This document shows positions 1 to 64,000 of a stretch of DNA of 64,000 bases, one piece after another. Position 1 is the stretch's first letter, and each line of letters begins with the position of its first letter. Source of the DNA: Candidatus Poribacteria bacterium. GTDB lineage: Bacteria; Poribacteria; WGA-4E; PCPOR2b. A program made the position numbers and the translations under genes. The notes beneath the pieces are model-generated. The model had not been told where the DNA came from and ran no database searches. It saw only the letters and a list, made by a program, of their open reading frames with translations. The DNA is taken from contig JAJECO010000050.1 of the NCBI GenBank assembly GCA_022822005.1, forward strand, positions 1 to 64,000. Reading direction: 5' to 3'.

Positions 1-1
1 A

Positions 2-1549
2 TCCCTTGAGCCATTGAGAGATTTGATTCAACTTGAGGTATTAAACTTTACTAATAACCGAGTCAAAGACATCACGCCACTTGCCAACATGATACAGTTA
101 AAATACCTAGAATTAAGATACAATCAAGTGGGCGACCTCACCCCACTTGTCAACCTCGTCAACCTTGAAGAACTCTACATAAAAGACAACCTTGCCAACG
201 ATATAACACCTCTACAAGGGCTTAACCTCATTAAGTTATCCTACGATGAAGTGTGTGATATTCCACCTCTCCCACCTCCAGTTCGAGAACGGATAGAAAG
301 TCGAAGTTTTCCCTCCGTCTTCCAGACATGGGGCCATGTCGTTGGACAAGACGACCTGACAGTAGATCAACGCTATGCACTCCATGACCTGTTTTGGAAT
401 CCAATGCCTGAATGGGGCATAGGTTGGGACGCCACACCAACAGAACCAACTTATGGGCTTGCAACTTCGCTTCAGGATAATTCTGAATATATCCGTCAAG
501 TGCGTCAGCAATGGCTCGAGATTAACCCTAATATGATTTTTTTGGGGGATATGAATCTATCCTATCATTGGGAAATTGAAGCCTTCCCACCAGGTTCCGA
601 TTTCTGGATCAGAGATGATCAAGGACAAATACTTCAAAATGATGTTGGCGAATATCTCATCGATTTTTATAAGCCCGAAGTCCAAAATCTGTTTGCCAAG
701 CGGATCATTGGGATAGCACAGTGTGGGCTCTTTGATGGCGTAATGTTAGATAGCTTGGATCGTAGAGCAGATCCAGATATATGGATTAACATGTTTCGCA
801 CTGTCCGTTCACAAGTACACGAAGATTTCCTGATACTTGTCAATACGAATAGAGACAAGATCCCGCATTACGCGGAGTATGTCAATGGCACCTTTATGGA
901 GACGGGCAAAGACTACCCCGGCGGATACACCCACGAGGGACTCAAGGAAATCGAGAGCACCCTCTTATGGTCAGAACAGAATTTTAGATCCCCTCAGATA
1001 AACTGTCTTGAGGGGTGGGGCATGAGTATCGAACCGCCCGACGGACCCAACAATCGCCGCTGGATGCGCGTCTTTACCACCATGAGCCTCACCCTGTCCG
1101 ATGGATATGTCCTTTATACTAATATTCATGTCGGTCATCACGCGCATTTATGGTACTCCTTCTGGGACGCCAACCTCGGTCAACCCATCGGTCCCAAAGC
1201 CCAACGCCACCAAAACATTGAGGGCTTGTTTGTCCGTGAGTTCACCAACGGATGGGCGGTCTACAACCGCAGTGGAGCAGCCCAAACAATCACGCTCCCC
1301 GCGTCTGCTACCCCCGTCTCCGAGAGGGGAAACAACGCTGCGTCGTTGACCCACCTGCTCCCTGACCTCGATGGTGAAATCTATCTCAAAGCCAAAAACC
1401 CCGCCGATGTCAACGGCGATGGGCAAGTCAATATCTTGGATTTAATCCAAGTTGCCAACGGACTCGGTAAATCCGCTCCTGACCCCAACGGCGATGGGGT
1501 TGTCAACAGCCTCGATCTGGTCTTTATCGCCCAGCAGTTCGACCAGTGA
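2..1549 (+). CDS. LRR / glycoside-hydrolase-like / dockerin protein (5' partial)
   Basis: The reading frame is open to the window edge and the LRR pattern continues upstream of the first possible start, so the N-terminus lies outside. Visible order: about three SDS22/internalin-type leucine-rich repeats (L..L.L..N.I.D.TPL), a long domain resembling hypothetical TIM-barrel glycoside hydrolases (an FDGVMLDS segment carries a candidate catalytic Asp; ETGKDYPGG and LEGWG also conserved with the next gene), then two dockerin-type Ca-binding repeats (DVNGDG, DPNGDG) at the C-terminus. It is a close paralog of the gene 67 bp downstream. Probably secreted and carbohydrate-related; substrate unknown. 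Dockerin repeats in this bacterial group need not mean a cellulosome. Confidence 0.85.
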   Translation, partial: SLEPLRDLIQLEVLNFTNNRVKDITPLANMIQLKYLELRYNQVGDLTPLVNLVNLEELYIKDNLANDITPLQGLNLIKLSYDEVCDIPPLPPPVRERIESRSFPSVFQTWGHVVGQDDLTVDQRYALHDLFWNPMPEWGIGWDATPTEPTYGLATSLQDNSEYIRQVRQQWLEINPNMIFLGDMNLSYHWEIEAFPPGSDFWIRDDQGQILQNDVGEYLIDFYKPEVQNLFAKRIIGIAQCGLFDGVMLDSLDRRADPDIWINMFRTVRSQVHEDFLILVNTNRDKIPHYAEYVNGTFMETGKDYPGGYTHEGLKEIESTLLWSEQNFRSPQINCLEGWGMSIEPPDGPNNRRWMRVFTTMSLTLSDGYVLYTNIHVGHHAHLWYSFWDANLGQPIGPKAQRHQNIEGLFVREFTNGWAVYNRSGAAQTITLPASATPVSERGNNAASLTHLLPDLDGEIYLKAKNPADVNGDGQVNILDLIQVANGLGKSAPDPNGDGVVNSLDLVFIAQQFDQ

Positions 1550-1615
1550 TATTACTTCGCTCTGCTATTTGATATAATGTGCCAACGAACTCATGAACTA
1601 AACAAAGGAGCTACC

Positions 1616-3544
1616 ATGAAATTCTCGTTTTCTCGTTTTCTCGTTTTCGCAGTCGCGGTCGTTTCTCTTATAACCCAAGCCCCTGCTCAAGTCGTTGAGA
1701 TACCTGATCCAAACCTCAGAGAGGCTGTCAGAGCGGCTCTCCAACTGCCTGATGGAATACCAATCACTCAAAACGGAATCGAACAATTACAAGAACTCTC
1801 TGTATGGGGCAAAGGCGTCGCTGACTTAACCGGCATAGAACATGCAGAATATATAGAGCATCTTGCACTTCGAGGCAATCACATAACGGATCTATCTCCA
1901 TTGGAAAATCTTGTGTACCTTCGCGTCCTCACGCTCGATGGAAATCCGATTGCCGATCTCTCCCCATTGGCTAAACTCGTCAATCTGAAAACCCTCTCCT
2001 TAGCCAATATCAAAACGATAACAGACTTTTCCGTACTCGCCAATTTTACAAAATTGTATCGCCTTCACCTCAACGGGACACTTATCTCTGATCTCTCGCC
2101 ATTGGCAAATCTCACCAATATAGAAATACTCAGGGTTCAAGAAACCCCTGTTACCGATTTTACGCCAATTCAGCACCTAAATCTCACCGAGTTTCGCTAT
2201 AATGAAGTCTGTGAGATTCCGCCATTCCTACCCTCACCTGCAGAACGCATAGAAAATCGAACGTTTCCCTCCATTGTTCAATTCGGGCGAGTCCTTGGTC
2301 ACGAACACCTCACACAGGAACAACGCAGCGCGCTGCATGATCTAAACTGGGAAGGAATACAAGAGACATCATGGAATATAACCCTGGACGAGCCGACACC
2401 TGGTGTTTCAAGGCAGTTAGCAAGCAATTTACCCCTTGCATATGAATTCCGACAACAACAACTTGACCAAAATCCTAACATCGTGTTTTTGCTCGGTGTT
2501 TTTGTCATGGCACATCACTTTGACGACCAATTTCCACCCGATTCCGATTTCTGGTTGAAAGATGCCAACGGTGAAATTCTCAGAAAATGGACAGGGGCAC
2601 CCCTGATCGATTTTATAAAACCTGAAGTCCAACAGTTGATGGTAGATCGTATCGTCGCTGTTTCACGTTGCGGATTTTATGACGGTGTTTTTATTGATGA
2701 TTTCAATAACAACGGCTTAAACTTCTCGGGGCGGGAGTTGTATCCCGTCTCCGATGAAGAGATTATCCACGCACTTCGCAATATTTTCCGTAGGGTCCGC
2801 TTACAAGTTCGGGATGACTTCTTGATACTCATCAACGCAAACGAAACAAAGCCCACCCGCTATGCAGAGTTCATAAATGGTATCTTTATGGAAACCGGCA
2901 AAGATTATATCGGTGGATACTCCCGCGCTAAACTTCAGCAGTTAGAAGATGTCCTCTCTTGGGTTGAACAGAATCTCAGAGAACCACGAATTAACTCTCT
3001 TGAAGGTGAAGGGATTGGGGTTGAACCAACCCATGGACCTAACAACCTTCGCTGGATGCGCCTCTTTACCACGCTCAGCCTCACCCACTCCGATGGATAT
3101 GTCCTTTACACCGCTGGTCATAGCGATTTCGGAGGCAATGACCACATTCACACATGGTACGACTTCTGGAATGCTGACCTCGGTCGTCCTGTCGGACCTA
3201 AAGCCCAACGGCATCAAAACATTGATGGACTATTTATTCGCGAGTTCACCAACGGCTGGGCGGTCTATAACCGAAGTTATAAAGCCCAAGAAATCTCACT
3301 GCCACAATCCGTAACGGGTGTCTCCAGTGGTAAAGGGGGCATCACCCACCTGCTCCCCGATCTTGACGGCGAAATCTACCTCAAAGCCAAAAACCCCGCT
3401 GATGTCAACGGCGATTGGGAGGTCAACGTCTTGGATCTGGTTCAGGTTGCCAACGGACTCGGTAAATCTGCTCCAGATCCCAACGGCGATGGCGTCGTCA
3501 ACATCCTCGATTTGGTCTTTGTCGCCCAGCAGCTCAGCCAGTGA
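1616..3544 (+). CDS. Secreted LRR / glycoside-hydrolase-like / dockerin protein
   Basis: A 642-residue protein. The ATG at 1616 is chosen because AAAGGAG lies 5 nt upstream and it gives a clean signal peptide (about residues 1-24, ending APAQ); an in-frame ATG at 1577 is less likely. After the signal comes an internalin-like cap (IPDPNLREAV), about five LRRs, a roughly 400-residue TIM-barrel hydrolase-like domain with YDGVFIDDF as candidate active-site segment, and two C-terminal dockerin repeats (DVNGDW, DPNGDG). The first dockerin loop has Trp where Gly is usual, which may weaken Ca binding. Tandem duplicate of the upstream gene. Function inferred as extracellular glycan binding or hydrolysis; no substrate can be assigned. 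Confidence 0.87.
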   Translation: MKFSFSRFLVFAVAVVSLITQAPAQVVEIPDPNLREAVRAALQLPDGIPITQNGIEQLQELSVWGKGVADLTGIEHAEYIEHLALRGNHITDLSPLENLVYLRVLTLDGNPIADLSPLAKLVNLKTLSLANIKTITDFSVLANFTKLYRLHLNGTLISDLSPLANLTNIEILRVQETPVTDFTPIQHLNLTEFRYNEVCEIPPFLPSPAERIENRTFPSIVQFGRVLGHEHLTQEQRSALHDLNWEGIQETSWNITLDEPTPGVSRQLASNLPLAYEFRQQQLDQNPNIVFLLGVFVMAHHFDDQFPPDSDFWLKDANGEILRKWTGAPLIDFIKPEVQQLMVDRIVAVSRCGFYDGVFIDDFNNNGLNFSGRELYPVSDEEIIHALRNIFRRVRLQVRDDFLILINANETKPTRYAEFINGIFMETGKDYIGGYSRAKLQQLEDVLSWVEQNLREPRINSLEGEGIGVEPTHGPNNLRWMRLFTTLSLTHSDGYVLYTAGHSDFGGNDHIHTWYDFWNADLGRPVGPKAQRHQNIDGLFIREFTNGWAVYNRSYKAQEISLPQSVTGVSSGKGGITHLLPDLDGEIYLKAKNPADVNGDWEVNVLDLVQVANGLGKSAPDPNGDGVVNILDLVFVAQQLSQ

Positions 3545-3787
3545 TATTATGGTGAATTCTATAATTACTTATACACTTTCGATACACAACCAACCCCCTA
3601 AATCCCCCTTGTCAGGGGGACTTGATGAGGCTTCGATAAGGGGCACTATTAGTGAACGTCTACATATTTATATTGTTCACCATAAGAGTATTTGGTTCTG
3701 CTGTAGAAGGGGTTTCCAAATCCCGACTTGTTACTCAGACAGGGAGAAAGTCGAAAACGAAATAGCCCTAAGATCTGGGGAAAAAAC
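3545..3787. repeat. Gap with a left end of family A and a right end of family B
   Basis: No gene is supported. A left end of family A (TATGGTGAATTCTATAATTA) begins at 3548 and a right end of family B (AAAACGAAATAGCCCTA) ends at 3770, but neither has its matching partner end nearby. Between them is GC-rich filler of the kind found in other gaps. This looks like a composite or decayed element. An ORF at 3318-3791 covers it but overlaps the end of the dockerin gene in another frame and is not credible. Confidence 0.5.
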
Positions 3788-3816
3788 TTGACAAAAAAGT
3801 AGGAGTCTGCTACGAT
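3788..3816 (+). promoter_or_regulatory. Sigma70-type promoter for the 3866-9058 cluster
   Basis: A perfect -35 TTGACA (3788-3793), a 17-nt spacer and -10 TACGAT (3811-3816), preceded by TGC as an extended -10. Expected start near 3823, leaving a leader of about 43 nt before the ATG at 3866. Confidence 0.75.
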
Positions 3817-3865
3817 TTCTCCTCTCTAACATGACCTGTCTCTACTATGAAAGGACAACAGAATA

Positions 3866-4801
3866 ATGATCACCGAAAAAGTTTTAGGCGCGTATACCAT
3901 AGTTGGAACGCTTTCACCGTCCGAGCAGGCGGATTGGTATCGCAAGGCGGTGGAAGAGTGGAGTATCAATACCTTTGAAGTCCCGATTTTGGCTGGCGTG
4001 CCGGTGGTGCCGGAGGTCGTTGACGTGCTTACCGAACTGTCCGCGTCGATTGTGGCAACCTTTGTAGCACAGTGGGCAACGGCTGGGCAGAAGAACCCCG
4101 CGTACGGTCTGTCCGCGCTGGACGAAACCACTCGTCAGACAGCAGTGGCGGACACCTGCTCCTCCTTGCAGCAATGTATGACCTTATCTCAGGAGGGCAT
4201 CCGTGTTCGCAATGTCTTCGTCCACGCCGGGGGACGCTCCGGCGAAGCCATCCCGCACGCCCTCGCATTCCATAAGAGTTTGACCCATTTACACCAACTG
4301 GCTGCGTCTATCCTGCCGGACACCACATTGGCGGTAGAAGTAACGGACTGGCTCCCTTCTGACCATCCGATACCGTTTCCCGCAGCGAAGAAAGCTTCAT
4401 TGACGCTATCCGATCTTATCCAAATCTTATCCTTCGCAAACCGGGAAAGCACATCAGGGCATCCCATCGCACTTATGGTCAACTGGGGACGCCTGCTGGT
4501 GAACGGCGACGCGCCACTGCCAATCATACACCAGATATTGGAGTCGGACGTGCCGTTGTCGGGTGTCATTTTGTCCGGAGCCGGTCCCTCGGCAGATGGA
4601 TTCATGGACTCTCACAATTCACATCTCGATCCCGAAAGTGGCTTTACTGAAGAGGAGGCGCTGTCTTGCGCGTCTGTGCTAACATCAAGTCCTGATCCCA
4701 TGTTCCTCGGCACTAAATGCAGCACCGCCAAAGGGGACGAAGAATTATCGGTCGCCACTGTATTAAACGCACAAGCGGAGCTACTGAACAAGACAAATTG
4801 A
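3866..4801 (+). CDS. DUF4862-like protein
   Basis: A 311-residue soluble protein opening with VLGAYTIVGTLSP and WYRKAVEEW, then an ITFEVP-like strand and alternating alpha/beta pattern compatible with a TIM barrel. From memory the start resembles DUF4862 proteins, which have no established function. First gene of a cluster driven by the promoter at 3788; its stop overlaps the next start (TGATG at 4799), so it is translationally coupled to a HAD phosphatase and lies just before a sulfatase. This suggests a role in handling a sulfated or phosphorylated sugar, as inference only. Confidence 0.55.
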   Translation: MITEKVLGAYTIVGTLSPSEQADWYRKAVEEWSINTFEVPILAGVPVVPEVVDVLTELSASIVATFVAQWATAGQKNPAYGLSALDETTRQTAVADTCSSLQQCMTLSQEGIRVRNVFVHAGGRSGEAIPHALAFHKSLTHLHQLAASILPDTTLAVEVTDWLPSDHPIPFPAAKKASLTLSDLIQILSFANRESTSGHPIALMVNWGRLLVNGDAPLPIIHQILESDVPLSGVILSGAGPSADGFMDSHNSHLDPESGFTEEEALSCASVLTSSPDPMFLGTKCSTAKGDEELSVATVLNAQAELLNKTN

Positions 4802-5655
4802 TGATGACAAAATACAAACTGATTGCCTTGGATATTGACGGTACACTCGCCAATTCGGACGGAAAGATTACGGGGCGTACAAAGCAAGTTGTGCATTCTG
4901 TCGCCCGGACAGGGGCAATTATTGTTGTTGCAACCGGACGGCGTTTTATCACAGCCAAGCCGAGGGTTTTACAGCTTGACTTCCCAGACCTGCTTTTGGC
5001 AGCACACAACGGCGCAATCCTCAAGCGTCTCAACGGCGAACTGCTCCATCACCAATTACTTTCCTGTGCTCTCGCGAAAAAGGTCGTTCATATCTCAAAG
5101 GAACTTGGTCTTCGCCCAGTTGTTTTTGAAGGGACGCAGGATTCAGCCAATCTCTTTGTTGAGGATTATGGTGATCGACTTGACGGCTGGGAACGTGGAT
5201 ATCTTGAGGAAAATGCAGCTCACTTGAAATGGGTTGATAATTTGGCAACCGATCTGCCGGGCGATGTGATTGAAGTGATCTCTGTTGTTCCTGCCGAGAA
5301 AGTGCATGAAGTCGCTGCCATTTTCCAGACGCGCTTAAACGGACAGGTCAAACCAATTCTTGTAATCATTAATAACGGACGACACGCCTTTCTCGGTCTC
5401 TCACACGCAACGGTTGGCAAAGATCTGCCATTGCGCTACCTTGCTAAAAAGATGGAGATAGACGCGTCCGAAATCCTGGCAATAGGCGACAACTATAACG
5501 ATCTGGACATGCTGCAATTTGCGGGAACAGGCGTGGTCATGGAGAACGCGGACGACGCGCTTAAAGAAGCAGGGTTCTATGTGACCGCCTCAAACGATGC
5601 CGACGGTGTTGCAGCGGCTTTGGAACGATTCGTGTTGTCGGGAGATGCCGTTTGA
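4801..5655 (+). CDS. Cof-type HAD-IIB phosphatase
   Basis: A 284-residue HAD hydrolase. ATG 4801 overlaps the previous stop by one base; a second ATG follows at 4804. Motif I is DIDGT (D11 nucleophile, D13 acid/base), and the late motif IV is GDNYNDLDM, with the large C2B cap between them typical of Cof/YidA phosphatases. These dephosphorylate sugar phosphates and similar small substrates in the cytoplasm. Coupling to the DUF4862-like gene suggests the two act in the same pathway. Substrate not predictable. Confidence 0.88.
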   Translation: MMTKYKLIALDIDGTLANSDGKITGRTKQVVHSVARTGAIIVVATGRRFITAKPRVLQLDFPDLLLAAHNGAILKRLNGELLHHQLLSCALAKKVVHISKELGLRPVVFEGTQDSANLFVEDYGDRLDGWERGYLEENAAHLKWVDNLATDLPGDVIEVISVVPAEKVHEVAAIFQTRLNGQVKPILVIINNGRHAFLGLSHATVGKDLPLRYLAKKMEIDASEILAIGDNYNDLDMLQFAGTGVVMENADDALKEAGFYVTASNDADGVAAALERFVLSGDAV

Positions 5656-5705
5656 CGGAATCCTTCCGTCCATCCAGAGGTTCAATCTCAAATTGAGGTT
5701 TTGAT

Positions 5706-7154
5706 ATGACAAATCCTCCAAATATTCTGCTGATTATATCAGACCAGCATAGCCCACGTTTCCTTGGCTGCGCCGAAGACGAACTAGTCCGGACTCCCAT
5801 ACTGGACCGATTGGCATCCCGTGGTGTTCGCTTCGCCAACAACCATTGCGCCAATCCACTATGTGTGCCGTCACGGATGACGTTCTTGACCAGTCGGCAT
5901 AGCTCGGATATCCGTGTTTGGACCAACCGTTGCCAGCTCCAATCCGATATACCAACCTTCGTCCATCATCTTGTCAATGCCGGGTACGAAACAACCCTGT
6001 GTGGACGCATGCACTTTAACGGTCCCGACCAACGACACGGTTTTGAACGACGCATCATCGGAGATGTCAGCCCACAGTTGGGACATATCCCCACCGCTAC
6101 AACCGGTCAAACCGCTGCCGGCGTCAAGGTTGCAGGACCCGGGCGCACCGCTTACACCCGCTACGATGAAGATGTCACGCAGGTCGGTTGCCAATTCCTT
6201 GAAGCGATGGACAAAAATCCGGGCGATAGGCCCTTCTTTATGACAGTTGGATACGTGCTGCCACACTGCCCCTTCATTGCACCCAAGCGACTTTTCGACG
6301 AATATTTTGAGCAGGTCAATGTGCCACAGCTCCCCGACGGCTATCACGATTCGCTTCACCCGTTCATGAAATTGTGGCGAGAAAGACGGGGAGTCGATGA
6401 ATTGACGGACGAGCAGGTGCGGATCGCACGCGCGGCATACTACGGGTTGGTAACGTTTATGGATGAGCAGATCGGAAAGCTCCTATCCACGCTCGCAGGC
6501 ACCCGTTTCGGTGATAATACGCTCATTGTCTACACCTCTGATCACGGTGAAATGGCAGGGGAGCACCGGATGTGGTGGAAGTCCAGTTTTTATCAAGATT
6601 CGGTAGGTGTACCGCTGATCTTTTCGTTGCCCGGACAACTTGTCGAAGGTCGCACAATCTCTGAAGTGACCAGTCTGCTTGATATTGGACCGACACTCGT
6701 TGACCTCGCCGGAGGCGAACCTATGTCCTGCGTGCGTGGGCGCGGCCTCAAAGAATTTTTGGTCGATGATGGGAGGGTCCCCACATGGACTAATACTGCG
6801 TTTGCAGAATTGGGCGGTGTCCACGGCGATGCGCCCGCTCGGATGATTCGCCGTGGGGAGTGGAAGCTCAACTATTATCACGGCCACGATCGACCGCAAC
6901 TATTCAATCTTGAAGCCGACCCCGGTGAGTGGAATGACCTCGCGGACCACGCCGCTTATTCAGGGGTTCGAGATGAACTGCTCGCCGAAGTCACAACGGA
7001 CTGGTCTGGTGAAACGGTGCTTCGCACACTTGAAACAACCCAATATGACTCGCAGGTGCTTGAGGAGTTTCGCACGAATAGCCATGCGTCCGCAGAAGTC
7101 GTACCCGAACGCTGGACCGCTCCTGAAGGGTGTAACGTCTTTCCTGAGATGTAG
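5706..7154 (+). CDS. Sulfatase (alkaline phosphatase superfamily)
   Basis: A 482-residue type I sulfatase. The formylglycine motif CVPSR has its cysteine at residue 53. The N-terminal metal site (ISDQHS, Asn/Asp ligands) and the later SDHGEMAGEH metal motif are present. The usual GK-x-H segment reads CGRMHF, with Arg in place of the common Lys. The C-terminal GEWNDL segment is standard. Overall closest to choline-sulfatase-like and arylsulfatase A-like enzymes. No signal peptide is visible, so it is probably cytoplasmic. GAGG lies upstream at suitable spacing. Activity needs a formylglycine-generating enzyme, not in this window. Confidence 0.9.
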   Translation: MTNPPNILLIISDQHSPRFLGCAEDELVRTPILDRLASRGVRFANNHCANPLCVPSRMTFLTSRHSSDIRVWTNRCQLQSDIPTFVHHLVNAGYETTLCGRMHFNGPDQRHGFERRIIGDVSPQLGHIPTATTGQTAAGVKVAGPGRTAYTRYDEDVTQVGCQFLEAMDKNPGDRPFFMTVGYVLPHCPFIAPKRLFDEYFEQVNVPQLPDGYHDSLHPFMKLWRERRGVDELTDEQVRIARAAYYGLVTFMDEQIGKLLSTLAGTRFGDNTLIVYTSDHGEMAGEHRMWWKSSFYQDSVGVPLIFSLPGQLVEGRTISEVTSLLDIGPTLVDLAGGEPMSCVRGRGLKEFLVDDGRVPTWTNTAFAELGGVHGDAPARMIRRGEWKLNYYHGHDRPQLFNLEADPGEWNDLADHAAYSGVRDELLAEVTTDWSGETVLRTLETTQYDSQVLEEFRTNSHASAEVVPERWTAPEGCNVFPEM

Positions 7155-7217
7155 TCGAGGGGTTTGCTTCAAAGTGTAAGTCGAGTTGAGATAGGAACCA
7201 ATCGGTAGGAGAACACA

Positions 7218-8117
7218 ATGCCGTACTATGTCGAGCTTCAACCGCAGCACCTGGACGAATTGGCTGACTTTTGCAACAGAAACTTCCAATTTCATTCCGG
7301 TCAATTTGAGAGGGAAATTTTACAACGGCGGATTTTCGACGACCATCATTACTTACCTGATCACGGCTTTCTACTCCGTGATAATGGAACAACTGTTGGC
7401 TTTATGGTGGGTGTGTTGCGTGGCAATGAAGGGGCATTGAAGCTCTTTGCTGTGGATAAGCAACACCGGCGATCAGGATTGGGCAGCATGATGCTGGAGG
7501 AAATAGAAACACTGTTTCGATCCGCTGGTGCGGAGCGTGTGCGTATCCTGAATTGCTCACCCTGCTACTTCACGCCGGGTTTAGACCCACGATATACCGA
7601 GGCATTCTGCTTTCTTCAGTCGCACGGTTATACTGCTGAACGCTATGTCCACAACATGGAGGTAGACCTAACCGGGAATGAGTTTGAAACCGCACACTTA
7701 GAGTCGAAACTTGCCAAACAAGGCTTCGAGATAAGGCGTCTGGAGCACGAAGATGAACAGACCTTTTACGAGTGGATGCTGGGGACATGGAGCCAGAACT
7801 GGACTACTGAAGCGTGTAATTCGCTGAAAAACGCACCGGTAACGACTTTTATCGCTCTCGATTCAAGGGACAACATTCGTGGCTTTGCCACCTATGATGT
7901 GACCCTTTTCCGCGGCGGATTCGGACCCACCGGGGTGGAAGAGTCGTTGCGCGGTCTTGGCATCGGGAAAGTGCTCTTTCTTCGTTGTCTGCGGGATATG
8001 AAAACTCGTGGCTATCCCCGCTGCGAGATTGCTTGGGTTGGACCCATCTCGTTTTATGCGCACACCGCAGACGCCAGGATCTGCGCGACGTTTATGCAGG
8101 GAAGTAAAATGTTGTAG
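7218..8117 (+). CDS. GNAT acetyltransferase with two GNAT domains
   Basis: A 299-residue protein. The first GNAT fold (about residues 1-150) has an acetyl-CoA loop HRRSGLGSMM; the second (about 165-299) has a V-E-E-S-L-R-G-L-G-I-G-K version of the same loop. Tandem GNAT proteins acetylate amines, peptides or aminoglycoside-like compounds, or have one inactive half. An AGGAG site precedes the ATG. Its TAG overlaps a GTG of the next frame (TAGTG), hinting at coupling. Substrate unknown. Confidence 0.82.
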   Translation: MPYYVELQPQHLDELADFCNRNFQFHSGQFEREILQRRIFDDHHYLPDHGFLLRDNGTTVGFMVGVLRGNEGALKLFAVDKQHRRSGLGSMMLEEIETLFRSAGAERVRILNCSPCYFTPGLDPRYTEAFCFLQSHGYTAERYVHNMEVDLTGNEFETAHLESKLAKQGFEIRRLEHEDEQTFYEWMLGTWSQNWTTEACNSLKNAPVTTFIALDSRDNIRGFATYDVTLFRGGFGPTGVEESLRGLGIGKVLFLRCLRDMKTRGYPRCEIAWVGPISFYAHTADARICATFMQGSKML

Positions 8118-8146
8118 TGAGGAATCGTTTGTCCCGTGAGGCGCAC

Positions 8147-9058
8147 ATGACAACAACCAAAATGCATGACGACGAGATCGATACCAGCGTATCGCTTGTT
8201 GTTCAGTTGCTCCATGCACAGTTTCCGCAGTGGGCGAGCCTTCCCATCGAGCCAGCCCGTTCCGCCGGCACCGGCAACGCGCTCTATCGACTTGGCGATG
8301 ACATGGTCGTTCGCCTACCCCGTATCCCCTCGGCAGTTGACCAAGTGGACAAGGAGCAGAAATGGCTGCCTATACTTGCACCGCGCTTACCCCTTAGCAT
8401 TCCGACCCCACTTGGGCGGGGGAAGCCTAACGAAGACTATCCGTGGCATTGGTCCGTATATCGATGGCTCAAAGGTAGGGACGCCACGATTGAACCTATT
8501 GTTAATCCACTCCAAGCGGCGACGGATCTGGCTCAATTCATAGCTGCCCTCCAGCAAATTAAGGATATTGATGGACCACCGCCGGGGCAACACAACTTCT
8601 ACCGCGGCGTGCCACTGGCAACGCGGGACCAGGAGACTCGCGCTGCCATCGCAGATCTGCATGATGTGCTCGATCCGGACGAAGTGACTCGGTTGTGGGA
8701 GACAGCCATTGAGGCACCAGTGTGGAATGATCAACCTGTATGGTTGCACGGCGATCTACACGCTGGTAATTTGCTTGTGCGGAAGGGTAGACTGAGCGGG
8801 GTTATCGATTTCGGTGGGCTTGGCGTAGGAGATCCGGCATGTGACGTGATGGCTGCGTGGGTGTTCCTTTCTGCCGAAAACAGGGGCGCCTTTCGTGCAG
8901 CCCTACAGGTGGATGATGCGACTTGGGCGCGAGCGCGTGGCTGGGCGTTGTCTTTCGGGCTGATCGCGCTGCCCTACTATCAAACTACCAACCCGGTACT
9001 TGCCGCAATAGCCCGCCGCGCAATCAATGAAGCCCTCGCCGATTATAAATCTGCTTAA
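8147..9058 (+). CDS. Aminoglycoside/macrolide phosphotransferase-family kinase
   Basis: A 303-residue kinase of the APH family. The catalytic loop HGDLHAGNLL and metal-binding IDFGGLG are intact, and the N-lobe has the typical GNALYRLGDDMVVRLPR. ATG 8147 is preferred; a GTG at 8117 overlapping the previous stop would add ten residues. Members phosphorylate aminoglycosides, macrolides, homoserine or other small hydroxyl compounds. Last gene of the 3866-9058 cluster, so a metabolic substrate is as likely as an antibiotic. Confidence 0.83.
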   Translation: MTTTKMHDDEIDTSVSLVVQLLHAQFPQWASLPIEPARSAGTGNALYRLGDDMVVRLPRIPSAVDQVDKEQKWLPILAPRLPLSIPTPLGRGKPNEDYPWHWSVYRWLKGRDATIEPIVNPLQAATDLAQFIAALQQIKDIDGPPPGQHNFYRGVPLATRDQETRAAIADLHDVLDPDEVTRLWETAIEAPVWNDQPVWLHGDLHAGNLLVRKGRLSGVIDFGGLGVGDPACDVMAAWVFLSAENRGAFRAALQVDDATWARARGWALSFGLIALPYYQTTNPVLAAIARRAINEALADYKSA

Positions 9059-9120
9059 CTTATACCGTTAAGTCCTTGCGCTCTGCACATTCTCTTGACA
9101 GAAACCTCACAAGCTATCAC

Positions 9121-11241
9121 TTACATCAACGCAATCCGCTCAAGTGATTCAATCATCCGCTGAAACGCCTCTGCCAACCGCTCTACTTCGATCGCCGCCT
9201 GTTTTTCATCCTTCATTTCTAACGCATCTTGGATTCCTGGAAAAACGGTTGCAGCATATCCGCTATAGAGACCCGGCGCATAAGCAAGATGCTTAAACCA
9301 CGGGCGCATCGGTAATCCCGATTCAGAAGTTAATATTCTTTCTAAGTCTTGTAAGCTGCGATTAATTTCTACTGTTTCACCGATCTCTCCATTTTCCAGC
9401 CGAATGCGGAGTGTACGGTGGACCTTGGCTGCAACTTTTTCCCACTGTCGAAGTAATGCACGGAGTCGTTCCGGGTTGTCCTTAGTGATGATGCTCTGCT
9501 TATTTTCATTTTGCAGTGCTTTCAAATAACTTAATAATTCGTCAGCGTAGGTTGCATAATCGAATGGTAAAATATCCGCATCTGCAAGCCGTAGCGCCAT
9601 AATCCCCCAGATTTGTGCCATCGCTACGTGATACCGAAATGTTGGATCGCCGAAATGCTCCATCCAGTAGAAGGTGTCCTGCATAGCGTGATATACACCG
9701 TATGGACCATAAAATCCCATGCTGATGGAGGGAATGCCAAGATGTCCAATAAAGGGGGAGTGGTCGGACCCGCTGCCGAGATTACCAACCCGTGGAACAT
9801 GATTCTCTTGATCTTGTCGCCACGCCTCATAAACCGTTTGATGGGTCTGTGGATCCATAACGCTCTGTGTGACTTCCCTAACCAAAGGTTTCAGGGAGGG
9901 CACTGCACTCGCATAAAACTCTGTTCCCGTTGCTGCGGTGTCGACATTCAAATATGCAACTGCCTTCTGTTGAAGTTCTACTTTCAAATCTTCAGCCCAC
10001 TCCGCTGAACCAAGGATGCCGAACTCCTCTGCGTCCCAGCTTGCAAAGACGATAGTCCGTTTTGGGGAGTACCCTTTCTTCGCGAGTTGTCCCAGACAAC
10101 GTGTGACCTCCAAGAGGGTAGCAGTGCCGCTACCCGGATCTGCGGCCCCGTAAACCCACGCGTCATGGTGATTGCCGAGTATCACCCACTGATCTGGATT
10201 TTCCGTCCCTTTGAGCTTGGCTATGACATTATAGATTGGCCGATTCTTATGCTCACTTCGGACTTTGAGATGTACTTTCGCAGGCCCCGGTCCCGCATGA
10301 TATGCGAAAGGGAGTCCTCCCTGCCAATTTTGCGGTACATTTGGTCCTGCCAATGCTCTGAGCAACGGCTCCGCATCTCGATACGCCAACGGCGCGACCG
10401 GAATTTTCGGGAGATCTATTGCCTCTGAAATTGGGATGCGATGTGCGTCTTTTGTCGATGCCCAACCCGGCGTTAGCGGATCGCCAGCGTACTGGAAAAT
10501 ATACTTCACCGTTCCCCGTTGAATTGCGTCGGCAGATCGCCAAGGCCCCTTTGGATAAACATCGCCCTTTAGATATCCATCGTCCGCCGGATCCGAATAG
10601 ATGATTAGCCCCACCGCCCCCTGTTCTCCAGCAATTTTCGCTTTGACTCCGCGATAGCTACCTCCATACCTGGCGATAGCGATCTTGCCTTCGACAGAAA
10701 TTCCCATATCCGATAATCTCCGATAATCGTCAGCCAATCCTCTATTGACATAGACAAGATCAGCGGTCACCTCCCCGTCGGGAGAATATGCGTTGTAGCC
10801 TGCTACGATGTTTGTGTCATACGTATCCTTATCCCACTCCCAGCTTTCTTCCTTCCCAATTGCGAGATATCGGGTTGGTGCAATCATCTCGACACGAACT
10901 TCGATTGGATACGGCAGATAGACCTCATATTCATAGATTTTCGCGTCTAATCCGTATTCTTGATACTTATTATAGAGATATTGCGCGATTCTGTAACTGT
11001 TCTCTGTGCCGGCAAGGTGCGGTTCCTCTGTTAGACGCCGCAGCTCCCGGCGACATATTTCAGGCGAGGTCAGTTGCTTAAACGCTTCCTCATATTTTTT
11101 TTGTGAAATTGAACTCGCAGGTGTAAAACCACGAAGGATGGATGACGTTTGTGAAAATAGTGGGAAAGCAGTGATGGTAAGATAAGATATCAAGCAGAGA
11201 TGTAACCCAAGGTGACGGTTTTCTTTGGTTTGGCAAGTCAT
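9121..11241 (-). CDS. M28 peptidase, glutamate carboxypeptidase II-like
   Basis: A 706-residue exported peptidase. A hydrophobic N-terminus with a basic start (about residues 1-31) is a signal peptide. A PA domain (about 120-300) is inserted before the M28 catalytic domain, and a helical C-terminal dimerisation domain follows, the layout of PSMA/GCPII. Aligned residues: H358 (GNHHD), D368 (AADPGSG), E405/E406 (WDAEEFG), D434 (YLNVD) and H518 (VYHAMQD), matching both zinc sites and the general base. It likely releases C-terminal acidic residues from peptides outside the cytoplasm. Own promoter at 11313-11341. Confidence 0.93.
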   Translation of the reverse strand: MTCQTKENRHLGLHLCLISYLTITAFPLFSQTSSILRGFTPASSISQKKYEEAFKQLTSPEICRRELRRLTEEPHLAGTENSYRIAQYLYNKYQEYGLDAKIYEYEVYLPYPIEVRVEMIAPTRYLAIGKEESWEWDKDTYDTNIVAGYNAYSPDGEVTADLVYVNRGLADDYRRLSDMGISVEGKIAIARYGGSYRGVKAKIAGEQGAVGLIIYSDPADDGYLKGDVYPKGPWRSADAIQRGTVKYIFQYAGDPLTPGWASTKDAHRIPISEAIDLPKIPVAPLAYRDAEPLLRALAGPNVPQNWQGGLPFAYHAGPGPAKVHLKVRSEHKNRPIYNVIAKLKGTENPDQWVILGNHHDAWVYGAADPGSGTATLLEVTRCLGQLAKKGYSPKRTIVFASWDAEEFGILGSAEWAEDLKVELQQKAVAYLNVDTAATGTEFYASAVPSLKPLVREVTQSVMDPQTHQTVYEAWRQDQENHVPRVGNLGSGSDHSPFIGHLGIPSISMGFYGPYGVYHAMQDTFYWMEHFGDPTFRYHVAMAQIWGIMALRLADADILPFDYATYADELLSYLKALQNENKQSIITKDNPERLRALLRQWEKVAAKVHRTLRIRLENGEIGETVEINRSLQDLERILTSESGLPMRPWFKHLAYAPGLYSGYAATVFPGIQDALEMKDEKQAAIEVERLAEAFQRMIESLERIALM

Positions 11242-11312
11242 TAAGATGCGACCTTTCTATAGCTGGAACGGAGGGCTTTGCCCGCAACAGTTAGGAATTC
11301 AGAGTGCCTGCA

Positions 11313-11341
11313 ATGATAGCATACCTGTTGCCGGTTGTCAC
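11313..11341 (-). promoter_or_regulatory. Sigma70-type promoter for the M28 peptidase
   Basis: Read on the minus strand: -35 GTGACA (11341-11336), 17-nt spacer, -10 TATCAT (11318-11313) with an adjoining TATGC extended -10. Leader of about 65 nt to the ATG at 11241. Confidence 0.55.
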
Positions 11342-11480
11342 TGAAATTTCTAAAACCCACTTTGGTTCTGCTATGTGCTCGGTGCACCACTGCAAAAGCA
11401 GTTGACAACCTTATCCGGCGAATGCTATTCTAACCTCAACCGTCGGACATTGAAGACTCGTGTCCGCGATAAATGGATCA

Positions 11481-12122
11481 ATGGACAAATCGATTTCGCG
11501 TTTCCCGTTTTCTCTTTTCAGTCCTCAAGTGGACGATTGGATTGTCTTAGTTCTAATTCTTTGTGTAATGGCCTCCCTTGGCTGCTCAGATGACTCGGAG
11601 GTGGATACCGCAGCTGTGCAAAAAACACTGAGGCAGGGATGGACAGCCTACGATACGGGGGATTTTGCCGCTGCACTGCTCCATTTTGAGCGCGTGATTG
11701 AACTGGATGCAGGTCTCGCGGATGCGCACAATGGGCTGGGGTGGACGTACCTCAGTAGTTCACGCGAACCTGTCGAGATGGCAGAGGTGCTTGCAAAAGC
11801 GCAGGGGGCATTTGAGCGTGCTATTCGCTCAGACACCTCCAACGGAGATGCCTGGATTGGGCTAGCAGAAACACTATTTCTCCGCCGTGAAAGCGACTCG
11901 GATTTTCAAACCGCCTTGCGTGCTATCGACAACGCGTTCCAGGGTGATCACCGCACCCTCTTTCGACATGACTATCAGTCAACTGCGGATATCTATACAT
12001 TCAGAGCTACCTGCTACTACTATCTTGGAGAGACGAATCTTGCCAGATCGGCTGTTGCCAAGGCACTCCAAACCGAACCTTCAAATACCGCTGCACTGTC
12101 ACTTCAACAGTTGCTACAATAA
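11481..12122 (+). CDS. TPR-containing lipoprotein
   Basis: A 213-residue protein. From ATG 11481 (a GTG at 11460 is an alternative) the N-terminus carries a hydrophobic stretch ending in the lipobox ASLGC, followed by acidic residues. About three TPR-like helical pairs follow (GWTAYDTGDFAAALLHFERV, an ADAHNGLGWTYL-type pair, and a C-terminal LGETNLARSAVAKAL). Likely a periplasmic-facing scaffold. Transcribed away from the M28 gene. No specific partner can be named. Confidence 0.8.
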   Translation: MDKSISRFPFSLFSPQVDDWIVLVLILCVMASLGCSDDSEVDTAAVQKTLRQGWTAYDTGDFAAALLHFERVIELDAGLADAHNGLGWTYLSSSREPVEMAEVLAKAQGAFERAIRSDTSNGDAWIGLAETLFLRRESDSDFQTALRAIDNAFQGDHRTLFRHDYQSTADIYTFRATCYYYLGETNLARSAVAKALQTEPSNTAALSLQQLLQ

Positions 12123-12201
12123 CCAAAAATCCATTCTCTTTGCGCTAAGCGAACAAATTGAACCAAAAACAGTAAGTATCTAATTCATGGGAGAATTCAG
12201 T

Positions 12202-12978
12202 ATGTTATTAGAGGGCAAGAAGGCATTAATTACCGGCTCACGACGCGGGATTGGGCGAGGGATCGCTCTTGCGTTAGCACAAAACGGTTGTGACATTGGA
12301 CTTAATGATATTGAACATGATGAGTCCGCGGATCGGACAATTGGACTTATTGGTGAAACGGGCCGGAAATGTACCTTCACGGTCGCTGATATCAGTACTG
12401 GTGATTCAGTAAACGCGTTGTTCGACGAGTTCCTCGCCGAACACGGTCGGATCGATATTCTGGTAAATAATCCGTATTGGTCGGAAAATATGCCATTCCT
12501 GAAAATCACCGAACAGGTTTGGGATCGAACGATGGCGGTGAGTTTGAAGGGATACTTCCTGTGCAGTCAACGCGCCGCAAAAGAGATGATTAATCAAGGA
12601 TCCGGCGGAAGAATTGTCAGTATCTCGTCTATACATTCCGTGCGTGTTTGGGAGGAGGACACCGCCTACGGCGTTGCAAAAGCGGGAGTGATTCGCTTAA
12701 TGATGAGCGCTGCGCGGGATTTAGCAGGAACCGGTATCACGGCAAATGCAATTGCGCCGGGCTGGATTGATAGCCGGGAGTTACCTCCAGAACAGGAACA
12801 TGAACGGGCGCAAGGTGGCGTTGGTGGCGAAGCATTAGCGTCAATTCCGAGTCGGCGAATCGGCGTGCCGCAGGACATCGCACAAGCCGCTGTTTTTCTA
12901 TGTTCCCCGATGGGTGATTATGTCAACGGCACTTGCTTGACGGTCGATGGTGGATTTCTCACACATGGAACTACTTAG
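12202..12978 (+). CDS. Short-chain dehydrogenase/reductase
   Basis: A 258-residue classical SDR. ATG 12202 is preferred over 12187 because GGGAGA sits 7 nt upstream and homologs begin at LLEGKKALITG. The nucleotide motif TGSRRGIG, catalytic Ser142/143, Tyr156 and Lys160 (YGVAK) are present. The structural NNAG motif reads NNPY, an unusual substitution. The C-terminus ends GTCLTVDGGF as in 3-oxoacyl-ACP or sugar dehydrogenase-type SDRs. Substrate unknown. Confidence 0.9.
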   Translation: MLLEGKKALITGSRRGIGRGIALALAQNGCDIGLNDIEHDESADRTIGLIGETGRKCTFTVADISTGDSVNALFDEFLAEHGRIDILVNNPYWSENMPFLKITEQVWDRTMAVSLKGYFLCSQRAAKEMINQGSGGRIVSISSIHSVRVWEEDTAYGVAKAGVIRLMMSAARDLAGTGITANAIAPGWIDSRELPPEQEHERAQGGVGGEALASIPSRRIGVPQDIAQAAVFLCSPMGDYVNGTCLTVDGGFLTHGTT

Positions 12979-13454
12979 AGTGGCGGGTTATGGTAAAAAA
13001 AAAGAGATTTGCGAAGTACCTAAAGTTCCTCCGTTAGGGTCATTTAGTTTTTCTGTAGGTGCTTGCATCCCGCCTGTCCCGATTCATCGGGGATTTATCG
13101 GGGAGGGATTTCCCAATCCCGATACTTCGATATAGGAGTGACTTCCCGACTCCAACTTTTCAAACAAAATGTGTAATAAGCCTAAAACTGAATAGCCCTA
13201 GTCCCTCCGTTCCGCCTGGCCCGCTTGCGGGGGGAGTCTTCGACCTGCAACTCCCCCGACAAATCGCTTTGGATCCCGCCTGTCCCGATTCATCGGGGAT
13301 TCTATTGGGGGAGGAGAAAATCAAAAACTACACCCTCGCAACACGCAGGAGCTTATCTACACTATCCGATCTTGCCCTATCTGGTCTCACATCTTCTCTA
13401 ACGTTGAGGTCCACTATAACGCAGTATGTCTCTCATTTTGCAAGGAACGCCCAT
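12979..13454. repeat. Repeat-rich gap upstream of sppA
   Basis: No gene is credited. The gap holds a family B element (13035-13200), a 27-nt direct repeat (13069-13095 and 13275-13301, beginning CCCGCCTGTCCCGATTCATC), GC-rich hairpins, and a possible family A right-end scrap ending CCACTATA at 13418. The sppA frame stays open through it from 13059, but that stretch is repeat sequence and carries no conserved protein. Confidence 0.6.
13035..13200. mobile_element. MITE-like element, family B
   Basis: Imperfect terminal inverted repeats: the left end TAGGGTCATTTAGTTTT matches the reverse complement of the right end AAAACTGAATAGCCCTA with few mismatches. The element is 166 bp, has no coding capacity, and contains the CCCGATTCATCGGGG hairpin found in other gaps. 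Confidence 0.6.
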
Positions 13455-15803
13455 TTGAATAAATTACATCTGCTTCTCTGCACCATACTCTCAATCCCGA
13501 TTACCTGTTCGTCTGTGGATGCTGCTTCACCTAAAGTCGGTGTGCTCCTCCCTTCTAATTCAGTGGCTATCAGCGATGATGCATTTGCTACCTTCTTTAA
13601 TCCTGCTGGTTTAGGTGCTGCACAGCGTGGCTTCAACCTCCACTATCTGCGTGCCTACGAAAGCGATTTCGGGGCTGACGACGCCCTTTTTTTATCGGCG
13701 TCAAGGGCAGGATTCGGTATGGAGTTCGCCACCGGGAAGGATGGCGTTGATTTTAATCGATATACCCTTTCGAGTGGCAGCAGCATCGGACCTTCGATCT
13801 ATTGGGGCACCGGTTATAGTTGGACTAATTCAGATGACGATGCTTACGATGAACTTGCATCGTGGTCGCTGGGACTAATGTTTCGTCGACGATTTTTATC
13901 AGCCGGTATAGTTGCACGAGACCTCAATCGCCCCCATTTCCACAGGGAGAGGCTAGGCAGGACCTACGATTTCGGGGTGGCGATTCGACCTAGTACCTCA
14001 CGCATAACCTTCTCTATGGATGCGCGGAAAACGGAAAAGGTTGCAGGCGTGGACTTCAACTTGGCTGTAGAGGTGCGTCCGTTCCGTTGGGCGACAGTGC
14101 GTGCCAGCGTGAACGATGATACCAGCTTTGACCTCCGTTTTGGGCTTAACTTCCGGCAGTTTGGGTTGGGAATGTATAATCGTTTCGATGAAAATCAGGA
14201 GTATCAGCGTAGTGCTGGATATCTTTCTCTCTCGCGCGGTTTACATACAACCCGACATATCCGTCGCAATGCTTTCCTCGACGTACAAATGGGGCAAATT
14301 GAAAAAACGCTCAAAGTTGCCAAACGAGATAAAGAGGTCGCGGGTGCATTAATCAGAATTGGTGGTAACCGCTACGGGATTGGCAGGTCACAGGAAGTTC
14401 GCCAAGCAATCTTGGATTTTAAGGCAAGCGGCAAGAAGGTCGTTGGCTATATGACCAACTGTTCGACTGGTAATTATCTACTTGCATCAGTCTGCGACCG
14501 GATCGTACTGCATCCGTCTGGCGAGGTGCGTCTGATTGGGTTGCGCTCAGAGACCTCGTTCTACAAAGGCGTACTGGACAAATTCGGAATCCGAGCCGAT
14601 TTAGAGCATATTGGTGAGTACAAATCGGCGTCAGATATCTTCACGCGGGAAGCTATGTCGGACGCGCATCGCGAAGTACAAAACGCAATCCTTGATGACC
14701 TCTACGATCAGCTGACCCAATCAATTGCAGAAGAGCGGAGCTGGACGCAAGAGGACGTGAAGCGTCTGATCGATCAAGGTCCCTTCACAGCAAAACAGGC
14801 GTTGAGTCACGGTGTTATTGACCAACTTGCTTACGGCGATGAACTCAAAGGCATAGCGAAAGATGTAACTGGAAAAAACTCCGATTTACTCAAAGCGGGC
14901 CAATACTTGGGTATCTCCGAGTATGAAAATGACTGGGAAGTTCCTCTGCCAAAGATTGCTATCATTGAAGCAGAGGGTATGATGATGACGGGCGAAAGTT
15001 TTACCGATCCGTTCACAGGCACAAGAACGATGGGCTCCACCACGATTGCTCGCGCCATCCGAAATGTACGCAAAGATTCGTCAATCAAGGCAGTTGTGCT
15101 GCGAATCGATAGCGGGGGCGGACTGGTCATCGCCGCCGATACGATTTGGCGTGAACTGATCCAGCTTAAGGAGACTAAGCCACTGATCGTTTCTATGGGC
15201 GATGTTGCTGGATCGGGCGGATACTATATCGCTGCACCAGCGGACGTTATCGTTGCTGCGCCGGGAACCATTACCGGTTCCATCGGAGTCGTCTCCGGCA
15301 AATACAGTCTCAAGGGGCTGTACGACAAGATTGGTTTGCATAAAGAAATTATCAAACGCGGGAAACATGCTGATTTTTACGCAGACTATGGGGATTATCC
15401 GACCGAAGAGCGCGCTATCATTCACGCACAGATTCAGGAAATCTATCAAGACTTTATCGCTAAAGTGGCAGAAGGACGCGGAATGACAAAAGAAGCGGTA
15501 GATCAGGTTGGTCAGGGGCGAATCTGGACAGGAAAACAGGCAAAAGGTATAGGACTCGTTGACGAATTGGGTGGTCTAACGCTTGCCCTCTCCATTGCCC
15601 GAGAAAAAGCGGGGCTTTCTCGAAAAAAGGTACAACTCCTCCGGTTGCCGCGGCAAGGGGCGTGGGAACGGTGGTTGGATGCCTTTCACGCAGCAAGATT
15701 GAGCCGTACTCCAGCGGATTGGAGATTTCCCGCGCTCTTGGACGCACTCATGGAACAACACACTTTTTTGGTGATGCCGTATAGCATAGAGGTGAACGAC
15801 TGA
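13455..15803 (+). CDS. sppA: SppA (67K-type, S49) fused to an outer-membrane-like N-terminal domain
   Basis: The TTG at 13455 gives 782 residues, has AGGA upstream, and begins a signal peptide (about residues 1-24, ending SVDAA). Residues 25-295 look like an outer-membrane beta-barrel domain: a FFNPAGL motif as in FadL/PorV-type proteins, then amphipathic Gly/aromatic-rich strands. Residues about 300-782 are a tandem S49 peptidase. The Lys of the catalytic dyad is K390 (GEYKSASD) in the first half and the Ser is S587 (DVAGSGGYY) in the second; the spacing of 197 matches E. coli SppA (K209/S409). SppA degrades cleaved signal peptides. The attached barrel-like domain is unusual. Confidence 0.85.
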   Translation: MNKLHLLLCTILSIPITCSSVDAASPKVGVLLPSNSVAISDDAFATFFNPAGLGAAQRGFNLHYLRAYESDFGADDALFLSASRAGFGMEFATGKDGVDFNRYTLSSGSSIGPSIYWGTGYSWTNSDDDAYDELASWSLGLMFRRRFLSAGIVARDLNRPHFHRERLGRTYDFGVAIRPSTSRITFSMDARKTEKVAGVDFNLAVEVRPFRWATVRASVNDDTSFDLRFGLNFRQFGLGMYNRFDENQEYQRSAGYLSLSRGLHTTRHIRRNAFLDVQMGQIEKTLKVAKRDKEVAGALIRIGGNRYGIGRSQEVRQAILDFKASGKKVVGYMTNCSTGNYLLASVCDRIVLHPSGEVRLIGLRSETSFYKGVLDKFGIRADLEHIGEYKSASDIFTREAMSDAHREVQNAILDDLYDQLTQSIAEERSWTQEDVKRLIDQGPFTAKQALSHGVIDQLAYGDELKGIAKDVTGKNSDLLKAGQYLGISEYENDWEVPLPKIAIIEAEGMMMTGESFTDPFTGTRTMGSTTIARAIRNVRKDSSIKAVVLRIDSGGGLVIAADTIWRELIQLKETKPLIVSMGDVAGSGGYYIAAPADVIVAAPGTITGSIGVVSGKYSLKGLYDKIGLHKEIIKRGKHADFYADYGDYPTEERAIIHAQIQEIYQDFIAKVAEGRGMTKEAVDQVGQGRIWTGKQAKGIGLVDELGGLTLALSIAREKAGLSRKKVQLLRLPRQGAWERWLDAFHAARLSRTPADWRFPALLDALMEQHTFLVMPYSIEVND

Positions 15804-15918
15804 TACGGGGCAATTGGTTATAGATCCACCGTGTCTGATCCACCTTCGTGATTGCTGCATCAGTTGCAGCAACCACACTGCTTCTTATATGTATTCTACG
15901 ATTAGGAGAAAGGCCGAT

Positions 15919-17064
15919 ATGAAAGTCACTAACGTTCAAACATTCCTTGTTCACCCCGGTGGCGGTAAAAATTGGTTGTTCGTCAAAGTCGAGACGGATG
16001 AGGGAATTCACGGTTGGGGTGAATGCTACACACAGGCCGATCGTGACCAGACTATTGAGATCCATGTGCATCAGCTTGGTCGTTACCTCGTTGGACGAAA
16101 CCCGTTCAATATTAAGCATTTTACCTTCATGGCATATCATGATTTTGCCGGCAAGCGTGGATCCATGGAGTTCTATTGTGCAATCAGTGGAATCGAACAA
16201 GCGTTGTGGGACATTGCTGGGAAAGCACTCAACACGCCAGTCTATAACCTGTTGGGCGGTCCGTGCCGCGAAAAGATTCGCGTCTATGCCAACGGCTGGG
16301 GAGGGAGTACCATAGAGGAGCGCGCTGAACGGGCTGTGCAACTGGTTGAGCAAGGCTTCACCGCAATGAAGTTCGATCCGTTACCCAATCCTTGGAGAAC
16401 ACACATCAGTCGCGAGGATGAACGGGAGGCTGTTGCGTGTGTTCAAGCCGTGCGGGAAGCAGTTGGACCTGATATTGATCTCTTGGTTGAGATCCACCGT
16501 CGCCTTGCACCGATCCACGCGATCCGTCTGGCGGAAATGATGGAAGAGTTTCAACCATTTTGGTACGAAGAACCCGTGTCTGCCCGAAATGTAGACGCTC
16601 TTGCGGAGGTGCGCCACTCGATTAACCTACCCGTTGTCACTGGTGAAGAACTTTACACCAAAGCAGAATTCCGTGAGGTTTTCGAGAAGAGTGCCGCCGA
16701 TATCCTAAACCCGGATGTCTGCAACTGTGGAGGCATTTTAGAGCTTAAAGAGATCGCAGCAATGGCGGAACCTTATTTCGTCGTCATGTCGCCACACAAC
16801 TACAACAGCACAACGATGGGGCTGGCGGCGACCGTGCAAGTCTGTGCAGTGATGCCTAACTTCCTTATCACCGAATACTTCGTCAATTTCACTGAGTGTG
16901 GGAATGAAATCTCAGCGCCACCTATTAAGGTTGAAGGTGGCTACATCCAACTGCCGAGCGCGCCTGGATTGGGGGTATCGCTTGATGAAACGGCGTTGGC
17001 AAAATATCCATATCAAGAATTTCCTCCCCGTCATCTGCGTCAGTTTAATGAGGAAGGACCATAG
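15919..17064 (+). CDS. Mandelate racemase / galactonate dehydratase-like enolase-superfamily enzyme
   Basis: A 381-residue protein from ATG 15919, behind AGGAGAAAGG; longer in-frame starts are discounted. The N-terminal capping domain (MKVTNVQTF...GWGE) is followed by a TIM barrel. Metal ligands are Glu in LLVEIHRR, Glu in WYEEP and Glu in TGEEL; the first is more often Asp in this superfamily. SPHNYNS supplies the His of the galactonate dehydratase-like subgroup, and MKFDP takes the position of the barrel Lys. Predicted to dehydrate a sugar acid. The exact substrate cannot be read from sequence. Confidence 0.87.
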   Translation: MKVTNVQTFLVHPGGGKNWLFVKVETDEGIHGWGECYTQADRDQTIEIHVHQLGRYLVGRNPFNIKHFTFMAYHDFAGKRGSMEFYCAISGIEQALWDIAGKALNTPVYNLLGGPCREKIRVYANGWGGSTIEERAERAVQLVEQGFTAMKFDPLPNPWRTHISREDEREAVACVQAVREAVGPDIDLLVEIHRRLAPIHAIRLAEMMEEFQPFWYEEPVSARNVDALAEVRHSINLPVVTGEELYTKAEFREVFEKSAADILNPDVCNCGGILELKEIAAMAEPYFVVMSPHNYNSTTMGLAATVQVCAVMPNFLITEYFVNFTECGNEISAPPIKVEGGYIQLPSAPGLGVSLDETALAKYPYQEFPPRHLRQFNEEGP

Positions 17065-17251
17065 AAACACGAGGTGCCCTTTCAGTTTCCGTTGCCCTGA
17101 GATTTCATCTGCTGGCGACCACAAAAATCCCTCTATTCTGGATTCGCGAACGGAACAGCGCTGCATTCCTTTCGCCTTGACGGAGCATCAGAGGGTGTGG
17201 TACAGTTGAAAATAAGAACGCTGGATTGAGAAACCAAAAGGATGTGGTCTG

Positions 17252-18340
17252 ATGCAGCAGCGTACACAAGGAAGGCGCAAACTATCGAGAGCCCTTCTGG
17301 TTTCACTGATATTGCATATTGTTTGCATGGGGACATTGAATACCGTTCAGCGGGAGGCTAAACCAGAGAAAGATGAACTCTTTCTCCAAGTGGAGATTAT
17401 CTCGCAGACACGAAAACCGACGCCCAGAAAATTGCAGCGTCCGCTACATGTCCTTCCGGTTGCCAATGTCGTGGTTCCTCAGTCTCAGCCGGTTGTCGCG
17501 ACCAATCCGGCGCTTACTCCACCCCGTCCCCAAATCGCTACAGCCGCACAGCGTCATGATTCGGACGAACAGTCGTTTTCAATGTTGACAGAAGAAGCGA
17601 TTCCGCTCTCGGCAGCGTCGAAGTCTGTTGCCGATGCCGCCTTCACTCAATCAGGTCGTGGGGTTGCGCGGGGAACGCAGACACGGTCTGCTACTGGATT
17701 GGTTCATGGCAACAAGACTGTTCCAGCGCGAGGTTCGCTCGGCCTAGAAAACGAGACGATGCTTTCAGAGGTCAGCCACTTGACACAGCCGGATATTGCG
17801 CTCATCAAGATTGGTCATCACCTGCTAAGAACACGCAAGAGCGATACGCTCGACATTGTTTTTCTTATTGACGCCAGCAAAAGCATGCGGAATGATATTG
17901 ACGCAGTGCGAAAGCATCTGAACCAGATGGCTGACCTGCTGAAGACGGAAGACTTAGATTTCACCGTGGGACTGGTGGCATTCCGAGATGGCACCAGTTT
18001 TTCCTTGCTGGGTTGGGATTTTCAGGTAACTCCCCAAACGACCTCGATTCAAGAAATAAAAGCGGAGCTGGCTGCGATCCATTGTCGGGGCGGGGAAAAA
18101 GCTCTGGATGCGCTCGTCCAAGCAGCAGCCAAAGTAAAGTTCCGTAGAGGCGCCGAGCGACGATTCATCTTGGTCACAGATGAATATGTGAGTGGCTCAT
18201 ACTCTCCGAAAAGAGTATTGAGAAAGCTGAAATCGGAGAAGATTGGCGTCAACATCATCGGGCGCGATGAACCTTTCCAAAAAATGTTGGCGCAACGCAC
18301 CGGTGGACTCTGGATGCCGATCTCCAGTTTGAGAGAATGA
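17252..18340 (+). CDS. VWA-domain protein with a TonB-like N-terminal anchor
   Basis: A 362-residue protein. A basic start and one hydrophobic segment (about residues 14-30) resemble the anchor of TonB/energy-transducer proteins. A Pro/Arg/Gln-rich, low-complexity linker runs to about residue 195. The C-terminal von Willebrand A domain (198-362) has MIDAS residues DASKS (207-211) and a late TDEY Asp (D310). AAAGGATG precedes the ATG. Probably membrane-anchored with the VWA domain in the periplasm, binding a protein through a metal ion. No partner AAA ATPase is adjacent. Confidence 0.82.
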   Translation: MQQRTQGRRKLSRALLVSLILHIVCMGTLNTVQREAKPEKDELFLQVEIISQTRKPTPRKLQRPLHVLPVANVVVPQSQPVVATNPALTPPRPQIATAAQRHDSDEQSFSMLTEEAIPLSAASKSVADAAFTQSGRGVARGTQTRSATGLVHGNKTVPARGSLGLENETMLSEVSHLTQPDIALIKIGHHLLRTRKSDTLDIVFLIDASKSMRNDIDAVRKHLNQMADLLKTEDLDFTVGLVAFRDGTSFSLLGWDFQVTPQTTSIQEIKAELAAIHCRGGEKALDALVQAAAKVKFRRGAERRFILVTDEYVSGSYSPKRVLRKLKSEKIGVNIIGRDEPFQKMLAQRTGGLWMPISSLRE

Positions 18341-18402
18341 AACAAGACATAGGACAGTTAGGCACTCATACGATAGCAAAAACCCCATAAACGGAGAGTA
18401 AA

Positions 18403-19587
18403 ATGGCACAACAACCAGCTGTAAACTACTTCTTACCCCCAGCAATCCAGTTTGGTGCTGGGGCAGTCGAAAATTTAGCGGAACATCTCCTCGGCTTCGG
18501 TGGAAAAAAGCCGCTCATTGTCACGGATGAAGGGGTGACGAATGCTGGAATCTTGTCACAAACCGTCGAACCATTAAGCAAAGCGAAGATCGATTTCGCA
18601 GTTTTCGATGCTGTTCAACCAAATCCGACAGACCTCAGTGTTCTTGAAGGGCTGGCGGTGTATCAAACCGAAGGCTGCGACGTGGTAATCGCCGTCGGTG
18701 GCGGGAGCGTTATGGATGCCGCCAAGGGGATTCGTATCCTAACAACCCACGAGCCGCCGCTGGAAAATTACTACGTGGATGTAGGTGGGCTTGACCGGAT
18801 TACCAGCAATCTACCGGCACTAATCTGCATACCAACGACAGCGGGGACAGGCAGCGAGCTATCCCAAGGTTCAATCATCACCGATACGTCTGGACGCACA
18901 ACCGAAGGACATCGCAAGCGAGCACTCAGTACGCCATATAATATGGCATCTCTTGCACTGCTCGACCCGGAATTGACGGTAGGTATGCCACCCGGTTTGA
19001 CAGCAGCAACGGGCATGGACGCCGTGACGCACGGTGTTGAGGCTTACGTGGCGACGCGCTATCACCCCATCGCCGAGGGGGTTGCGCTGCAAGCCTTAAA
19101 AATACTCGGCAAAAACATCCGCCAAGCCTATCACCATGGACATGATATTGAGGCACGGGGCGAAATGCTAATCGCTTCTGCGATGGCGGCGTTTTCCTTC
19201 CAGAAAGGACTTGGTGCTGTACATTCCCTTGCACATCAACTTTCAACGGAAGCCAATATCCCTCATGGAATTGCCAACGCGATCCTGCTACCAGACGTAA
19301 TGGAATTCAACATGTCTCATGCCGTTGACGGTTACGCCGACATCGCCGCAGCGTTAGGCGTTGACACATCAGGCATGTCAACAGAGGATGCTGCCGATGC
19401 CGCTATCGCTGAAATTCGATCGTTGAATGAGGAGTTTGCTATACCCAAGGGACTTGGGATCGCCGGGTTGAAGTGGGAACGAATTCCGAAAATAGCAAAG
19501 GATGCCATGCTCGATCACTGCTATAAATTCAATCCACGCCCTTGCGCCGAAACGAATATGCGTGACCTGTTTCAAGCAGCGTTTTAG
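18403..19587 (+). CDS. Iron-containing (group III) alcohol dehydrogenase
   Basis: A 394-residue enzyme. The NAD-binding GGGSVMDAAKG lies near residue 99 and PTTAGTGSE near 144. Fe ligands aligned to FucO are D206 and H210 (GMDAVTH), H274 (GAVHSLAH) and H288 (IPHGIAN); all are present. GGAGAG precedes the ATG. Catalyses reversible alcohol/aldehyde conversion with NAD(P). Substrate undefined; the neighbours are not an obvious pathway. Confidence 0.92.
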   Translation: MAQQPAVNYFLPPAIQFGAGAVENLAEHLLGFGGKKPLIVTDEGVTNAGILSQTVEPLSKAKIDFAVFDAVQPNPTDLSVLEGLAVYQTEGCDVVIAVGGGSVMDAAKGIRILTTHEPPLENYYVDVGGLDRITSNLPALICIPTTAGTGSELSQGSIITDTSGRTTEGHRKRALSTPYNMASLALLDPELTVGMPPGLTAATGMDAVTHGVEAYVATRYHPIAEGVALQALKILGKNIRQAYHHGHDIEARGEMLIASAMAAFSFQKGLGAVHSLAHQLSTEANIPHGIANAILLPDVMEFNMSHAVDGYADIAAALGVDTSGMSTEDAADAAIAEIRSLNEEFAIPKGLGIAGLKWERIPKIAKDAMLDHCYKFNPRPCAETNMRDLFQAAF

Positions 19588-19664
19588 CAGGTTGACTTCT
19601 TACGCTTTTATTAGGAACCATACGCGGGGTACAAGCACTAGCACACCCAGAGGAAACTGAACCC

Positions 19665-20672
19665 ATGTATCACAACGAAAATCAACGAAAAATTACCTGG
19701 TACAGATCACGATTAGACCGTGAAACGCTCAAGTCCCTCAATCAACGCAGCGATTGGAAAGGATGGCTTGAGGTGCTCGGCCATCTGGGCTTGGTCGTGC
19801 TAACAGGAACTGCCGCCGTGTATGCTGAAGGAAGGTTCCCGCTGGGTGTACTGTTCGTGATTTTGTTTTTTCACGGCACATTCTACGCGTTTCTTGGTAA
19901 TGGTTCCCATGAACTCTCCCACAACAGTGTTTTCAAGACGAGGGTCCTCAATACATTCTTTTATAGATTTTTCTGCTTCCTCGTCTGGCGGAATCATAGC
20001 ATGTTTTCAGCAAGTCATGGAGAACACCACAAGTACACCTTGCATCCTCCGGACGACCTTGAAGTTGTGCTGCCCGTGGAATTGTCAGTCAAGGGTTTCC
20101 TCAAAAATGCTGTTATAAGCCCATGGACACTCTACAGTACTCTCTACACAACCATCCGTCTCAGTTTTGGCAAGCTAACAGGTGACTGGGAGACTCACCT
20201 CTTTACCGAATCTAACCCAGCGAGGCGGCGTCATCTGTTCAGTTGGCCCCGTATCATGTTCTTAGGTCATGTTCTGCTTGTTGGGTTCTCGTTCTACTTT
20301 GGCTTTTGGATGCTGCCGATCTTGATCACCTTTGCGCCATTCTACGGCGGTTGGCTGCGCTATCTGTGCAACGGTACCCAACATGCAGGGCTTGGGGACA
20401 ATGTAGCTGATTTCCGACTATGTACCCGAACCATAATTCTGAATCCATTTCTGACCTTTCTCTATTGGCACATGAACTATCATATTGAACACCATATGTA
20501 TGCTTCGGTGCCCTGTTACAACCTTGGAAAACTACATAAGTTAATCAAGCCTGAACTCCCGCATTGTCCTAAAGGGCTCCTGACAGCTTGGAAGCAGATT
20601 ATTTCGATCATAAAAAAGCAGAGGACGCAGCCGGAGTATCAATATGTGCCCGAACTACCCGTACAGGTTTAG
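19665..20672 (+). CDS. Membrane fatty-acid desaturase / hydroxylase family protein
   Basis: A 335-residue integral membrane di-iron enzyme. Three histidine boxes are intact: HELSH (82-86), HGEHH (118-122) and HIEHH (273-277), with hydrophobic segments around residues 38-75, 95-108 and 195-228. The layout fits the fatty acid desaturase family, which includes acyl-lipid desaturases and related hydroxylases. AGAGGAAA lies upstream. Regiochemistry and substrate cannot be inferred. Confidence 0.88.
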   Translation: MYHNENQRKITWYRSRLDRETLKSLNQRSDWKGWLEVLGHLGLVVLTGTAAVYAEGRFPLGVLFVILFFHGTFYAFLGNGSHELSHNSVFKTRVLNTFFYRFFCFLVWRNHSMFSASHGEHHKYTLHPPDDLEVVLPVELSVKGFLKNAVISPWTLYSTLYTTIRLSFGKLTGDWETHLFTESNPARRRHLFSWPRIMFLGHVLLVGFSFYFGFWMLPILITFAPFYGGWLRYLCNGTQHAGLGDNVADFRLCTRTIILNPFLTFLYWHMNYHIEHHMYASVPCYNLGKLHKLIKPELPHCPKGLLTAWKQIISIIKKQRTQPEYQYVPELPVQV

Positions 20673-20762
20673 TCAGGCGTCGGCTGTACGTGTTTTATGA
20701 GTACGTTTCGCAGACGCCCGATAGGTTAGCCCACAAATGGTATTAGTTGCGTACTGCTGAGG

Positions 20763-20845
20763 TTAAGAGATCGTGCAACAGAAACCGAGTTTTTCTTGAA
20801 AACTCAGCTTCTCTTTCCGTTTTGCTCTTTCTTTTTGCATGACCC
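20763..20845. mobile_element. Short inverted-repeat element, family C
   Basis: Starts TTAAGAGATCGTGCAACAGA and ends with a TTTTGCTCTTTCTTTTTGCA-type arm; the ends are loosely inverted copies. An internal hairpin (GAGTTTTT / AAAACTC) could also end transcription between the convergent desaturase and comM genes. Related copies lie at 43457-43580, 45591-45731 and 53481-53662. Confidence 0.45.
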
Positions 20846-20871
20846 TAGCGGGCTAACACCCTCCCCTGCTA

Positions 20872-22404
20872 TTAATTCCAAAAGCTTCTGTCCAAGCTTC
20901 GGTACTGAATAGCCTCCGAAACGTGCTCTGCTTCAATGGTGGGGCTTGCTGCAAGATCTGCAATTGTCCGTGCGACTTTTAAGATACGGTCGTAGGCACG
21001 GGCACTCAAACCTAACTGCGTGATGGCAACCCGCAACAATTCTTGGGCAGCGTCTTCAACTTTGCAGAATTCGCGGAGGTGACGGGATTCCATATTGGCA
21101 TTGCAGTAGATCTGCGCCTGCGTGAAACGTTCCTGCTGAAGGTCACGTGCCTGCTGCACCCGTTCACGAATATTCGCCGAAGGTTCTCCAGCTAGATTAC
21201 TTGCCAAATCCTTATATTGGACAGCGGGTACTTCCACCTGTAGGTCTATTCGGTCGAGCAGTGGTCCCGAAATTCGGGAAATGTAATTTTGGATCTGTTG
21301 GCGCGAACATCGGCACTCACGGCTGGGGTCGCCAAAAAAACCGCACGGACACGGATTCATCGCTGCAACGAGCATAAAATTGGCGGGATAGGTGTAAGAT
21401 GCAGCGGCGCGAGCGATTGCCACCCGCCCATCCTCCAGCGGCTGACGCATTACTTCTAAAACGTTCTTGCGGAATTCCGGTAATTCATCAAGGAATAGAA
21501 CGCCATGATGGGATAGGCTTACCTCACCCGGACGTGGAAACTTCCCACCGCCGATTAATCCAGCATCAGAGATTGTGTGATGGGGAGATCTATAAGGACG
21601 TGTTGCTATCAAAGGGCTATCATTCCCTAACAGTCCCATGATGCTATGGATCTTCGTTGTCTCAAGTGCCTCCTCCAGTGTCATATCTGGTAGGATAGTT
21701 GCGATGCGTTTGGCGATCATGGTTTTGCCAGAGCCTGGGGGACCAATCATGATGAGATTATGTCCGCCGGCAGCGGCAACTTCGATTGCTCGCTTGACAT
21801 GCTCTTGTCCTTTAACATCCACAAAATCAACCGGGTACTCTGAGTGTTGATCAAAAGCTTCCCGAATATCGTATTGGAAAGCGGGAATGGTACGCTGTCC
21901 GTTTAGGTGTTCGACTGCCTCCTGTAGCGATTCCACCGGATAAACTGCCAAGCCATCAATCACCGCTGCCTCTTTCGCATTCCCCTTGGGCAGAATAACT
22001 CCCTCGAGTTGATTCTCTTTTGCAATGGCAGCCATCGGTAGGCAGCCCTGCACCGATCGGACACTTCCATCAAGTGCTAACTCTCCCAGGACTAATATCC
22101 TCCCAAAATTCTCAGCCTGAATTTGTCCGGTTGCTGCCATCACACCCAATGCGATTGGCAAATCAAATGCAGAACCCTCTTTCCGAACGTCAGCGGGGGC
22201 GAGATTGGCGGTAATTCGGCTAGGTGGAAAATAGAATCCTGAATTCTTGATCGCAGCGGTAACCCGTTCTCGACTCTCTTTAACAGCGTTGTCCGGAAGG
22301 CCAACCGTTGCAAAAGCGGGCAATCCATCCGAGATATCTAACTCGACCTCGACGATATAAGCATCGATCCCCATGACAGCGCTGCTCAAAACCCTCGCAA
22401 GCAT
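20872..22404 (-). CDS. comM: YifB/ComM family Mg-chelatase-like AAA ATPase
   Basis: A 510-residue protein. ATG 22404 (MLARVLSS) is the conserved family start, with AAAGGAGA just upstream; a longer frame to 22503 runs into the neighbouring gene. The N-terminal Lon-protease-like (ChlI) domain is followed by an AAA core with Walker A GPPGSGKT, Walker [11 protein letters not shown], and a C-terminal Mg_chelatase_C domain with the zinc-like CPCGFFGD...CRCS segment. In competent bacteria ComM is a helicase that promotes branch migration during natural transformation. Last gene of the leftward run. Confidence 0.93.
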
Positions 22405-22423
22405 GTTGAATAATCTCCTTTCC

Positions 22424-23341
22424 CTATGAAAGATATTTCCGCGGACATTTAGCGACCATAGTGAATTTCGGATCCACCATATTGCCCAGCCGCATCTGCC
22501 CAACCTGTCCGAGAAAATGATAGGCTCTCATCCGGTCAAATCCGTAATCTGCCACCATCCAATCTATCAATTCCACCCACGCAATCCGCGCTGCCGCGTC
22601 CAACGGCCTCGCACTTCCAGCGACCATGATAAAGTCATCGCTCACAATACGGGGCCACCCGATCGAATACCCTTTCTTTAGATCAAGTGTCACCGTCACT
22701 TTTGCCGGAATTTCGAGCGCGACACCGGTGAGTTCGCCATCCCCTTGACTCGCGTGTGCATCTCCGGTAAAAAAGTGTGCGCCCTCCACCAAGACCGGAA
22801 ACCAGACCTCATTCCCCGGAGACGTATCGACGCAATCCATATTCCCACCGTAGTAATCCGGCGTCAACGCATTAACAGCCTCAATCTCCGGTGCAACGCC
22901 CATCGTCCCCATGAAAGGTTCGTAGGGGATCACCCGTTTTTCATCGAAGCGGATACCCTCCTCCTCAAAGGGCAGGAAAAGCCACTGTTCCTCTAACGCC
23001 TCCTGAAGCATCGGATCCAACCGTGTGGAGGTGAGCCCCCCAAAGTACGGTACAGTTCCAGTGACCGCGTGGTCTCGTGTGGGTTCGATAGCGTGAATTT
23101 TGACAACAAGCGTGTCCCCCGGTTCAGCACCTTCGACAAGAATCGGACCCGTCTGCGGGTTTAAAAAAGGATAGGTGCAAACATCCTCAAACTGTTCTAC
23201 TTCGGGTGTCATCTTGTTTTCAAAGGCGTCTACCGTATGGATGCAGACCGTCTCGCCGGGCATGACCTTTGCAATGGGTGGGTGGAAGGGGGAGTAGGTG
23301 TAACGGTAAGGTCCAGTCTGTTGAATCTCACGAACAGTCAT
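22424..23341 (-). CDS. Acetamidase/formamidase family protein
   Basis: A 305-residue protein matching the FmdA/AmdA fold: an early [45 protein letters not shown] and the [13 protein letters not shown] segment are all characteristic. AAGGAG precedes the ATG. Such enzymes hydrolyse short amides to carboxylate and ammonia. Followed 19 nt later by comM and preceded by isomerase-like genes, so probably part of a catabolic operon. Confidence 0.88.
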
Positions 23342-23392
23342 CTATCTCCTTCTTTTTCCTTTCTTAAGGCTTAATTCTGATGAAAAGTTGGG

Positions 23393-24226
23393 TTAAGCAT
23401 ATTCCAGATACGCCTGCTTGATGCGCTCCAATGCCTCTTTTTGATTGCCTTCCCATAAGCGGTTGGAGAAAATCTCGACTTCGTGGAAACCGTTAAACCC
23501 AGCAGCTTCCACCCAAGAACGAATCTCCCGAAGCCTAATAACCCCCTCACCCATCAACCCTCGATCATTGAGCATATCTTCCATATCCATCTTCCAGTCG
23601 CAGATGTGGAAAGCGAACAGGTTGCCGTGGTCACCACAACGCTTGCATTCTGATTCCAAGTCTGGATCCCACCAGAGATGGAAGACATCTACCACAACAC
23701 CGATGTACGGAGAATCATATCTCTCGGCAAAGTCGTTGGCGGTTTTCATGGTGCAGATTGCAGAACGGGAATCAGCATACATGGGGTGGAGCGGTTCAAT
23801 TCCCAGTTTCACACCGCATGTTTCCGCATAAGGTAGGAGGGTTTCCAAGCCGGTTTGGATCTGCGAAAGCGACCGCTGAATCGACTGTCCGGGGATCGCG
23901 CCACAGACTAACACAATCATGGGGGCACCTAATGCACTTGCCTCGTCGATTGCGCGTCGGTTATCGTCAAGAGATGCTTGTATTTCGCCCTCGGTTTTAC
24001 CAGTGAAGAATCCACCACGTACTAAAGAGGCAACTTCCATGCCAGCGTCCCGAATCTGTGCGCCAATTTTCGACGCATCTCGGTTCTGCAAAAGATCGCG
24101 CCAAACCGAGACCGCTTTCACCCCAGCCTTTGGATAGTTTTCGATGATTTCTTCAATTGACCACGGCTTGGTTGTTATGGTGTGGACACATAGGCGGTCA
24201 AGATTTGTTAGTTTTTCAATGCTCAC
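23393..24226 (-). CDS. Xylose-isomerase-like TIM barrel protein (sugar phosphate isomerase/epimerase)
   Basis: A 277-residue protein starting at GTG 24226 behind a GGGGGAT stretch. AP endonuclease family 2 / xylose isomerase-like barrel: metal-binding Glu in LGIEPLHPMY, Asp/His in VVVDVFHLWW, His in AFHICDWK, and a late Glu in HEVEIFS. These are the four positions used by epimerases and inosose dehydratase-like enzymes. The second such gene follows upstream. Substrate unknown. Confidence 0.85.
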   Translation of the reverse strand: MSIEKLTNLDRLCVHTITTKPWSIEEIIENYPKAGVKAVSVWRDLLQNRDASKIGAQIRDAGMEVASLVRGGFFTGKTEGEIQASLDDNRRAIDEASALGAPMIVLVCGAIPGQSIQRSLSQIQTGLETLLPYAETCGVKLGIEPLHPMYADSRSAICTMKTANDFAERYDSPYIGVVVDVFHLWWDPDLESECKRCGDHGNLFAFHICDWKMDMEDMLNDRGLMGEGVIRLREIRSWVEAAGFNGFHEVEIFSNRLWEGNQKEALERIKQAYLEYA

Positions 24227-24258
24227 CCGCGATCCCCCGCTAACCGCTTCTTAAAACC

Positions 24259-25194
24259 CTACCCCGCTTCGGTTTCAACCTTCTGAATCAGTGCCTTGAG
24301 ATTTGCATAATTGATGCGCATCGCTTCTTCCGCGGAGCCACTGGGTGTCTGGAAATGTGTGGCGACTGATAGTACAGCATCACAGCGATGATCGCGCAGA
24401 TTGCGCAGCACCGTCAGATAATCAACATCTCCTTCCCCCAGAGGACAATACTCGAAATTGAGGTGCAATCCATCGATCACATGCAGGTCCTTTAAGTGGA
24501 GGCCGTGTAGGTAAGGACGCACATTGTCAAAGCCGGTGGTCTCCGCATCCGATTCACCACAGTTCGTGTTATCTGCCGGTCCCCACATAACCTTAATCCG
24601 CTTGGAGCCAACCGCCTCGGCGACGCGCCGAAAGTTGCCCGTCGTATTGGTATAGTTCCACGGCATCATGCTGAAAGCGACATCGATATCGTGTTTCTCC
24701 GCCTCTGCTGCGACCATTGAAAATGCCTTTACCAGCTTGGCCATGTCAATTTCCGCGATGACACCGCCGCGCGTTCTCCAGCGCATGGGCCAGGTGGGCT
24801 TACCTGCGGTATATTCGCCGGGCCAAGCGAATGTGAAGATATTGACCGCGCTTATTCCCAAACGGACAGCAACCTGTAAGGAACGCTTGAATTTCTCAAA
24901 CTCCTCACTAAATTCGGGATGCGTACTCATCGTATCAAGATCTAAATCAGTCAGATGAAGTCCCTTGAAAGGGTTGCTTGCGCCTATCAAGAAAATCTCT
25001 AAACCGTGACGTGCGACGCGCTCGCCCATACGATCTATCTCAGCATCGCTCATCTCAGCGATTGGGGGTTCATCGGGGAGATTATTAAACCAAACACACT
25101 CTGCGCCAATGTCTTTTGCCTTTGCCAATGCTTCGTCAAATGGAAGGCGTAATTCAGGGAGATACATGCCAAGTCTGAAGCGATAATCAGTCAT
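24259..25194 (-). CDS. Xylose-isomerase-like TIM barrel protein (second copy)
   Basis: A 311-residue protein of the same superfamily as its downstream neighbour but not a close duplicate. Visible candidate metal and active-site segments include KVMWGPADNTN, LHGLHLKDLHV and YCPLGEGDVDY, the last a common epimerase signature. AGGA precedes the ATG. It lies in a leftward run with a VOC protein and a TPP enzyme, suggesting breakdown of a sugar or cyclitol. Confidence 0.83.
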   Translation of the reverse strand: MTDYRFRLGMYLPELRLPFDEALAKAKDIGAECVWFNNLPDEPPIAEMSDAEIDRMGERVARHGLEIFLIGASNPFKGLHLTDLDLDTMSTHPEFSEEFEKFKRSLQVAVRLGISAVNIFTFAWPGEYTAGKPTWPMRWRTRGGVIAEIDMAKLVKAFSMVAAEAEKHDIDVAFSMMPWNYTNTTGNFRRVAEAVGSKRIKVMWGPADNTNCGESDAETTGFDNVRPYLHGLHLKDLHVIDGLHLNFEYCPLGEGDVDYLTVLRNLRDHRCDAVLSVATHFQTPSGSAEEAMRINYANLKALIQKVETEAG

Positions 25195-25320
25195 TGTTCG
25201 TGTCCTAATTGGGGTGACTTTGGTAGGTTTTCAACCTTTGGACTATCGGCGCCACATTGTGCAACAGTCCAAAGTTCAGGGGTGCATAAGTCCATGGATG
25301 CCTCCATGAACCAGATGCGT

Positions 25321-25752
25321 TCATGCTTCACGCGTAACTCTGGGATGCAAAGTTGTGCCGGGCCAGTTCGTGTCAGTTCCATTGACATCGACGGTAATCC
25401 CATCCGGATCTTCCACCTTGAACGCCGGTTCTTCGAGATTATCCGGGTCCAGTGGCTCCTTGCCACCCAGTCCATCCGAAAAGATTTCGTATCCCATCTC
25501 TCGCAGACGCTTCGCCGCCGCGGTCACATCAGGTACGCCCACGCCGATATGCAAATAATCGAGCATACCGCCTAAATGCTGCGGACGTTCCCCGCCTTCG
25601 TGCTGAAACACAGCGAAGTTATGATAACCGTCTGTAAGGTCATATCGGTTCTCGTGCTGCTTAGCGACCTTCAGCCCCAAACCGTCGCGCCAGAAACGGA
25701 TTGAACGCTCAAGATTGGAAGCGCGTACTCCCACATGCAATAAGGTACTCAT
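25321..25752 (-). CDS. VOC (glyoxalase/bleomycin resistance) family protein
   Basis: A 143-residue protein. ATG 25752 is chosen over 25776 because GGAGG sits 8 nt upstream and MSTLLHVGVRASNLERSI is the usual VOC opening. Two beta-alpha-beta-beta-beta units; candidate metal ligands are His6 (LLHVGV), a Glu/His pair in FQHEGG and DYLHIGV, and Glu in FKVEDPDG. Ends with KVEDPDGITVDVNG as in lactoylglutathione lyase-like proteins. Specific reaction unknown. Confidence 0.85.
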   Translation of the reverse strand: MSTLLHVGVRASNLERSIRFWRDGLGLKVAKQHENRYDLTDGYHNFAVFQHEGGERPQHLGGMLDYLHIGVGVPDVTAAAKRLREMGYEIFSDGLGGKEPLDPDNLEEPAFKVEDPDGITVDVNGTDTNWPGTTLHPRVTREA

Positions 25753-25959
25753 AAACACACCCTCCTTCGTTCGCAAGGCGTTTCTCGTGAATCAAAATTT
25801 CCACCTGCTCTGACATAACCTGTTTTTCTGGTTGCTTCCGTAGGCATCCAGCACTATCAACTGTATTATAAGCCATCGACAAAAATGAAACCAGTCAAAA
25901 GCGAATAACTACTAATTACGCCGGATTCACGACCCAGCAGCTGCAGGTGCGAGCACGAC

Positions 25960-27522
25960 CTAATATTCCCGATCCATTTTGCCAACGGGCACCTCAATGA
26001 CCCCCGGCGCATCTGCCGCCAACGCCTCACCTAACGCCAATTCCAGCTGCCCGGCATCGCACGCTCTAAAACCCCGCACACCATACGCCTCCGCCAATTT
26101 CACGAAGTCGGGATTGTACAGCTGTGTGCCCAATATATGACCGTCGAACTGTTCGACTTGGGCGCGGAGAACATTTCCGTAAGCGTTGTCGTTGAATACA
26201 ATCACTACTACATTGATGCCGTACTGAACGGCTGTTGCTAATTCGCCCGAGTTGTAAAGAAAACCACCATCGCCGGAGACCACTACCACCGGCTTCTCCG
26301 GCTTTGCTATCTTTGCGCCAAGTGCCACAGGAAACGCCACACCGAGGTTGCCCGCCGAAATGAGGTAACTCCTCGGTTCGTACACCGGAAAGTAGTTGCG
26401 GCTATAGTATCCCATCTGATTCATGCCTTGCACAAAGACACTGTCGTCAGGAAGCGCTGACCGGATTGCCTGCATGAAATCCCATTGAGGCTGGAGCTGA
26501 ATTCTTGGATCGAACCTCGTTGCGTTAATGGTACGTACCTCTTCTACAGACTGTGCTGAACGAGCAGGTGCCGTGGTTGAGACAATACGATAAATTGCCT
26601 CCAGAGTGGGACAAGCGTCTCCCAAGATATTGAGGCAGTTATCACCACTATGCTCAAGTTCTTTCTCATCTATATTGATCCGTATGATCCGCTGTTTAGC
26701 GTTACCTTCACCAAACCGAGACGATGTGCCGACCGCGAGGATAACATCTCGGTGTTCGAGCCATTCTCGAAGCGGTCCAAAGCGGAGTTCTGCCATACCC
26801 AAACAAAGCGGATGGCGATCTGATATTACCCCTTTGCTTTCCCGCCCAGTTACCACGGGTGCCTGTAGATGTTCTGCCAGTGCTTGGAGCGTCTTCCACG
26901 CTCCCGCACGCTGTACACCGGTCCCCGTCCAGATCGCAGGGCGTTGTGCTTCCGAGAGAAGCTGTGCTGCTTGTGCAAGCTGCTCTGGGTCACCGACAGG
27001 TTGATCGTGGGCTTCCGAGTCAAGCAATTTCACCTCTTCCTCCGCTGCGAGCACCTCATGTGGCACCTCAATATAGACCGGACGCGGCCGACCAGTTTTC
27101 AAATGACGAAATGCTTCATGAATAATCACCGGCACATCCGCAGGGCTGGACGCACGTGCTGCCCACTTGGTAATCTGTTGTACTGAAAACAGTTCATCAC
27201 CCGTGCTCTGATCATGCTTGCCCGTTACCACTAGTATCGGTGAGGACACGGAGTGAGCAGTAGCCATGCCGGTAGATGCGTTAAACGCGCCTGCCCCTGG
27301 AATTACCAACGCCGCAGCAATGTTTCCACTAACACGCGCATACCCATCGGCCATGTGAGTGGTCGCCTGTTCGTGCCGGGTAGTGATATAGCGAATCCCC
27401 GGTTCCTCGTAAATTCCATCGATCGCTTCATACTGTCCGGCACCGGGCAATCCAAACACGACCCGCACTCCTTCGCGGTAGAGCGATTTCGCTAGTGCCT
27501 GACCTCCGGTCATCTTCGTCAT
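25960..27522 (-). CDS. Thiamine-pyrophosphate-dependent enzyme (acetolactate synthase-like)
   Basis: A 520-residue protein with the three TPP-enzyme domains. The N-terminal Pyr domain has the catalytic Glu51 (TTRHEQ), the middle domain is present, and the PP domain has GDGGFLYNSGE...FNDNAYG, the GDG-N motif for Mg-TPP. It resembles the acetolactate synthase / benzoylformate decarboxylase / 2-hydroxyacyl lyase group; no small regulatory subunit gene is adjacent, so a catabolic lyase or decarboxylase is more likely than branched-chain synthesis. First gene of the leftward run, with its own promoter. Confidence 0.87.
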   Translation of the reverse strand: MTKMTGGQALAKSLYREGVRVVFGLPGAGQYEAIDGIYEEPGIRYITTRHEQATTHMADGYARVSGNIAAALVIPGAGAFNASTGMATAHSVSSPILVVTGKHDQSTGDELFSVQQITKWAARASSPADVPVIIHEAFRHLKTGRPRPVYIEVPHEVLAAEEEVKLLDSEAHDQPVGDPEQLAQAAQLLSEAQRPAIWTGTGVQRAGAWKTLQALAEHLQAPVVTGRESKGVISDRHPLCLGMAELRFGPLREWLEHRDVILAVGTSSRFGEGNAKQRIIRINIDEKELEHSGDNCLNILGDACPTLEAIYRIVSTTAPARSAQSVEEVRTINATRFDPRIQLQPQWDFMQAIRSALPDDSVFVQGMNQMGYYSRNYFPVYEPRSYLISAGNLGVAFPVALGAKIAKPEKPVVVVSGDGGFLYNSGELATAVQYGINVVVIVFNDNAYGNVLRAQVEQFDGHILGTQLYNPDFVKLAEAYGVRGFRACDAGQLELALGEALAADAPGVIEVPVGKMDREY

Positions 27523-27564
27523 TCCATTACTCTCCTATGATCCCAGCCGAAACTATATGGGTTT

Positions 27565-27639
27565 AGTGTCTGTAATCCACATGTATAATTCCAAACCAAT
27601 TGTTTCAGACACTCTATCATATATGGTGCCACCTGTCAA
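27565..27639 (-). promoter_or_regulatory. Promoter with an overlapping inverted-repeat operator candidate
   Basis: On the minus strand: -35 TTGACA (27639-27634), 17-nt spacer, -10 TAGAGT (27616-27611). An inverted repeat AGTGTCTG / CAGACACT (27565-27572 and 27606-27613) extends outward to CTATATG / CATATATG, and one arm covers the -10. Because that arm lies largely upstream of the expected start, a DNA operator is more likely than an RNA hairpin. It would control the TPP-enzyme run. Confidence 0.55.
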
Positions 27640-28167
27640 AGCTATTCGTTTATCTCTTAGGGCCAGATGCTATCCCTTAGGAGGGATCTGCTGTTCCCGG
27701 CCATCCACTCATACTCTCCTATCTGTAGTAGCCTGTTAATTCCGGCTTTATTCTTCCAATTTCTCAATCTTCTACCGCATCTGCTGTCTTCATTTTTTTT
27801 TAGATGCTTCTCCTATCTTTCTAGGCAGTTATACGGACCGGGTGGGTCTGTAATACTGCCCGAAACTGTTGAATTTATAGACATAATATGGTAAACTTGA
27901 CTTCGCACTCATAAAGGATTTCTACCTTCGGTACTATGCGATCACTCGCACACCTAGGCAACTCGCTAATCACAGCGAGGATCACTATCTGTTTCATTGA
28001 CCAACCTATTAAGCAGATGGTTTTTGCAACTATCAACCTAATCAGAAGATGACGTAGAAACTTCTAATAAGATTCATCGTTAAATGTCAGTAGTCGCTTA
28101 TCTTCTATTGCCGGTGGGTTTACAGCCGATCGTTTGTTTATGTATTCCTATATTGCTCCGTTTCAAC
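27640..28167. other. AT-rich gap with no gene seen
   Basis: The spacer between divergent transcription units (promoters at 27634 and 28168) shows no credible coding frame, no tRNA and none of the inverted-repeat families recognised elsewhere. Short frames here lack ribosome sites and protein-like composition. Confidence 0.6.
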
Positions 28168-28196
28168 TTGCAAAATGTTGGGGCGTATGCTACCAT
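28168..28196 (+). promoter_or_regulatory. Sigma70-type promoter for the CBS-korAB operon
   Basis: -35 TTGCAA (28168-28173), 17-nt spacer, -10 TACCAT (28191-28196) with TATGC as extended -10. It gives a leader of about 80 nt to the ATG at 28282. Confidence 0.6.
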
Positions 28197-28281
28197 TTGC
28201 ACACTACTTTCGTTTGACTCACTTAACCAGCTTGGCAGAAGGGACATGATTGATTCAGACGTTGATTGAAAGGAGAAAACC

Positions 28282-28722
28282 ATGGACGCACAAACTCTAT
28301 CTTTACCGATTAGCATACTGAACCTCAATCAACCGTGCACTGTGGAGCTGGGCACACCTATTTCCGAGGTTATCGACCTGATGCAAAAAGGTGGGTTCGG
28401 GTGTGTGTTAGTCGTTGATGAACTGGAGCGGCTTACGGGTATCATCACAGAACGGGATCTACTCGTGCACATTGCCGAAGTACGAGAAGATCCCGACGCG
28501 GTTCGGGTCGACGATATTATGACTCCGTCGCCGGAATCGCTGCGCCCTAACGATTCGATGGCATTTGCCTTGAATCTCATGCATCTGGGGCACTTCCGTC
28601 ATATCCCTTTGCTTGTTGGGGAATCCGATGAGGATGAAGGTGTATATCCCGCTAGTGTTATATCAAGCAAGGACATTGCGAACTATGTCGCCGCGTTTTT
28701 GGAGAGAGGTAAGGAGGGATGA
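28282..28722 (+). CDS. CBS-pair (Bateman) protein
   Basis: A 146-residue protein made of two CBS motifs: the first around residues 15-70 with GCVLVVDELERLTGIITERD, the second around 75-140 ending SSKDIANYV. AAAGGAG precedes the ATG. CBS pairs usually sense adenosine nucleotides. It sits first in a four-gene operon with a second CBS protein and the two oxidoreductase subunits, so it may tune that enzyme to energy charge; this is inference. Confidence 0.88.
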   Translation: MDAQTLSLPISILNLNQPCTVELGTPISEVIDLMQKGGFGCVLVVDELERLTGIITERDLLVHIAEVREDPDAVRVDDIMTPSPESLRPNDSMAFALNLMHLGHFRHIPLLVGESDEDEGVYPASVISSKDIANYVAAFLERGKEG

Positions 28723-28725
28723 ACC

Positions 28726-29268
28726 GTGCTGTACCAAGAAATTGTTGAAGAAGAAATGGCTATCATGGACGAGGAAAACCCTGATGAGCCGTCAAAAACC
28801 TTAAGCCCTGGCGAAATTCACGTGCCGCTGCACTCTCTGATGCATCCCCCTGTCACGGTTGACAGTGGTGCAAGCACACAAGAGGCAATCGATCGGATGC
28901 TCGACAATAAGGTCGGTGCAATCCTGATTGTATCCGATGGGATTCTCAAAGGGATTTTCGGGGAACGGGATGTGCTGCTAAAAATCCTGAACAAGACTGT
29001 CGGTGATTTGACCCAGATTCCGATCGAGCAATTTATGAAAGCCGATCCCCAGACCGCGTATGTAGAAGATTCGCTCGACATGGCGATACTGTCTATGGCA
29101 CAGGGCGGTTACCGACATATACCCATCGTAAATGAGCAAAATCAGCCAGTTGGGATGGTGTCAATTCGCCACATAATCTCTTATCTTGTCGAACATTTTC
29201 CACAAGAGGTGCTGACCCTGCCGCCGAAACCGGATAATGACGCGATGCAAGCCCGTGAAGGAGCGTGA
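28726..29268 (+). CDS. CBS-pair (Bateman) protein, second copy
   Basis: A 180-residue protein from GTG 28726, just 3 nt after the previous stop, with AAGGAGGG inside the end of that gene. An acidic N-terminal tail of about 35 residues precedes two CBS motifs (GAILIVSDGILKGIFGERD and GYRHIPIVNEQNQPVGMVSI). Distinct from the first copy, so the two could pair as a heterodimer. The operon continues to korA. Confidence 0.87.
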   Translation: MLYQEIVEEEMAIMDEENPDEPSKTLSPGEIHVPLHSLMHPPVTVDSGASTQEAIDRMLDNKVGAILIVSDGILKGIFGERDVLLKILNKTVGDLTQIPIEQFMKADPQTAYVEDSLDMAILSMAQGGYRHIPIVNEQNQPVGMVSIRHIISYLVEHFPQEVLTLPPKPDNDAMQAREGA

Positions 29269-29315
29269 GACCTGCTTTTGTGAGGACAGGTATAAATAGA
29301 AAGAAGGATAGATGG

Positions 29316-31154
29316 ATGAAAAAACAGAAACAATCGATAGAGGAGGCGACGATTCTGTTTGCGAGCGACTCTGGCGGTGGCGCGCAGAGCATTGGAACGC
29401 AAATGACCGAGGCTTCCGCAATCGCAGGGAATGATGTTGCGACGTTGCCAGATTACCCTGCGGAGATTCGCGCACCGGCGGGCTCGTTGGCTGGGATTTC
29501 AGGATTTCAACTCCGCTTTTCCAGTTTGACGATTCATACGCCCGGTGATCTCTGTGATGTTCTCGTTGCGATGAATCCGGCAGCGCTGAAGGTCAACATT
29601 GATAAACTCAAACCGAATGGAATCCTTATCGTCGATACAGATAATTTCGCCCCCCGCAACCTCAGACTGGCTGGATACAGTAGTAATCCGCTTGAAGATG
29701 GTTCGTTGACACAGTTTCAGGTATTCCCGATCGAACTGACCCGCCTCACCAGAGAAGCGTTGAAGGACACCGGCCTCACGCAACGTGAAGTTGATCGCTG
29801 CAAGAACTTCTACGCGCTTGGGATGGTGTGTTGGATGTATAACCGCCCGATGGACTATGCGTTTCAATGGCTCAAAGAAAAGTTTGCTACAAAACCGCAA
29901 TATATCGAAGCCAATACCCTCGCGTTGAAAGCTGGCAATATTTATTGTGAAGTTACGGAGCAATTTGCGACCTCTTATGAAATCAAACCCGCCAAGTTTG
30001 CGCCGGGAAAATATCGTAATATTGAAGGGAATATGGCGACGGCGCTGGGCTTGGTTGCTGCGTCTCAAAAATCTGGATTACAGTTGGTCTACGGCAGTTA
30101 CCCAATTACGCCTGCAAGCACCATCCTCCATGAACTGGCAAGATATAGAAACTTCGGAGTCAAAACGATGCAGATGGAGGATGAAATAGCAGCGGTGGGG
30201 GTTGCAATTGGCGCTGCATTCAGTGGGGCGTTGGGTGCAACTGGAAGTAGCGGGCCTGGGATTGCCCTTAAGGCGGAGGCTATCAATCTCGCTATGATCG
30301 CCGAATTGCCAATGGTTGTCTGCAATATTCAGCGAGCGGGTCCCTCTACAGGCATGCCGACTAAGACTGAACAGGCAGATCTCCTACAAATGTTTTATGG
30401 ACGAAATGGTGAGTCCCCACTCCCTGTGATTGCTGCGTCACGTCCATCCGATTGCTTTGAGACCGTCTATGAAGCCTGCCGAATTGCAATCAAATACATG
30501 ACCCCCGTTATTTTCATGTCGGATCTTTATATTGCCTTTGGTGCCGAACCTTGGCTCATTCCGCACGTATCGGATCTGCCCGCAATTGATGTGGATTTTC
30601 CGACCGACACAAATGGATTCGAACCCTATCTACGAGATGAAACCACATTAGCACGTCCTTGGGCGATACCCGGCACCCCCGGTCTAGAACATCGGATCGG
30701 CGGTTTGGAGAAAGCAGACATCTCCGGAAACGTAAGTTATGATCCTGACAACCATGAGAAGATGGTACATCTCAGAGCAGAAAAGGTCGCACGTATTGCA
30801 GACGACCTCCCGCCCACAGAAATATTTGGTGAATCAAGTGGTGAGCTCCTCGTGTTGAGTTGGGGCGGGACCTTCGGTGCCGTTCGAACAGCCGTTGAAC
30901 ATAAGCAGGCAGAAAGCAAGTCGGTCTCGCATGTACATCTGCGCTATCTCAACCCGCTTCCGAAAGAAGTTGGTGACATTATGCAAGGCTTTAAAAGGGT
31001 ACTCATTCCTGAACTGAATCTTGGGCAATTACGCCTATTAATTCGTGCAGAGTATCTAGTAGATGCCGCCGGTCTAAATAAGATTCAGGGACAACCATTC
31101 CATGTATTTGAAATTGAGTCTAAAATTGATGAGATGTTAAGAGGTGATGTATGA
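29316..31154 (+). CDS. korA: 2-oxoacid:ferredoxin oxidoreductase, fused gamma-alpha subunit
   Basis: A 612-residue protein from ATG 29316 (GAAGGA upstream; earlier in-frame starts are unlikely). The N-terminal gamma domain (about 1-190) is fused to the alpha pyrimidine-binding domain carrying the family motif GSYPITPAS near residue 270 and QMEDEIAAVGVAIGAA. Together with the beta subunit it oxidatively decarboxylates a 2-oxoacid, probably 2-oxoglutarate, making acyl-CoA and reduced ferredoxin; reductive use is also possible. Translation overlaps korB by ATGA. Confidence 0.92.
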   Translation: MKKQKQSIEEATILFASDSGGGAQSIGTQMTEASAIAGNDVATLPDYPAEIRAPAGSLAGISGFQLRFSSLTIHTPGDLCDVLVAMNPAALKVNIDKLKPNGILIVDTDNFAPRNLRLAGYSSNPLEDGSLTQFQVFPIELTRLTREALKDTGLTQREVDRCKNFYALGMVCWMYNRPMDYAFQWLKEKFATKPQYIEANTLALKAGNIYCEVTEQFATSYEIKPAKFAPGKYRNIEGNMATALGLVAASQKSGLQLVYGSYPITPASTILHELARYRNFGVKTMQMEDEIAAVGVAIGAAFSGALGATGSSGPGIALKAEAINLAMIAELPMVVCNIQRAGPSTGMPTKTEQADLLQMFYGRNGESPLPVIAASRPSDCFETVYEACRIAIKYMTPVIFMSDLYIAFGAEPWLIPHVSDLPAIDVDFPTDTNGFEPYLRDETTLARPWAIPGTPGLEHRIGGLEKADISGNVSYDPDNHEKMVHLRAEKVARIADDLPPTEIFGESSGELLVLSWGGTFGAVRTAVEHKQAESKSVSHVHLRYLNPLPKEVGDIMQGFKRVLIPELNLGQLRLLIRAEYLVDAAGLNKIQGQPFHVFEIESKIDEMLRGDV

Positions 31155-32197
31155 AAAAAAGGGCCTCCCGTCCAATACCTGTTGCTGTCCAGACGCTAAC
31201 TAAGGGTGATTTTACCTCCGATCAAGATGTGCGCTGGTGCCCAGGTTGTGGGGATTACTCGATCCTTGCCCAAACCCAACGGATTTTGCCAGACTTAGGC
31301 ATCCCAAAGGAGGATTTCGTCTTTATCTCCGGTATAGGCTGTTCAAGTCGTTTTCCGTATTACATGAATACTTACGGTTTCCATACCATCCATGGCCGCG
31401 CACCAACTATTGCTGCGGGCGTGAAAGCATCTAACCCCGATCTATCAGTTTGGGTAATCACCGGCGACGGCGATGCGTTGTCAATCGGGGGCAACCACTT
31501 TATTCACCTGATGCGTCGCAATCTTGATATTAATGTCCTGCTGTTCAACAACCGCATCTACGGTTTGACAAAAGGACAATATTCTCCGACTTCCGAGCAG
31601 GGCAAGAAAACCTACTCAACCCCAATGGGATCGATCGATAACCCCTTCAATCCAATCAGCTTGGCGCTTGCGTCAGGAGCAACCTTTGTCGCCCGTTCAC
31701 TCGACAGAGATCCCGAACATCTCCGAAGTGTCATCAAATCTGCTTTTGACCACAAAGGCACCTCATTCATTGAGATCTACCAGAACTGTAATGTTTACAA
31801 CGACGGTGCATTCTTTACGTACACCGAGAAGGAGACAAAAGCTGAGAATACCGTGTTTTTAGAACATGGCGAACCCTTGGTCTTTGGAAAGGACGGTGAC
31901 AAGGGGATCTGCTTGAACGGATTTAAACCAGAGGTTGTTTCCTTGAGCGATGGCACACATAGCAACGGAGATCTTATTACCCACGATCAGTTTACCGAAG
32001 ACCGAACGTTAGCGTACTTCCTTAGCCGTATGACTGAGGTTCCCGGATTACCCCATCCGATCGGTATCTTCCGTAGCGTTGAACACCCCTGCTACGAAGA
32101 GATGATGACGGAGCAGATAAATACTGCCAAAGAACGCATGGGAGACGGTGATCTTGATGCGCTCCTCAATGAAGGCGATACGTGGGTAGTTGAGTGA
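31151..32197 (+). CDS. korB: 2-oxoacid:ferredoxin oxidoreductase, beta subunit
   Basis: A 348-residue protein starting in the ATGA overlap with korA. The TPP site GDGDALSIGGNH lies near 105 and LFNNRIYGLTKGQYSPTS follows. Four cysteines suit one 4Fe-4S cluster: C30 and C33 in WCPGCGD, C64 in GIGCSS, and the Cys of EIYQNCNVYND. No separate ferredoxin or delta subunit is encoded here. A strong terminator follows at 32243. Confidence 0.93.
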   Translation: MKKRASRPIPVAVQTLTKGDFTSDQDVRWCPGCGDYSILAQTQRILPDLGIPKEDFVFISGIGCSSRFPYYMNTYGFHTIHGRAPTIAAGVKASNPDLSVWVITGDGDALSIGGNHFIHLMRRNLDINVLLFNNRIYGLTKGQYSPTSEQGKKTYSTPMGSIDNPFNPISLALASGATFVARSLDRDPEHLRSVIKSAFDHKGTSFIEIYQNCNVYNDGAFFTYTEKETKAENTVFLEHGEPLVFGKDGDKGICLNGFKPEVVSLSDGTHSNGDLITHDQFTEDRTLAYFLSRMTEVPGLPHPIGIFRSVEHPCYEEMMTEQINTAKERMGDGDLDALLNEGDTWVVE

Positions 32198-32242
32198 GAT
32201 TCACGTGCAGTTAAGTTTCTGCAGAACGCGGTTGCAAAACTG

Positions 32243-32287
32243 AAAAAGGGGCGGCTGGCACACTACCGGTCGTCCCCTTTTTTTCGC
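32243..32287 (+). terminator. Rho-independent terminator after korB
   Basis: A long stem with AAAAAGGGG pairing CCCCTTTTT and an inner CGGCTGG / CCGGTCG arm across a 7-nt loop (one bulged T), followed by a T tract. It closes the CBS-korAB operon. Confidence 0.85.
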
Positions 32288-32316
32288 TCCTTCCTAATTT
32301 TCTTCCCCTGCGCGCT

Positions 32317-33441
32317 ATGTTCCTTCCGATCCTCATGCGTATCAAATCAACCCAGATCTTCTTTCCAATCCTTATCACTCTCTTAGCGCTTGTGATCAAT
32401 GCGCTGATTATGCTTGCCTGCGGTTACCAACCGATTAAGGCGTTTGCCGCCATGTACCAAGGCGCGGTGGGAGGACCTAGAGAAATCACTGAAACCTTTG
32501 TAAAAACTTGCCCTTTACTACTGACAGGGTTGGCTGTTGCGTTTGCATTTCGGTGTGGTGTTTGGAACATCGGGGCTGAAGGACAGTATCTCATCGGAAC
32601 GCTTATCATCACATGGATAGCCACGTCAATTTCCAACCTGCCGTCATTTCTTTTTATCCCTCTGGTTCTTGGTCTTGGATTTGTTGCTGGGGGATTTTGG
32701 GGCATAATCGCGGGGCTCCTCAAAGCCTATCGAGGCGTACAAGAGGTTATCAGCACGATTATGCTCAACTTCATCGCACTTGAGTTGGTTCGTTACTCCA
32801 TAGATGGGGGACCGCTACAAGAGGCGACGGGCGCTTATCAGCAGAGTGAGAGGATTGCATCAAACGCCATCCTCCCCCGGTTAGTTCCGAAAGAGTGGAT
32901 CCCGCACAACCGATTCCATTTGGGAATCATCTTTGCGCTTATCCTCGCCGTTATCCTATATTGGATTCTGTTTCGCACCGTTCTCGGTTATCAAATCCGC
33001 GCCGTTGGGCAGAACCAAGTCGCTGCACGGGTCGCAGGAATCAATGTATCTCAAAATATCATCATTGCTATGTTGATCAGTGGCGGGTTAGCCGGGCTAG
33101 CAGGCACTATTGAGTTAATGGGCTTGAGTCCCCATCGACTCTATCAGAATGCGCCCGGATACGGCTATACAGCTATTGCCGTTGCACTGCTTGGGAGACT
33201 TCATCCAATCGGCGTTATCTTTTCGGCACTGCTCTTTGGCATGCTGCAAGCCGGATCTGAGGAGATGCAGATCATTGCACAAGTCCCCTCAAAATTGACA
33301 TGGGTGACGCAAGCCACCGTCCTCTTGCTTGTGTTAGGTTTTAGCGTATATGAGACAGCACAGAGGGCTGAGAAGACAGGTGGAGAAGGAGCACTTTATA
33401 CAAGGGTTCGGTCTATACTAACTAACGCCTTGAAGAGATAG
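32317..33441 (+). CDS. ABC transporter permease, nucleoside/simple-sugar (BmpA-associated) type
   Basis: A 374-residue polytopic membrane protein with about 8-10 hydrophobic segments. The signatures GVWNIGAEGQYLIGTL and GVQEVISTIMLNFIA mark the NupB/YufP-like permease of nucleoside importers. Starts at 32317 or 32335; neither has a visible Shine-Dalgarno site. The usual partners (ATPase, second permease, BMP-type lipoprotein) are missing on both sides, so it is orphaned here or its partners are elsewhere. Confidence 0.87.
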   Translation: MFLPILMRIKSTQIFFPILITLLALVINALIMLACGYQPIKAFAAMYQGAVGGPREITETFVKTCPLLLTGLAVAFAFRCGVWNIGAEGQYLIGTLIITWIATSISNLPSFLFIPLVLGLGFVAGGFWGIIAGLLKAYRGVQEVISTIMLNFIALELVRYSIDGGPLQEATGAYQQSERIASNAILPRLVPKEWIPHNRFHLGIIFALILAVILYWILFRTVLGYQIRAVGQNQVAARVAGINVSQNIIIAMLISGGLAGLAGTIELMGLSPHRLYQNAPGYGYTAIAVALLGRLHPIGVIFSALLFGMLQAGSEEMQIIAQVPSKLTWVTQATVLLLVLGFSVYETAQRAEKTGGEGALYTRVRSILTNALKR

Positions 33442-33522
33442 GACGTTTTTCGACTGAATCCACAGACTGTTTTTCTACTACATTATTCCCTACATTAGAT
33501 ACAACGATTCAAGGAGATACTG

Positions 33523-35466
33523 ATGGCACAACCCCGTGTGGCACCCTACGGATCATGGGAATCCCCAATTAGTGCGGATCTAATTTCAACCGAAGGTCGC
33601 AGAATAATAGAAACCGTAGCCGATGGAGAAGATATCTATTGGATTGAGATGCGTCCTGACGAGAGTGGTCGGTATGTCATTGTTCGATGGACGCCGGATG
33701 AACAGACTGCCGATGTGATACCAGCACCTTTCAATGCACGCACACGAGTCCATGAGTACGGTGGTGCCGCGTTCATCGTGAGCGATGGTGTGGTCTACTC
33801 CTCAAACTTTGCAGATCAGCGTCTCTACCGCCAAACTACTGGCGCAACACCACAACCCCTTACTCCTGAAGGAGATCTGCGTTATGCGGATGGTGTCCTC
33901 GACGCGAAACGCAACCGCTTAATCTGTGTCCGCGAAGACCATACCGATTCCGAAGCCGAGGCTGTCAATACGCTGGTAGCTATCGGATTGGATGGGACAG
34001 ATAACGGGGAAGTACTTGTCAGCGGCAACGATTTTTATGCCGCACCGCGCTTGAGTCCTGATGGTACTCGGTTGGCGTGGATGACTTGGAACCATCCAAA
34101 TATGCCTTGGGATGGTGCCGAGCTTTGGATAGGCGAGATAGGCGACGACGGATCTCTGAGTCACACTGAACGGGTGGCGGGTGGCGTTGATGAATCGATT
34201 TTTCAGCCCGAATGGTCGCCAGATGGGGTATTATACTTTGTATCCGACCGAACTGGTTGGTGGAACCTCTATCGTTACCAAGCCGGGACCGTCGAGCCAT
34301 TATGCGAGATGGAGGCAGAGTTCGGGAGACCGCAGTGGATATTTGGCATGTCTACTTATACGTTCGTCTCTGCCGATCAGATTATCTGCACTTACACACA
34401 GGATGGTGTCTGGCTTCTGGCAAGTCTGGATACCCTAACACGCCGGCTTGAACGGATTGAGTCACCGTACACCTCGATCGCGAACCTACAATCTACCCCC
34501 GCAGGCGTCCTTTTCAACGGGAGTTCGGCGACGGAGCCAGCTTCAATCGTTCGGTTCGATCTCACGACGAGACGATTCGAGGTCGTATGCCGAGCGAGCG
34601 AGATAGAGATTGATCCCGGATATTTATCAATCCCACAAGCGATCCAGTTTCCCACCGAGGATGATCTAAGTGCCCATGCCTTCTTCTATCCGCCGAGGAA
34701 TCGGGATTACGCCGCACCTGCCGACGATCTGCCCCCGCTGCTCGTCATTAGCCATGGAGGTCCGACCTCAGCGACTTCGACTGCACTCGATCTTGAAATC
34801 CAATATTGGACCAGCCGCGGGATTTCCGTTCTGGATGTGAATTATGGCGGTAGCAGCGGCTACGGTCGTGCCTATCGAGAACGGCTTAACGGTCAGTGGG
34901 GGCTTGTTGACGTAGATGACTGTGTGAACGGAGCACAATACCTTGTCGAGAAGGGCTCGGTGGATGGCAGTCGGTTGGCTATTCGAGGCGGAAGTGCCGG
35001 CGGCTACACAACACTCTCGGCGCTGACGTTTCGTGACGTTTTCAAGGCGGGTGCCAGTTACTACGGGATCAGCGACCTTGAGGCGATGACAAGGGACACA
35101 CACAAGTTTGAGTCCCGCTATCTGGATAGTTTGATTGGAGCTTATCCCAAAGAGCGGGGTCGTTACCGAGAACGTTCGCCGATCCACTTTACAGAGCGCC
35201 TTTCATGTCCGTTGATTCTCTTTCAGGGGTTAGAAGATAAAGTCGTTCCGCCGAATCAAGCGGAAATGATGGTTGAAGCGTTGCGCTTGAAAGGGTTACC
35301 TGTTGCGTATGTTCCATTCGAAGGCGAACAGCACGGATTCCGTCGCAGCGAGAATATCCGGCGTTCAGTTGAAGCAGAACTCTACTTTTATGCACAAGTC
35401 TTCGGTTTCACCCCTGCCGATGCTCTGGAACCAGTCGTGATTGATAACCTTCCGCCACAGTCGTAA
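33523..35466 (+). CDS. S9 family prolyl oligopeptidase / acylaminoacyl peptidase
   Basis: A 647-residue serine peptidase with no signal peptide. The N-terminal two thirds is a beta-propeller of TolB/DPP-like repeats ([21 protein letters not shown]). The C-terminal alpha/beta hydrolase has the nucleophile in GGSAGG, the Asp in GLEDKVVPP and the His in EGEQHGF. CAAGGAG precedes the ATG. It likely trims short peptides in the cytoplasm. Confidence 0.92.
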
Positions 35467-35497
35467 GGGTTCAACCCCAAGCGGTGTCAATTTTCCC

Positions 35498-35527
35498 TTG
35501 CCTTTAGATAAGTGAGTATGCTACAAT
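35498..35527 (+). promoter_or_regulatory. Promoter of the threonine synthase leader
   Basis: -35 TTGCCT (35498-35503), 18-nt spacer, -10 TACAAT (35522-35527) preceded by TATGC as extended -10. Start expected near 35534, about 360 nt before the threonine synthase ATG. Confidence 0.6.
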
Positions 35528-35572
35528 TAAATTGTCTTTTTACCAAATAACATAGATAGGTGAATTAGAAAA

Positions 35573-35713
35573 ATGCAAGGATCTCACTTCAGTTCCTCTC
35601 GGATTGCTAATTCTGTTCTCTTTGCAAACATTACCATGTACATGCCGGGCATGGGCATTGCTGCTTTTGCGGTGTCCATGCGTACGGGGCAAAGTGAGAA
35701 TAGGCAATTCTAG
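35573..35713 (+). CDS. Small Met-rich ORF, candidate leader peptide
   Basis: A 46-codon frame with AGGTGA 9 nt upstream of the ATG. The peptide has a hydrophobic Met-rich middle (TMYMPGMGIAAFAVSM) with Met at 1, 22, 24, 27 and 37, plus Thr and Ile codons. Its stop (35711-35713) lies directly after the 5' arm of a possible antiterminator. That position is where a translated leader peptide in a classical attenuator would end. No homolog is recognised; it could instead be an untranslated RNA. Confidence 0.4.
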   Translation: MQGSHFSSSRIANSVLFANITMYMPGMGIAAFAVSMRTGQSENRQF

Positions 35714-35790
35714 GCGTGGATTGGGATCGATTTTAACATATATACTTTGCGGGATTGCCTATTATCACAGCCGTGATAATAGGCTTTTTT
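35699..35790 (+). promoter_or_regulatory. Candidate transcription attenuator for threonine synthase
   Basis: AATAGGCAAT (35699-35708) is perfectly complementary to ATTGCCTATT (35754-35763). The latter overlaps the left arm of the terminator stem at 35757-35784, so the two stems exclude each other. The 5' arm also mimics the terminator's right arm (AATAGGC). A ribosome finishing the small ORF would cover the 5' arm and favour termination; stalling upstream would favour readthrough. Confidence 0.5.
35757..35790 (+). terminator. Rho-independent terminator before threonine synthase
   Basis: A perfect 12-bp stem, GCCTATTATCAC / GTGATAATAGGC, with loop AGCC and six T. It lies 105 nt before the threonine synthase ATG and downstream of a plausible promoter. 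It could also end transcription from the S9 peptidase gene. Confidence 0.88.
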
Positions 35791-35894
35791 ATTGTCTACA
35801 TTTTTAGCCAAACAGTCAGCCGATGCGGCTTCGCAGGATAGACCGACTGTTTACTAACGGAACTTCCTTATATTTTGAATTAACGGAGACGAGC

Positions 35895-37127
35895 ATGACA
35901 GAAAAAGTATTGGGATTGAAGTGTCGTGAGTGTGGGAGACAGTATCCTAAAGAACCGCTCCATGTGTGCGAATTCTGTTTCGGCCCACTTGAGGTAGACT
36001 ATAACTACGAGGCGATCCAGAAGTCAATCTCACGGAAATCCATTGAACAAGGTCCAGAAAACCTCTGGCGGTATGCTGATCTGCTGCCAATTGATGGTGA
36101 GCCGACCGATGGAATTAACTCGGGATTCACCCCTTTGATCCGTGCGAAAAATCTGGAGGCAGCCCTCGGTGTTGAAGCACTTTATATCAAAGATGACTCA
36201 GTATGTCATCCGACCCTGTCCTTCAAAGACCGCGTTGTTGCGGTTGCGCTGAGTAAGGCAAAGGAGTTTGGGTTCGATACCGTTTCGTGCGCGTCGACCG
36301 GCAACTTAGCAAACTCAGTGGCAGCAAACGCAGCCATCGCCAACCTAAACTGTTTTATCTTTATTCCTGCTGATTTGGAGATGGGGAAAGTCGTGGCTTC
36401 GCTCGTTTACGCGCCAACGGTAGTCGGGATCACAGGAAACTATGACGATGTCAACCGTCTATGTAGCGAGATCGCTGGCGTGTACCCTTGGGCGTTCGCT
36501 AACATCAACATCCGTCCATTCTACGCAGAGGGCTCGAAAACCTTCACTTACGAAATCATCGAGCAGCTCGGTTGGGAGGCACCCGATCACATGATTGTGC
36601 CCGCAGCGGGGGGGTCGCTCATCACAAAAGTGGGTAAGGCGTTGAAGGAGTTCCATATGTTGGGGTTAATCGACAAGCCACAAACCTGCATCCACGTCGC
36701 ACAGGCTGAAGGTTGTGGTCCGATTGCAACGACTGTCAAAGAGGGTAGCAATTTTGTTAAGCCTGTTAAACCAGATACCATTGCCAAATCTCTTGCAATT
36801 GGTAATCCTGCCGACGGGATTTATGCTGCGGATACGGTGCGGAATTCGGGTGGATACGGAGAACATGCAAGCGATGATGAGATTGTCGAAGCAATCCAAC
36901 TCCTCGCTGCTACGGAAGGCATCTTCACTGAAACGGCGGGCGGTGTCACGCTCGCAGCAGCGAAAAAGCTAATCGAAAGTGGTCATATCAGTCGAGATGA
37001 GCGCATCGTGGTCTGTATCACCGGTAACGGACTGAAGACCATCGAAGCGCTCGAAGGGCGTGTGCCTGAACCTCATGTAATTCAGCCGCAATTGAACGCA
37101 TTCCGAAAATTGATGACGACGCTATAG
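35895..37127 (+). CDS. thrC: Threonine synthase
   Basis: A 410-residue PLP enzyme. ATG 35895 follows a GGAG; an upstream in-frame ATG at 35823 falls inside a leader hairpin. An N-terminal zinc ribbon (C10, C13, C25, C28) precedes the fold-type II domain with the Schiff-base Lys111 in TLSFKDRV and the phosphate loop of the PAAGGSL type. Converts O-phosphohomoserine to threonine. Adjacent to an aminotransferase. The leader suggests attenuation control. Confidence 0.93.
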   Translation: MTEKVLGLKCRECGRQYPKEPLHVCEFCFGPLEVDYNYEAIQKSISRKSIEQGPENLWRYADLLPIDGEPTDGINSGFTPLIRAKNLEAALGVEALYIKDDSVCHPTLSFKDRVVAVALSKAKEFGFDTVSCASTGNLANSVAANAAIANLNCFIFIPADLEMGKVVASLVYAPTVVGITGNYDDVNRLCSEIAGVYPWAFANINIRPFYAEGSKTFTYEIIEQLGWEAPDHMIVPAAGGSLITKVGKALKEFHMLGLIDKPQTCIHVAQAEGCGPIATTVKEGSNFVKPVKPDTIAKSLAIGNPADGIYAADTVRNSGGYGEHASDDEIVEAIQLLAATEGIFTETAGGVTLAAAKKLIESGHISRDERIVVCITGNGLKTIEALEGRVPEPHVIQPQLNAFRKLMTTL

Positions 37128-37159
37128 ACGTGCCATTCCTGTCACCCTCTTTTTTTGAT

Positions 37160-37260
37160 TATGGTGAATTGTAAAAACAGATAGACACTTTCGTCTCCGG
37201 TAGGTGCGGTTAGAAACCGCACCGGTTTGGAGTGTCTCATTAATTCTAAGGTCCACTATA
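37160..37260. mobile_element. MITE-like element, family A
   Basis: A 101-bp element. The left end TATGGTGAATTGTAAAAACA and the reverse complement of the right end (TATAGTGGACCTTAGAATTA) are imperfect inverted repeats, both running into AGACACT. The core is a perfect hairpin GGTGCGGTT / AACCGCACC. No coding capacity. The TA-flanked ends recall Tc1/mariner or IS630-type targets. Confidence 0.65.
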
Positions 37261-37297
37261 GTTTGGCTAAAACACGAAAACTTAGGAGTACGCGAAG

Positions 37298-38476
37298 ATG
37301 AATTTTTTCGACACAATAGACATGGCGCCCCCCGACCCTATCTTAGGGCTTAACACGGCTTTCAAGGAGGATCCACGGTCGAACAAAGTAAATTTGAGCA
37401 TTGGTGCCTACAAGACTGACGACCTTCAACCACTTGTGCTCACAGCAGTCCGAAAAGCGGAGCAGCAGATCCTCTCGCAGGGGATGGATAAGGAGTACCT
37501 CTCTCAAGATGGCAACCCGGAATATGTAAACCGCTCCATCAAGCTGGTATTCGGCGCGGAGCAAGATAATATCTTCGGTGCACAGGCACCGGGTGGAACT
37601 GCCGGCGTCAGACTTGCTGCCGAGTTTCTCGCCCAAATCGGAAGCAGTGTTATCTACATACCTGATCCGACGTGGGCAAACCACAATCAGGTGTTCGCAA
37701 GAGCGGGGTTAAAAGCCGAATTATATCCGTACTACGATGCGGAACGCAGGGAATTTACCAAGTCAGGTATGGTCGAAGCGATTAAATCTATCCCCAGCGG
37801 CACTCCAATTCTGCTTCACGCCTGCTGCCACAACCCAACTGGACTCGACCCCACACCAGCGGATTGGAAGGAAATCTCCACAGCCATCAAGTCGCAAGAA
37901 TTGCTGCCGGTGTTTGACTTTGCCTATCAAGGTTTTGGACGCGGTATTGATGAAGATGCAACAGCAGTCCGTCACTTCCTCGCCGATGGTCACCAGATGC
38001 TCGTTGCAAATTCCTATTCCAAAAACTTTGGCCTCTACGGCGAGCGGATTGGGGGATTCTATGTTGTTGCGTCTGATGGAGAAATCGCGGAACGGGTGAA
38101 GTCCCAGGTCATGCGAATCATCCGTGCCAACTACTCTAACCCCCCGCTACACGGCTCGCGCATCATTGCGGCGGTGCTCGCCTCTGACGCGCTCAGGCAG
38201 GAGTGGGAGAGTGAATTGGCGGTTATGAGGAAGCGAATCTCTGGGATGCGCAAAGCGCTGGCTGAAGGCTTAAACGCAGGCGGCAGCTCCGTGGATTTCA
38301 GCTTCATGTACAAGCAGAACGGAATGTTCTCGTATTCCGGGCTTTCCAAAGAAGCCGTGGGCAGATTGAGAGACGAATTTGCCATCTATATGCCCGCCAA
38401 TGGTCGATTGAATGTAGCCGGTCTTTCGCCCAAGAACTTGGATTACGTAGTAGAAGCAATCATAGCGGTGCTGTGA
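37298..38476 (+). CDS. Aspartate/aromatic aminotransferase (class I, TyrB/AspC-like)
   Basis: A 392-residue enzyme. The PLP lysine is K242 in NSYSKNFGLYGERIG, the typical AspC/TyrB motif; the NPTGLDP and DFAYQGFGRG segments are conserved. TTAGGAG precedes the ATG. It follows thrC, so a role in amino acid synthesis from oxaloacetate or aromatic ketoacids is likely. AspC and TyrB specificity cannot be separated here. Confidence 0.92.
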   Translation: MNFFDTIDMAPPDPILGLNTAFKEDPRSNKVNLSIGAYKTDDLQPLVLTAVRKAEQQILSQGMDKEYLSQDGNPEYVNRSIKLVFGAEQDNIFGAQAPGGTAGVRLAAEFLAQIGSSVIYIPDPTWANHNQVFARAGLKAELYPYYDAERREFTKSGMVEAIKSIPSGTPILLHACCHNPTGLDPTPADWKEISTAIKSQELLPVFDFAYQGFGRGIDEDATAVRHFLADGHQMLVANSYSKNFGLYGERIGGFYVVASDGEIAERVKSQVMRIIRANYSNPPLHGSRIIAAVLASDALRQEWESELAVMRKRISGMRKALAEGLNAGGSSVDFSFMYKQNGMFSYSGLSKEAVGRLRDEFAIYMPANGRLNVAGLSPKNLDYVVEAIIAVL

Positions 38477-38492
38477 GCGAAAGGATGCTATC

Positions 38493-39848
38493 ATGAACCA
38501 ACAGATTGAAAACCGATCTGAAATCATTGAACACCAACTGATTAACGGCTTGAAGGTTTTAACCAAAGAGGTTCACGCCGCTCCGGTTGCCAGCAGTTAT
38601 ATCTGGTACAAAGTTGGCTCGCGCAATGAGCGTCCCGGACTTACAGGTGTTTCTCATTGGGTCGAACACATGCTCTTCAAAGGCACTCCTAAGTTTTCCA
38701 AAGAGGAGCTCGGACGCTTTATTGAGGGCAACGGCGGCAGATGGAATGCGTTCACGAGCAATGACTATACCGCCTATTACGAAACCCTACCCGCGGACAA
38801 AATTTCGGTCGCGCTTGCCTTGGAATCGGATCGGATGCAGAACAGTGTTTTTGATCCGGAGGAAGTTGAAGCGGAACGCACAGTAATCCTTTCGGAACGC
38901 GAAGGGTATGAGAATATGCCCCAATTCGTGCTGAGGGAGGAGGTACAGGCGACCGCGTACAAAGCTCACCCGTATCAATGGGGTATCATCGGTTGGCCCT
39001 CAGACCTCAAAACGATGACCCGCGATGACCTCTACAACTACTACCGCCAACGTTATGTTCCGAACAATGCAACCCTTGTCCTCGTCGGAGATTTCGATAC
39101 GGCGGACCTAATGGAACAGGTTGAAACCCACTTCGGGGCGCTTGCCCCCGGTGAACCAATCGCAGATCCAACAACCGTGGAACCTGAACAACGAGGTGAA
39201 AGAAGGGTTACAGTTCGCAAGGAAGGAACGCTCTCTTACGTCGCTATCGTCTATCATATTCCCGCAGCCGGGCATCCGGACTTCTATCCACTGGAAGTGA
39301 TCAGCACCGTGCTGAGTATGGGCAAAACTTCACGCTTTTACCGCGCTCTGGTTGATAAGCAGTTAGCAACTTCAGCTTATTTCTATCCTGATTTTTCCAC
39401 AGATGCCGGACTCGCTTGGGCGTTTGCAGAAGCGCAGGTTGGCGTTGATCCTGTTACCCTCGAAAGAGGGTTGTTGGACCAGATAGACTGTATCCAAAAC
39501 GATCTCCTTGCAGAGACCGAACTGGAAAAGGCAATCAATCAGACGGAGGCACATTTCATCTTTTCTCTTGACAGTGTCTCAAATCAAGCAGCACAGATCG
39601 GTTACTACGCAACTGTCTACGACTACAAATATCTCGATACCTATCTCGACAATATTCGGTCCGTCACCCGTGAGCAAATTCGAGAAACCGCACAGAAATA
39701 TCTAACTGAAGATAACCGCACTGTTGGATATTTTCAACCAACGCCACCGGGGCATGGCGGGACATCGGGCGCAGATGCCCCACCTGCGCTGCATCACACG
39801 GGACAACCCGCCTTTTTTCGATTTGGGGAGGGCTTAAGAAATGAGTAA
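38493..39848 (+). CDS. M16 zinc peptidase, catalytic subunit
   Basis: A 451-residue peptidase with the inverted zinc motif HWVEH (H55, E58, H59) and a distal Glu in VILSERE (about E135). The four-domain M16 layout is present. Its stop overlaps the next gene by 8 nt (ATGAGTAA), so the pair is translationally coupled. With the non-catalytic partner it should form an M16B heterodimer that degrades peptides. No signal peptide is seen. Confidence 0.93.
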   Translation: MNQQIENRSEIIEHQLINGLKVLTKEVHAAPVASSYIWYKVGSRNERPGLTGVSHWVEHMLFKGTPKFSKEELGRFIEGNGGRWNAFTSNDYTAYYETLPADKISVALALESDRMQNSVFDPEEVEAERTVILSEREGYENMPQFVLREEVQATAYKAHPYQWGIIGWPSDLKTMTRDDLYNYYRQRYVPNNATLVLVGDFDTADLMEQVETHFGALAPGEPIADPTTVEPEQRGERRVTVRKEGTLSYVAIVYHIPAAGHPDFYPLEVISTVLSMGKTSRFYRALVDKQLATSAYFYPDFSTDAGLAWAFAEAQVGVDPVTLERGLLDQIDCIQNDLLAETELEKAINQTEAHFIFSLDSVSNQAAQIGYYATVYDYKYLDTYLDNIRSVTREQIRETAQKYLTEDNRTVGYFQPTPPGHGGTSGADAPPALHHTGQPAFFRFGEGLRNE

Positions 39849-41109
39849 GCAGCAATCCCTTACCACACGGCACGTTTTTGACAGCGGCATGACGCTGCTC
39901 GTTCAGGAGAATCATTTCAACCAGACAGTTGCTATCAGTGGCAGACTGAAAGCGGGCAGTATGTACGATCCCCATGATTACTACGGGCTTGCAGCAGCTG
40001 TGGCGAACATGCTGACAAAAGGCACCGAAAACCAAACGTGGGAAGATATCGCCGAGACGACCGAGTCTGTCGGTGCGAGTTTAAGTGCTTTGGGGAGCAC
40101 AGAGACGGTAAGTATTGAGGGACGCCTATTGTCAAAAGATTTTGATCGTGTGTTGGGCGTTCTCAACGACATTCTGCGCGCTCCGAACTTTCCACAGGAA
40201 GAGATCGAAAAATATCGCCATCAGGTTCATAGTTGGCTAAAGGCGTGGGAGGATGAGACGGATGACGTCGCGGATCGCCTGCTCAGAGAGGCGGTCTACC
40301 CCGATGAACACCCATACCATTGGCGTGTGCAGGGGACGGAGGAGTCGGTCACACGTATCGAGAGGGAGGCACTCGTTGACTTCCATGCGTCCTATTACCG
40401 CCCCGACTCACTCATCTTGGCGATTGTTGGCGATGTGGATACACAGGCTGTTATCGAAAAAATTGACGCCGCAATGGGGGATTGGAAGGTAAATGGTGAA
40501 AAACCCTCCTTCACCATACCGTCGGTAGAATATGGTGCAAAGCAGGTTTTGGTCAAGCCGATGATGGACAAATCACAGGCGAACATTGAGCTGGGACATA
40601 AAGGGATCGCCAGAACAAACCCAGACTTTTACACCACCAATCTGATGAACGCTGTTTTAGGCGGAAGCGCGGGGATTGCGCGTTTGTTTGGACGCGTGCG
40701 CGATATACAAGGCCTTGCTTATAGCGTCTGGAGCTCTTTCACACCGTCGATGGGTGAAGGGCTCTTCCATGCGAGCGCAGGCGTCAATCCAGCCAACGTC
40801 GATAAAGCCATTAGCAGTATCCTGCACGAAATCGAATTGATGAAATCTGATGGTATCACCGAAGAAGAATTCTCAGACGCCCAGAACTTAATTGTCGGAA
40901 ATTTCGCCCTTGCTCTCGAAACAAACAGAGGTCTTGCCACAGTTCTCCTGACCGCGGAATTGTACGGATTGGGACTCGACTATCTTGAGAAGCATGAATC
41001 AATTTATCGGAACATCACCCGCGCCCAGGTGGCTGCCGCTGCCGAAAAATATCTGCACCCTGATCTGTGCAGTATCGCAATCGCGGGACCTTATCGTGAA
41101 GCACAATAG
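39841..41109 (+). CDS. M16 family protein, non-catalytic partner
   Basis: A 422-residue M16 homolog in which the region matching HxxEH reads YGLAAAVANML, lacking all zinc ligands and the catalytic Glu. The LFGRVRDIQGLAYSV segment of the second half, including Arg/Tyr residues used by the partner subunit in known M16B enzymes, is kept. It overlaps the catalytic gene by 8 nt, fitting a heterodimer in which this subunit completes the active site. Confidence 0.92.
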   Translation: MSKQQSLTTRHVFDSGMTLLVQENHFNQTVAISGRLKAGSMYDPHDYYGLAAAVANMLTKGTENQTWEDIAETTESVGASLSALGSTETVSIEGRLLSKDFDRVLGVLNDILRAPNFPQEEIEKYRHQVHSWLKAWEDETDDVADRLLREAVYPDEHPYHWRVQGTEESVTRIEREALVDFHASYYRPDSLILAIVGDVDTQAVIEKIDAAMGDWKVNGEKPSFTIPSVEYGAKQVLVKPMMDKSQANIELGHKGIARTNPDFYTTNLMNAVLGGSAGIARLFGRVRDIQGLAYSVWSSFTPSMGEGLFHASAGVNPANVDKAISSILHEIELMKSDGITEEEFSDAQNLIVGNFALALETNRGLATVLLTAELYGLGLDYLEKHESIYRNITRAQVAAAAEKYLHPDLCSIAIAGPYREAQ

Positions 41110-41265
41110 ACCTAAATTTGCTGAATTTTTGCTTGAGGATGGGATTACATGTGCTGAAGTAATCGAACCTCCTCACATTATCAAATCTTGTGGTCAAGAT
41201 CTTGTTCCTTGAGGTTAGGTAAAGGTCAGTTCGTGAAAGAATAATGCGAGCAAAGAGAAGCAGAA

Positions 41266-42201
41266 ATGGTCCTAAACAGTAATAATTTTGAGGATTTACC
41301 AGAGAAGGAGCAGATTGATAGATTACGTAAACTTGCTGATGTGGCTTTAGAAGAATTCGGTTTCAACGGGTACCGGCTCACTTTTCTACAGCATCTCGTA
41401 AACACAACGTTTCGTCTGGACTGCAATGAAGGGCGCTACCTTGTACGAATCCACAGAGCGAAAACACAGGCAGCGGTAGAATCCGAATTGGGTTGGCTTG
41501 AGGCGCTTGCGGACGAGATAACACTATCTGTGCAGATACCACAGCGTTCGATCGACGGGAAAATGATTGTAGTAGGAGAACAAGCGGGGGTGCCAGAGCC
41601 TTATCCGGTAACAGTCCTCTCTTGGCTTGAGGGGCAGATACTTCCTCAAGATCGCCGTTCACCAGATCACTTCTATCGGCTTGGACAGCTTGTTGCCAAA
41701 CTCCACCATCACGCCCAACATTGGGCACCTCCTGTTGAACTGACTCGCCCCATTTACGATGCTAACAGTGTGCTAGAGTCTGATAGCGTATCGAGTAGTC
41801 AACTCCCAGAGAACGTGCGGGGACATCTGCAAACGCTGCATAAGCAATTACATGAAGTCGAACAACATTTGGGGAAAAGCCCTGAACGATTTGGACTGAT
41901 ACACTCGGATCTCAGCTTTGGCAACGTACTCTTCACGCCTGATGCGGTTTCGGCCATTGATTTTGACGACTGTGGGTTTGGATACTATCTCTACGATTTG
42001 GCTGTTATATTAGCGGGACCTTGGGAAAGACCCGGTTTTCAACAACGTCTCGAGGCACTTTTTGAGGGGTATCGAGAAATTTGCAAATTGTCCGATGAAC
42101 ATCTTAGCCTAATTCCCACTTTCATGGCTATGCGGGCTGCGTCGCTAGGACAGTGGGACCGGGTTAGAGCTCTGTTGCGTACCTCCTACCTCCAGCTTTG
42201 A
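41266..42201 (+). CDS. Phosphotransferase (APH / homoserine kinase type II-like)
   Basis: A 311-residue kinase-fold protein. The catalytic loop reads HSDLSFGNVLF and the metal-binding segment IDFDDCGFGYYLYDLA; the N-lobe has FRLDCNEGRYLVRIHR. This is close to the type II homoserine kinase / spectinomycin kinase branch. It lies a few genes downstream of threonine synthase, so a homoserine kinase role is possible; this is inference. Cytoplasmic. Confidence 0.82.
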   Translation: MVLNSNNFEDLPEKEQIDRLRKLADVALEEFGFNGYRLTFLQHLVNTTFRLDCNEGRYLVRIHRAKTQAAVESELGWLEALADEITLSVQIPQRSIDGKMIVVGEQAGVPEPYPVTVLSWLEGQILPQDRRSPDHFYRLGQLVAKLHHHAQHWAPPVELTRPIYDANSVLESDSVSSSQLPENVRGHLQTLHKQLHEVEQHLGKSPERFGLIHSDLSFGNVLFTPDAVSAIDFDDCGFGYYLYDLAVILAGPWERPGFQQRLEALFEGYREICKLSDEHLSLIPTFMAMRAASLGQWDRVRALLRTSYLQL

Positions 42202-42220
42202 CATACCTAGGGAATTAATC

Positions 42221-42242
42221 TTCTCACATCGAGCGGTGAGAA
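42221..42242. terminator. Hairpin between convergent genes
   Basis: TTCTCAC / GTGAGAA with an 8-nt loop sits between the convergent ends at 42201 and 42243. It has no T tract, so its activity as a terminator is uncertain. Confidence 0.35.
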
Positions 42243-42923
42243 TCATGTCCTCCCAGCTGCCATTAACAGATCTGGACGATTCGAGCCGATGGCGTCAACT
42301 CCCAGATCGATGACACGCTGTATCTCCTCAACAGTGTCGGGATTCCATGCGCGGATCTTGAGCCCGTGTGCATGTGCTTTCTCGACAAGTTGAGAGTCAA
42401 TGTTAAGATGTTGGATATGTATCGCCTCCGCCCCCATATCGATTGCCTGTTCACACGCATCGGGTGGCGGATCCGCCCACAAGGCTCCTAACCTCAAGTT
42501 CGGGTTAAGCTGACGCGCTTCCCGAAGCCGGTCATGGACAAATGAAGTAAGAAGTACCTCGTTTTCCATGCTGTTTCTGTCAACGGTTTCGATGACCGGT
42601 TCAGCGGTGTCGGGACCTTTCAGTTCAATCTGAAGAATCACTTTCCCGCGCACTAAGTCTATTACCTCCTGTAGTGTCGGAATGCGTTCTCCCTTGCCCG
42701 CATCCAACTGCTTCGCTTCTGCCAAAGTGAAGTCAGCGACTGCCCCTTCGCCATCTGTTGTCCGATCTACTGTGGTATCGTGGATAACCACCAAGTGTTG
42801 ATCGCGTGTTAGGTGCACATCGATCTCAATCTGATCAACACCGAGGTCTATCGCTTTCTGCATGGATAGCAGTGTGTTTTCCGGTTCAAGTTTTGCTGCA
42901 CCTCTATGTCCAGTTAGTATCAT
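42243..42923 (-). CDS. Glycerophosphodiester phosphodiesterase
   Basis: A 226-residue protein from ATG 42923 (AAAGGA upstream), 13 nt after the stop of the peroxiredoxin gene, so cotranscribed with it. Catalytic signature GHRGAAKLEPENT, then EIDVHLTRDQHLVVIHD with metal-binding Glu/Asp and catalytic His. It hydrolyses glycerophosphodiesters to glycerol-3-phosphate and an alcohol. No signal peptide, so cytoplasmic. A second GDPD lies at 59849. Confidence 0.92.
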   Translation of the reverse strand: MILTGHRGAAKLEPENTLLSMQKAIDLGVDQIEIDVHLTRDQHLVVIHDTTVDRTTDGEGAVADFTLAEAKQLDAGKGERIPTLQEVIDLVRGKVILQIELKGPDTAEPVIETVDRNSMENEVLLTSFVHDRLREARQLNPNLRLGALWADPPPDACEQAIDMGAEAIHIQHLNIDSQLVEKAHAHGLKIRAWNPDTVEEIQRVIDLGVDAIGSNRPDLLMAAGRT

Positions 42924-42936
42924 TCCGATCCTTTCT

Positions 42937-43434
42937 TCAGTTGGTGGTAGCTTCAAGCCTTTTCAGGGCTGCGACGATGTCCGTATGCTTAGCAAGATCA
43001 AGCTGATGTGAGCCAACATACATGAATTGGATAATTAAGTTCTTATCGATCACGAATGTCGCGGGCCGAGCGATGTTGTACGCATCAAAACCTAACCAAT
43101 GGTACACTCCGTAGCTTTTAATCACCTCCCGGTCCTTATCTGTGAGCAATGGAAAGGTAATATCATGGGTTTCAGCATACCGACGCACTTCACGGGGCCA
43201 TTGACCAACGATGCTAAGGACAGCAGCCCCTAATTCTGTGTATTCATCGCTGGCGTGCTGAAGGTCTCCTAACTGGCGACGGCTGTTCGGTCACCAAGTT
43301 CCTCTGAAGAAGGCGAGGATAACGGGCTGTCGACCGAGATAGGACTCTAAAGCTACGGTTTGACGCTGAACAGAGGGTAATGTGAATAACGGCGCCTTAT
43401 CACCGATGTTGAGAATCTTGTTTTTTCGTGGCAT
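42937..43434 (-). CDS. Peroxiredoxin, predicted selenoprotein (in-frame UGA = Sec48)
   Basis: One continuous 165-residue frame if the TGA at 43291-43293 is read as selenocysteine. Before it lies KAPLFTLP...AFFRGTW; after it PNSRRQLGDLQ...VLSIVGQWP...ITFPLLTDKD...PATFVIDKNLIIQFMYVG, the complete AhpC/TSA fold. Codon 48 falls exactly where the family has its peroxidatic Cys (RGxWCPxC), and the second Cys of CxxC is Ser here, giving U-x-x-S. There is no frameshift and no other stop. TGA is an ordinary stop elsewhere in the window, so code change is excluded. The start ATG 43434 has only a weak ribosome site. Alternative: a nonsense mutation or sequencing error. Confidence 0.78.
43246..43280 (-). 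promoter_or_regulatory. Possible bacterial SECIS hairpin
   Basis: Starting 11 nt after the UGA, GUCGC (43280-43276) can pair with GCGAU (43250-43246), enclosing a small AGG / CCU stem with loop AGA (G in the loop) about 23 nt from the UGA, within the usual range for bacterial SECIS. Folding by eye only. An alternative stem, GGUGAC / GUCGCC, includes the UGA itself. Confidence 0.3.
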
Positions 43435-43456
43435 AATATATCTTACTTCATAAAAC

Positions 43457-43580
43457 GGTAGGCGGGTCATCCCCGATAAATCCCCGATGAATCGGGACTC
43501 CGACAAGCCGAGAGCAGGCAGGCGGGATTCAAAGCAACTTGCCCCGCCCTTACGTGCCAAAAACTCGATTTCTGTTGCAC
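43457..43580. mobile_element. Family C remnant with CCCGATTCATCGGGG module
   Basis: Read on the minus strand it begins GTGCAACAGAAATCGAG, close to the end of the 20763 copy, and contains the CCGATAAATCCCCGATGA module and a GGCGGGATTCAAAGCAAC stretch nearly identical to 53593-53622. It lies just upstream of the peroxiredoxin start. Confidence 0.5.
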
Positions 43581-43606
43581 GTTTCCTTGACACGAACGTC
43601 TTAATT

Positions 43607-44806
43607 TCAAGGATTTAATTCTTGACGAATCCGCTCCGCAAGGGTTTCGGTATTGCCATCGGTCAAATGTAGTGGATTAATCAGGAGTTTACCCTCTCTG
43701 AGACCGCCGTGGCTGACATAAATCGGTGGCACACCATTTCGAAGACTTTGGCAGATCTCCATCGCTCCTCGACCGACTGCCGCCTCATTAATTGCGATCT
43801 CTAACAGTGGGAGGCTTTCACCATCCCCTTTATCACGCATACTGCATGTTACTGGAGAGTTTTTTAGCGTATCTACTATCCTATCGAGCCGGGCATGTGC
43901 TTTCGATACCTCTTCATCATAAGCTCCAGAGGTGAAAAGCTGTAACGCCACAAGCAACGCGATAATCTCCTCTTTTGACACCTTAAAACCGCGTCCTATA
44001 CCGTGGCGTGGGATGCCACAGAGCGTTGTTTTATCGATGAGCGATGCCGGTGGATTCCAAAGTTCTAAGTGATCGTCCATATCCAACAACTGTGCGACTG
44101 CAGCGCCTATCAGGTCTCGACGACCGCAGAGAATCCCGGTGGATTGAGGACCCCGAATGGATTTCCCCCCGCTGAACGCTACCAGATCTGCACCTGTCGC
44201 AGCAATCGATTTAAGGTTGCTACGCGGGGGAAGTTCACCTGCTGCATCCACCAATACAGGAAGTTGATGCCGATGTGCGACATCGACAAGTTCTTCAAGC
44301 GGAGGTCTGGAGGTCGGGCTATACACATAAAGGACGCCTGCGGTGTTCGGTCCAAAAGCCGCTTTATACTCCCACGCTTCAGTGCGCCGGACCCCTGCAT
44401 TTGCAACGATCTCGTTGAAACCGACCTCAACCAACCGCGCGCCAGCGGCTCGGACAGCGTGATCATAACCGCTTCGCTGCTCGCGAGCAACGACGAACTC
44501 GTTAGGAAATCCGTCACAGTGTGGCAACCGCTCCATCCGCCCCAAGTCATAGCCTGTCAAGATTGCAGCGGTTCCCAAGGTCAGGGCAGATGCAGCACCG
44601 GCGGAGACCAAACCGGCTTCCGTGCCCGTTGCCTCCGAGATAACTTTGGAGGCAGCTGCCTGAAGTTGTTCAAGCGGCACCGACGCACGGGCAGCTTCGT
44701 TAAACGCGTTCAGCACCGCATCGGGCATCGGTGCACCGCCGAGGCGGGTCACCGCTCCGGAGGCGTTGATAATCGGGGTTACTCCAAATTGTTCGTAAAT
44801 TCCCAT
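43607..44806 (-). CDS. SelA-like PLP-dependent enzyme
   Basis: A 399-residue fold-type I PLP protein from ATG 44806 (TTG 44827 possible). It opens TPIINASGAVTRLGG and carries the PLP Lys in FSGGKSIRGPQSTGIL, the pattern of SelA and of SelA-like enzymes such as D-glucosaminate-6-phosphate ammonia-lyase. The N-terminal tRNA-binding domain and the HTNLGR motif of true selenocysteine synthase are missing, so an ammonia-lyase or aldolase-type role is more likely. It lies next to the predicted selenoprotein, probably by chance. Cytoplasmic. Confidence 0.82.
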   Translation of the reverse strand: MGIYEQFGVTPIINASGAVTRLGGAPMPDAVLNAFNEAARASVPLEQLQAAASKVISEATGTEAGLVSAGAASALTLGTAAILTGYDLGRMERLPHCDGFPNEFVVAREQRSGYDHAVRAAGARLVEVGFNEIVANAGVRRTEAWEYKAAFGPNTAGVLYVYSPTSRPPLEELVDVAHRHQLPVLVDAAGELPPRSNLKSIAATGADLVAFSGGKSIRGPQSTGILCGRRDLIGAAVAQLLDMDDHLELWNPPASLIDKTTLCGIPRHGIGRGFKVSKEEIIALLVALQLFTSGAYDEEVSKAHARLDRIVDTLKNSPVTCSMRDKGDGESLPLLEIAINEAAVGRGAMEICQSLRNGVPPIYVSHGGLREGKLLINPLHLTDGNTETLAERIRQELNP

Positions 44807-44841
44807 AGATATTTCCAATCCTATCAATTACTAAGGCTAAT

Positions 44842-45582
44842 ATGAAAACACCACACACACGCGAAACACTCGCTGATGATCTCAAAAACTTGGGCGTTGA
44901 GCTGGGGGATACACTCTTTATTCACTCCTCCTTTAAGAGTCTTGGACCTGTCGAAGGGGGCGCAGGAACCGTAGTCAGCGCACTGGAGGACGTCGTTGGA
45001 CGAGACGGGCTTATCCTGATGCCGTCATTTAATCTCTTAGATGGAAGAGAGTTACGGGTGAAGGCATGGAACATCGAAACTACGCCCTCCACAGTCGGCT
45101 GGCTCACCGAGTTTTTCCGTCAGATGCCCAACACCTACCGATCCGACCATTACTCCCATTCAGTCGCTGCACGGGGTAAAGATGCGAAAGCGTTTGTCAG
45201 TACGCATCTCAGTCGTGAGGGGTATAAATCACCGTGGGACATTGAGCCGTGGGGGAAAACTTACGGTACGCATTCCCCAATGCAGAAGGCGTATAAAGCT
45301 GACGGGAAGCTACTCATGCTCGGCGTGGACTACAATACTTCGACGTATATCCACTTCGTGGAAGTTCTCTATTGGCATGAGTTACTTAAACAGGACCCCG
45401 AAACACCTTACCCCGCACTGGACAGACCGTTACTTGGAGCGTTTTGGGACGAAGTTGGTACGCTAGACCAGGGGTTGTTGGGAAATTCTAACTGCCGACT
45501 CTTTCGTATTCAACAGTACATCCATACCCTCCTGCGCGAAGTTAAGAACAACCCCACACCCTATCTGAGGGGACGCACCTAA
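44842..45582 (+). CDS. AAC(3)-family N-acetyltransferase
   Basis: A 246-residue protein of the Antibiotic_NAT family. Visible signatures are IHSSFKSLGPVEGGA, LILMPSFN, a TPSTVGWLTEFFR segment, YRSDHYSHSVAARG, and LMLGVDYNTSTYIHFVE near the active site. Members acetylate the 3-amino group of aminoglycosides, but many environmental members act on other amines. Starts 36 bp from the divergent SelA-like gene. Confidence 0.87.
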   Translation: MKTPHTRETLADDLKNLGVELGDTLFIHSSFKSLGPVEGGAGTVVSALEDVVGRDGLILMPSFNLLDGRELRVKAWNIETTPSTVGWLTEFFRQMPNTYRSDHYSHSVAARGKDAKAFVSTHLSREGYKSPWDIEPWGKTYGTHSPMQKAYKADGKLLMLGVDYNTSTYIHFVEVLYWHELLKQDPETPYPALDRPLLGAFWDEVGTLDQGLLGNSNCRLFRIQQYIHTLLREVKNNPTPYLRGRT

Positions 45583-45590
45583 ATCCCTTC

Positions 45591-45731
45591 GCTCATATTA
45601 AGAAATTGTGCAGCAGAAACCGTAGGGGCGGGGTTTCCCCGCCTGAATAAATTGTTTTCACGTTTCACACATCACGTTTCACGCATCACGTTTCACGCGC
45701 TTAGCATTTTGCACTTTCTTTTGAGATGAGG
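45591..45731. mobile_element. Short inverted-repeat element, family C
   Basis: The left end CTCATATTAAGAAATTGTGC matches the reverse complement of the right end (CTCATCTCAAAAGAAAGTGC). The interior has a GGCGGGG / CCCCGCC hairpin and about three 14-nt tandem repeats of ATCACGTTTCACGC type at 45659-45699. It begins directly after the AAC(3)-like gene. Confidence 0.55.
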
Positions 45732-45740
45732 CTAACATCT

Positions 45741-46559
45741 TTAATCTCTCAGCGGAGGTTTGATCTCTTTGTTGATAGCCCAATCGGGATAGTAGTTATA
45801 CACTTCAGCGCCGGGATATGGCGTGCCGAGCGGCTGCGGTGCTGCATAAAACGGGCCGGGCATTCCTATCATCACCGACATGATGAACTGCAGCCCCACG
45901 GATCTAAGTGTGCGCGCAGAGCGGACATTCCAAGGGGCGGTTGACGCAAAAACGAACCGATTATTTTCCAGTATCCAGCGTCCCGCTGCACTCGTGACGG
46001 CACGTCCCAACCCACGTCCTTTGGCCTCCGGTGCCGTATCAATGCCGATCTCCCAAACACGGTCATCTTCGGCGCGGACCGCTGCAAGTGACACTAATTT
46101 GCCGTCCTCAAAGATGCCGAAACCGGTCATCGCCTCATCCTCAAAGCAGTGCCAGAAAATACGATGATCAACCGTTTCAGCCAATTCGTCCGCAGACAGC
46201 TGTACGGGGCGGTCATCCCCCGCATCGCGAAAACAGTTCTCATCACCAACGTAGAACCAACTCGGTCCCCACACCCCGTAACCGTTGGGCAACAACACAC
46301 GCGCAAGCTCATACCCACCAAAAGTGGAAAACAACTCCTCCAGGCTCAGGTTTGCCACGATCGGTTGAAGTGCTTCTAACCACTGTTTTTCCGCCGTGAC
46401 AAGGCCCCGCTCGCCGACCCTTGCCGCGAATAATGGGCTCGGTGCGCCTTCCTCAGTCTCAACTACCGGTATCGGATCTGAACCTATCAGATCCAGCTTT
46501 GCCCCAATCTTCTCGTCCAGCCACGGACGAAGAGGCTCAATAAGGTTTGATATGTTCAT
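45741..46559 (-). CDS. GNAT family N-acetyltransferase
   Basis: A 272-residue protein. The C-terminal half is a GNAT fold with LAAVRAEDDRVWEIGIDTAP followed by the acetyl-CoA loop AKGRGLGRAVTS and a long helix. The N-terminal half is an extended helical region without a known motif, as in the PF12746-type acetyltransferases. The C-terminus is Pro/Tyr-rich. Substrate unknown. Confidence 0.8.
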   Translation of the reverse strand: MNISNLIEPLRPWLDEKIGAKLDLIGSDPIPVVETEEGAPSPLFAARVGERGLVTAEKQWLEALQPIVANLSLEELFSTFGGYELARVLLPNGYGVWGPSWFYVGDENCFRDAGDDRPVQLSADELAETVDHRIFWHCFEDEAMTGFGIFEDGKLVSLAAVRAEDDRVWEIGIDTAPEAKGRGLGRAVTSAAGRWILENNRFVFASTAPWNVRSARTLRSVGLQFIMSVMIGMPGPFYAAPQPLGTPYPGAEVYNYYPDWAINKEIKPPLRD

Positions 46560-46988
46560 TGCTGTTATTTCCCTTCAGATTCGTGCGTGGCATATCTATG
46601 TTTCGTTTCAGTACCTTCCCCCTGTATGCCTACGCGTTACCATCTTGTATTTCTCGTACATCTTTGCGCCTCGATTTTTCGAGGATGATAGGCGATGATA
46701 AGTAAATAATCAAGGAAAAAGTAAGAGATTTGACTGCTAGTCAATCTGGTGAACATGATTATTGGAATCGAATCATCGAAGCGAGTTTTCAGCTCCTATG
46801 TATATTTTTTGTTAAAGATTTTGCATGATAGTTAGCAACTAACTTCAACAGAAGGAACATATCCCACGATAACAACCTTGACGTTCAAACTCTGGGAGGA
46901 TTTTTCTCTGTTTGGAATTTCACACGGTCAGAGGTATGAGATAGAGAGAAAATTATTGGTGGGAAAACTCCACAGAAAGGAAAAAACA
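46560..46988. other. Gap upstream of the lipoprotein array
   Basis: No gene is seen apart from the unlikely upstream extension of the first array gene. There is a short hairpin CTCGA / TCGAG near 46670 and a palindrome AGTTAG-CAA-CTAACT near 46830, which may be a regulator site. No promoter can be assigned with confidence. Confidence 0.5.
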
Positions 46989-47918
46989 GTGCACAGAATG
47001 TTAAGAGCTACCATTTTAATCACTTATGGGCTGTTTATCATCTGTATAACCAACGGTTGCTCCGATGATGATCCAATTGAGACTGGTGAGATTAGGCTGC
47101 TATCCACCGTGCCTGAAGATGGAGGGATAGTTTCACCAACTGGAGAACTCACGATAATCTTCGATGGTTTTCCCAAATCCGTTTATGTGAATGGAAAATT
47201 GGCTTTAATCCAAGACAGCACTGCTATTGTGAAAGTTGCCGATTTGCCTAACCTAATTCCCGGCACTGATAACACGATCACCATTGAATGGAGAAATCAG
47301 GAGAATTTCCTTGCCGGATCTGAAACGATTACCGTCACTGTCTTAAAGCCTGTAACAGTCGTGGTAGATCCGGCATCACGCACCATCGCATATTTCAACC
47401 GTGGAGTGGAACTGAAATTACAGTTTAGTGATGAAGTTATGTCGGTGGAGGTCAATGGTAGATCGGCGACGGGCTCGGGGCTTGATTGGAGGGTGGATTC
47501 CGACCATGTGCCGTATGGGAAGGCAGAATTCTTGACTATCGAGTGGATAAACCGAGACGGTTCAAAGGGCTATAGCACAGTTGGTCCTTATGCAGTTGTA
47601 TATAATAGTGGGGAGCCTCCTGTAATTACAAGTGGTACAGTGTGGCATGGGGACGTAGATGTCGACCCTGCTTTAATCAATGCTGGGGGTCTCCGATATG
47701 ACTTCGACGAACCCATCACAGGCACCATTAAGCTGACTGATGAAGCGGGTGTTGATCTCAACTGGATTGGAAACGTGGTGGGGCAAACAGCAACGCTGAC
47801 CGCAGTTGCAGGACAGGAAATGGTCAACGAGACGACCTACAAGATTGAAATTGATGTCAAAGATGGTGCTGGCAATAAAACTCAAGCGACGATTAATTTC
47901 GTCACCAAGCCCAAGTGA
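46989..47918 (+). CDS. Ig-like (Big_5) lipoprotein, array copy 1
   Basis: A 309-residue lipoprotein. GTG 46989 is chosen because it aligns with the ATG-His-Arg start of the paralogs and has AAAGGA upstream; the longer frame from 46878 is not conserved. The lipobox is ITNGC, followed by Asp-rich residues. It has three beta domains: an extra N-terminal Ig-like unit, then the ATGSGLDW/WINRDGS domain shared by all copies, then a C-terminal SbsA Big_5-like domain ending FVTKPK. Longest of five copies. Probably a surface-exposed adhesive protein. Confidence 0.82.
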   Translation: MHRMLRATILITYGLFIICITNGCSDDDPIETGEIRLLSTVPEDGGIVSPTGELTIIFDGFPKSVYVNGKLALIQDSTAIVKVADLPNLIPGTDNTITIEWRNQENFLAGSETITVTVLKPVTVVVDPASRTIAYFNRGVELKLQFSDEVMSVEVNGRSATGSGLDWRVDSDHVPYGKAEFLTIEWINRDGSKGYSTVGPYAVVYNSGEPPVITSGTVWHGDVDVDPALINAGGLRYDFDEPITGTIKLTDEAGVDLNWIGNVVGQTATLTAVAGQEMVNETTYKIEIDVKDGAGNKTQATINFVTKPK

Positions 47919-47947
47919 TATATCCTCTTTAAGAAAGGACTAAAACG

Positions 47948-48673
47948 ATGCAAAAATTTTTAGGAGCGGGCATTCTAATCACATTTGGGCTGCTCATTAT
48001 CTGTATAATCAGCGGTTGTGCCGATGATGCTCCTACTGAGGATGTTGTGGCTCTTCCACCATTAGAGGAGGCTGATGTTGATCATGATCATTCTGTACCG
48101 AGAGCGCATACGGTCAAGGTGCATCCAGATCCAGATCCCTGCCTTCGTGTTTTTCCAGATACAGAATTCACGTTGAGCTTTGATGAAGGTATCACGGCTG
48201 TGATGGTCAATGATACACCCGCTACAGGTGCAGGACGCAATTGGATGGTGATGCCGGGTTTAGAGGTGGGAACAGCATGGCTAAATATCGAGTGGTTCAA
48301 CCGGGACGCCACCCGTCGCGCTACAACGATTGGCCCCTATGTAGTTGTGGCAGGTCCGGATGCGCTAGAATCTCCCGCAATTACGCATGGTACAGTGAGA
48401 AATGGGGAGGCCGATGTCAACCCTGCACCAATCAATGCAAGTGGTTTGCTGTTTTTTTTCGACGAACCCGTCATAGGAGCCATCAAGCTGACTGACGAGG
48501 CGTGTGCTGACCTCAACTGGACTGGAACCGTCGATGATCGGACAGCAGCACTCACTCCGGTTGCAGGACAGGAACTTGCCAATAACACAGTCTACAAGGT
48601 TGAAATTGATGTCCAAGATGGCGGAGGTAATCGATTTAGAGCAACAATTACTTTCGTTACCAAACCCAAGTGA
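47948..48673 (+). CDS. Ig-like (Big_5) lipoprotein, array copy 2
   Basis: A 241-residue lipoprotein with lipobox ISGC. A short linker with acidic/His runs precedes two domains: the middle VNDTPATGAGRNW domain and the C-terminal Big_5-like domain (DVNPAPINASG...FVTKPK). The 3' half is almost identical to copy 3. Spaced 29 nt from copy 1 by the repeated TATCCTCTTTAAGAAAGGA spacer that carries the ribosome site. Confidence 0.85.
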   Translation: MQKFLGAGILITFGLLIICIISGCADDAPTEDVVALPPLEEADVDHDHSVPRAHTVKVHPDPDPCLRVFPDTEFTLSFDEGITAVMVNDTPATGAGRNWMVMPGLEVGTAWLNIEWFNRDATRRATTIGPYVVVAGPDALESPAITHGTVRNGEADVNPAPINASGLLFFFDEPVIGAIKLTDEACADLNWTGTVDDRTAALTPVAGQELANNTVYKVEIDVQDGGGNRFRATITFVTKPK

Positions 48674-48702
48674 TATATCCTGTTTAAGAAAGGACTAAAA
48701 CA

Positions 48703-49389
48703 ATGCACAGACTTTTAAGGGCAGGCATTCTAATCACGTTTGGGATGTTTATTATTTGTATAATCAGCGGTTGTGCCGATGATGTTCCCACTAAGGATGT
48801 TGATCATGCTGATTCTATACCGAGAGCGCATACGGTCAAGGTGTATCCAGGTATCTGCCTTCCTGTTTTTCCACATACACAATTCGTGTTGGACCTTTAT
48901 GTTGGTGTAGCGGCGGTCAACGTCAATAATATACCCGCTACCGGTGCAGGACGCTATTGGATGGTGATGCCGGGTTTAGAGGTGGGAACAGCACAGCTAA
49001 ATATCGAGTGGATAAACCGTGACGGCTCCCGTGGTGCTACAACGATTGGGCCCTATGTAGTGCTGGCAGGTCCGGATGCGCTAGAATCTCCCGCAATTAC
49101 GCATGGTACAGTGAGAAATGGGGAGGCCGATGTCAACCCTGCACCAATCAATGCAAGCGGTTTGCTGTTTGTTTTCAACGAACCCGTCACAGGAGCCATC
49201 AAGCTGACTGACGAGGCGTGTGCTGACCTCAACTGGACTGGAACCGTCGATGATCAGACAGCAGCACTCACTCCGGTTGCAGGACAGGAACTTGCCAATA
49301 ACACAGTCTACAAGGTTGAAATTGATGTCCAAGATGGCGGAGGTAATCGATTTAGAGCAACAATTACTTTCGTTACCAAACCCGAGTGA
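48703..49389 (+). CDS. Ig-like (Big_5) lipoprotein, array copy 3
   Basis: A 228-residue lipoprotein with lipobox ISGC and the same two-domain layout. The last roughly 320 nt are almost identical to copy 2, while the middle part differs, consistent with recent duplication or gene conversion. Ribosome site AAGAAAGGA is in the shared spacer. Confidence 0.85.
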   Translation: MHRLLRAGILITFGMFIICIISGCADDVPTKDVDHADSIPRAHTVKVYPGICLPVFPHTQFVLDLYVGVAAVNVNNIPATGAGRYWMVMPGLEVGTAQLNIEWINRDGSRGATTIGPYVVLAGPDALESPAITHGTVRNGEADVNPAPINASGLLFVFNEPVTGAIKLTDEACADLNWTGTVDDQTAALTPVAGQELANNTVYKVEIDVQDGGGNRFRATITFVTKPE

Positions 49390-49418
49390 TATATCCGCTT
49401 TAAGAAAGGATTAACACA

Positions 49419-50120
49419 ATGCACAGACTTTTAAGGACAAGCCTCCTAATTCTGTTTGGGCTGCTTACTATTTGTATAATCAACAGTTGTGGTGATGATT
49501 CATCCGAAGAGGTTACAGATTCTCCGCAATTAGAAAATGATGTTCCACCATCCCCTACAATAAAGATCGTGATAGATCCAGCATCAGGAGGCTATATTTT
49601 ACCCAACACAAAATTCACGCTGACGTTTAATGAGGAAGTTGTAGCGGTGACAGTCAACGGTACAGCCGCTACAGGTTCGGGTCTCAATTGGAGATGGAGC
49701 GCGCAGCCTTATTTACCCTCTGGATCTGTAACTCTGAAAATCATGTGGACAAACCGAAATGGCTCTAGGGCTTTTGCAAAAGCAGGTCCTTATGAAGTTG
49801 CATGGGGAGGCGGAGAACCTCCCATAATAACGGTTGGCACAGTGGCAGATGGGGAGGCAGATGTTAACCCCGCGCCTATCAATGCGGGCGGTTTCCGGTT
49901 TGATTTCGACGAACGCATCACGGGAACCGTTCGGCTGACCGATGAGGCGGGTGCAGATCTCAACTGGATTGCAAATGTGGCTGGTCAAACAGCAACGTTG
50001 ACCGCAGTTGCAGGACGGGAACTTGTCAATGGGACAACCTACAAGATTGAAATTGATGTCCAAGATGGTGCTGGCAACGCACTTCAGTTGACGATTACTT
50101 TTGTTACCAAACCCAAGTGA
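49419..50120 (+). CDS. Ig-like (Big_5) lipoprotein, array copy 4
   Basis: A 233-residue lipoprotein with lipobox INSC. The linker (SPQLENDVPPSPTIKIVIDP) is followed by a VTVNGTAATGSGLNW domain and the Big_5-like C-terminus. Its first 60 nt are nearly identical to copy 5, so these two are sisters. Same 29-nt spacer on both sides. Confidence 0.85.
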   Translation: MHRLLRTSLLILFGLLTICIINSCGDDSSEEVTDSPQLENDVPPSPTIKIVIDPASGGYILPNTKFTLTFNEEVVAVTVNGTAATGSGLNWRWSAQPYLPSGSVTLKIMWTNRNGSRAFAKAGPYEVAWGGGEPPIITVGTVADGEADVNPAPINAGGFRFDFDERITGTVRLTDEAGADLNWIANVAGQTATLTAVAGRELVNGTTYKIEIDVQDGAGNALQLTITFVTKPK

Positions 50121-50149
50121 TATATCCTCTTTAAGAAAGGATTAACACA

Positions 50150-50911
50150 ATGCACAGACTTTTAAGGACAAGCCTCCTAATTCTATTTGGGCTGCTTACT
50201 ATTTGTATAATCAGCAGTTGTAGTGATAATCTACCTGAAGAGGTTACAGATTCGCCGCAATTAGAAAATGACGTTGGACCGCCTGCCACAGAGGTTGTGG
50301 TGGATCCACTAGAAAATGACGTTGGACCGCCTGCGACAGAGGTTGTGGTGGATCCACCACCCCGTGCAAGCACTGATGCAGTTCTTATTCCACGCAACAC
50401 ACAATTCACTCTGACGTTTAATGAGGGGGTCATAGCAGTGACAGTCAACGACACACCTGCTTCGGGTTCAGGGATCAATTGGGAGTGGAGTGCACAGCCT
50501 ATTTTACCCTATGGATCTGTAACTCTGACAATCAAATGGACAAACCGAGATGGTTCAGGGGGTTTTGCAACAAGTGGTCCTTATGAAGCTGCAGATGTTG
50601 ACCCTGTGCCCCCCGAAATTACGAGTGGTACAGTGGCAGATGGGGACGCAGATGTTGATCCTGGACCAATCAATGCGGCTGGGTTCCGGTTTGATTTCAA
50701 TCATGCTGTCACAGGCACCATTAAACTGGCCGATGAAGCGGGTGTTGATCTCAACTGGGTTGCAACCGTGGCCGGCCAGAGAGCAACCTTGACCGCAGTT
50801 GCAGGGCAGGAACTGGTCAACGAGACGACCTACAGGATTGAAATCGATGTTAAAGATGGGGCTGGCAATCAATTTCAGACGACGATGACTTTCGTTACGA
50901 AACCCAAATGA
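50150..50911 (+). CDS. Ig-like (Big_5) lipoprotein, array copy 5
   Basis: A 253-residue lipoprotein with lipobox ISSC. After the lipid anchor the linker contains a 16-residue unit (LENDVGPPATEVVVDP) present twice, encoded by a 48-bp tandem duplication. The middle and Big_5-like domains match the other copies. Last of the array; the family B element follows 36 nt after the stop. Confidence 0.85.
   Translation: MHRLLRTSLLILFGLLTICIISSCSDNLPEEVTDSPQLENDVGPPATEVVVDPLENDVGPPATEVVVDPPPRASTDAVLIPRNTQFTLTFNEGVIAVTVNDTPASGSGINWEWSAQPILPYGSVTLTIKWTNRDGSGGFATSGPYEAADVDPVPPEITSGTVADGDADVDPGPINAAGFRFDFNHAVTGTIKLADEAGVDLNWVATVAGQRATLTAVAGQELVNETTYRIEIDVKDGAGNQFQTTMTFVTKPK
50261..50356 (+). repeat. 48-bp in-frame tandem duplication
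   Basis: Two 48-nt units (50261-50308 and 50309-50356) differ by only a few bases and keep the frame, lengthening the lipoprotein linker by 16 residues. It looks recent and may allow slippage-based length change. Confidence 0.85.
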
Positions 50912-50946
50912 TACACTCCCTCCGAATCCGATACTCCTTTCGTTTC

Positions 50947-51068
50947 TAGGGTCATTTAATTCTCCCGTAGCTCAATCTCTTGGTTGAGGCTACGGCGGGG
51001 CAAGATGCCCCGCCTACGGTTCGGGTCATTTCAAAATCGGTCAAAAAACGGAAAACTAAATAGCCCTA
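50947..51068. mobile_element. MITE-like element, family B
   Basis: A 122-bp element with left end TAGGGTCATTTAATTCTCCC and right end whose reverse complement is TAGGGCTATTTAGTTTTCCG. It contains two hairpins (CCGTAG.CTCAA / TTGAG.CTACGG and GGCGGGGC / GCCCCGCC). The ends match the copy at 13035-13200; the interior differs. Confidence 0.6.
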
Positions 51069-51474
51069 TTTGGTTTCTGAAATTATAGACTTCCCGATAA
51101 ACGTATGGTATAATCCTACACCGTTGATTACTCAATTTACCCAATCGAACTTGATCTCCCATTTTAAGTAGTGGTGTGGCATTTTTGCGACGGCGGTGTA
51201 GCAGAGTTTCGACAATTGCTTTGTGATCACGAGGTTCTCTTTGAAATCATAACTCATGTCAAAATACCCTCAAAATCGGCTTAAGAAAGCGTTTGCCGAA
51301 AAACTCGGTTATTGATACAATACGTTATGTATGATTCGAGATAACTGTGGCATCTAAATTGCTCGTAGTTAAGTTGTTATGTAAACTTTGTTTGGTAACG
51401 ATTCGTATCAAATCTTATCTAGTTAGGTTAAAACCTCAACATAATCTATACACTTTCAAAAATTAGGAGGAATC
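51069..51474. other. AT-rich gap, no confident gene
   Basis: A minus-strand frame of 75 codons (51031-51258) is open but starts without a clear ribosome site and ends inside the family B element; it resembles no known protein. The remainder is AT-rich leader for the lpoB-like gene, whose ribosome site TTAGGAGGAATC is strong. No promoter is assigned. Confidence 0.5.
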
Positions 51475-52080
51475 ATGAAACAGGTAATCATCCCAATCAG
51501 CTGCATTCTGTTCATCATCCTTGCAGGATGCGGTTCAAAAAAAACAGTCGAGCGCATCGAAGTCGACACAACCATCGATCTATCCGGACGGTGGAATGAC
51601 ACCGACTCTCGCCAAGTCTCTGAGGCGATGATTGCGGATTGTCTCAATCACCAGTGGATTGCACGACACATGACCGGTGCCCAAGGCAAAAAGCCGGTTG
51701 TCATCGTCGGTGCGATCCGCAACCGCAGCACGGAGCATATCGCAATTCCTACGTTTGTCAGCGACATTGAACGGGCGTTCATCAATTCCGGTTTGGTCTC
51801 CGTCGTTGCCAGTGCCACCGAGCGGGGCGAACTGCGCGATGAGAAGGGAGATCAGAGCAAGTTTGCCAGCCTCGAAACGGTCAAGGCAATGGGGCAAGAG
51901 TTGGGCGCGGACTACATGATGACAGGACAGATCAACACAATCGAAGACCGTGAAGGTGGGAAGCAGGTTACGTTCTATCAAACCGATCTGACCTTGACCA
52001 ACATCGAAACCAATGAAAAAATATGGCTTGGTCAAAAGAAAATTAAGAAATTCATCGAACGGAAGCGAGCAGCTTTTTAG
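51475..52080 (+). CDS. LpoB-like penicillin-binding-protein activator lipoprotein
   Basis: A 201-residue lipoprotein with lipobox LAGC after a short hydrophobic segment. The core matches the LpoB/PF13036 family: DLSGRWNDTDSR, KPVVIVGAIRNRSTEHI, ADYMMTGQINTIEDREGGKQVTFYQTDLTL and EKIWLGQKKIKK. In enterobacteria LpoB activates PBP1B from the outer membrane. Followed 12 nt later by a COG3014-like lipoprotein, a pairing known in other genomes. Confidence 0.88.
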   Translation: MKQVIIPISCILFIILAGCGSKKTVERIEVDTTIDLSGRWNDTDSRQVSEAMIADCLNHQWIARHMTGAQGKKPVVIVGAIRNRSTEHIAIPTFVSDIERAFINSGLVSVVASATERGELRDEKGDQSKFASLETVKAMGQELGADYMMTGQINTIEDREGGKQVTFYQTDLTLTNIETNEKIWLGQKKIKKFIERKRAAF

Positions 52081-52092
52081 AAAGATCAAGCC

Positions 52093-53463
52093 ATGCACAC
52101 TGTGAAAATCCTGCCGTTCTTGGCACTGCTATGCCTGAGTCTTGGGTGTAGTCCCTATAGCATGGAAGAGGTGCGACTCGCTTTTGAACAGGGCGATTTT
52201 GATGCCGCGCTGATTGAACTGGATGCAGATGGTAAGGGAGAAGCCAAACTACCGTACCTCTTTGAACGGGGGCTGGTTACTCACTACGGGGACCAATTCG
52301 ATGAGAGCAACCGCACGTTTGAAATCGCTGAGATTACCTCGGACGACCTGTATACCAAAAGCATCTCGCGGGAAGCTGTCTCACTAGTCACTTCAGACAA
52401 CCTTCGATCCTACGCCGGGTCCCAGTATGAACGGCTACTGATACATTACTACCGTGCATTCAATTACGTCTATTTGAACATGCCGGACGACGCACTTGTT
52501 GAATGTCGGAAAGCGAGTAGGCTGCTGCAGTTCTACGCCGATGCCGATGAGAATTACGAATTTGTCGGCGCCGCTTTCATCGCGTATCTATCGGGTATCC
52601 TCTACGAATGGGCAGGGGATTGGAACGATGCCTTCATCGCTTATCGATGGGCGGAAAGGGCGTATAGACAGTATGAGGAAGCGCTGGGGATTCCTTTTCC
52701 ACAGGATGTGGGGGAATCTCTGGTACGCCTCGCCGGGAAGTTAGGTTTCCAAGAAGAATTTGAGCGATACGCGGCAACTTACGGCGAACCGCCGGAGAAC
52801 ATTCCCGATTCAGGTGAACTTATCCTACTCTACGAAACGGGTTTCGTGCCCCCCAAAATTGAGGAAAACATCGTTTTTCCCATTCTCAAGGTCGATCCTA
52901 TTGTCCAAGAGGACGCCGATCGAGATGAAAAAGCGGTTCGGGAATATGGGCGGACATTGATACGCAGACGTAACCGACAGTATAAAGAAGTCGAAATCGA
53001 ATACCTCTTGCGCGTCGCAATTCCCGCCTACCGTTCAAATCGTCCAAGAATCGTCGGTATTGACGCAAATACAGCGTATGGGGGTGCCTCTGGGATCTTG
53101 GTTGAGGATATCGAAGCCGCAGCGATGAAAACGTTTGAATCCGAGCTGCCGACGATTATGCTCCGCACAGTTGTGCGTGGTGTGTTGAAGTATCTCGGTT
53201 TTCGGCGTGCGAATCAGGAGGGGGAAGTGGTTGGCAGGCTTGTCAACTTGCTGAATGTTGTCACTGAAAGCGCAGACACCCGTTCATGGCAAACCCTGCC
53301 GAACCAGATTTTTCTTGTACGCATGCGTTTACCAGCCGGCACGCACAATATCAAACTTTCATTCTCTGACCGTACCAAACGGCAAGTTAAAACGGATAGG
53401 TTGGAGGAGGTCGTAATTCGGGGAAATGACAAGACGTTTCTGAATTACCGCACCTTTGAGTGA
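52093..53463 (+). CDS. COG3014-like lipoprotein
   Basis: A 456-residue lipoprotein with lipobox SLGC. It has a TPR-like alpha-helical N-terminal half (FEQGDFDAALIEL, HYYRAFNYVYLNMPDDALVECRKA) and a beta-rich C-terminal part rich in charged residues. This resembles the uncharacterised COG3014 lipoproteins that occur beside LpoB-like genes. A role in envelope or peptidoglycan assembly is inferred from the context only. Confidence 0.8.
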   Translation: MHTVKILPFLALLCLSLGCSPYSMEEVRLAFEQGDFDAALIELDADGKGEAKLPYLFERGLVTHYGDQFDESNRTFEIAEITSDDLYTKSISREAVSLVTSDNLRSYAGSQYERLLIHYYRAFNYVYLNMPDDALVECRKASRLLQFYADADENYEFVGAAFIAYLSGILYEWAGDWNDAFIAYRWAERAYRQYEEALGIPFPQDVGESLVRLAGKLGFQEEFERYAATYGEPPENIPDSGELILLYETGFVPPKIEENIVFPILKVDPIVQEDADRDEKAVREYGRTLIRRRNRQYKEVEIEYLLRVAIPAYRSNRPRIVGIDANTAYGGASGILVEDIEAAAMKTFESELPTIMLRTVVRGVLKYLGFRRANQEGEVVGRLVNLLNVVTESADTRSWQTLPNQIFLVRMRLPAGTHNIKLSFSDRTKRQVKTDRLEEVVIRGNDKTFLNYRTFE

Positions 53464-53480
53464 GACCTATCCTTCGTACG

Positions 53481-53662
53481 CTCATGTTAAGAATTAGTGC
53501 AACAGCACCCACTTGCCTGAAAAATCGTAGGTGCTTGCATCCCGATCTATCGGGGCGGGGCCTCCCCGATAAATCCCCGATGAATCGGGACAGGCGGGAT
53601 TCAAAGCAACTTGCCCCGCCCTTAACGCTTTCACCGTAATTGCACTCTGTTTTTACATGAAC
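53481..53662. mobile_element. Short inverted-repeat element, family C, with GATTCATCGGGG module
   Basis: Left end CTCATGTTAAGAATTAGTGC and the reverse complement of the right end (TTCATGTAAAAACAGAGTGC) are imperfect inverted copies. The interior has the CCCCGATAAATCCCCGATGA module and GGCGGGATTCAAAGCAAC as at 43457-43580. It follows the COG3014-like gene; the rest of the gap to 53799 shows nothing more. Confidence 0.55.
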
Positions 53663-53799
53663 CCTTTCGTAAAGTCCAATCTTTTACAACTAGGACTTAC
53701 GAGGTGAAGCGGATGTAGGGAACAACGATCGTTGTTCCTTACTACTCATTTTCTTCCTTATCGTTTCAGATTCCCTGCCCCCGAATGTGAGAATTGCTT

Positions 53800-55443
53800 T
53801 CATTGGTTCACCTCTATCTCAAGCTGCTGGTTTTGGGGAGCTGCCCGCTCTGCCCTGCGGAATGTGACATCAATAGGCGTCTGTGGATATTCGATACCGT
53901 TCCCCGCAAGCAGTTCATCAATCGTCCGAATCTGAATCTTTGGATATGTCGTGTGGGAGACATGAAGCCATTGAAAACGCCCCGCTGCTGCCGCTTCCTT
54001 AACCATCGGCTGAGTCGGTCGATTCAGCGTGATAAAGACACCAATCACAGCATCTTGGCTATCAACAACCGATTTCAGTTCTCGTATGTCCTTGACAGAG
54101 ACCTTCCCACTTTTGACCTGAACGACAATTTTCTGGGTCAGCGTCTTTTTTGGCTTGTCTGGGTCAACGTCCTCATAATAGATTACCCCGTCTACACCCT
54201 CGTCCGCTCCCTTCTTTTTGCCCTGATACGGTCTTGCCCGAATCAGACTCAACGCCCACCACTGGAATTGATACCGATCCTGAGCCGCTAAAGCCTTCGC
54301 GCTGGCTGCGTCCTTTGGCTCACCGATAATTTCGTATGCCACATCGTCACCGAAGGCATCGGCGAGGCGATATTTCAGTAAGGCGATGGCAAGGTGTGTA
54401 ATATCAATTCCAATCCATTGACGATTTAATGTCGCAGCTGCTTCAATCGTTGTACCGCAACCAGCAAAGGCGTCAAGCACTACATCACCTTCATTAGACG
54501 ATGTCTTGATGACACGCTCTAGTAATGCAAGGGGTTTCTGTGTGGGATAACCAAGGCGTTCTTTGCTGGTGTTTCCAATTCGTGGAATATCATTCCAAAT
54601 TGAAGGCACCTGTTTTCCCGGAAGCTCGTCAAGATACACTTTTAACCCGTCGAGTCGCGGGGTTCCATCTTTTTTCAGTAGTATGCGTCCTGCCGCATAC
54701 CATTCCTCCAACTGTGCTAACGATGCTCCCCAGCTTCGATGAGTAGGAGGTTGTGCCCCTCTCCATTCGAAGCTACGGCTTTCCATTATTGTTGACATGG
54801 TTAAGTCTCGCCCTGTGTACAAACGCCCATTTTCATCCGTCTTATAGCGAGATAACTGTGCGTCCGAATATTCGATGTATTGTTTATTCCAAGTATAACT
54901 ATCGCTTTTAGAATAAAACAGAAGTAAGTCATGGATTTTAGAGTAGTACCTTGCCTTCATGTTATGGGCATTGGTTCTTTCCCACACTATCTCATTCTGA
55001 AAATTCTCAACACCAAAAATCTGATCCAAGATAATCTTCAGATAATGCGATGCCGTCGGATCGCAATGGAGATAAAAGCTCCCCGTCGGCTTCAGGACGC
55101 GGTGGAGTTCCACCAACCGCAACGCCATCATCACAAGGTATGCCATCAAGTTCGTCTCTGTAAGGAAGCCACGAAAACTCTTGATTGTTTCCACTAAAAG
55201 ATGTGGCGCAGTCCCTATCAACTCATGATACGCCTGCTCAGTGGTTTCACCCCAGCGCCATGTATCTTCGAACGCTTGGATCTGCGCTTGCGACGACGAG
55301 CCATCCGCTTCACTGAAAATCACGTTGTACGCTTGGTTCGAGTTGAACGGCGGATCAATGTAAATCAGATCGACACTTTCGTCAGGGATGTGGGCCCGCA
55401 AAATATCTAAATTGTCACCATAGTAGAGTTGATTCGTAGGCAT
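53800..55443 (-). CDS. DNA methyltransferase fused to an Mrr-like nuclease domain
   Basis: A 547-residue protein. Residues 1-390 are a beta-class adenine/cytosine-N methyltransferase: catalytic motif IV DPPFN at 30-34 comes first and the SAM-binding DAFAGCGTT at 324-332 later. Residues about 395-515 resemble the Mrr restriction endonuclease fold: GVDG with D418, then VVQVKSGKVS with Q442 and K444, matching the D...QxK of Mrr-type PD-(D/E)XK enzymes. This suggests a single-chain restriction-modification enzyme; target and activity unknown. No S subunit or McrBC-like partner is adjacent. Confidence 0.85.
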   Translation of the reverse strand: MPTNQLYYGDNLDILRAHIPDESVDLIYIDPPFNSNQAYNVIFSEADGSSSQAQIQAFEDTWRWGETTEQAYHELIGTAPHLLVETIKSFRGFLTETNLMAYLVMMALRLVELHRVLKPTGSFYLHCDPTASHYLKIILDQIFGVENFQNEIVWERTNAHNMKARYYSKIHDLLLFYSKSDSYTWNKQYIEYSDAQLSRYKTDENGRLYTGRDLTMSTIMESRSFEWRGAQPPTHRSWGASLAQLEEWYAAGRILLKKDGTPRLDGLKVYLDELPGKQVPSIWNDIPRIGNTSKERLGYPTQKPLALLERVIKTSSNEGDVVLDAFAGCGTTIEAAATLNRQWIGIDITHLAIALLKYRLADAFGDDVAYEIIGEPKDAASAKALAAQDRYQFQWWALSLIRARPYQGKKKGADEGVDGVIYYEDVDPDKPKKTLTQKIVVQVKSGKVSVKDIRELKSVVDSQDAVIGVFITLNRPTQPMVKEAAAAGRFQWLHVSHTTYPKIQIRTIDELLAGNGIEYPQTPIDVTFRRAERAAPQNQQLEIEVNQ

Positions 55444-55457
55444 CGATTACCTCTTGC

Positions 55458-58331
55458 TCATGGGGTAAGATACGGCTTGAGAAACTGTCCGGTATACGAA
55501 TCGGGGTTTTGAGCAACCACCTCTGGCACTCCTTCCGCGATAATCGCTCCACCGCGATGTCCACCTTCTGGACCAAGATCGATGATATGGTCGGCGGTCT
55601 TAATCACATCGAGATGGTGTTCGATCACTAACACCGTGTGCCCCGAATCGACTAACTGATTCAAACTATCCAACAGCTTCTGAATGTCGGCGATATGTAG
55701 TCCGGTGGTAGGTTCATCAAGGATGTAGAGGTTATGCTTGCCTCGTTTGATTTTGCCAAGTTCGTTCGCCAACTTCACCCGTTGCGCCTCCCCACCTGAA
55801 AGTATCGGTGCTGGGTGTCCTATCTGTAAATAGCCCATACCTAAATCGTTGAGGACGCCAAGTTTGTGATGGATGAGACGCTGATTTGCAAAGAAATCAA
55901 CCCCTTCCTCGATTGACATCTCCAACACTTCCGCAATATTTTTCCCGTTGTAGGTAACCTCAAGGGTTTCGTCGTTGTATCGCGCCCCCTTGCAAGCGGG
56001 ACAAGGCACCTCTACATCGGGCATAAAGTGTAATTTGGTCGTGATTTGACCTTCGCCGCCGCATTCCTCGCATCGTCCACCTTTGACGTTAAAACTAAAT
56101 CGAGAAGCGGTATAGCCGCGTGCTTCCGATTCAGGGGTGCTTGCAAAGAGCTTTCGGATGTTATCGTAAAACCCTATGTAGGTCGCCGGATTGGAGCGTG
56201 GGGAGCGCCCAATCGGCGATTGATCGATGTTGATTACGTCACTGATATATTCATAGCCCTCAAGGTTGTCGTGACTCCCCGACAAGACGCGGCTATCATG
56301 GAAGATTGAATAGAGTTTCTTGTACAGAATCTCGTTGATCAATGTACTCTTGCCCGATCCCGATGCTCCTGTGATACAGATAAAGAGACCAAGAGGAATC
56401 TCCACATTAATGTCTCTAAGATTGTTCTCTCGTGCCCCACGTATAATGAGCGAAGCACCGTTCGTTTCACGCCGGTCTTCCGGGATTTTGATGCTCTGTG
56501 CACCACTCATATACTGTCCGGTTAACGATACAGGATTTTTCAACACCGTATCAGCAGGGCCTTCTGCAACTATCCTACCGCCGTGAACTCCGGGACCGGG
56601 ACCCAATTCAATAATGTGATCTGCGGCGCGGATTGTGGCTTCGTCATGTTCCACCACAATGACACTGTTTCCAATATCTCGCAGCTGTCTCAACGTTTTT
56701 AGCATTTTCGTGTTATCTTTTGGATGGAGTCCAATCGTCGGTTCATCTAATACATATAGCATACCCATCAGACCGGAACCGATCTGTGTTGAGAGGCGAA
56801 TCCGCTGCGACTCCCCACCGGAAAGCGTGGCTGAGCGTCGGTTTAGGTTGAGGTAGTCCAAACCGATTCCGAGCAAGAGTTCAATCCGGGTGGTAAGCTC
56901 TTTAATCACCCGTGTTCCGGCTTCTTTTTTCTGCTCTGGAATCGACTTGATTCCCTCCAGAAAAACTTTCAACTCTTCAAGGTGCACATCGCCCAACTCA
57001 TGGATGTGCTTATCATTAATGGTGACAAGCAGGCGTTGCTTCTTAAGCTTACTACCGTCACAATCGGGACAGGTGTGCTCAACCATCACCTTCCGCAGAT
57101 ATTCCTCCATGCCTGAATGCGCTTCACCTCGCTTGCGATAATGTCGATAATGTCGATCGATCCGGTTGATAATCCCGTCAAACTGAAATTCTCTGCCAAC
57201 ATGATGGTGCGTCGCCTGCTTCGCACCGTCCGGCATGACGATCGTAATCTTCTCCCCTCTCGTCCCGTAGAATACGAGATCGATAACGTCATCGGGAAGA
57301 TCTTTGAAAGGTGCGTCAAGGCTGAAGTCATAATGTTGTGCAAGGCTATACATCATCCGACCATCCCAACGGTCTGGGTCGTAATTGAATGCCTGTTTTA
57401 CAAATGCCCCCTCGCCGATGCTTCTGGTCTTATCCGGGACGAGCAGGTTAGGGTGAACCTGGAGGTACGTGCCCAATCCAGAGCAAGTAACGCAAGCACC
57501 AGTCGGTTCGTTAAAGGTGAGGTGGTGCGGTCCCAGTTCTCCCATAACGATGCGATGTTCAGGACAGCCAAAATCTGTGTAAAACGCGTCGATCTCATTC
57601 TGAGCTACATCCGAACTCAGGATGTGGAAACTCATGAAGCCTTCACCAACCAGCATGGCGTGGTCAAGGGCAGCAAGGATCTGTTTGTCAATATCTGGTT
57701 TGATAACAAACCGGTCAACGATAGCTTGAATGTCATATTCGCGCTGTTCGTCCATCTCAATTTCTTCGCTGAGGTCGTGTAGATCACCATCGATCCGAAC
57801 CCGGCGGCACCCTTTCAAGCGAACATCATCAAACAGATAGGGGTAATCTTCGCCGTAAATCTTGAAAACCGGGGCATAGATTTCGAGTTCGGTCCCTTCA
57901 GGTAATGATAGGATATGCTCCATCAACTGGTAGGGAGTTCGGGTTGGAACTTCGGCGCTGCAATAGGGGCAATGAGAAATCCCAATCGTGGCGAACAACA
58001 TCCGCATATAATCGTAAAGATCTGTCATTGTTCCTACGGTCGAGCGCGGATTCATGGTGATTGTCTTCTGCTCAATCGAAACGACAGGGGACAATCCATC
58101 GACAAAATCGACATCTGGTTTTTTTAATTGTGCCACAAAACGTTTGGCATAGGTAGACATTGATTCCAAGAAACGACGCTGCCCCTCAGCATAAACCGTT
58201 TCAAAGGCAAGTGATGATTTCCCCGATCCGCTAAGACCTGTCACTACGATCAGTTTATTTCGAGGGATTTCGATGTTGAGGTTCTGCAGATTGTTCTCTC
58301 TCGCTCCTCTTACACTGATTGTCTCCCGCAT
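55458..58331 (-). CDS. uvrA: Excinuclease ABC subunit A
   Basis: A 957-residue full-length UvrA. Two ABC modules with Walker [10 protein letters not shown] near the start and GASGSGKST in the second half, signature LSGGESQRI and LSGGEAQRV, and zinc-finger cysteines in TCPDC and [10 protein letters not shown]...CPACKG. GGAGAT precedes the ATG. Recognises DNA lesions with UvrB. Its partners are not in the window. Confidence 0.97.
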
Positions 58332-58490
58332 CCCTATCTCCTTCGTGTGTGATCCGAAAATCCCTGCTTTCGTCCGCTGGGTTCACTTACATCGACATAC
58401 GTAAAAAATCCAAAACGCTGCCTTTTACAAAACACTATACATAAAATAAGTATATCATTTCCTGAAGCACTATTCAAGGGGAGACTTCTG

Positions 58491-59522
58491 CTAAAATGAA
58501 ATTTCTCCAAATCTATCAATCACTTCGGTGTGTGAAGCGGTGCCTGTTGTTCCAATTTTAGTAACGGTAATCGATGCGACCAGGTTTCCGACCTGTGCTG
58601 CTTCAAAATAGCCAGAGCCGCCGCAGAGCGTCGTCGCAACCGCAGCAGAAACACTGTCCCCTGCTCCGACTGGATCTGTGTCTGCATCAAGCGAAACACC
58701 CTGTACATGCTCGATACGTCCATCGTGGAATACCAAGATGCCCTCCTGACCAACAGTGACAAAAAGTGGCTTCTCGGTCTGTTCCGTTAAGATTTGTCCG
58801 CATCGCTTTGCCTCTTCTATATCAACTTCTCCGCCAGTCCAATCCGGATCAACCGCCCGTTTCGCTTCAAATCGGTTCGGTTTGATAGTGACATAATGGT
58901 ATTGTCCTATCCGTGTCCGGGAATCAACAAAAAACAGCTTATCGGGAAACTCCACTGCGAGTTGGCATATTTCCGCACGCACCCGATCTGTGACAACTCC
59001 CCAATTATTATGCGGCATCTGATCACCCACAATGATTCCCTCCACCTCCATCACACACTCGCGCAGAGCACGAAGTAACTTATGCTCTACCTGAGAGGGC
59101 ATCCTAGATTGGTTCTCTATATCAAATCGAGGACCCTCCGTCTCAACCCCTTCATATCCACGGTGGATGGGTTTGAGATAGGTCGGGGTGACCCTGTCCG
59201 CAGCGGTAATCATGAAATCTGTGATACAACCGTTGGCTGCCAAGCACTCCAGCATAGAGCTGCCAAATCCATCTTCACCAATCACGCCCAACGTGTAAAT
59301 TTCTCCCACTTCTAACGATGCCAAGTTGTTAGTCACGGTTCCGGCAGCGCCAGGACTGTAGCGTTGTTCTATGACAGGGTTTGTATGCCAAGGGGTCTCT
59401 AACGACAGGGTTGATTTCGTTTTATCGACTATCCAATATGCGTCAAGGTAAAAATCGCCGACGACCAGAATCTTTCGTTCGCGAAACCCTTCCAAGATTG
59501 ATTTCAAGCGTGCTTCATCCAT
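58491..59522 (-). CDS. PfkB-family sugar kinase (HldE N-terminal/RfaE-like)
   Basis: A 343-residue ribokinase-fold enzyme. The N-terminus ILVVGDFYLDAYW and later SPGAAGTVTNNLASL fit the RfaE/HldE kinase domain; DTDPVGAGDS holds the catalytic base D289 and anion hole. It lacks the nucleotidyltransferase half of bifunctional HldE. Likely phosphorylates a heptose phosphate or similar sugar; the exact substrate is uncertain. No GmhB or HldD gene is adjacent. Confidence 0.85.
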   Translation of the reverse strand: MDEARLKSILEGFRERKILVVGDFYLDAYWIVDKTKSTLSLETPWHTNPVIEQRYSPGAAGTVTNNLASLEVGEIYTLGVIGEDGFGSSMLECLAANGCITDFMITAADRVTPTYLKPIHRGYEGVETEGPRFDIENQSRMPSQVEHKLLRALRECVMEVEGIIVGDQMPHNNWGVVTDRVRAEICQLAVEFPDKLFFVDSRTRIGQYHYVTIKPNRFEAKRAVDPDWTGGEVDIEEAKRCGQILTEQTEKPLFVTVGQEGILVFHDGRIEHVQGVSLDADTDPVGAGDSVSAAVATTLCGGSGYFEAAQVGNLVASITVTKIGTTGTASHTEVIDRFGEISF

Positions 59523-59614
59523 AAAGCTTCCTTCCGTGTTAATCAGTATCTGTCTGTTTCTTACACACCTATTTTTGCATTGACGGGGGATCTTGCTTGT
59601 GTTACATTGCTAAC

Positions 59615-59781
59615 TATGGTGAATTCTAAAAATAAATAAACACTTTCGCCCCGGTAGATGCGGTTTCCAACCGCATCGCATCGGCACTGTTGGAAACAGT
59701 GCCTACCAAACGGGAGAACGGTAGGCGCGTTTTCTAACCGCACCGGTTTGGAGTGTCTCATTAATTCTAAGATCCACTATA
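59615..59781. mobile_element. MITE-like element, family A
   Basis: A 167-bp element with ends TATGGTGAATTCTAAAAATA and TTAATTCTAAGATCCACTAT, near-identical to the 37160 copy. Two extra hairpins, GATGCGGTT / AACCGCATC and GGCACTGTT / AACAGTGCC, enlarge the interior. It fills most of the gap between the kinase and the GDPD gene. Confidence 0.7.
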
Positions 59782-59848
59782 TGTCTGATAGTAGAAAGAT
59801 ATTTGCTTACTTTAGCAGGTTTTCATTGTTAGTTCAAGAGGGATAAAA

Positions 59849-60574
59849 ATGGTCACGAATGTTGCCCATCGGGGGGCTTCCGGAAACTACCCAGAAAATA
59901 CGTTACTCGCCTTCCAGAAAGCCTTGGAAATCGGCGTTGATGAGATTGAGTTGGACCTCTATTTGACAAAGGATGATCACCTGATCATCATGCATGACGC
60001 AACTGTAGATCGAACAACGGACGGTACGGGTGCAATTGCAGAACTCACACTCGCTGAAATCAAGGCTCTGGACGCCGGAAGGGTGCTTGGTGAACAGTTT
60101 AGAGGAGAACGTGTGCCGACATGGGAGGAAGCGTTAGACCTTGTGCAGGGAAAAGTTGAGCTCAATGTCCATCTTAAGGAAGGCGGCAATCCAGATGGAC
60201 ACTATGAGCGCAAGGTCGCAAAGGCATTAGACAATTTTCAAATGGTGGAGGCGTCTATCCTAACGTGCAGCGATGCGAGCGTTGGAATTTTTGCTGAGAT
60301 TGACTCCCGGATCGAGTGCCGTATCTTTCGTGCAAATCGTACACCCGAGGAATACATCCGAAAATCGGTAGAGATGGGGCTTCGGACAATGCAGCCGGGA
60401 CGGGACATCACCACTCGGGACTTTGTGCAAAAGGCACATGACGCAGGCAGAATTGTGCACGTCTTCTACGCGGACACGCCTGAAGATATGCGGGAGTACA
60501 TCGACATTGGCGTTGATGGGATTTTGACCAACTTCCCGGAACGACTAAAAGCCGTTCTCACGGAGATCGAATAG
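59849..60574 (+). CDS. Glycerophosphodiester phosphodiesterase
   Basis: A 241-residue GDPD with AHRGASGNYPENT, then EIELDLYLTKDDHLIIMHD giving metal ligands and catalytic His. The C-terminal half (VFYADTPEDMREYIDIGVDGILTNFP) is typical. Paralog of the gene at 42243. Preceded by AAGAGGGATAA. Cytoplasmic; hydrolyses glycerophosphodiesters. Confidence 0.92.
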   Translation: MVTNVAHRGASGNYPENTLLAFQKALEIGVDEIELDLYLTKDDHLIIMHDATVDRTTDGTGAIAELTLAEIKALDAGRVLGEQFRGERVPTWEEALDLVQGKVELNVHLKEGGNPDGHYERKVAKALDNFQMVEASILTCSDASVGIFAEIDSRIECRIFRANRTPEEYIRKSVEMGLRTMQPGRDITTRDFVQKAHDAGRIVHVFYADTPEDMREYIDIGVDGILTNFPERLKAVLTEIE

Positions 60575-60602
60575 AACAGGACACGGTCAGCATTCAGTGC
60601 CG

Positions 60603-61763
60603 TCAATTATCAATTATCTTCTTCTCGACGGATTCCACCGCTAACTTTGTAAGCGTATCAACGTCCAGTGCTGCCTCTGCCTCTTGAACGGCTTCAAGCG
60701 ATGCATTAGTCGTTGGGTGATCAGGGACGAAGAGCGAACAACAGTCATCATGTGGTAGGGTCGAAATCTCAAATGTCCTAATCTTCTCAGCCAAGTCCAT
60801 AATCTCCGCTTTATCGTCGCCAATTAAGGGGCGCAAAATCGGGATCTCTGCAACATCCTCAATTACGCGAAGGTTACCCAACGTTTGTGACGCGACCTGT
60901 CCAAGACTTTCCCCGGTAACGAGGCACTCCGCCTTTGCAGCTGCTGCAATCTGCTGTGCGATGCGCACCATCATTCTCCTATAAAGGATAACCCGATATG
61001 GGGCAGGAGTTTGCGTAACAATTTCGCGCTGTACCTCGGCGAATGGAACAAGGTAGATCAGTGTTCGATAATTCCAAGCCGCCAAAATCGAGACGAGTTC
61101 TTCCACCTTCTCAAGGGATGCCTTGTCGGTGTATGGATAGCTATAAAAGTGAACAAAGAGTGCCTTAACGCCACGTTTCATCATCCGCCAAGCGGCAACC
61201 GGTGAATCAATTCCACCAGAGAGCATGACGAGAACTTTCCCGCTTGCCCCAACGGGCAGACCGCCCACGCCTCGGATTTTTTCCACATAGACGTACGCTG
61301 CTTCATCGACAATTTCAATGTTGCACCGCAGGTCAGGGGTGTGCATATCCGCTGATGCCCCTGTTGCGCCGAGTAGGGTTGCTCCCACCCTCGCGCTAAT
61401 CTCAGGCGAGGTCAGAGGAAAACGTTTGTTTGCCCGTTTCGTTTCAACTTTAAGCGTCTTGAACTGTTGGTCTTTAACGAGTTCCAATGCGGCATCTTGA
61501 ATAGCATCAAGGGTTTGTTCTACTGCCAAAACGAGTTCAAAATGGGCTATTCCCATCACTTTGCGTAACTGCTCATGAATCGCTGCGACATCCGCGTCGG
61601 GATGCAACATCACTAAAATCCGTCCGTATATTCGCCGCACCTCTGCACATCCCATGCCCTTCAATGCCAGCTTTATATTCTGAGCGAGTTTCTTTTCAAA
61701 ATACGAGCGGTTCCCGCGTTTTAGTCCAATCTCACCATAGTGCACCAGAAATAGTTTTTCCAT
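60603..61763 (-). CDS. thiI: tRNA 4-thiouridine synthase ThiI, short form
   Basis: A 386-residue protein from ATG 61763 (AGGA upstream); a GTG at 61796 would overlap the previous gene's end. N-terminal ferredoxin-like/THUMP domain, then the PP-loop SGGIDS (182-187). The C-terminal rhodanese domain of E. coli ThiI is absent, as in Bacillus-type enzymes, so sulfur must come from another carrier. Adenylates and thiolates U8 of tRNA and may serve thiamine synthesis. Confidence 0.93.
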   Translation of the reverse strand: MEKLFLVHYGEIGLKRGNRSYFEKKLAQNIKLALKGMGCAEVRRIYGRILVMLHPDADVAAIHEQLRKVMGIAHFELVLAVEQTLDAIQDAALELVKDQQFKTLKVETKRANKRFPLTSPEISARVGATLLGATGASADMHTPDLRCNIEIVDEAAYVYVEKIRGVGGLPVGASGKVLVMLSGGIDSPVAAWRMMKRGVKALFVHFYSYPYTDKASLEKVEELVSILAAWNYRTLIYLVPFAEVQREIVTQTPAPYRVILYRRMMVRIAQQIAAAAKAECLVTGESLGQVASQTLGNLRVIEDVAEIPILRPLIGDDKAEIMDLAEKIRTFEISTLPHDDCCSLFVPDHPTTNASLEAVQEAEAALDVDTLTKLAVESVEKKIIDN

Positions 61764-61782
61764 AACGCTTGTTAAAGTCCTG

Positions 61783-63267
61783 TCATTCGGTATCACTGAG
61801 GTTAAACAGTAGCGGCTGTATATCAGACCTATCTATGATCCTTTGATCTCGTTTTAGCTTTGATTTGGGTGACGTGGTTTGGGCAATGGTAGGTCCTAGA
61901 TAAGCCAACAGTTGATCTTTGGATACAGCAGCTACCTCCGGAAGTGCTGCTGCCCGCCAGGTGTCTGATAGCCAGCTAAAGCGTACTCCACGAGATCCTC
62001 GACTATTGTGCCCATCCTCTGGCAACTCGGCAATCAGAAGAGCGTCATCGAAAACTTCCTGCACAACAGACGGGGAATGTGTACTAACAATTACTTGGCG
62101 TAGAGGATTATACGGTCCGACGGGAATAGTTAGGTCGGTGGCGATATCTTGAAGGAGTTGTAGGACCGATGGAATCCGTGATGGATGGATGCTCTGGTCG
62201 GGTTCTTCTATGCAGATGAGGCCAGTTGCCATTGGGTCTGATTCTAAAACCGATAGTGCCAGAAAGCGCAGCATCCCGTCCGACAGCGAGCGCGCCGAAT
62301 AAACTGTGCCGCTATGGTCTGTGATTTCCAAAGTGAGCAGCTCTCGTTTTTCGTCCCGATCAATCCTGATCTCAGCAACGTCGTCAACCAGTTCAGATAA
62401 CCGAGTAGCGACCTGCCCATATATCTCTGTCGCCTTTGAAGCAGGATTGTGATCTCTTTGAGAACGCGCTAGGTAATACAGAGTTGCAGGCAGATGAGAA
62501 CCATCGCTGCCTAAACCGATGGATGCTGTGAACGGATCGGATTCACGCAAGGAGGAAGTTTCCAGTTGCAGTAACTTCCACGACTGCATTTCACGGCGCG
62601 CTAACAGGGCTGTTGGGCTCGCTGCTGTGTTGATAGTAGAAAGAACTGTGCGCGGGAGGGACTTGGATAAAATGGTTTCAGGGCTAACGCTATTACCCCC
62701 GTCTTGGTGCACTCTGACTACCCGATCTCCCCCATGAATCCTAGTAGAGATGAAGGGGACCGTTCTCTTTCCCTTTAGTACAGAATCGCGCCAATCTTTT
62801 CTATGGTCAGCGAACTTCAGATATTTTCCCCAATCGCCCAGTTTCACGCGATCAAGTCGCTCCTCAATGAGTTCAAGGGTTCCACTCGAAGGGAAATTGC
62901 CATCCACACGATACGCCAGCACAACGCGGTAACGGAGAAGCGTCGTCGTTGCGCTCACTTGCTGTCCTAAGTCATCTACCCCTGCTTCGGGGATTATCAT
63001 CTCCGCTTCAAAGGACATCTCTGTGCTCTCGGTATCGTCACTGCGATTAAAGAGGCTATGCACATCGCCTATCCGTCCTTCCTCACTGCGGACTGACCGG
63101 GCTGCATCAATCAACGTCTGGTCGGCTAGGGCACTTAGAAACTGAATCGCATCGAACAGATTTGATTTACCTGCTCCGTTCGCACCGGCAATACACGTAA
63201 AGGGACCCAGGGGGACATCGACATCGCTAAGGTTCTTGAAGCCAGAAACTTTCAAACGGGTCAGCAT
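61783..63267 (-). CDS. AAA (RecF/SMC-like, AAA_21) ATPase
   Basis: A 494-residue protein. ATG 63267 follows GGAGG and begins MLTRLKVSGFKNL, the standard family start; the frame to 63282 is less likely. Walker A GANGAGKSN (28-36), signature SLSDGMLRFLAL, Walker B GLICIEEPDQ, and the late VSTHSPSVV H-loop. No Toprim domain, so it is not a full OLD nuclease. Function of stand-alone members is unclear. Downstream of RNase HIII by 32 nt. Confidence 0.87.
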   Translation of the reverse strand: MLTRLKVSGFKNLSDVDVPLGPFTCIAGANGAGKSNLFDAIQFLSALADQTLIDAARSVRSEEGRIGDVHSLFNRSDDTESTEMSFEAEMIIPEAGVDDLGQQVSATTTLLRYRVVLAYRVDGNFPSSGTLELIEERLDRVKLGDWGKYLKFADHRKDWRDSVLKGKRTVPFISTRIHGGDRVVRVHQDGGNSVSPETILSKSLPRTVLSTINTAASPTALLARREMQSWKLLQLETSSLRESDPFTASIGLGSDGSHLPATLYYLARSQRDHNPASKATEIYGQVATRLSELVDDVAEIRIDRDEKRELLTLEITDHSGTVYSARSLSDGMLRFLALSVLESDPMATGLICIEEPDQSIHPSRIPSVLQLLQDIATDLTIPVGPYNPLRQVIVSTHSPSVVQEVFDDALLIAELPEDGHNSRGSRGVRFSWLSDTWRAAALPEVAAVSKDQLLAYLGPTIAQTTSPKSKLKRDQRIIDRSDIQPLLFNLSDTE

Positions 63268-63299
63268 AACGTCCTCCACCATCTAATCGTGCTTACGGT

Positions 63300-63998
63300 C
63301 TATTGTTCCTTCCCCAAAATATCCATCGTTGTGCGAAAGTGTTGTTTGGCAACATGTTGCAAAGCCGCCGCGCCGTGTCGGGCAACGAACTGTTTGCCTG
63401 TGTCAATTACCTGAAATGCCCCTTTAGGTAGTTGGATCTGATACTCTGTGGAGAGTTGCTCTAGACGCCGGAGAAAAGCATCACGTGCAACAATCGATGC
63501 AGCAGCGACACCAATATCACTTTCCGCCTTCGGAATTTGTACCAAACTGACACTGGGACTCATATCATGCTGTAACTGGGTAGCCAGTACATCCTCACTG
63601 GCAAAACGATCTACGAGGACGTAGCGGCAGTCTGAATGCTTTTGGAGGAGATTCCGGATGACTCTGGCGTGAAGCGAGGCAAGGAGATTATTCAGGTTTT
63701 GCCCCTTGTTTCGGAAGGTATCGTATTGTTTGTTATATTGAGACGGTTCAAGTTCAGTCTTCGCAATACAATCACCGCAGTATCTATGAATCTGATCGGC
63801 GAGTTTCCTGACACGCGAATCTGTGAGCTGTTTCCCGTCGCGCACTCCCAATTCGTGCAATATCCTACGAGTTTCAGGCGTGACATATACCCCGGCTACC
63901 GCCAGCGATCCAAAATAGTCCCCTTTTCCCGCTTCATCCGTGCCAATCCACGCGTCCCAGTGGTGTGCATCAGGTGAGTGTTGTGTGGGTTTAGCCAT
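63300..63998 (-). CDS. rnhC: Ribonuclease HIII, catalytic part (N-terminus at window edge)
   Basis: At least 232 residues: GTDEAGKGDYFGSLAVAGV at 19-37 is the RNase HIII signature with D21 and E22, RDGKQLTD supplies the next acidic position (D54), and VDRF a further Asp. RNase HIII normally has a TBP-like N-terminal domain of about 80 residues; only a short tail precedes the catalytic core here. The ATG at 63998 is two bases from the window end, so the true start may lie outside. Cleaves RNA in RNA-DNA hybrids. Confidence 0.85.
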   Translation of the reverse strand: MAKPTQHSPDAHHWDAWIGTDEAGKGDYFGSLAVAGVYVTPETRRILHELGVRDGKQLTDSRVRKLADQIHRYCGDCIAKTELEPSQYNKQYDTFRNKGQNLNNLLASLHARVIRNLLQKHSDCRYVLVDRFASEDVLATQLQHDMSPSVSLVQIPKAESDIGVAAASIVARDAFLRRLEQLSTEYQIQLPKGAFQVIDTGKQFVARHGAAALQHVAKQHFRTTMDILGKEQ

Positions 63999-64000
63999 GC

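Follow-up and report, generated by a model that had tools for sequence, protein, structure and literature searches.

A predicted selenoprotein with a UxxS site in a peroxiredoxin scaffold from Candidatus Poribacteria

The gene and its product

The window, by which we mean the whole 64,000-nt stretch of poribacterial DNA analysed here, carries on its minus strand (43434–42937) a gene of 165 codons that starts with ATG at 43434–43432, ends with a terminal TGA at 42939–42937 and, when translated with TGA as selenocysteine (Sec), contains exactly one internal stop, the TGA of codon 48 (43291–43293). The surrounding sequence reads FFRGTW*PNSRRQL, the asterisk marking the TGA, and is followed by 117 sense codons up to the terminal TGA. 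The amino-terminal sequence MPRKNKIL is invariant in 31 sequences, supporting the assigned gene start. In Pfam, the read-through protein matches PF00578 (AhpC-TSA) with 105.2 bits, against a gathering cut-off of 26, over residues 10–137. This match runs across the TGA, bearing out the original prediction that the open codons downstream continue the fold; its position, frame and family for the locus were likewise right, and together with the orthologues define one conserved gene with a peroxiredoxin fold. The window protein contains no cysteine.

A model of the protein obtained with AlphaFold2 from a 31-sequence alignment, in which Cys stands in for Sec, has a pLDDT of 83.6 and a pTM of 0.84. 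Residue 48 is placed in it just before the active-site helix (residues 49–67). In a Foldseek search the top ranks went to the Sulfolobus proteins Bcp4 and Bcp1 and to Mycobacterium tuberculosis AhpE, closely followed by ResA-type thiol-disulfide oxidoreductases.

Conservation of the in-frame TGA

What is known of the phylum Poribacteria comes mainly from symbionts of sponges. GTDB, scanned with a single genome for each species, gave 45 loci, every one from Candidatus Poribacteria. Forty-four are orthologues, each with TGA at codon 48 within RGTW*PNSRRQL; the remaining locus, L061, is a paralogue that reads RGGW*PFC. In a phylum-wide search of 85 Poribacteria genomes, in which a score above 150 bits defined an orthologue, the gene was present in 67, and nearly every member of the phylum's main order has it. 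One internal TGA is found in 66 of the 67 orthologue-bearing genomes; the codon itself was read in the fetched loci, where it was always codon 48. The remaining orthologue (L073, on contig C2 of genome G027) has no internal TGA and is otherwise normal, with TGT, encoding Cys, at codon 48 (FFRGTWCPNSRRQL). Since its genus-mate, G026, and the other families have TGA, the simplest reading of these sequences is a single Sec-to-Cys change in G027. This orthologue (L073 601–1083) retains a hairpin following codon 48 (−11.0 kcal/mol), and the change looks as if it were recent.

The UGA position is matched by Cys in a second homologue, from Rhizobium (L096), which lies outside the phylum and has WCPYC together with the Pro discussed below. 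The alignment of homologues suggested with the original prediction thus revealed an exchange of Sec and Cys at codon 48, and neither a conserved stop nor a frameshift.

No conserved operon was found around the orthologues: the window gene has neighbours in common with L017–L019 only, and a GDPD neighbour in common with L017, L018 and L075. Comparison of the window (42262–43470) with L017 gave a pS of 0.06 over the first 47 codons and of 0.56 over codons 61–155, so that silent differences are few before and many after, and recombination inside the gene is probable from this pattern.

Selenocysteine machinery of the genome

The genome to which the window belongs (6.0 Mb, 97.8% complete) carries selA, selB, selC and selD. 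selB (369 bits, over its cut-off) lies on contig C78, with selA directly upstream (602 bits, over its cut-off) and the tRNA-Sec gene selC directly adjoining it (76 bits; identified by ARAGORN as tRNA-SeC with anticodon TCA), and selD is found on contig C66 (370 bits, over its cut-off). The original prediction had noted the lack of these genes in the window, which indeed holds no tRNA gene at all, and had pointed to the same genome as the place to look for selB, selC and selD; all three, plus selA, are there, on other contigs. The selD match (L062, C66:75130–76050) holds one in-frame TGA; its product, too, is probably a selenoprotein, a case known from other bacteria.

Across the phylum, selB exceeded its cut-off in 76 of the 85 genomes, among them 55 of the 56 genomes with a completeness of 90% or more and a contamination of 5% or less. 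Co-occurrence of selB and the orthologue across the 85 genomes gave a p value of 0.09, in a test without power because selB is present in 76 of them. Five orthologue-bearing genomes had no selB match, and the completeness of all five is at most 83%.

A neighbouring gene in the window (43607–44827, minus strand) encodes a SelA-like PLP enzyme, which was considered as selA and rejected, its score of 52.9 bits lying below the cut-off of 267.9. It was likewise rejected as a dedicated Sec synthase, as its product is DgaE-like, falls below all cut-offs and is a neighbour of the gene only in L017–L019. The DgaE ammonia lyase family lies nearer to this product, whose score there is nevertheless 181 bits against a cut-off of 385.

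Decoding of UGA-48

On this evidence we read the gene as encoding a selenoprotein with a UxxS site, with a probability of about 0.93; the original call of a selenoprotein is upheld by selA, selB, selC and selD in the genome and by the Sec/Cys exchange at codon 48. As the comparative evidence suggests, SelB would decode UGA-48 by delivering the Sec-tRNA(Sec) that SelA and SelD help to make, probably aided by a short hairpin just downstream.

The frame would also be open if UGA were reassigned, or generally read through as Trp, Gly or Cys without Sec machinery, but TGA terminates 18 of 47 orthologues, as it does the window gene, so the code is not reassigned; with the machinery present in the genome and Cys at codon 48 in G027, we regard such a reading as very improbable. 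A lone in-frame stop would ordinarily point to a pseudogene or a base error, here a disabling mutation or artefact in an ordinary peroxiredoxin gene. With the identical TGA in 66 separate assemblies, a recurrence that chance does not account for, a base error is untenable, however, and pN/pS is 0.205 over codons 1–47 and 0.228 over codons 49–155 (1176 pairs from 49 distinct sequences), so that constraint after the TGA equals that before it; with full purifying selection downstream, this explanation is refuted for practical purposes. Equally little credit is due to termination at codon 48 with a second start further on, giving two separate fragments: a GTG-started frame of 83 codons does follow the TGA (43188–42937), but the invariant residues PNSRRQL and GQWPRE, within codons 49–82, lie before and at this start, and the fold predicted for the protein depends on both parts, including the active-site helix.

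A candidate SECIS element

Downstream of the TGA, the window's best local hairpin is GUC-G-CC(AGUUA)GG-A-GAC (43280–43264, minus strand; loop 43274–43270), which lies 16 nt past the UGA and has a stem of 5 bp interrupted by one mismatch. Its folding energy, −4.9 kcal/mol, is no better than that of shuffled sequences; the original prediction had seen a weak SECIS-like hairpin by eye. The published bSECIS model specifies a loop of 3–9 nt with a G in its first two positions, a stem of 4–16 bp, a start 16–37 nt after the UGA and a minimum free energy of at most −7.5 (PMC13188914). The spacing, loop size and loop G of the window hairpin fit this model, whereas its energy misses the limit; those of some orthologues, among them L025 (−16.8) and L017 (−10.9), pass it.

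RNAalifold gave no consensus SECIS over all orthologues. Applied clade by clade, it returned weak hairpins in differing registers around the same AGUU loop, with a best z score of −3.6 in one f4 subset and of about 0 in the window's own family. When codons were shuffled, the orthologues folded somewhat better than their shuffles (mean p = 0.21) and the window sequence did not (p = 0.56).

Codons 51–55 (AGC CGT CGC CAG TTA; 43270–43284), which form the candidate SECIS core, show reduced silent-site variation. Ser51 is always AGY, Gln54 always CAG and Leu55 always TTR (49 of 49 sequences in each case), whereas elsewhere in the same genes Gln is encoded by CAG and CAA in a ratio of 141 to 139, and Leu and Ser use all six of their codons. 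The mean relative codon entropy is 0.45 over codons 49–58 and 0.80 elsewhere, with a p value of 0.004 that is only indicative, as the sequences are related by descent. This constraint on silent sites supports a SECIS element in codons 51–55 and is stronger evidence for it than the hairpin energy.

Several sister Prx-like genes with an internal UGA, from this and other poribacterial genomes, have clean hairpins of 6–7 bp that lie 21 nt downstream of the TGA and are capped by G[G/U]N loops; one pair shows an A-U to G-C exchange. These canonical hairpins indicate that the Sec system is in use in the phylum; beside them, that of the present gene seems either weaker or divergent. The genome of the window itself holds four more Prx-like matches with one TGA each: L087 (C39:33614–34078), L088 (C19:116607–117071), L089 (C51:191716–192147) and L090 (C51:192178–192483). 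The first of these, on C39, encodes FDRGEF*PSC, and its SECIS-like hairpin is canonical, with 7 bp and a GGC loop.

Active site

The family profile aligns with M. tuberculosis AhpE without gaps over the active site. Counted along this alignment, Arg44, Sec48, Ser51 and Pro124 are equivalent to Pro38, Thr42, Cys45 and Arg116 of AhpE, of which we take Cys45 to be the peroxidatic residue and Pro38, Thr42 and Arg116 to be catalytic. The TGA had been thought to fall exactly at the peroxidatic cysteine; it lies three residues away, and that place is occupied by Ser51 (AGC, 43282–43284), which also takes the second position of the CxxC-like motif and gives the UxxS that had been proposed. The four residues do not vary within the family, apart from the Cys at U48 in G027, so that the canonical peroxiredoxin set of Pro, Thr/Ser, peroxidatic Cys/Sec and Arg is missing, P-T-C-R being replaced by R-U-S-P. 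The name peroxiredoxin therefore holds for the fold and the sequence family but not for the active site, in which the other catalytic residues have been replaced too.

Thioredoxin-fold proteins have been divided into a Cxxc class, comprising glutathione peroxidases (with Thr) and monothiol glutaredoxins and some ArsC proteins (with Ser), and a cxxC class, comprising peroxiredoxins, which also exchange the cis-Pro for Arg (PMC2757866). As judged from the alignment, Sec48 occupies the N-terminal redox position of thioredoxin, glutathione peroxidase and monothiol glutaredoxin, creating a UxxS site in a peroxiredoxin scaffold, and Pro124 (43063–43065), found where AhpE has its catalytic Arg116, corresponds to the thioredoxin-type cis-Pro. 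On both counts, motif and Pro124, the family is of the Cxxc kind. Other homologues from outside the phylum (L094, L095, L097 and L098, from haloarchaea, Bosea and Azospirillum) have DWSPVC with Arg. The only recurring Cys of the family, at position 156, is present in 24 of 49 sequences, and hence there is no conserved internal resolving thiol.

Relation to known selenoproteins

Reviews list PrxU (TxxU), Prx-like proteins with UxxC or UxxU in PF00578 and a UGC Prx-like protein. One AhpC/TSA selenoprotein family with UxxS is listed as well, assigned to pfam13911/cd02970 and with a reference from an Olavius symbiont (PMC9312934, PMC13188914). Given these families, the present protein is a variation on an established type of selenoprotein.

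With the Prx-like thiol:disulfide oxidoreductase selenoproteins (UxxC/UxxU; 'Prx-like 1' of GOS) it shares PF00578, Sec at the first CxxC-like position and bacterial UGA decoding, and it differs from them in having Ser at the second position and, in one GTDB scan, orthologues only in Poribacteria. The listed UxxS family (record MDX2448127.1) has the motif and the AhpC/TSA type in common with the present protein, which by profile search matches PF00578 but, at an E value of 0.001, not PF13911. PrxU (NF040737) also has Sec in a peroxiredoxin fold, but at the peroxidatic position, which lies three residues downstream, and the present protein scores 33 bits against the PrxU cut-off of 270; for the SelL-related redox protein NF040769, the score is 56 bits, below the cut-off of 120. 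AhpE, a 1-Cys peroxiredoxin, and Bcp1 and Bcp4 are the closest solved folds and likewise have a single redox residue, although P38-T42-C45-R116 of AhpE has become R44-U48-S51-P124. Glutathione peroxidase (UxxT) resembles the present protein in having Sec or Cys first and a hydroxyl residue second, the Cxxc arrangement, whereas the present protein has no match to PF00255 at an E value of 0.001. The catalytic residues of glutathione peroxidase include Gln, Trp and Asn; Gln78 and Trp79 are invariant in the present family.

In the open-access library searched, no paper naming a selenoprotein from Poribacteria was found; co-occurrence of selA and selB has been reported in sponge symbiont bins, with no selenoprotein. 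The present gene, selD and the four further UGA-containing Prx-like genes of a single genome provide concrete products for this pattern. Standard gene calling would split such genes in two at the UGA.

Proposed function

The predicted product has 165 residues in an AhpE-like peroxiredoxin fold, and its only redox residue would be Sec48, located where the active-site helix begins. We lean towards a peroxide reductase that works with one Sec and depends on thiols: its nearest relatives, by sequence as by fold, are thiol peroxidases, and peroxide chemistry is where Sec mostly brings an advantage. Sec48 would attack a hydroperoxide to form a selenenic acid, which an external thiol would resolve, with a second thiol restoring the selenol. 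As the protein lacks the canonical peroxiredoxin residues, its activity as a peroxide reductase is not assured.

The main functional rival, which we consider a serious though less probable candidate, is a selenoprotein that reduces disulfides or mixed disulfides in the manner of thioredoxin or glutaredoxin. UxxS and Pro124 are thioredoxin-type features, ResA-type oxidoreductases are close in fold, and reviews name the UxxC relatives Prx-like thiol:disulfide oxidoreductases; against this, thiol peroxidases are the best matches both by sequence and by fold, and the motif lacks a second Cys, the window protein having no Cys at all. The UxxS site and the natural Cys orthologue make the effect of moving or swapping the redox residue in a peroxiredoxin scaffold testable.

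More tentatively, the family may represent a selenoenzyme class specific to Poribacteria, in which a peroxiredoxin scaffold devoid of the four canonical catalytic residues carries a lone Sec at the glutathione peroxidase/thioredoxin position. Its UGA might be decoded through a non-canonical SECIS, with a conserved CAGUUR element and an AGUU loop, by the same SelB that reads the ordinary G[G/U]N-loop hairpins of the sister genes.

Elsewhere in the window, the plus strand holds three similar tandem open reading frames (46878–49389) for lipoprotein-like products with Ig-like repeats, apparently the result of a recent gene multiplication.
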